IMG/VR virus record: IMGVR_UViG_3300030118_000433
Span: 1-22,901 of that record
Reading direction: 5' to 3' (one strand)
Source: a virus
Length of the DNA stretch: 22,901 bases
The notes beneath the pieces were generated by a model. The model did no database searches. It was not told where the DNA came from and saw only the letters and a program-made list of their open reading frames with translations. Shown piece after piece: positions 1-22,901 of this stretch. Both the position numbers and the translations under genes were made by a program. Within the stretch, counting starts at the first letter, position 1. Every line of letters begins with the position of its first letter.

Positions 1-1
1 A

Positions 2-199
2 ATGGATATATTAGATGAGTTTCCAAAAGAACAGCGAGAACTGACAAAAGAACAGGCTGACGAAATCACTAAGATTATGAGAGATCTACAAAATAAATTT
101 ATATCAATAGATGTGTACTGGGAAAATCTAGGTGACTTCTGGAAGAAGCATGGGTTTCCAGAATGGGCTGAAGAGTTTTACGAAAGGGCTAAGGGTTAG
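2..199 (+). CDS. Small acidic/helical hypothetical protein, possibly 5'-partial
   Basis: This is the only convincing plus-strand gene. It encodes 65 residues, rich in Glu and Lys and probably alpha-helical, with an aromatic C-terminal part (YWENLGDFWKKHGFPEW near residues 39-54). I do not recognise the family. The first ATG lies at base 2, so neither a ribosome binding site nor an upstream in-frame extension can be judged; the true start may lie outside the window. Its 3' end overlaps the convergent 1332-residue gene by 11 nt (189-199). This places it in a different transcription unit from everything else here, perhaps an early or regulatory module. The alternative, a chance ORF, is less likely given its protein-like composition and its position exactly where the minus-strand operon ends. 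Confidence 0.6.
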   Translation: MDILDEFPKEQRELTKEQADEITKIMRDLQNKFISIDVYWENLGDFWKKHGFPEWAEEFYERAKG

Positions 200-3100
200 A
201 CCTTCTTATGTTGGTCTGTCTTTTCTTTATTCTATTTATTAATCTTTCAGTAATAGAGTCTGCATCATAATCATCATACAAAATAGGATTTTCAGATCCA
301 AATGTTCTATTGTAATCCTGTATAATTCTAACTGCTCTATTGCTATTGCCTTCTATAATTGCATCTCGTATCTCACCAAGTCTTAGAGCTTTTATTCTTT
401 TTACATATTCAACTCTTTGTCCCGTAGTTTCATAACGCTGTAAAAATCTTCTTGGAGCTGTTCCAGTTACAGGTGCGATATACTTAGGTATTCTTTTTAC
501 AGCTCCCACTCCATAGGTTTTGGTATCTTCCATTGTTCTTGTCATCGCACTCCAAATCTTTTCAAAATCTTGAACTACAGCAGGTTTAAATGCAAATTCT
601 AATGCCCTTACCTTGTTTTCATTTGCGACTATATCACTCACAATACCTAATGCACCTACAGATGCAAATCTGTCAAGGTAGTCATCAATAGTTAATTCTG
701 ATATATCTATAAACTGTTCTGGCCCCACATCGGAAAAAGGCATTTTCTTTGGTAGGTAAGGTAATATATATCTATTGTTGTCATATATCTCATCACCTGA
801 TATCCAAGTTGACAACAGGTCTCTTGCATAAGAAACCATTTCTCCTCCAGCCATACCAGCCATGCCTAATCTTAATATAGGAAATAAATTACCACGAGAA
901 ACCTCTTCACCTAACTGCTCTCTAACCCAATTAAATTGCTTGTAACCAAACTTTTTAAATAGGAAAAAAGGTCTCCATCTAGGGTCTTGTGTAACCAATG
1001 GTTCATTCAAAACATTTCTTTGCAACTGACTATCTCTTGAGAATCTATACATAGATTCTACTAACTGTCTTTCTGTTGGAGGCTTTCTATAATCAGATAT
1101 CCCTAATTCTCTTAACGTATTTATAGCCCATTCTCTTCTACTAATTCTATTGCCACCTAACAATCTAGGAACTTGAAACCCAACATCTAATAAAGCACTC
1201 TTTCCGTTGGCTGTTTTTCTCAATGAGCTTATCCACTCTCTAGCCGCCGCCGCAGAAATCAGTTGATTAAATTCGTTTATTTTTTGAAATCCCGAAGCCT
1301 TTGTTGTTATGTCTGCAAACTTGCCAAAGAAAGTATCTGTTGGTTCTAGATTATGCATTTGCTGAAATACAGACAGGTTAGTGCTTCCAGATTTCTTTAC
1401 TAAATTTCTGTATTGTTGATCTGTTGCTAGTTTAACCATTGCTCTCATCAATGGATAATATCCAGTTCTGATGGCTGTAGATATAGATAGCTGAGTTAAA
1501 TTTGGTATTGTCGCAAACCCAAGACCTATCTTGGTTCCTATTTGAAAATCAACTGCATTATTCCAAAACTTCTTAGCAAATGATGACTTGTAGTTATAGT
1601 CAGGATCTAATTCTATTCTAGTTGTAGCAGATTTAAATAAAAAATCTATAGTCTTTGCAGAATTTTCAAGTCTTTTTGCTAAATCAGATTTTCCTTCTTG
1701 CCTTGCACTAATAGCAGATTTTCTCAGTGCTGATATTCTTGAATATATCCTTTCCCCTCTTACTCCAAAATTTTCTACCTCTGCTATTCTAGAAGATGCT
1801 TGTTTAGCATATCGTGACAGCACAAGCCTTGCATCACGTTCAAAAAACTCTTGTGGAATATCTATATTTTTTCTAGCAAACTCTAAATTCTTTGCTTTAC
1901 TACTAAACTGAACAGTAATGTTTTTAGAAAAGGTATCAAAAGCCTCAGCAATTCTTTTATTTGCATCTCTTTGCTGTGCTCTAGTTTTAGGTTCAGGAGC
2001 ATCTTCAGCAATGCCTGCTATTTTTTTTATAGATTTTATTGTCGCCTCATCAAACTCTTTATTCTTTATATACCCAGCAACTAAATCTTGAAACTCTCTG
2101 GTTTTAGAAAGTCCCTTTGAATCGAAGGCGAGAGATGAATTGTCTTTACCAAACTTAGCTATGTCCGCATTAAATATTTTTAATATCTCAGGCTTTATCA
2201 TCCTCGGAAAATAAAACTCTTCTTTTGGGCCAAGGTCAATTCCTATACTATTTGCATCGTCCCAAATCTTGTCTAAGATCCGTCTAACCTCAGAAACTCT
2301 TTTAAAGTCTGGTAAGTCTTTATTCTTTGGGTTAGCATAACTAGGGTCTTCTAAACGATCTGCAAGTTTTTTGGCATCATCTAACAATGCTTGTTTTTTG
2401 AAAAGACCCCTTTTAAATGCACCGGCACTTTGTAACTGCTGTAAGTAACCACCAAGCAAAGTCAATTCTCTTACATTGTAGTTATCTATATCCCTAAAAG
2501 AAATAACTTCTAATTGTGTAGTGGCTCTATTTTTTGCTTGCCTGTAAGCTTTTGGTAAATTTGGTAAAACTTGATCGATCAATCTTTGTTTTGGTAAAAG
2601 ACTGCCTTCCCATCCAGCATCTAAAAAACTTTTACTTAAATCAGATATTCTCTTTTCATGCCTCATTTCATTTAAGAGCTTTAGTTTCTCTACACCGCCA
2701 AGGCTATTTAAAGAATATTTATTTTTTATTTTTGGGTCTACATCAGTCAGTCTAACCGCATCTATATAGTCTTTAAATCTATTGTCTGTAATTTTTAAAT
2801 TATCTTTAATATCTAGTATTTGCTTGTTTCTACTTTTAGAAAGACCCGCTACTGTCCTTGCTCTGCTTTGTCTCCTAAATAAAAGATCATCGAATTGGTC
2901 GTAATTAAGCTTGTCAACTTTTTTTGTCTTTACATTTCTTAGAGTTACTTCTTTGGATCCTTCTGAAAACTTCAAATTATCAAACTTTGTACCATACTTA
3001 TCAACAAACACTTCTTGAGATTCTATTAAGTCTCTACTGGTCTTCCTTGCTCCCTTTGGCTGATTTGGTAATTCGCTTTCTAATACATACCTAGCGGCAG

Positions 3101-4187
3101 TCTCGGCATCCATTGGACTATCAAACTGCTTTTCTTTAATTGATTTTATACCTTTTTTAGCAAAGGCATAAGCCTTTTTTTGAGCAGTTAATCCACCAAC
3201 AACACCCGCCGCATGAATGTAACTTTCTACTAAGGTTTCTACATTTATGTCTTGTCCATTTAAAACAGGAGATAGTGTGCCAAATTCTACAGTCTCAACA
3301 GCTTTCGATGCTAGTTCCTGAGTTAGAGGATTTAAATTTTTCAAAGCTGATTTAACAACTGGTGAACTTGCACCAGTCACTGAACCCAATGCCATCCCCT
3401 TTAGAGTTTCCTTTAATGCCTTTACCTCATCAATATCGCCTGTAGTTACTTTATCGTAAGATGCAGTAGACAAACCTTGATAAAACCCTAAGCCAGTAGA
3501 TCCTTTTGCACCCTCTATTAAGGCTCTTTGCACCACTCTTGGGCCAGCCTTCTCAACTGCTTTTCTAGCTATATTCTCTTTAATGCCAGCACCGGTCATT
3601 ACTTGAATGGCTTTATTAGGTGTGTTTTTTAATATTTGCTTTACAACAGTATCATCTAATTTATTGGCTATAAGTGAATTAGTTGCCGTTTTAGACAAAC
3701 CTTTTTTCAAAGCTTCTTTTGTGCCTGCTTTTAATGCTTGTCTCGCCGCTAATCCACCTACTCCACCGCCAATAATACCAGTTGCAAAATCAATCGGCTG
3801 TACCATAGAAATAATGGTGGCACCTATATCCTCCATAACATTTAAATCGTATTCTTTTATCTTTTCACCATTAATTGCTTTTATAGACATACCAGTTATG
3901 CTTCTGTTATAACCAGCTTTTATCCAGTCTGGAGTCCAAGAAGGTGCTTGAAACCCATATAGCGTTTCATCATCTGAAGAAACTTTAACTTTTTCTATTT
4001 GATTGTCTCTTTCTCTGTAAAAATCAGCAAGGCTAAAAGAAGAGTTTTCATACTTAGAATCTTCTTCTAGGTAATCTGAGGTGTCGTAAAAACGATCTAT
4101 TGTTTGTTGTGATACAGAGCTTGGGTTTTGATATAACTTATCTAAGGAATTAGAGAAAGTTCTATAATCCTGCGGTTTTGTAGGCAT
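189..4187 (-). CDS. Very large internal virion / DNA-ejection protein
   Basis: This 1332-residue protein is the last gene of the minus-strand operon. In podovirus-like phages this position and size class usually hold the largest internal core or ejection protein. An Ala/Gly-rich hydrophobic segment with GIIGGGVGGLAARQAL lies near residues 137-152. Long Lys/Arg/Glu-rich helical stretches fill the middle. A second apolar region with FQIGTKIGLGFATIPNLTQL lies near residues 880-900. The C-terminus (EIRDAIIEGNSNRAVRIIQD...PILYDD...RLINRIKKRQT) has the ending pattern I associate with large polyvalent or internal phage proteins. I see no peptidase, transglycosylase or polymerase active-site motif. 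The ATG is preceded by GAGGT at 5-nt spacing, 3 nt after the upstream stop. The ejection role is inferred from size, order and composition. Confidence 0.75.
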   Translation of the reverse strand: MPTKPQDYRTFSNSLDKLYQNPSSVSQQTIDRFYDTSDYLEEDSKYENSSFSLADFYRERDNQIEKVKVSSDDETLYGFQAPSWTPDWIKAGYNRSITGMSIKAINGEKIKEYDLNVMEDIGATIISMVQPIDFATGIIGGGVGGLAARQALKAGTKEALKKGLSKTATNSLIANKLDDTVVKQILKNTPNKAIQVMTGAGIKENIARKAVEKAGPRVVQRALIEGAKGSTGLGFYQGLSTASYDKVTTGDIDEVKALKETLKGMALGSVTGASSPVVKSALKNLNPLTQELASKAVETVEFGTLSPVLNGQDINVETLVESYIHAAGVVGGLTAQKKAYAFAKKGIKSIKEKQFDSPMDAETAARYVLESELPNQPKGARKTSRDLIESQEVFVDKYGTKFDNLKFSEGSKEVTLRNVKTKKVDKLNYDQFDDLLFRRQSRARTVAGLSKSRNKQILDIKDNLKITDNRFKDYIDAVRLTDVDPKIKNKYSLNSLGGVEKLKLLNEMRHEKRISDLSKSFLDAGWEGSLLPKQRLIDQVLPNLPKAYRQAKNRATTQLEVISFRDIDNYNVRELTLLGGYLQQLQSAGAFKRGLFKKQALLDDAKKLADRLEDPSYANPKNKDLPDFKRVSEVRRILDKIWDDANSIGIDLGPKEEFYFPRMIKPEILKIFNADIAKFGKDNSSLAFDSKGLSKTREFQDLVAGYIKNKEFDEATIKSIKKIAGIAEDAPEPKTRAQQRDANKRIAEAFDTFSKNITVQFSSKAKNLEFARKNIDIPQEFFERDARLVLSRYAKQASSRIAEVENFGVRGERIYSRISALRKSAISARQEGKSDLAKRLENSAKTIDFLFKSATTRIELDPDYNYKSSFAKKFWNNAVDFQIGTKIGLGFATIPNLTQLSISTAIRTGYYPLMRAMVKLATDQQYRNLVKKSGSTNLSVFQQMHNLEPTDTFFGKFADITTKASGFQKINEFNQLISAAAAREWISSLRKTANGKSALLDVGFQVPRLLGGNRISRREWAINTLRELGISDYRKPPTERQLVESMYRFSRDSQLQRNVLNEPLVTQDPRWRPFFLFKKFGYKQFNWVREQLGEEVSRGNLFPILRLGMAGMAGGEMVSYARDLLSTWISGDEIYDNNRYILPYLPKKMPFSDVGPEQFIDISELTIDDYLDRFASVGALGIVSDIVANENKVRALEFAFKPAVVQDFEKIWSAMTRTMEDTKTYGVGAVKRIPKYIAPVTGTAPRRFLQRYETTGQRVEYVKRIKALRLGEIRDAIIEGNSNRAVRIIQDYNRTFGSENPILYDDYDADSITERLINRIKKRQTNIRRSNP
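198..230 (+). terminator. Weak candidate Rho-independent terminator
   Basis: The arms AGACC (198-202) and GGTCT (213-217) can pair around a 10-nt loop. They are followed by a T-rich tract (gtcttttctttat, 218-230). The structure starts inside the stop codon of the plus-strand gene and lies inside the 3' end of the convergent minus-strand gene. The stem is only 5 bp and the loop is large, so termination efficiency is doubtful. Confidence 0.3.
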
Positions 4188-4190
4188 GTA

Positions 4191-5408
4191 TTACCTCGGA
4201 TTAAGAAGCCTAGCAATTCTAATAGGATCTACAATAGACAATGGCCTTCTTCTAGCGGCCTGAGCTTCTGGTAAATTTAGTATATTCTGTAAAGTACTCT
4301 TTGGCTCTTCTATTTTTTCTTCAGAGGGGCTAGATACAATTTGATCTAATTCTTTATTTAAAGAATCTTCAAAATCTGCCATATCATTCTCAGAGGAAGG
4401 CAGGAACTCTTCATCTGTTCCTTGATTAAATGCGGAACTTGCATAAAATTGATCTTGAGTTACTCCCAATGGTATCATAGCTCCCAGCGGTAATTTTTCC
4501 ATTTTCTTTCTCTCGTTATATTGATTTCGAGTTTCTAATTTGTACTGAGGTTTGTTCCTTAGTCGTTGTACAATACGTTCATTCTTATCTATAATTTCAA
4601 GAAATTTTTCTTTTGTACCGAACACCCCTTCAACTCCAGCCTCCAATTTACCCATCTCTTTTTGAGCTTCTTTTATTGCAGATAGGGCATTTTCATAAGT
4701 TGCAATATCTTCCCTGCCACCTTTTACAGTGATCCATTCTTCTACAGGTCTAAACCCTCTGTTTTGAGCCTCTGCCTTTAAGTTGGTAGCACTTATAAAC
4801 CTTGTTATAGAGTCATCAATCCCTTTACCTAATTCAAACCTATCAGAATACTTTTCTTGAAAACTATTGAGCCTGTCTTGCTTTTCATACACAGAAACAT
4901 TTGGATCGTAATATAACTTCCTAACATCTTTAAAAGCAGAATCTAATTCTTCTTTACTATCTCGCTCCTGTCTTATAACAGCTCCAAGAGACTCAACTTC
5001 TGGGCCTTCTAATCCAGAGAGCATTTGTTCGGCAAGTCCATATTTACCAGCTCTAACCAAACTCATTACATTAGTTTTTATAAATTGATCGTCTGCTCTT
5101 CTCCTATTTATATCTATATCTTCTCGCTGTATCTCAAAACGTCTATTATTTTCTTCTACTGCCTTAGCCGCTAATGCCTGACTTGTTTCATAACGCTTTT
5201 GATTTTCAGCATCTAATCTATTCTGTCTAGCTATAGAGTCTTGATATCTTTGCTCTTGGAGTTGTTGTCTACCAAGTGCTAACTGATTCTGTTGGAATTG
5301 ATTTATATAACCGGGGAGGTTGTCTAAAAAGTCTGCAAGAGGATTGTCGTATTGGCCGGGAGCCATACGCTGTCTTCTACTATATATACTTCTAGTGTGT
5401 CCCGGCAT
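4191..5408 (-). CDS. Coiled-coil internal virion protein candidate
   Basis: This protein has 405 residues. After a short basic N-terminus (SIYSRRQRMAPGQYDNP, residues 7-23) comes a long Gln/Arg/Glu-rich helix predicted to form a coiled coil (roughly residues 38-108). A mixed alpha-helical region follows, then an acidic, Pro-containing tail that ends in a basic segment (AARRRPLSIVDPIRIARLLNPR near the end). It has no obvious signal peptide or membrane segment. The gene overlaps the upstream 415-residue gene by 1 nt (TAATG) and lies directly before the giant 1332-residue gene. The trio resembles the set of internal core proteins that podoviruses eject ahead of their DNA. The family is not recognised from sequence alone; the role is inferred from order and composition. 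The alternative is a tail-associated structural protein. Confidence 0.65.
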   Translation of the reverse strand: MPGHTRSIYSRRQRMAPGQYDNPLADFLDNLPGYINQFQQNQLALGRQQLQEQRYQDSIARQNRLDAENQKRYETSQALAAKAVEENNRRFEIQREDIDINRRRADDQFIKTNVMSLVRAGKYGLAEQMLSGLEGPEVESLGAVIRQERDSKEELDSAFKDVRKLYYDPNVSVYEKQDRLNSFQEKYSDRFELGKGIDDSITRFISATNLKAEAQNRGFRPVEEWITVKGGREDIATYENALSAIKEAQKEMGKLEAGVEGVFGTKEKFLEIIDKNERIVQRLRNKPQYKLETRNQYNERKKMEKLPLGAMIPLGVTQDQFYASSAFNQGTDEEFLPSSENDMADFEDSLNKELDQIVSSPSEEKIEEPKSTLQNILNLPEAQAARRRPLSIVDPIRIARLLNPR

Positions 5409-6655
5409 TATAAATCACCCACAAAGTTCCATCCTCTATCATCTCCAAGCCAGATATACTGCCTACCATCTGGGCCAGTTTCTATCTTTCCAAGAGAAGT
5501 GATACCTGAAGGAGTTGTAGTCGGTGGTTGCAATCCAGCAGTTTTAAATTCTGCACCACCAGCTATAAGATCAGCCGCAGTTCCTTTTACTTGAGACTCA
5601 AAAGCCTTTGCCTCATCTGCTATTCCTTGATCGTAAGATTGTTGCATGCCTTCTACCGCTTGAGATATGGCACTTTGACCAGCTCCAAATCCTGTTCCAG
5701 CACTAGCAAGTCCTTGACCTCCAGTCATTCCCAATAGGCTTTGACCTAATTGTTCAGCACCTCTGGTAATGGCCGATGTATCACGAGCTTGAAACAAAGC
5801 TTCTTGTTGCGGGGTAAGCTCAAAGCCCAGCATCTCTTCTATATTACTTAAATTTTCTTCATTATCTTGTCCACCAGATCCCATACTCCCAGTTAAACCG
5901 CCTTCTAAATAACCAATAAGTCCACCATCTTCAAGCCCAAGAAAACCTCTCACTGACTTTGCCGCCTTATCAAAAAATGTAGGGCTACCCGCATAAGTTA
6001 AAGGAACATCGCTACCCTCATATAAAGGCCTCCCAAATCCAAATAACCCCTGACCCTCTGTGTAACCCGTAACACCTAAACCTTGTAACCCAGCTTTAAT
6101 GCCCTCTCGACCAGAGGATGTCAATGGGTTATACTGCCCATAAAGTCCACCACCGGGAGTTAATCCTGCTGTTGCACCAGCCATTAAACCTTGTCCCAAA
6201 GCTCTTTTTCCAATACCTCTTGTAAAGTCACGACTGGCCTTCTCTACATCTCTAAATGATTGTTGTCCAAATACAGTACCACTTGTGTTTACATCCCTTG
6301 ATTTTCCAGCTCCTAATTTTTGACCTATTCCTTGACCAAGTGCGGTACCCAAAGCAACGCCAGCAGGGCCAAGTCCTATGGCACCGCCAACCAATCCCAA
6401 TCCAGTTCCAAGAACGCTACCAAATAAACCACCTTTCTTTTGTCTATCAGCTTCTCTTCTTTGTGCTTTCTCTAACCTTTTTTGATCTTTCTGCATTTGT
6501 AATGCACGGGCCAATGCGGCCCCACCTGCTGTAGTCTGTCCACCAGTCTGCATCATCTCCATTAGACTGGATGTTTTACCCATGTCAAAACCAGTCATGT
6601 TTGGGCCAGAAGGAACTGGCATATAACCTTTTGATTTGTCAGAGCTATTATACAT
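5408..6655 (-). CDS. Gly-rich membrane-active internal virion protein candidate
   Basis: This 415-residue protein is unusually rich in Gly, Ala, Gln and Met. A basic helix (QMQKDQKRLEKAQRREADRQ, residues 53-72) precedes a glycine-zipper-like apolar block (residues 75-115, containing GTGLGLVGGAIGLG). Further Gly-rich repeats and a small terminal domain (GPDGRQYIWLGDDRGWNF) follow. Glycine-zipper segments next to amphipathic basic helices are typical of proteins that insert into membranes, such as podoviral ejection proteins that extend the tail through the envelope. An AGGA ribosome binding site lies upstream of the ATG, in a 47-nt AT-rich gap after the preceding gene. The ejection role is inferred; no enzyme motif is visible. 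Confidence 0.65.
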   Translation of the reverse strand: MYNSSDKSKGYMPVPSGPNMTGFDMGKTSSLMEMMQTGGQTTAGGAALARALQMQKDQKRLEKAQRREADRQKKGGLFGSVLGTGLGLVGGAIGLGPAGVALGTALGQGIGQKLGAGKSRDVNTSGTVFGQQSFRDVEKASRDFTRGIGKRALGQGLMAGATAGLTPGGGLYGQYNPLTSSGREGIKAGLQGLGVTGYTEGQGLFGFGRPLYEGSDVPLTYAGSPTFFDKAAKSVRGFLGLEDGGLIGYLEGGLTGSMGSGGQDNEENLSNIEEMLGFELTPQQEALFQARDTSAITRGAEQLGQSLLGMTGGQGLASAGTGFGAGQSAISQAVEGMQQSYDQGIADEAKAFESQVKGTAADLIAGGAEFKTAGLQPPTTTPSGITSLGKIETGPDGRQYIWLGDDRGWNFVGDL

Positions 6656-6702
6656 GGTGTGATTCCTTTGAATTTAATAAAACTTTTATCATAATATAAA
6701 GA

Positions 6703-7392
6703 TTATATTGTTACGATTGTCTTCCATACTGACGTTATTATAAAGTGTCTTTCTGTATCTGTAATATTGTCACTATCTGCGTTCATCCCTATGTGAACTA
6801 AGCTACCAGAAGCAATTTTAGGAGTGGAGTCCCAATCCGATCTATTGATTACAATATTAGTATCTGTGGCTATACTAGATTGATAATCAAATGTGCAAAC
6901 TGTGGATGGTTGAGCATCTGTATCTGCCGATTCTTCGATAGTAAAAACTATATCAGTACTTTGGGAACTGGCACCGGCTAACTCTGGAATCCTTACCATA
7001 AGTTTGTGACAGGTCATGTTGAATGGAGCTAAAAAAGAAGATCGTGCTTCTGGAACCCCTGTCTGTTCTGCTGTGCCCTGCCAAGGTATGTATACTTTTG
7101 TAGCTGGTAAATCATCTGTAAAATTGTGGGAAAACATTCTATAGTCTACAAATGATGATTTGTACTCTAGTCTCGATGCAGTGAACGTGCCCTCTTCTTG
7201 TTTGTTGCGACCACCGTGCATATCAGAAGTCCAAATCTTACCACGCTCTTTTCTGTATCTTGTAAGGGTACCACGATTTCTAAAGTACAGCACCTCTTCA
7301 CCTTCTCTCATAGACTGAATAGAAGGCTGTTCTCTTACAACTCTAATCTTATCCTGTTTTCTGTTGGCAATGAATCGAGTAGCCCTGTCCAT
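6703..7392 (-). CDS. Virion structural protein, probably tail-associated
   Basis: This protein has 229 residues from the ATG at 7392. That start overlaps the upstream stop by 1 nt (TGATG), so it is preferred over the in-frame TTG one codon earlier. The N-terminal part is basic (MDRATRFIANRKQDKIRVVR). The rest is beta-rich, with a Gly/Asp loop (WTSDMHGGRNKQEEG) and a C-terminal beta-sandwich-like region (VFTIEES, TVCTFDYQ, SLVHIGM, HFIITSVWKTIV). It follows the 831-residue tail-like gene and precedes the internal proteins, so a small tail or spike component is plausible. I do not recognise a named family, and a receptor-binding role would be speculation. Confidence 0.6.
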   Translation of the reverse strand: MDRATRFIANRKQDKIRVVREQPSIQSMREGEEVLYFRNRGTLTRYRKERGKIWTSDMHGGRNKQEEGTFTASRLEYKSSFVDYRMFSHNFTDDLPATKVYIPWQGTAEQTGVPEARSSFLAPFNMTCHKLMVRIPELAGASSQSTDIVFTIEESADTDAQPSTVCTFDYQSSIATDTNIVINRSDWDSTPKIASGSLVHIGMNADSDNITDTERHFIITSVWKTIVTI

Positions 7393-9887
7393 CAAGAACC
7401 TTTCTTATAGAGGGTTCTATACTCTATTGCAATATCATTAATATATACTTTAACGCTTGTGGGGTTAGTAGCAAGACGTAGTGAAATCTTATTACAAACA
7501 ACTGGAGAAGATGGGGTAAGCTTAACTTTAGCCCAGTTACTAGAACTTGCTGATATAGTTCCGCTAAGTGCAGTAGATGTGTTATCCTCCTCAACTAATT
7601 GAAACATGCCAGTTAATGCAACATCTGATTTATAAGTAATGTGGACAGCGTACACCTTTTTAACTTGATGTATGTCTCCAAAACTTAAAGCTTTTGTTAG
7701 GAACTTTGCAGATGCCGCAACTACAGTTCTGCTTATCTGAAATATATCAACAGAACTTCCAGAATCATGCCCTATTAATGTGTTGTTACTTTCCGTATCT
7801 ACTGAGTTTGTAAGACCGTCATTGGAATCAAAGACAAAATTATTAATAAGTGTAAAGTTTCCCCTTTTTAAATCACACATATAAGCATCACCGTCATTAT
7901 CAAGACTCTTAATCACAAAGGCCATAGACTCTTGTTCGTCGTATATGATTCCTGTAAATGAACCAACATGCGTGCTCCAATCGCTATCACTAATTTTATT
8001 TTCTTTTAGATTTGTTATAGAAGATCCATTGTACAAATACAAACCCTGCTTATTGGCCCATATTATGCCATACTGGGTTCTTTTTACTGCTTCTGGATGC
8101 AACACACCCTGATACTTTTTACTGTCCTCTAAGAACCAGTTACGGTCATCTCCGGCTATATTAATAATGTCTAAACTTTTATTCTTGTATGCTAACAATC
8201 TATCTGCATACGCTTCTATTGCAACGTACACATCTGCATCACCTTTAGCCGCCTCTATAAAGTTAGTAGATGGAAATGTATCGTACCTGTTAGGCATAGA
8301 ATACATGATTCTATCTGGGTAATATCTTAATGTCGCATCTGATTTGGTGTCACCAGTGTCTTCATCTTTCATCGTTACATTACACACAAACACTCTATTA
8401 TTTGCAACTACTGCATCTTTCCAATGTTCTCCAGAATCACCCAAGGCATTGCTAAATATACTAGAACTAAATCCATTGATTACTTCGTAGGTAATAAAAC
8501 CAAGCTCTGTAACCCTAAAGTTTGCAGAGGCTCCGTTAGTAGGGCAGTTGAAATTTGAACTGCCAGAATCGTGCCATGCAGTATAATCATCTGAAAGCTT
8601 AGTCCTAGCACCTTTTGTAAGATCTATGTCTACAAGCATAATAAACTCAGAGTCATCACCTTGTTTTTTAATATATATTCTACCACCAGATATTCTAGGG
8701 TCGTATGGACTTGTAGCACCAATGTTTACAGATAGAGCCTTAAATTCGTTCTCTTCTGAAACCGTGTGCGTGCTTGAATATGATAAAGGTAAAGACTCTT
8801 GATTGTTGTCATAAATAAAGGTAGATGCAAATTCATAAGTTCCCGCTTCTATTAGTCCATCTTGATCGGTTTCAGTTGCTATTGCCATCCTAAAACCTGC
8901 ACCTGCACTTGGATACGCAGATACTGCACCAGCAGTTCCCGTACTACTAGAAAGCACTGTGTGTGTTGGCCTTGCAAGATCATTATCTTTTGGAAAATAA
9001 TCCATATAAGAGTTATCATCAGTAGTCGCTCCGGTGTTGCTGTTGCTAAGGTTGCTAAAATGCCTCCTCTGTATCCACCCATACCACTGTATTTTAGATC
9101 CGTTTTTTTCAGCAGTATCACAGCATCTTATGGACTCTTCTACCTTATAATATTTAACCTTGGACGGGGTTCCGGAAACAGTTACTGAATTTAACGTAAT
9201 CACATTGTGTGTATAATTATTTGCATTAGTAGAAAAGACATCAATGTTGTGAGCCGCAGGATCCGCTAATAAAATAACTTGATCGCCTAATGTCACGCCT
9301 TTTAATGTGGCTCCCCAATAGTTTTGAGGAGTACCTCCCTCTAATGCAATGTCAATAACCCTGTCAAAAACTATATTATTGCCATTTGTATTTACAACAC
9401 GATATAATCCTTGACCATTGGGCCTTATAGCATCTGAAATAAAAGTTGAAACTGTTATTAAAACAGTAGAGCCTATCGGGAAAGAATTTGCTAAGTTTTG
9501 TTGAGCTCCACCCTGTCTATACTCCAGCTCTACCATGCCACCATAATCGCTATTTACTCTGCCAATAAAACCAGTGGCAGACCCTTCACTGCTAGCGGTT
9601 CCTGTAATAGAACTGGTTTGTGAAACAGTTACAGGGTCTCTAACATGATCTGTTTCAAAATAGCCTAATCCATATCCGGGCTGTACTGTAGCTATCTCAT
9701 CGTTAGCATAGGCAGTTATTTTATTATTAGTGCTGTCCTTCATGCTATACGCTGGTTGTATACCACCATAAACATTAAACATTACATTTGAAGCGGTGCT
9801 TACTTCATTGTCAGCAATGTCAGCAATGTCTTTAACGGTGTTTAACCCACCGCTAAAGTCATTTAATTGGTACAGTCTTTTAGGCAC
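7392..9887 (-). CDS. Large tail / head-stabilisation-like structural protein
   Basis: This 831-residue protein starts at GTG. The start overlaps the upstream TAG by 1 nt (TAGTG) and has AAAGG 6 nt upstream. The N-terminus (FSGGLNTVKDIADIADNEV, residues 11-29, then SNVMFNVYGGIQP) matches a pattern I know from podoviral tail-nozzle or stabilisation-type proteins, which begin with a 'GGLNT...L.DNE...A.N' motif followed by many beta strands. The body is beta-rich with repeated short strand-turn blocks compatible with a propeller (for example RTQYGIIWANKQGLYLYNG and ESMAFVIKSLDNDGDAYMCD). It ends in a beta-sandwich-like segment. The position between the small membrane-protein block and the internal proteins fits a tail component. 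The family match is by motif only. Confidence 0.65.
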   Translation of the reverse strand: MPKRLYQLNDFSGGLNTVKDIADIADNEVSTASNVMFNVYGGIQPAYSMKDSTNNKITAYANDEIATVQPGYGLGYFETDHVRDPVTVSQTSSITGTASSEGSATGFIGRVNSDYGGMVELEYRQGGAQQNLANSFPIGSTVLITVSTFISDAIRPNGQGLYRVVNTNGNNIVFDRVIDIALEGGTPQNYWGATLKGVTLGDQVILLADPAAHNIDVFSTNANNYTHNVITLNSVTVSGTPSKVKYYKVEESIRCCDTAEKNGSKIQWYGWIQRRHFSNLSNSNTGATTDDNSYMDYFPKDNDLARPTHTVLSSSTGTAGAVSAYPSAGAGFRMAIATETDQDGLIEAGTYEFASTFIYDNNQESLPLSYSSTHTVSEENEFKALSVNIGATSPYDPRISGGRIYIKKQGDDSEFIMLVDIDLTKGARTKLSDDYTAWHDSGSSNFNCPTNGASANFRVTELGFITYEVINGFSSSIFSNALGDSGEHWKDAVVANNRVFVCNVTMKDEDTGDTKSDATLRYYPDRIMYSMPNRYDTFPSTNFIEAAKGDADVYVAIEAYADRLLAYKNKSLDIINIAGDDRNWFLEDSKKYQGVLHPEAVKRTQYGIIWANKQGLYLYNGSSITNLKENKISDSDWSTHVGSFTGIIYDEQESMAFVIKSLDNDGDAYMCDLKRGNFTLINNFVFDSNDGLTNSVDTESNNTLIGHDSGSSVDIFQISRTVVAASAKFLTKALSFGDIHQVKKVYAVHITYKSDVALTGMFQLVEEDNTSTALSGTISASSSNWAKVKLTPSSPVVCNKISLRLATNPTSVKVYINDIAIEYRTLYKKGS

Positions 9888-10114
9888 TACTTACCTTTGA
9901 ATAATCCCTCTATAACGTCTGTTACAACGTCTACCATTTTTTCAAAGAAAATTTGCTCTTTTTCTTCAGATACGAAAGGGATGTCAATCTTTTTGTTAAT
10001 TGCAGTAGCAATACTCTCTGACATCTCATCTGATGCAAGGTGATTGATTGCCTCTTCTTTCATCTTGTCTGCCTGCTCTTCTGCAAGCTTTACTAACATT
10101 GATTTAATATCCAT
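9887..10114 (-). CDS. Small helical hypothetical protein
   Basis: This protein has 75 residues. A Lys/Glu-rich amphipathic helix (KSMLVKLAEEQADKMKEEA, near residues 4-22) is followed by a second helix that ends apolar and basic (MVDVVTDVIEGLFKGK). It has no clear transmembrane segment. The start codon overlaps the upstream stop (TAATG at 10114), and its own stop overlaps the GTG of the 831-residue gene. It therefore sits in a tightly coupled chain after an XhlA-like membrane protein. I do not recognise the family. A peripheral membrane role is possible from the amphipathic pattern but unproven. Confidence 0.6.
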   Translation of the reverse strand: MDIKSMLVKLAEEQADKMKEEAINHLASDEMSESIATAINKKIDIPFVSEEKEQIFFEKMVDVVTDVIEGLFKGK

Positions 10115-10326
10115 TACATTAACCTCATTATTGCGTTGATTACTATTGGAAAAGTAACTAAGGCTACACTACCCCAGACTTGCATCTTTGCTATGCCTGT
10201 TTCGTGCCTTTCCACTTTGCCATTTAACTTATCTAAGTGTTTTTCAATCCTATTTAAAGTAGAGTATATGTTTTTTAATCTTTCATCGTGCTTTACCAGC
10301 ACTTGGTATATATCTTTATTTTCCAT
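10114..10326 (-). CDS. XhlA-like coiled-coil, tail-anchored membrane protein
   Basis: This protein has 70 residues. The N-terminal two thirds is a heptad-like coiled coil (HDERLKNIYSTLNRIEKHLD, near residues 13-32). A C-terminal transmembrane segment (about residues 49-69, VWGSVALVTFPIVINAIMRL) follows. This layout and the 'HDERL..I...L.RIEKHLDKLNGKVERHE' spacing resemble XhlA-type haemolysin/holin-associated proteins, which sit on the inner membrane with phage lysis genes. It overlaps the upstream MscS-like gene by 11 nt, and its stop overlaps the next start. Involvement in lysis is inferred from architecture and neighbourhood only, since no endolysin is visible in this window. Confidence 0.65.
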   Translation of the reverse strand: MENKDIYQVLVKHDERLKNIYSTLNRIEKHLDKLNGKVERHETGIAKMQVWGSVALVTFPIVINAIMRLM

Positions 10327-10684
10327 CTTCCTGTCCTGTTATGCTATGAAACCTACCACCATTTTTTGGTAACTCTTTTTTAATTACCATTGTTTTCAAG
10401 GACTCGTTAGGAACTGCCATCTTAATCGTCCACCTGCCATCTCCGTCCTTCATATAGAAAACAGTTTTTCTAATTCCCATACGAACAATTCTAGCAGGCC
10501 GTTCTTCTGGGCCCAAATATACAACGTCATCTTGATTAAAATCATTCCCAATAAAAACCATAAGACCTTCGTAGACATTAAGAATGAGTCCCTTAAAGAT
10601 AGATATGCCCAAATACGCAAAAGCCAGCCATACTGCTTTTCCAAATAATTCTTCTGCAATAATCTGAAACTCATTATGATTCAT
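10316..10684 (-). CDS. Mini MscS-like membrane protein
   Basis: This protein has 122 residues. A hydrophobic segment (about residues 15-45) leads into a small beta domain (about 47-107). The beta domain reads DFNQDDVVYLG..ERPARIVRMGIRKTVFYMKDGDG...MAVPNESLK. That order of a 'D.V...G..G.V..I..R.T......DG....iPN..L' pattern is the signature of the beta domain of small-conductance mechanosensitive (MscS) channels, directly after the pore helix TM3. Bacterial MscS proteins are far longer (about 280 residues) with three membrane helices and a C-terminal cage; here only one membrane helix and the beta domain remain. It overlaps the upstream coiled-coil membrane gene by 4 nt (ATGA). Assignment is by motif; channel activity is not established. 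Confidence 0.6.
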   Translation of the reverse strand: MNHNEFQIIAEELFGKAVWLAFAYLGISIFKGLILNVYEGLMVFIGNDFNQDDVVYLGPEERPARIVRMGIRKTVFYMKDGDGRWTIKMAVPNESLKTMVIKKELPKNGGRFHSITGQEDGK

Positions 10685-11001
10685 TTCCGCTTCTTCTTAC
10701 CCCAACTAAATGGGTTTAGATTTAACTCTTTTTCGTAAAATGCTACTTTCTGTGCTAGTTCTTCCCTTTCCGCTTTTTCTTCAACAATATGTTTACTAAG
10801 TAAGTTTTCAATTTGTTCATCCGCAGAAGCCACTTTATTTTCCAACGCCTTAATCCGACTTTCAATCTGCCAATAACCATAGACCAATACTGCCACAAGA
10901 ACACATCCCTGAGCAAGCCATTTAAGATTAATAGATACAATGGCGTTATCATCAAGAACGGTAGCACGATAGCTTCTGGCGGTATCCGGCTTTCCACTCA
11001 T
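10681..11001 (-). CDS. Type II membrane protein with coiled coil (i-spanin-like architecture)
   Basis: This protein has 106 residues: a short polar N-terminus (1-26), one transmembrane helix (about 27-44, KWLAQGCVLVAVLVYGYW), then a Glu/Lys-rich coiled coil (about 46-93) and a basic tail (GKKKRK). That N-in/C-out, helix-then-coiled-coil architecture is shared by inner-membrane spanins. It is also shared by a small membrane-protein family (NLK.L...V....YGY..I..RI..LE) that I associate with marine phages. The ATG overlaps the stop of the upstream lipoprotein by 4 nt (ATGA), so the two are translationally coupled, as spanin pairs often are. The gene order (lipoprotein first) is not the usual one for spanins, so the spanin reading stays tentative. 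Confidence 0.65.
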   Translation of the reverse strand: MSGKPDTARSYRATVLDDNAIVSINLKWLAQGCVLVAVLVYGYWQIESRIKALENKVASADEQIENLLSKHIVEEKAEREELAQKVAFYEKELNLNPFSWGKKKRK

Positions 11002-11231
11002 TTCACCACATCTTCAAACTGGTGATGTATCCAACACCAATTAGATGTTTCATACACTTTGCCATGATAGTAATGCAAAACTGAATCAACTCCCATAACC
11101 TCTATAAATACTGTATTTGTAACCGTATCTTGCGGTGTTATTTCGTAACCCGCTACGCTCCACCCGTGACTGCACCCTCCTGTCATACTCATACACAACA
11201 GGAATCCCATAACTCGTACTAACAACTTCAA
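10998..11231 (-). CDS. Small predicted lipoprotein (o-spanin candidate)
   Basis: This protein has 77 residues from a TTG start. The N-terminus (MKLLVRVMGFLLCMSMTGGC) shows a Lys/Arg n-region, an apolar core and a lipobox-like TGG-Cys at residue 20, so export and lipidation at Cys20 are expected. The mature part is about 57 residues with a C-terminal aromatic, Cys-containing patch (YETSNWCWIHHQFE). A purine-rich AGAGAGGG lies immediately before the TTG; the next ATG would shorten the signal sequence and remove its positive charges. The gene overlaps an alternative out-of-frame ORF (11086-11268) and is coupled by ATGA to the coiled-coil membrane gene. An outer-membrane spanin is one interpretation, an immunity or exclusion lipoprotein another. 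Confidence 0.5.
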   Translation of the reverse strand: MKLLVRVMGFLLCMSMTGGCSHGWSVAGYEITPQDTVTNTVFIEVMGVDSVLHYYHGKVYETSNWCWIHHQFEDVVK

Positions 11232-11268
11232 ACCCTCTCTTTTTAACTTGTTTTGTTATTTGACTCAT
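11086..11268 (-). CDS. Small basic ORF overlapping the lipoprotein gene
   Basis: This ORF has 60 residues and starts at an ATG that overlaps the upstream stop as ATGA. A GGTGGA stretch lies about 8 nt upstream. It is basic, Arg/Tyr-rich (EYDRRVQSRVERSGLRNN) and has no membrane segment. Most of it (11086-11231) runs out of frame with the signal-peptide-bearing ORF. Either both are translated, like embedded Rz/Rz1-type pairs, or this short ORF mainly carries ribosomes up to the TTG start of the lipoprotein. The protein is not recognised. Confidence 0.35.
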   Translation of the reverse strand: MSQITKQVKKRGFEVVSTSYGIPVVYEYDRRVQSRVERSGLRNNTARYGYKYSIYRGYGS

Positions 11269-11555
11269 AGCACTATCCACCATGCTATTGCAGTTTCTAC
11301 TACAATATCAGCAAGGGTATTATATGCCCATCTCTTTTTACTGCCATACGGCTTCCAATTTTCTATGTAATACTCAAACACTTCCCAAAGAACACCAATA
11401 ATAAATACTCCCATCACACACCAGAAATCAGTCCATCCCCACCACTGAAAAAGCTTACAAAGAAATGCACCAGCGGCTAAATGATAAGCTGTCCAGCCAT
11501 CTAGTTGACCAGTTTCTTTTTGCCAAGTTACTAAATCAGTTAAGGGACTTTTCAT
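11265..11555 (-). CDS. VanZ/DUF2238-like small integral membrane protein
   Basis: This protein has 96 residues. I chose the ATG at 11555, not the in-frame ATG at 11609, because GGAG lies 7 nt before it and the longer form would overlap the upstream gene by 22 nt. There are two or three membrane segments (about residues 24-36, 42-62 and 80-96). The intervening motif WEVFEYYIENW, with Glu58 and Glu61, and the later NTLADIVVETAIAWW resemble the 'E..E...D...N...D...N..G' pattern of VanZ/YjdF-type membrane proteins. It heads the run of small membrane genes. A phage-encoded envelope-modifying or holin-like role is possible; the sequence does not decide. Confidence 0.6.
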   Translation of the reverse strand: MKSPLTDLVTWQKETGQLDGWTAYHLAAGAFLCKLFQWWGWTDFWCVMGVFIIGVLWEVFEYYIENWKPYGSKKRWAYNTLADIVVETAIAWWIVL

Positions 11556-11587
11556 CTTTGCTCTCCTTTTTAATCTCTCTGTCCTTC

Positions 11588-11896
11588 TTACCCTCTGTAA
11601 GCTATGCATACTGCTGTAGAATCTGTATGATTTACAATACCACTAAAGTTTCCATACAGTATCTCTCCGGGTATCAGGTTAACAAAGGAACTAATGTCAT
11701 CACCTATATTAGATGTTGCTTTTATTTTAAGAAACTCAGTCGTACCACTAGAGTCTTTACCTAATGCCTGTATAGCAATCCAAGAACCTGTATCTGGATT
11801 GACAACATTGGTATCATGCTCTGCTATAACATCAAAACCATTCTGACCTATTAGTAAATTGGCGGCCTCTTTCTGTGTGTATTTGTAAAGACTCAT
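11588..11896 (-). CDS. Small beta-rich structural-like protein
   Basis: This protein has 102 residues. It opens with a helical segment (YTQKEAANLLIGQNGFDVI), then strands with Gly/Asn turns (GSWIAIQALGKDSSG, FLKIKATSNIGDDISSF, EILYGNFSGI) and ends AVCIAYRG. The pattern 'AI.A.G.D......ATS.IGDD......PGE.IYG.F' resembles small capsid- or fibre-associated proteins found in marine phages. The start overlaps the upstream stop by 1 nt (TAATG). It has no signal peptide or catalytic motif. A decoration or fibre-accessory function is inferred only from composition and its place downstream of the fibre gene. Confidence 0.55.
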   Translation of the reverse strand: MSLYKYTQKEAANLLIGQNGFDVIAEHDTNVVNPDTGSWIAIQALGKDSSGTTEFLKIKATSNIGDDISSFVNLIPGEILYGNFSGIVNHTDSTAVCIAYRG

Positions 11897-12090
11897 TACT
11901 TAGAACCAAACACCTTTGAAAAGAAACCTTTCTTCTTATTCTTCTTGCCTTTGTTTTTAAGCTTTTTACCTTTCTTCTTTTTTTTCTTCTTTATCTCTTC
12001 GCTCATCGCCAACTGGTCGTATTGAAAAGAATCAGAAGGCGTGCCACCTATAAAAGAAAAAGCAATTAAGAAAGCCATTATCTTTTTCAT
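11896..12090 (-). CDS. Exported-looking Lys-rich small protein
   Basis: This protein has 64 residues. The N-terminus (MKKIMAFLIAFSFIGGTPS) looks like a short signal or anchor sequence with no lipobox cysteine. After a short acidic linker (residues 20-33) the rest is almost entirely Lys with Gly, Phe and Ser (from IKKKKKKKGKK onward), ending FFSKVFGSK. A shortened SD (AGGT) precedes the ATG. If exported, it would place a strongly cationic tail in the periplasm. If not, the Lys tail could bind nucleic acid. It is the only Lys-rich gene in this block; the seven others cluster at 18546-20051. The family is not recognised. Confidence 0.5.
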   Translation of the reverse strand: MKKIMAFLIAFSFIGGTPSDSFQYDQLAMSEEIKKKKKKKGKKLKNKGKKNKKKGFFSKVFGSK

Positions 12091-12092
12091 AT

Positions 12093-12542
12093 CTATACCT
12101 TTATATGTTTTGAGACTTCTTCATCTCCAGCCATCATTGGAACTATCCTTGACAACAACTCTGATTTAGTTTCTGAACTAGAGTATGAAATACCTCGTTT
12201 ATCGTAAAAATCTTGTATCTCTGCTTTTGTATTATCCATCGTAGGATAATCAGACTGTGACGTAGCCACACAATTAATAAGATGATGGTGTCCGGGGTCT
12301 AATCTGCCATGACCTCCACCATGACTATCGTCACATTCATCAACATAAGCCTGTTCAATCGTTGCCCAACTATTACTTCTTTGAACAACTTCACCATCTA
12401 CTACTAAAAAATATTTATATCTAGAAGGATAAGTCAGGGTCTCAGTCGTACCATCTGCGTATGTTTTTTTCCTAGTAACACCGGGAGTGCTGTTTCTGTA
12501 TAGTCGTAAGTAATGACCCTGAGAACTTTTCCTTATAAGCAT
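12093..12542 (-). CDS. Hypothetical protein with C-terminal HeH/LEM-like motif
   Basis: This protein has 149 residues. The N-terminal half is beta-rich (YKYFLVVDGEVVQRSNSW). A central Cys/His cluster follows: Cys70, His74 and His78 with GGGH, His85-87 and Cys91, which could bind a metal. Residues about 102-133 (NTKAEIQDFYDKRGISYS, then SETKSELLSRI) match the two-helix HeH/LEM/SAP-like pattern 'TK.EI..FLD..GI.Y....TK.ELL..I'. Such a motif often occurs at the end of phage structural or adaptor proteins and can bind nucleic acid or protein. The start overlaps the upstream stop by 1 nt (TAATG). The overall function is unknown. Confidence 0.6.
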   Translation of the reverse strand: MLIRKSSQGHYLRLYRNSTPGVTRKKTYADGTTETLTYPSRYKYFLVVDGEVVQRSNSWATIEQAYVDECDDSHGGGHGRLDPGHHHLINCVATSQSDYPTMDNTKAEIQDFYDKRGISYSSSETKSELLSRIVPMMAGDEEVSKHIKV

Positions 12543-12766
12543 TAGTCTTCTTTAACCTCTTCAGATTCTAATGATTCTTTCAACATCTTAACAAATGCAT
12601 CGTGACCTACTCTAAGCTGGTCTGCAATAAATCCATTAGATGCCTGTTTGTTTTGTATGTCGTTTATATGATTTACCATCATCTTCTGTTCATCAGTTAA
12701 GTCCTCAATGATATACTCTTTACCATCAAGATTAATAACTGGCTTTTCTTTTTTTTCTTTAGCCAT
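12542..12766 (-). CDS. Small DUF6447-like hypothetical protein
   Basis: This protein has 74 residues. The phrase INLDGKEYIIEDLTDEQKMMV (near residues 11-31) followed by a helical N-ending stretch matches the 'I.IDGKEY.l.dLSDEaK...' start of the DUF6447-type family that recurs beside phage fibre genes. The C-terminus is acidic (ESLESEEVKED). A clear AAGGAG lies a few nt before the ATG, directly downstream of the 12-codon Cys-rich ORF. It probably forms one cassette with the neighbouring 86-residue and 149-residue proteins. The biochemical role is unknown. Confidence 0.6.
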   Translation of the reverse strand: MAKEKKEKPVINLDGKEYIIEDLTDEQKMMVNHINDIQNKQASNGFIADQLRVGHDAFVKMLKESLESEEVKED

Positions 12767-12784
12767 TATTGACTCCTTGTTTAG

Positions 12785-12823
12785 TTAACAATTACAATCT
12801 TTACATTTACAGCATTTACACAT
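12785..12823 (-). CDS. Micro-ORF encoding Cys-rich peptide MCKCCKCKDCNC
   Basis: This is a 12-codon ORF with stop TAA, and six of its twelve residues are cysteine (MCKCCKCKDCNC). GGAG (bases 12830-12833 on the complementary strand) lies 6 nt before its ATG. The ATG falls one base after the stop of the 86-residue gene, and the next gene has its own AAGGAG 3' of this ORF. The spacing therefore treats it as a separate cistron. Clustered CXC/CC motifs separated by Lys and Asp are those of metallothionein-like or iron-sulfur/zinc-binding peptides. No known family was recognised, and translation is inferred from the start context. A translational spacer is the alternative. Confidence 0.6.
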   Translation of the reverse strand: MCKCCKCKDCNC

Positions 12824-12824
12824 T

Positions 12825-13085
12825 TTATTCTCCAGATTCTTCTTCTGGTTCAAATTTACTATCTTCATACGCTTTCTTAATTTCATCTGTCCACAATGCA
12901 TTTGCCAATGCTTTTAATTCATCAGACTCACCGCTTACATCTGCATCTGGCATAAATGCCTTTCTATGGTATGAATATGATATTTCTTTACCATCTTCCA
13001 TTATAGATGTTTTACAGCGTTCTTGAATACATTTGTATTCTCCACGCACTTCATAATCGTATGTTTTCTTTTTTTCTAAAGCCAT
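12825..13085 (-). CDS. Conserved small protein downstream of fibre gene
   Basis: This protein has 86 residues. A beta-rich N-terminus (KTYDYEVRGEYKCIQERCKT) leads to the block EISYSYHRKAFMPDADVSG (near residues 34-52). A helical segment (ELKALANALWTDEIKKAYED) and an acidic tail follow. The 'sy.HR..fMPD.DVSge...v.alc.a.wTdEv..AY' pattern is one I recognise as a recurrent small family next to tail or fibre genes of marine phages, with no assigned function. A good AAGGAG lies 7 nt upstream of the ATG. It is the first gene after the fibre, so a fibre-assembly or accessory role is a reasonable inference. Confidence 0.65.
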   Translation of the reverse strand: MALEKKKTYDYEVRGEYKCIQERCKTSIMEDGKEISYSYHRKAFMPDADVSGESDELKALANALWTDEIKKAYEDSKFEPEEESGE

Positions 13086-13107
13086 TGTTTACTCCTTATT
13101 AGTTCCA

Positions 13108-13125
13108 CTTAATTATCCAATTAAG
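13108..13125 (-). other. AT-rich hairpin at the fibre stop codon
   Basis: The sequence contains a perfect 7-bp inverted repeat, CTTAATT / AATTAAG, with loop GGAT (minus strand). It spans the fibre gene stop codon and the first part of the short gap before the next gene. No U-tract follows, so it is not a classical terminator. It could mildly stabilise or delimit the fibre mRNA 3' end. Confidence 0.25.
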
Positions 13126-16100
13126 CATCTAAATATGTGAATGTCAAAATAAGATTGTTACTTGCTACATCTATATCATCGTATGTAAGTCCAACTCTAT
13201 CTCCAGTTGCATTTGTATAATAAAATCCTATATCATCTGTACTAGAAACTGTTAAACCATATTGCATAATATTGCTTGTAAAGTTTGTTCTCCTAAATAC
13301 AGCTGGAACCATATGGAACGTATTTGCTGGTATGGCAAAAGGTAATCCTGAAATCTGAACTCCATCTGTTCCTCCGCCATCATTGCTAAAAGCAATGTAC
13401 AATGATACAGTTACCACATTTCCTACTTTTGTAAAATCATTTACATAAGTGGCAGATATTGTTGGAGCGTGTCCACTTGCACTAACAAAAGTTGGTGTCC
13501 AAGTGCCTTCTTCGTAGTCATCAAGAGTATTTGCATTTGCATCTGGTAAAGCATTATTAGGTGGAAACTTTACACCAGCACAATGAATAGTTGCTTCTCC
13601 ATCTTGCGCCATTAAGACATCAGTTATAGAAGAATTACCAATTACTGCTACGTTATCATTTGAAGAAACAGCATCTTTACCAATGGCAATTCTGTTTTGT
13701 GCATCATTTGCACTAACATTTGAATCTCTACCGATACAAACATTGTCAAATCCTGTTGTTAATGTACTACCAGCATCTGCTCCTATTGCTACGTTCCTAT
13801 CACCACTAACTACTGCACCCAATGAACCATAACCAACTGCTGTATTTAAGTTTGCACCATTCATAGCACCATCTAGTGAATAGTTACCAATACCTACATT
13901 GTACTGACAAACTGCTGTAGTCCAAGTTCCACCACCAGCGTGGTATCCCATAAATGTGTTATCATTAGAATCTAATACAGTTGCTCCTCCAGTTCCATCC
14001 ATTGCTTGGTAGCCAACTACAGTATTCCTTGCACCAGTCGTATGACCTTGTAGAGCTTGATATCCGATTGCTGTATTTCCAGCTCCAGAGGTTAACGCAG
14101 TTAAAGAATTGTAACCTACAGCAATTGTGCCTGTTATAGTATTTGCACCAGTGCTATTCATAGCATTAGCACCTATGGCAACAGAACCAGACATTGGCCC
14201 AGCTCCACCAAACCCAGCATTTGAACCTATAATAACATTTGCATCAGCACTGGCGTGATTAATATTTATACCAGCTTCTTTACCAATTACAACATTATCA
14301 GACTCACCACTATCTGCATTTTTTAATGCGTTGTATCCTATTACAGTATTATTAGCCCCATCTGTTTGGTAAAGCATTGATTCAAAACCAATAGCTACAT
14401 TTTTTTCTCCAGTTGTCAAGCTGTATAAAGACTGAAAACCTATAGCCACTGTTCCGTCTGGGGCACCACTATCGCACTGTCTAAGTGCACCTGAACCAAC
14501 AGCAACAGCACCTTGTAGATTTCTTGCTCCAACGCCTTGCATAGCCTCAAAACCTACTGCTACGTTATTGTCAAATGCAGAGTTATTTGCAATTCTACCA
14601 GCCCTGTGTCCTATTAATACATTCCCAGTGCTTCCAGAATCTGCTATTGCATTACCAGCTTGGTATCCAAATAGCGTATTGCTTGTACCACTATCACTAT
14701 TACTTAGTGAGATTCTGGAGTTGGAATCAATTCTCATACGTTCAGTACCAGAAATCAGAAACTGTTGAGTTAAGGCATCTAACCTAAAATTCATATAGGC
14801 ACTTGCTGTTCTGTCATAGTTGGTAATCCTATTAGTATCTGTAGCAATTTCTGGTTGTAGTTCAATCCCAGCATTGCCACCATCAGACACGACTAACTTT
14901 GCTACTGGATTATCCGAACCTATACCCAAATTTCCTGACGAACTAAATCTTGAAACCTCTGTACTACCAATTAAGAATCTAATAGTTTGACCAGTATGAC
15001 TTGCAAGTTTTACAATTCCACCAGAACCATCTAATGAAACATTTGTACTTACATCAGAATCATCTAATCGTAGTAGTGGTGTTGAATTACTTATAAATAT
15101 ATCACCAGCAAAAGTAGCCGATTGATCTGAACCCAAGGTAAGTGCAACAGTAGCAGAGCCACCAGATGGTGTTGTGGCAAATTTGAGTACACCATCATCT
15201 TTATTAGAAGTATCTGCACCACTAAAGAATCCCATATATCCAATAAGAGTGCCATTCCATTTACCAAGCATTGTACCTATACCAGCATCAGCACTTGACC
15301 TATTTGCATCAATTGTAATTGCATTTCCAGTGTCTCCAGCACTGTGGATGGTTATACCTTCATCTCCAGAATCTGCTTCAATATGAAGGTTATTTGTGGG
15401 AACTGCACCTATACCAACTTGTTGATTAGAGTCTATTACTACTGCATTTGTTAAAGAACTGCTCCCACTTGCTCTTGTAAAAAATCTTATCTCTGAAGGA
15501 ACTGTGCCATCTGAGCCAGCTACAATATCTGTTGTTTTTGTATATGGGGAACCACTATCTGATTGGTATGAAGTAAGAAATAAACCAGCACCAGTAGATG
15601 AGTATGTTTTATCTGCTGTATTGCCAGATTCAAATAATTTTACATTACCAGCAACGTGTAGCTTTTCCTCTGGGCTTGTTTTATTTATACCAAAATTCCC
15701 TGACGAATCCAAAGTCATATGAGAACTTGAACCACTTCCACCTATAAAACTTAATTTGCTATTGTTAGTGCCTATGCTACCTCTAACAACACCACTTCCG
15801 CTTCCACCTCTTTTAAATTGTAAAAATTTTGAAGAATCTTCAGACGAACCTATAGATATATTACCAGTTGAATGGTCAATTGTAAATCTTATTTGAGATG
15901 TATCTAAAGCATCATTAATTGTGTCTATTCTAAATAAACCAGTTTGTTGTCGTACAAGTGTATTTAAGTTGGTAGTATCAGATTCTGTAAATAATATATC
16001 ATTTCTTGTACCAGTAATTGTTAATACTGGAGTAGTTCCAGAAGCATTAACAATAAAGTTATCTCCGACCTTTACTTGCTCATTAGTTGTATCCACAACC

Positions 16101-16423
16101 ATTACATCTGTTCCATCATTCTTCTCTACTAAAAATGCAGAAGTAGAATTACCAGAATCTGATTTTACATGAAGGTCTCCATTAACTATTTCATCGTAAG
16201 AGTTAGTTGCACTACCATTAACAGTTAAGTCTCCAGATATAGTTACATCACCAGAGATCGTACCTCCGGCTAGAGACATATTTAATCTGTTGTTTGTAGT
16301 ATCTAAAACACTGTTTAGTGCTTCTTGTGAGGTTACTGAGTTTGCCGTGACGGCGTTTCCTGAAGAGTCTAGAAGTACTTTGTTTAGAACTTCCTTAGCG
16401 GTGAATTTATTTGGGTTTGCCAT
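13121..16423 (-). CDS. Tail fibre/spike with YadA-head-like repeats
   Basis: This 1100-residue protein is the longest gene of the middle block. The N-terminus (FTAKEVLNKVLLDSSGN) is followed by GDVTISGDLTVNGSATN near residue 60, a stalk-like segment typical of phage fibres. The middle has repeated 'F..SGN.GIG...P..KL.V' fibre modules. Residues about 582-931 hold about 20 copies of a degenerate N-x-A-I-G-x-x-A-L unit (for example NTAIGYQAL, NVAIGFESM, NTVVGYQAM). This is the beta-roll unit of YadA/Hia-type trimeric adhesin heads. A C-terminal module begins at LDDYEEGTWTPTF (about residue 964). No intramolecular chaperone (peptidase S74) domain is present. It probably trimerises and binds the host surface. 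Confidence 0.85.
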   Translation of the reverse strand: MANPNKFTAKEVLNKVLLDSSGNAVTANSVTSQEALNSVLDTTNNRLNMSLAGGTISGDVTISGDLTVNGSATNSYDEIVNGDLHVKSDSGNSTSAFLVEKNDGTDVMVVDTTNEQVKVGDNFIVNASGTTPVLTITGTRNDILFTESDTTNLNTLVRQQTGLFRIDTINDALDTSQIRFTIDHSTGNISIGSSEDSSKFLQFKRGGSGSGVVRGSIGTNNSKLSFIGGSGSSSHMTLDSSGNFGINKTSPEEKLHVAGNVKLFESGNTADKTYSSTGAGLFLTSYQSDSGSPYTKTTDIVAGSDGTVPSEIRFFTRASGSSSLTNAVVIDSNQQVGIGAVPTNNLHIEADSGDEGITIHSAGDTGNAITIDANRSSADAGIGTMLGKWNGTLIGYMGFFSGADTSNKDDGVLKFATTPSGGSATVALTLGSDQSATFAGDIFISNSTPLLRLDDSDVSTNVSLDGSGGIVKLASHTGQTIRFLIGSTEVSRFSSSGNLGIGSDNPVAKLVVSDGGNAGIELQPEIATDTNRITNYDRTASAYMNFRLDALTQQFLISGTERMRIDSNSRISLSNSDSGTSNTLFGYQAGNAIADSGSTGNVLIGHRAGRIANNSAFDNNVAVGFEAMQGVGARNLQGAVAVGSGALRQCDSGAPDGTVAIGFQSLYSLTTGEKNVAIGFESMLYQTDGANNTVIGYNALKNADSGESDNVVIGKEAGININHASADANVIIGSNAGFGGAGPMSGSVAIGANAMNSTGANTITGTIAVGYNSLTALTSGAGNTAIGYQALQGHTTGARNTVVGYQAMDGTGGATVLDSNDNTFMGYHAGGGTWTTAVCQYNVGIGNYSLDGAMNGANLNTAVGYGSLGAVVSGDRNVAIGADAGSTLTTGFDNVCIGRDSNVSANDAQNRIAIGKDAVSSNDNVAVIGNSSITDVLMAQDGEATIHCAGVKFPPNNALPDANANTLDDYEEGTWTPTFVSASGHAPTISATYVNDFTKVGNVVTVSLYIAFSNDGGGTDGVQISGLPFAIPANTFHMVPAVFRRTNFTSNIMQYGLTVSSTDDIGFYYTNATGDRVGLTYDDIDVASNNLILTFTYLDA
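13629..14680 (-). repeat. Degenerate YadA-head-like repeat array inside the fibre gene
   Basis: About 20 units of roughly 14-22 codons each carry the core N-(T/V)-(A/V)-(I/V)-G-x-x-(A/S)-(L/M/G). They include NTLFGYQAG, NVLIGHRAG, TVAIGFQSL, NVVIGKEAG and NTAVGYGSL. The DNA has diverged between units, so the repetition is at protein level. Unit length varies through short insertions between cores. The array covers fibre residues about 582-931. Confidence 0.75.
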
Positions 16424-16431
16424 AATCTATC

Positions 16432-16464
16432 CTATATTCCTCCACCACCGCTTAAAGCATCCAT
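16432..16464 (-). other. Short ORF-like leader before the fibre gene (uncertain)
   Basis: This is a 10-codon frame, ATG to TAG, encoding MDALSGGGGI, just before the fibre start. No convincing ribosome binding site precedes its ATG. Its Gly-coding end supplies GGAGG, and AGGA beyond its stop sits 6 nt before the fibre ATG. It may be a leader sequence or a chance ORF. Confidence 0.2.
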
Positions 16465-16472
16465 ATAGTTAA

Positions 16473-16503
16473 ATTATATGTTCTGTAACTTACCTTACAT
16501 CAA
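16473..16503 (-). promoter_or_regulatory. Candidate sigma70-like promoter upstream of the fibre gene
   Basis: A perfect -10-like TATAAT (complement of 16473-16478) lies 19 nt downstream of a TTGATG -35-like element (complement of 16498-16503). Both are in the 102-nt gap before the fibre gene, which is the longest gap in the operon. The spacer is longer than ideal and the region is AT-rich, so chance is a real alternative. Confidence 0.3.
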
Positions 16504-16525
16504 AACAAATAATCAATCAATTATA

Positions 16526-16954
16526 TCAAGTAAAACTTGCTGGTACGACTGCTCTGGTTCCTCCAGTCTTACTTCTCTTTTTGGTGCCGTATTTCTTTAC
16601 GGCCATATCAAATCTTCTTTCATGTTGCATCATTAAATTCATAGACACCTGAGCCATGCCTGCATCTGACTCTGTACCAGCCCTGTCCATGTATAAACAC
16701 TTCTTTACATAATCAACAATTGCTGAATGAAAAAGGTTGTCTATATCTGGAGTCTGAGTAATCGCAGTGACCTTGCTTGGGTTGCCATAGTAATGTAAAA
16801 GCATACCGTTGGTAACTGAGTGGTCAAATGCCTGATATGCCTTTCTGTCAGTCCTAGACTCATTTGTTGAAGAGAATGTAGTAATTAAGCCTAAGTGATC
16901 TCCCCTAATAAAATACAAAACCTTGTCTTCTGGATACTTAATATTACTTGCCAT
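16526..16954 (-). CDS. Adaptor-like connector protein, C-terminal half
   Basis: This protein has 142 residues. The sequence LLHYYGNPSKVTAI then DNLFHSAIVDYVKKCLYMDR (near residues 52-93) and the helix SMNLMMQHERRFDMAVKKYG follow the pattern of the C-terminal part of phage head-tail adaptor proteins: a '..L.Y...P' strand, then a helix reading 'FH.AIVDY...'. The end is basic (KKRSKTGGTRAVV). Its start overlaps the preceding gene's stop by 1 nt (TAATG). That preceding gene encodes what looks like the missing N-terminal half. The function inferred is part of the connector between portal and tail. The alternative is an independent virion protein. Confidence 0.55.
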   Translation of the reverse strand: MASNIKYPEDKVLYFIRGDHLGLITTFSSTNESRTDRKAYQAFDHSVTNGMLLHYYGNPSKVTAITQTPDIDNLFHSAIVDYVKKCLYMDRAGTESDAGMAQVSMNLMMQHERRFDMAVKKYGTKKRSKTGGTRAVVPASFT

Positions 16955-17304
16955 TATGAAGGCTCCTCTATTGCAGATTCAGATGTGATATCAAACATCA
17001 AAGGCTCCCCATCAACAACTCTAGGTATCCTTATGTAATCACCATCGTTATCCATTATATCTACTCTATAAACTTTATTGATGCCCATCGCATTGCTACT
17101 AGAATCTGTTGCACTGTCTGATAAATCATAAAATGTTTGATTAGCAACAATGTTTAACTTAGCAGACATAGACTTCTGTGAGTATTGACCTAACTCATTC
17201 AATGCATCATTTATTAAAGACATGATATATGTTTCAGGTGCATTAGGAAAAACCTGTCTAACTCTACTAATAATCTGTTTTACTGTTAGTGATTGTATCG
17301 CCAT
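16954..17304 (-). CDS. Adaptor-like connector protein, N-terminal half
   Basis: This protein has 116 residues. N-terminal helices with TVKQIISRVRQVFPN and SLINDALNELGQYSQK, then NQTFYDLSD and INKVYRVDI strands, match the opening of phage adaptor proteins: helical bundle, 'q.yYdLP', then '..v..V..'. The protein stops at EEPS instead of continuing into the expected C-terminal helical region, which appears in the next gene. The start ATG overlaps the upstream stop by 1 nt, and the downstream overlap is also 1 nt, so the two halves are coupled. Role in the head-tail connector is inferred. Confidence 0.55.
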   Translation of the reverse strand: MAIQSLTVKQIISRVRQVFPNAPETYIMSLINDALNELGQYSQKSMSAKLNIVANQTFYDLSDSATDSSSNAMGINKVYRVDIMDNDGDYIRIPRVVDGEPLMFDITSESAIEEPS

Positions 17305-18545
17305 TATCTCAACGCCTGTATTCCTTTGTCGTAATCTGCCTGTAATTTAGCCTGTTGTTGAGCATAGATGTTGTAATTACGTTGATTATTTTCAAGGTTT
17401 TGAGAATAGGTTTGCACTTCAGTATTGACCTGTGCACTATATTTATTTAATTCTGCTAAAAACTTAGATACAAGATCGTCATTATTTTGCACAGCCGCTT
17501 GTAAGGTTTGTGCTTTGTTTTGCAAATCCAACGCTTGATCTTGTGATTTGTTAAATTTATCTACATCTGTTGCTTGAGATGCTTCTTGCTGTGCATCTGC
17601 GGCATCAAGTTGGGCCTGTCTTAATGCTACCTGTAAATCAGTATTGTGCTTTGCAAGCTCTGCCTGCACATTAGCTTGATACCTTACATTCTCTTTATTA
17701 AACTCATTTAACTCATTCTGTATATCAGTTCTATGGGCATCAAGTAATTGATTTTGTTTTTGCAATTCAACAGAGGCCAATTCAGTATCTTCGTTTGTAC
17801 CTAGCAACGTATCAAAATTATTACCACTTCCAAAATTAACAGTAGTGCTAGGTTTTGTATATGCTGGCACATCTCCGCTAATATCTGCTTTAGAAACCGT
17901 AGAAACGGTAATAGCACTCACAGCACTAGAACTAGCATCTGAGTTACTGGCATTTGAATAAGACAGTGTAGCCAGACTAGGAGCACTTGGTGCTGATGCA
18001 GATATGCTTAAATCTGATTTTATCAAAGTGCTTAATTTATTACTAAGAGATTTAATAGCACCATAAAGAGCAACTAAATATTCTCCATCATCCGGAAACT
18101 TTGCAATAACGCTATCACTAAATGCTACCGTAGGATAATTCAATGTATGCACATGAGCGTTTTGAGCGTTAGTAGGCTCTGGCACAACACTTAATATATT
18201 GTTAGTTATATAATATGCTGGGTCTGTAGCGGTAGCCGCCATCATGTCATCAGCATCTCTAATCCTTCCATTTAACTCTGGTCTTACTATTCTGCAAGGT
18301 TGATTGATTGTGCCATCATCTCTAGTAACACTAAATATTTCTGAACCAAGAACTGTAAAGTTTGGACTACTACCATTCAAATCATTTGAAGTTGTAAACA
18401 AGGACTGCTTAGACCTAGGCAAAGAATTTAGTACTTCCTTTGCACCATCTGTTAAGAACTGGCTTAATTCTGTTTGGGTTGGTGCACTACTACCATCTAT
18501 GTCTAAACTTGTTAATGCTTCTACTTGTGCTTCAAATGTTGCCAT
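17304..18545 (-). CDS. Adaptor-like structural protein with C-terminal coiled coil
   Basis: This protein has 413 residues. The N-terminal domain (about 1-170) has the helices and strands of an adaptor-type protein, with IRDADDMMAATATDPAYYI (95-113), ILSVVPEPT (117-125) and YPTVAF (137-142), then a helix LVALYGAIKSLSNKL. A Ser/Ala/Thr-rich linker (about 178-225) leads to a long Gln-rich coiled coil (about 257-413; for example QKQNQLLDAHRTDIQNELN, 262-280). The ATG directly abuts the upstream stop with no gap. The layout suggests a connector protein whose coiled coil may reach into the capsid or tail. This is inferred from architecture; no named family was confirmed. Confidence 0.6.
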   Translation of the reverse strand: MATFEAQVEALTSLDIDGSSAPTQTELSQFLTDGAKEVLNSLPRSKQSLFTTSNDLNGSSPNFTVLGSEIFSVTRDDGTINQPCRIVRPELNGRIRDADDMMAATATDPAYYITNNILSVVPEPTNAQNAHVHTLNYPTVAFSDSVIAKFPDDGEYLVALYGAIKSLSNKLSTLIKSDLSISASAPSAPSLATLSYSNASNSDASSSAVSAITVSTVSKADISGDVPAYTKPSTTVNFGSGNNFDTLLGTNEDTELASVELQKQNQLLDAHRTDIQNELNEFNKENVRYQANVQAELAKHNTDLQVALRQAQLDAADAQQEASQATDVDKFNKSQDQALDLQNKAQTLQAAVQNNDDLVSKFLAELNKYSAQVNTEVQTYSQNLENNQRNYNIYAQQQAKLQADYDKGIQALR

Positions 18546-18866
18546 CTATTTCTTCTTTCTTCTTCTTACAGTTTTTTTCTTTGCTGTTTTCTTTTTACCA
18601 CCACGAATTAAATCTGCATCTGCTTTTCTAGCACCACCTTTACCAGTAGCAAAACTTCTTACTCTGCCAGCGGCCCATTGATGTGCACTGACTCCGGGCC
18701 TAGAACCACTAGAGTAGTATGCACCCAAGCCCCTAGAGTAAACCTTAGATAGTGTACCCTTAGATATTCCAGAGCTTTTGGAATACTTAGCAATCACAGC
18801 GGCTTTACTACCGCCTGCTTTTCTTTTTGGCTTTGCTTTTCTTTTTACTGCTTTTTTTCTTGCCAC
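18546..18866 (-). CDS. Highly basic DUF5824-like protein
   Basis: This protein has 106 residues from a GTG start, fixed by a strong AAGGAGT just upstream (spacing about 4-5 nt). A Lys/Arg-rich N-terminus and C-terminus flank a conserved core: GISKGTLSKVYSRGLGAYY (33-51), SRPGVSAHQWAAGRVRSFA (55-73) and DADL. This matches the DUF5824 pattern 'GvsK.tl..v..RGlaAw.tgHRPGas..qWa.aRV.SFl.G...  D.DL' as I remember it. It overlaps the upstream 78-residue gene by 59 nt. DNA binding or packaging of the capsid interior is a plausible role from charge, but the function is unproven. Confidence 0.65.
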   Translation of the reverse strand: MARKKAVKRKAKPKRKAGGSKAAVIAKYSKSSGISKGTLSKVYSRGLGAYYSSGSRPGVSAHQWAAGRVRSFATGKGGARKADADLIRGGKKKTAKKKTVRRRKKK

Positions 18867-19044
18867 TTTTACTCCTTTGCTTAGAGATCATATCCATCAT
18901 CGCAGGTGTCAATGCACCCTCTCTGTACATTTTTCTAGTTCTTAATATCTCGTCTTGTGTCTTCTTTTTATTCTTAGAACCTCTTACATACTTCTTAGGA
19001 ACGCCTCTTTTAGTCTTGGGTACTTTTTTAAATTTTCTTGCCAC
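18808..19044 (-). CDS. Lys-rich small protein with TPAMMDMISK motif
   Basis: This protein has 78 residues from a GTG start, with no obvious SD; translation is probably coupled to the upstream gene by a 17-nt overlap. It is strongly basic throughout. The core GVPKKYVRGSKN (14-25) and ALTPAMMDMISKQRSKS (44-60) resembles a recurrent phage pattern 'vPkkY..gak.......Ei..t...Y..G.LTpamMd.IsK.RsKs'. I cannot give a firm family name. The C-terminus is Lys/Ser repeats. It overlaps the downstream DUF5824-like gene by 59 nt, which is long for this operon. A DNA-binding virion protein is a plausible guess from charge. Confidence 0.55.
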   Translation of the reverse strand: MARKFKKVPKTKRGVPKKYVRGSKNKKKTQDEILRTRKMYREGALTPAMMDMISKQRSKSGKKKSSKKKSKAKKKSRR

Positions 19045-19345
19045 GCTTACTTTTTTTTCTGTTGTTAGCTCTTCTTATAGCTTCTTTACCTTTTTTAAAT
19101 ATTTGAACCTGAGTTCTTTTACCTGCCACTTTCGATCTTTGCTCACCAACTGTTAGTATTTGTATCTTTCGAGCAAAAGGTTTTCTAATTCTTTTTACTT
19201 TTGCAACAGTTGCTCTAGCATCAGCAGGAGTTGCATATTTAATCCTTACAGTATCTTTTGGGTTCTCATCAGTATATAATCTTCTTCCACTACCCTTTGG
19301 TTTTTTACCAGTACCTACTTTCGGATCTTTCTTTTTTCTAGGCAC
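19028..19345 (-). CDS. Basic DUF5872-like protein
   Basis: This protein has 105 residues from a GTG start that overlaps the preceding stop by 1 nt (TAGTG). The core contains KKPKGSGRRLYTDENPKDTV (14-33), ATPADARATVAKV (38-50), PFARKIQILTVGEQRS (56-71) and KKGKEAIRRA (84-93). This matches the pattern of DUF5872 as I recall it, including the GSgRRLYTDenPkDTV opening. It is Lys/Arg-rich at both ends. No catalytic residues are evident. Its position in a chain of tiny basic genes right after the head genes suggests a virion-internal or DNA-associated role, but this is inference. Confidence 0.65.
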   Translation of the reverse strand: MPRKKKDPKVGTGKKPKGSGRRLYTDENPKDTVRIKYATPADARATVAKVKRIRKPFARKIQILTVGEQRSKVAGKRTQVQIFKKGKEAIRRANNRKKSKRGKKI

Positions 19346-19467
19346 TACTTCTTAATCTTTTTAATCTTTCCGTTTTTTGTTCTGGCAAACTTATGGGTTT
19401 TAGTTTCTCTTATCAATGTTCCATAGTGTTTTTTACCACCCCACATCCAACTAACTCTTTTAGCCAT
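19345..19467 (-). CDS. 40-residue basic micro-protein
   Basis: The protein is MAKRVSWMWGGKKHYGTLIR followed by ETKTHKFARTKNGKIKKIKK, 40 residues ending at TAG. It starts at ATG, overlapping the previous stop as TAATG, and its own stop overlaps the next GTG as TAGTG. It is thus fully coupled at both ends. Aromatic (Trp7, Trp9, Tyr15) and basic residues are mixed. No family was recognised. Composition and coupling make it a credible gene even though it is very short. Confidence 0.55.
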   Translation of the reverse strand: MAKRVSWMWGGKKHYGTLIRETKTHKFARTKNGKIKKIKK

Positions 19468-19553
19468 TACTTCTTCTTTTTCTTACCCATCTTTTTCTTT
19501 TTTTTCTTCATCATCTTTTTCTTACCACCGTAAGCAGATTTACCATGTTTCAT
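19467..19553 (-). CDS. 28-residue polylysine micro-protein
   Basis: The peptide begins MKHGKSAYGGKKKMM; the remaining 13 residues are Lys apart from one Met and one Gly. It is 28 residues in total, 16 of them Lys. The ATG follows the upstream stop by 1 nt. Its stop TAA overlaps the next ATG by 1 nt (TAATG). Such a short Lys-rich chain could condense DNA or bind the capsid interior, as protamine-like peptides do. It could also be a spacer. A run of eight A residues in the mRNA may slip and change the reading frame. Confidence 0.5.
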   Translation of the reverse strand: MKHGKSAYGGKKKMMKKKKKKMGKKKKK

Positions 19554-19554
19554 C

Positions 19555-19725
19555 TTACTTTCCTTTTTTCTTTGTGTTGGAATGAGTCATTTGAACTTTA
19601 AAGCTTGCCATAAGACTTGATCCCTTATGTGCCTTATATCCACCTCTAGGGTTCTTCATTAATTTAAAACCACTACCAGACTTCATCCAGTGATATCCTT
19701 TTGGTGCTTTTACTTTTTTATTCAT
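19555..19725 (-). CDS. 56-residue basic small protein
   Basis: The protein has 56 residues, beginning MNKKVKAPKGYHWMKSGSGF and ending MTHSNTKKKGK. Its ATG overlaps the stop of the DUF6321-like gene as ATGA (4 nt). It ends 1 nt before the polylysine micro-gene. The segment KGYHWMKSGSGFKLMKNPRG resembles the start of several short marine-phage proteins ('APKGyHWM..g..kLMk'). The protein is basic, with a phage-like spread of Gly, Ser and Met. No enzymatic motif was found; a structural or DNA-associated role is likely only by context. Confidence 0.6.
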   Translation of the reverse strand: MNKKVKAPKGYHWMKSGSGFKLMKNPRGGYKAHKGSSLMASFKVQMTHSNTKKKGK

Positions 19726-20051
19726 TTCTTCCTCTTCTTTTTAGCTTTATTTCTTTTGCTAATAGCCTTTGCCTTTCTCCTTGCATCCGCTTTTGAACTA
19801 GCACCCCACGCTCTCAAAGACAAAAGTAACCGTGTGGGCTTACCATTCTTTCTTTCAGGCCCCGGCATGTTACCCATCCTAGCAAGGAAACTAGCCCTTC
19901 TAGGATTGTCACCAGACTTAACAGGAGCTTTTAATTTTCCCCCTGTCTGTCTATTGTAACTGGCCCTACCCTTAGCGTTTAACCCACCTTTAGGGTTCTT
20001 GCCTGCCTTTCTTTGCCAAGCAGGAGACTTACGCTTTTTCTTAGCTGGCAT
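19722..20051 (-). CDS. Basic DUF6321-like protein
   Basis: This protein has 109 residues. The core GGLNAKGRASYNRQTGGKLK (22-41), then RRASFLARMGNMPGP (51-65), matches DUF6321, a small family ('KGGLneKGrrsYnre.g..LkaPv......rr.SFcaRm.gm') known from phages and bacteria without a defined activity. Basic tails flank the core (KKKRKS at the start, KRNKAKKKRKK at the end). It starts at ATG with an 11-nt overlap with the zinc-ribbon gene, and it ends in an ATGA overlap with the 56-residue gene. It is likely to bind nucleic acid or lie inside the virion; this is inferred from charge and neighbours. Confidence 0.65.
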   Translation of the reverse strand: MPAKKKRKSPAWQRKAGKNPKGGLNAKGRASYNRQTGGKLKAPVKSGDNPRRASFLARMGNMPGPERKNGKPTRLLLSLRAWGASSKADARRKAKAISKRNKAKKKRKK

Positions 20052-20247
20052 AGCCTAAATTTTTTCTCATGCTTTTTACATTGTCATCCATAGTTTGAGA
20101 AGAAAACTCAATATCTGTTCTCTTTCCTAAGTCAGAGGTCATCCACATATTCGTAGTAAACTTGCTTTCAGATGCCTGTTTACCACAAGATTTGCAGTAA
20201 AACCATCCTCCTCTGTTGTCTTTATTACAATGTATACATTTTTTCAT
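20041..20247 (-). CDS. Zinc-ribbon small protein
   Basis: This protein has 68 residues from the ATG at 20247. AGGA lies 6 nt upstream of this ATG, so I prefer it over the TTG two codons earlier. Cys4-x2-Cys7 and Cys18-x2-Cys21 form a rubredoxin/zinc-ribbon-type pair (KKCIHCNKDN, FYCKSCGK) that should bind one zinc ion. The remaining helical part (DNVKSMRKNLGYA) is basic. Similar small zinc-ribbon proteins are frequent in phages, with roles from transcription control to structure. It lies directly after the 76-nt gap with the GC-rich hairpin and leads the basic cluster. Partner unknown. Confidence 0.6.
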   Translation of the reverse strand: MKKCIHCNKDNRGGWFYCKSCGKQASESKFTTNMWMTSDLGKRTDIEFSSQTMDDNVKSMRKNLGYAS

Positions 20248-20266
20248 AATCAATCCTTTTAGGTTT

Positions 20267-20295
20267 TGAGGGCCGCCTTTTATTGACAGCCCTCA
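20267..20295 (-). promoter_or_regulatory. GC-rich hairpin after the capsid genes
   Basis: An 11-position stem (9 Watson-Crick and 2 G-U pairs when read as minus-strand RNA) joins 20285-20295 to 20267-20277 with a 7-nt loop AATAAAA. It sits in the 76-nt gap between the decoration-like gene and the zinc-ribbon gene. The bases that follow on the minus strand are A-rich, not U-rich, so it is not a classical terminator. It may block 3' exonucleases, act as an attenuator or be an RNase processing site that raises capsid mRNA relative to downstream genes. Confidence 0.5.
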
Positions 20296-20329
20296 CAGTA
20301 CCTATTACTGTTATCCTTATGTATTCGGA

Positions 20330-20758
20330 TTAAGATATCGTTATATGAGCGACATCGTGAGCTTGTGCTTTGGCGTAATAAATTGCACCATCGCAAACTA
20401 ACTCAACCTGATCTCCTAACTGTGCACCACTGATGAAAACAATCTCATCAACAGCAGACTCAGCACTGCTACCAGCACCACCATCGGCACCTGTTACTGT
20501 TCCAACAATAGTATCCTCAGATGTATTGTTAGCAATCGTTACAGCATTAGATGCAACTTCAGACAAGATGAACTTAGCATGCCATCCTGCACCAGCGGTT
20601 GCCGCTAATGGTAGTGTAATCTCATAAGCAGAGTCTTGCTGAATCATAAAAACCTTACCAGAATCTAAAGCAGTTAAGGTTTTAGCCGCATTGACAGTCT
20701 CTACTTTTAGTTTAAAATCAGCTTTGCCGCTATTATTATTTAGATAATCAGCTATCAT
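20330..20758 (-). CDS. Beta-rich head decoration-like protein
   Basis: This protein has 142 residues. After a short helical N-terminus come strands with the spacing of small capsid-decorating or head-fibre-type proteins: LTALDSGKVFMIQ (28-40), YEITLPLAATAGAGW (45-59), KFILSEVASNAVTIAN (62-77) and VELVCDGAIYYAKA (118-131). The 'L.a.dSGk.f.i.....YeItLP' pattern recurs in marine phage virion proteins. The gene starts 1 nt after the major capsid stop, with GGGGTG before the ATG, so it is likely to be made with the capsid protein. A capsid-surface role is inferred from position and beta composition. Confidence 0.65.
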   Translation of the reverse strand: MIADYLNNNSGKADFKLKVETVNAAKTLTALDSGKVFMIQQDSAYEITLPLAATAGAGWHAKFILSEVASNAVTIANNTSEDTIVGTVTGADGGAGSSAESAVDEIVFISGAQLGDQVELVCDGAIYYAKAQAHDVAHITIS

Positions 20759-20759
20759 C

Positions 20760-22133
20760 TTACACCCCTTCTAGGTTAAACAGTGCGTGTGACTCAGGAA
20801 GAGTAATCTCTAAACCAGCTTCGGTTAAGATCATATCTTTTCTTAAATCCTCATCAGCCGCCTGTACATTAGTCATAACCTGAGTGTCACGATTGATACC
20901 GTTACCAATTAATGGACGATAAGCAAGCTGTGTCATATCAGCCATGAGCATAAACCCAGATGCAATTCCTCTAAACAATGGCTCTTTGACAAGGTTCAAC
21001 TTTCCGTGAATGGTATCAATCACCATTACAGAATGTCCGAAAGCACCTTCTCTTGAATCAAAGTTTAGTCTGAAAGGCATGTTGTTTGAAGATCCGATAG
21101 ATGCATCAAGAAACGCACCATCACCTAACTTGTTAAAGAATGTAATGACTGGTAAACTACATAGTACTAGCTTCTCTGCCATCCCACCTCTAGCTGGATC
21201 AAAAATAACTTCAAGATCACTGAGTAATCTATCGTATGTTAATTCAGCTTGTGCAACACTACGATGATATGCATTTCCAGAAGAATAGGAAAGTGCAGAA
21301 TCATCTGTTACTGGTGACACATTCTTTACAATGTGACCGACTAGACCTTCAGAGTACTGGATACCACCTACACGAGCTTTTTGACCAAAGAGCATAGCTC
21401 TTTCAATGTCAATCTTGTGCTCACGCAGTTTGGTAGCCCAGATACGATTCCACTCTTCAGCATACCCACGATAGCGAGTTGCATAAGCAGTGTTGGTCAT
21501 TTCTGCCGCTGTTTTAAAAATCTGGGTGTACCCAAAGTCATCTTCTATTTCAGAAGAGAATACATCGGGGGAACCAGAACCTTCTTCATAGGAAGTACCT
21601 ATGATTTGAGCTACGTCATTATCAGCTAAAACATTACTTCCGCTGACAGCAGACACATCAATTATTTTACCAGTAAATGATGAATCAGCACTTGCATGAC
21701 TTACTCCTGACTCTACTCTAACTAATGCCTGACCGTATCCGTCTGTGTCGTCTTTCGTTCCGATAGCCAAGACCATACCTTTTACTAGGTATTCGACAGC
21801 GGCTCCACCAGCAGTATCAACAGTAAATGAATACGAAGAACCTGCGGAAACAGCGGAACCACTATTTACAGCACCTTTAAGAAGCAAGGAGCGATCTGTA
21901 AAACTGATTCGGTTACGATTTTCTAAATAACGGAACACTGGGTCATCGGTAGGTGCTTTAGCAACCTGATTTAGATAGACGAAAAATGGAGATTCCTCTG
22001 GAACCAACTCGGCAACTCTGTCGCCGAAATTAAATATTCGTCTTCTATCCGGTCTTTGACCTACACTAGCATCAGAGGTAGTAGCAGTAATATCACTGGA
22101 CTTTAATACTCCAGAATTGAATGATATTGCCAT
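20760..22133 (-). CDS. Major capsid protein
   Basis: This protein has 457 residues, the size and place (immediately after a scaffold-like gene and before a decoration-like gene) of a tailed-phage major capsid protein with an HK97-type fold. The N-terminal arm includes GQRPDRRRIFNFGDRV (25-40) and ESPFFVYLNQ (47-56). The C-terminal part (HGKLNLVKEPLFRG, ADMTQLAYRPLIG, RKDMILTEAGLEITLPESHA) follows the pattern seen at the end of SU10/DUF5309-like capsid proteins: '..g...v....f.......LD...v.lr.l.g.......K...ltE.gL.i.n..A'. AAAGGT lies before the ATG. Highly expressed structural genes usually have such good start contexts. The family within the HK97 fold is uncertain. Confidence 0.8.
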   Translation of the reverse strand: MAISFNSGVLKSSDITATTSDASVGQRPDRRRIFNFGDRVAELVPEESPFFVYLNQVAKAPTDDPVFRYLENRNRISFTDRSLLLKGAVNSGSAVSAGSSYSFTVDTAGGAAVEYLVKGMVLAIGTKDDTDGYGQALVRVESGVSHASADSSFTGKIIDVSAVSGSNVLADNDVAQIIGTSYEEGSGSPDVFSSEIEDDFGYTQIFKTAAEMTNTAYATRYRGYAEEWNRIWATKLREHKIDIERAMLFGQKARVGGIQYSEGLVGHIVKNVSPVTDDSALSYSSGNAYHRSVAQAELTYDRLLSDLEVIFDPARGGMAEKLVLCSLPVITFFNKLGDGAFLDASIGSSNNMPFRLNFDSREGAFGHSVMVIDTIHGKLNLVKEPLFRGIASGFMLMADMTQLAYRPLIGNGINRDTQVMTNVQAADEDLRKDMILTEAGLEITLPESHALFNLEGV

Positions 22134-22166
22134 TTTGTTACCTTTGTGTTATGTGGTTATTATTAA

Positions 22167-22901
22167 TCACGGTAATCTTCCAGAGCTACTGGTTGCCATG
22201 ATTGAATCAAACATATTGTCTGTATCATTCTTTTTAGGCATTGGTGGCTCTCCTTGGAGAACTCCTGCTGTGCGAGGAGCCTGCTGTGCCGCAGTTACCG
22301 CTTCCATTGTATCATTATTAGCAACGGATTGACCGTTCTGCATCTGCCAAAGTTTAACTAGATTGTTTAAACCTACTCTCTCTTTAGGCTGTGTCGTAAA
22401 CTGCAAGAACTCCTGAATGTCATCATCGGACATTTTATAAGTTCCTCTCAGTTCATTCACAGTGTTTTGCATTTGCATTTCAGCCTGTATCTGTTGCTGT
22501 TGTTGGGATAACGCAGATTGCAATCTCTGTTGTACCAGATTCTCTATCTTGTTATTAACGTACCGTCCTGATTCAGAGTTTTCATCTGTAAACGCATCCC
22601 AAGGATTGAAATCATCCTTGCCTACTGTTTGCTCTGGTTGCTGTTGTGTTTTGTTTCCGGCTATACCATCCTCAAGAACCTGAACTAAATCAGGTCTCTG
22701 TTCTAGTAGCTGTAGTATCTGAGCACCTTGTTGCAATCTGGCATTTTCGGCCTGTGACCGATCATACATAGACTGAAACTTTTTAGCCTCAGCTTGATAA
22801 TCTACAGCAGGAACTTCTTCCTGTGCTGGTTCTTGTTCTTCAGCAACAAGCTGTGGGCCTGCCTGCTGGCTGATGATATCCTCTTCAAAAGTACTATTAG
22901 C
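22167..22901 (-). CDS. Scaffold-like protein, 5' end missing
   Basis: The frame is open from base 22901, so the gene is cut by the window edge and its true start lies outside; the internal ATG at 22769 is not the start. At least 244 codons are visible. The sequence is Gln/Glu-rich, acidic and helical (EEQEPAQEEVPAVDYQAEAK, then SQAENARLQQGAQILQLLEQ, later RLQSALSQQQQQIQAEMQMQ). It has an unstructured acidic N-terminal part and a coiled coil, as capsid scaffolding proteins have. It ends 33 nt before the major capsid gene, the classic scaffold-capsid order. No protease motif was noticed in the visible part. Confidence 0.7.
   Translation of the reverse strand, partial: ANSTFEEDIISQQAGPQLVAEEQEPAQEEVPAVDYQAEAKKFQSMYDRSQAENARLQQGAQILQLLEQRPDLVQVLEDGIAGNKTQQQPEQTVGKDDFNPWDAFTDENSESGRYVNNKIENLVQQRLQSALSQQQQQIQAEMQMQNTVNELRGTYKMSDDDIQEFLQFTTQPKERVGLNNLVKLWQMQNGQSVANNDTMEAVTAAQQAPRTAGVLQGEPPMPKKNDTDNMFDSIMATSSSGRLP

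Follow-up and report, generated by a model that had tools for sequence, protein, structure and literature searches.

A candidate 12-codon cysteine-rich gene of uncultivated phages, with signs of selection on its product and a possible metal-thiolate role

Metallothioneins, roughly 25-70 residues long, are among the described systems that the peptide considered here resembles, as half of its residues are Cys, with CxC and CC spacing and with Lys beside Cys. A check of metallothionein features found 6 Cys in 12 residues in the arrangement CxCCxCxxCxC and no hydrophobic core residues besides Met1. The peptide differs from metallothioneins in being one unit of 12-16 residues, in being encoded by a phage micro-cistron and in that its metal binding is a prediction, and we do not claim family membership for a 12-mer that lies below the 20-residue length that homology tools need. 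A second precedent is the polycysteine uORFs of mycobacteria, which are leaderless, very short, bound to particular downstream genes and proposed to act as cysteine attenuators (PMC4633059). Our ORF is likewise very short and rich in Cys codons, and its version in SAR86 bacteria has a leaderless-type start. However, its downstream gene is not fixed, a recurrent operon for Cys biosynthesis was not seen and RNA structure is lacking, and the phage ORF lies inside an operon, 0-1 nt behind another gene, and not at a leaderless 5' end. Instead of a fixed place before Cys-metabolic genes, the ORF was found 5' of at least 13 different gene families in phages and of 29 in SAR86. The leaderless layout is matched by sequence in SAR86 (-10 box, SD in 3 of 61 loci) but not in the phage ORFs, the one studied here included.

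CruR (DUF2946) is a copper-sensing uORF tied to particular downstream genes (PMC9426467), with a product of >140 aa, CXXC and RAPP arrest motifs and a spacer of 162 bp in B. pertussis (PMC9426467, PMC9973294). With the CruR/CutF uORFs our locus shares a Cys-containing ORF 5' of other genes and a possible metal sensing; it differs in its 12 aa, its changing neighbours, its spacer of only 18 nt and its lack of an arrest motif, the peptide ending in ..DCNC. Small genes overlooked by ordinary annotation, as this one is, have also been catalogued in phages and microbiomes (PMC11323111, PMC11364881). Cysteine peptides and metal peptides go unmentioned in the phage small-protein review, as does cysteine in the catalogue paper; the catalogue's ORFs, which start from 30 nt, may hold such peptides.

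The DNA that we analysed (the window, 22,901 nucleotides) had been given a preliminary description in which a 12-residue, half-Cys peptide was noted with no strand. An ORF check on the window letters confirmed this peptide on the minus strand, where 12823..12785 reads ATGTGTAAATGCTGTAAATGTAAAGATTGTAATTGTTAA, that is MCKCCKCKDCNC and a stop, with 6 Cys in 12 residues; the plus strand of the same coordinates yields LTITIFTFTAFTH. All features given here for the window are on the minus strand. The ATG follows after 1 nt the stop of an 86-aa gene (12825..13085, phrog_6228, function not known), and an 18-nt gap separates the end of the ORF from a 74-aa gene (12542..12766, phrog_21153, DUF6447-like below the Pfam cut-off), which has its own ribosome binding site (AAGGAG, 12773..12778). 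In these respects the preliminary description was borne out. It had also pointed to a well-placed GGAG and read from it a designed slot. A GGAG does exist 6 nt 5' of the ATG (12830..12833), but it is not placed for the Cys ORF: it forms part of the codons that end the upstream gene (TCT GGA GAA TAA) and is kept in an empty-site relative, L575, that has no Cys ORF, and therefore it does not speak for a designed slot. The stop-to-start distance is 0 or 1 nt behind three different upstream genes, although the SD differs; besides the 86-aa gene these are an S74-chaperone fibre protein and a small protein (in L084/L104). Since the distance stays constant while the SD changes, reinitiation is indicated, and the spacing speaks for termination-reinitiation no less than for SD-led initiation.

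Two genes upstream of the ORF lies a long tail-fibre/spike-like structural protein (13121..16423, 1100 aa; phrog_4636 tail spike, E 2.2e-23), and a major capsid protein of the SU10_MCP family (20760..22133; PF17236, E 3.7e-25) identifies the window as tailed phage. Between the capsid and tail genes there are four small, very Lys/Arg-rich proteins of no known function (18546-20051). Searches for a close isolate phage of the window and for tRNAs, as a clue to the host, found none. Relatives of the phrog_6228 protein occur in pelagiphages, cyanophages and others, and those of the 74-aa protein, among isolates, only in Roseobacter phages. A 42.9-kb relative with the Cys ORF carries terminase, portal and DnaB-like helicase genes, as well as a protein of the amidoligase family whose N-terminal region is Cys-rich (L541, 240-1361). 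A Lys-rich KKGFFSKVFGSK protein (11896-12090) and a GWTxYHLAAG protein (11265-11609) of the window are also found in another phage contig, of 126 kb, where they adjoin that contig's own Cys micropeptide, which suggests a shared gene pool or host.

To sample the slot independently of its content, loci were fetched via the downstream or the upstream gene, so that the peptide itself did not select them. The Cys ORF was present in 20 of 79 loci fetched by the downstream gene and in 19 of 72 fetched by the upstream gene (some loci are shared between the two sets, and in a few cases the contig ends within the slot); the remaining slots were empty. In the comparison of L575 with the window, the upstream 255 nt are 94% identical and the downstream 70 nt identical, and exactly 36 nt (12789..12824) are missing between these matching flanks. 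The preliminary description had named relatives that keep the ribosome binding sites and lose the ORF as evidence against a gene. This is what we found in most relatives of the window phage, but as a clean 36-nt absence and not as decay, and frameshifted or stop-broken relics were seen in neither neighbour-fetched set. Among the records of 20 relatives, 5 had one exact copy each, in the slot region, and the remaining records had no copy anywhere beyond two-mismatch noise. One contig (L293/L616) has a deletion by which the reading frame of the upstream phrog_6228 protein continues into a C-terminal KCCKCKDCNC. It is the sole fusion seen, and C-terminal fusions as a class were rejected, as the matches from the Cys-pattern scan without ATG were noise.

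The 13 neighbour-selected 12-codon alleles differ by 3, 1 and 8 changes at codon positions 1, 2 and 3, respectively. By our count about 7 of the 12 changes are synonymous, as compared to 11 of 99 possible ones (p ~1e-4, or ~1e-3 when transitions are given double weight; these values are indicative, as the sample is small and the sequences are related). The Cys codons are retained, with drift between TGT and TGC, AAA and AAG, and AAT and AAC, and nonsynonymous changes affect the residues between the Cys (K/N/D at position 6, D/N/E at position 9). One intact allele is without the last Cys (MCKCCNCKDCNN), and two versions have 14 residues (MCDCKCCKCKDCNC, MCDCKDCNCKECNC). Thus the excess of synonymous over nonsynonymous change relative to expectation, which the preliminary description had proposed to look for, is found across the alleles.

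Recurrence in viral DNA was assessed against chance. The exact peptide, in any codons, was found in 14 other IMG/VR contigs, and in every one of them a gene of the same 74-aa family begins after it. The pattern MCxCCxCxxCxC with its ATG occurred in at least 119 viral contigs, versus 12 for a reversed-pattern control; the same Cys pattern without a preceding ATG gave 120+ noise-like matches, mostly without start codon or SD. Prevalence from such pattern scans is a lower bound. The viral DNA fetched via phage IscU, 381 kb in all, contained one Cys-rich micro-ORF, the already known copy of L024. Blastn of two peptide DNAs and of two whole pelagiphage records gave no convincing copy in isolate phages, and searches of open-access papers for the peptide strings, SAR86 cysteine-rich peptides and SAR86 leaderless genes found none.

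Real-looking copies were parted from chance by clustering the neighbours of 100 viral candidates. The real-looking ones are packed between genes, nearly all with SD (about 5 without), with gaps to the next gene of mostly 9-19 nt, and they precede at least 13 unrelated downstream gene families. Chance-like were 19 candidates without adjacent genes, 18 of them without SD. Related phage ORFs of 12-23 residues, including MCKCCKCCTCTCPECN, MCSCCKCCNCNCC, MCTCCKCCNCTCC, MCKCCKCCNCTCCE, MCNCCDCCDCGCGCKS and MCDCCGCETCVCPPECPDCGCNS, occur in several phage lineages with different gene sets, and relatives have 8 Cys in 13-16 residues. The 23-residue relatives matched no Pfam model up to E 10. In another phage lineage (L069, L096, L121), a relative of 23-25 residues, (MV)MCDCCGCETCVCPPECPDCGCNS, lies upstream of a likely terminase gene. 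L024 (3577-4359) has an operon of MCKCCKCCNCTCCE, IscU (NifU_N) and an A-type Fe-S carrier; a link to Fe-S assembly was rejected, as no Cys micropeptide was found near IscU in the other 79 fetched phage loci and the adjacency in L024 is taken as incidental. Taken together, the ORF with its Cys pattern and spacing is conserved in related phages, which supports the independent cistron proposed in the preliminary description and, as judged from the DNA, argues that the 12-codon gene is real and under selection in phages that are uncultivated and for the most part marine.

A scan of bacterial genomes gave, besides chance matches, 61 loci with MCDCCDCCECSCCSK-like ORFs, mostly titled SAR86. Here the ORF is chromosomal and encodes 14-15 residues. 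It is apparently monocistronic (L135-L252; for example L137, 4924-4971, plus strand), patchy and absent from the other Gammaproteobacteria sampled. The strict 13-codon form was found in 69 of 199 SAR86 genomes, nearly always as a single copy, and the reversed pattern gave 0 matches; a one-mismatch pattern was too noisy for use. Only two of 369 genomes drawn from the class matched, and both are also in the SAR86 sample. When the loci were aligned at the ATG, nearly all 61 had a TATAAT-like -10 box at -12 to -7, the bases between this box and the ATG were mostly free and an SD was seen in 3 loci. Such an arrangement is what a leaderless mRNA would show, and the SAR86 gene therefore appears to be leaderless, with a transcript predicted to start at the AUG. 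TGT and TGC vary among the copies, and the next same-strand genes, taken over 51 loci, fall into 29 families. In 26 of the 61 loci a MerC-type membrane protein (PF03203) is encoded within 4 kb, which hints at metals and may perhaps reflect shared synteny only. The peptides of phages and SAR86 may share a function or an ancestry, or they could be convergent.

Our favoured reading, to which we give about an even chance, is that of a selected micro-gene in a structural operon, whose free 12-residue product would act in trans as a metal-thiolate binder. The phage ORF would be translated within the tail-fibre/structural operon, probably late, by initiation or reinitiation at the ATG 1 nt past the upstream stop. 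The product, with its Cys in CxC/CC spacing and Lys, Asn and Asp between them, would wrap a thiophilic metal ion or a small metal-thiolate cluster (Zn2+, Cu+ or similar) and serve as a buffer or carrier of metallothionein type with one cluster, comparable to half of a metallothionein domain. It would be useful in some strains and be gained or lost as a 36-nt unit. Action in trans is favoured by the varied neighbours, the lack of RNA structure, the different initiation modes and the downstream ribosome binding site, which is intact with or without the ORF. Metal-thiolate chemistry is the most likely because of the half-Cys composition, the Cys spacing and the residues in between, and a metallothionein-like or Fe-S role is plausible.

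The peptide may instead work in trans through its thiols or a partner and not through a metal, as a redox buffer, as a partner for disulphide bonds during the assembly of fibres or virions, or as a host-directed effector. A half-Cys peptide is also a strong thiol reductant, copies sit in structural or fibre regions both of the window and of several further lineages, and in L293/L616 the upstream protein continues in frame into the KCCKCKDCNC tail. Thiol-redox or partner roles and metal binding look alike to sequence tools. However, the Cys spacing is found again next to unrelated partners as well as in the monocistronic SAR86 genes, which a metal site fits better, and we consider a purely thiol or partner role unlikely, though it keeps something above a fifth of our confidence.

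The main rival is a leader acting in cis, in which the run of Cys codons would sense tRNA-Cys charging or redox/metal state and ribosome speed would set translation of the next gene. There are precedents for such leaders, proposed for the mycobacterial uORFs (PMC4633059) and demonstrated for CruR (PMC9426467), the SAR86 copies look leaderless as do the mycobacterial uORFs, and the phage ORF lies directly 5' of a gene, at 18 nt. These points must be set against the variety of next genes in both phages and SAR86, a downstream ribosome binding site that is unchanged where the Cys ORF is absent, and annotated neighbours among which cysteine biosynthesis is not recurrent. Furthermore, the short phage gaps hardly fit an attenuator, and there was no RNA structure beyond that of shuffled sequences (z -0.8 for the window, mean z -0.25 for SAR86), on which ground an RNA attenuator was rejected. 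We therefore give a cis-acting leader about one chance in five, and regulation of neighbouring translation, also raised in the preliminary description, is disfavoured, as the neighbours vary. A non-coding origin, as a DNA or RNA element (a recombination junction or structured RNA) or a chance ORF, would agree with a short indel at the edge of a variable fibre region, but is very improbable given the third-position drift with Cys codons held, the dependence of the Cys pattern on an ATG, the SD/reinitiation context in phages versus the leaderless one in SAR86, and the absence of RNA structure.

Genes of 12 codons fall below the cut-off of ordinary gene finders, and here one such gene shows selection on its product and occurs next to many unrelated neighbours, with a look-alike in the abundant ocean bacteria of SAR86. 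This illustrates that real genes of this size can be found by DNA-pattern search with a reversed control combined with neighbour-based sampling. If the peptide does bind metal, it would come close to a minimal natural metal-thiolate site, cheap to make and test, and phages would have a new route to handle metals or thiols during infection. Possibly, and with somewhat less than even confidence, it belongs to a widespread unannotated family of 12-16-residue metal-thiolate peptides in several phage lineages and SAR86, whose genes, monocistronic and leaderless in SAR86, would be among the shortest protein-coding ones known with a product acting in trans and would serve viruses in metal or thiol management during infection.
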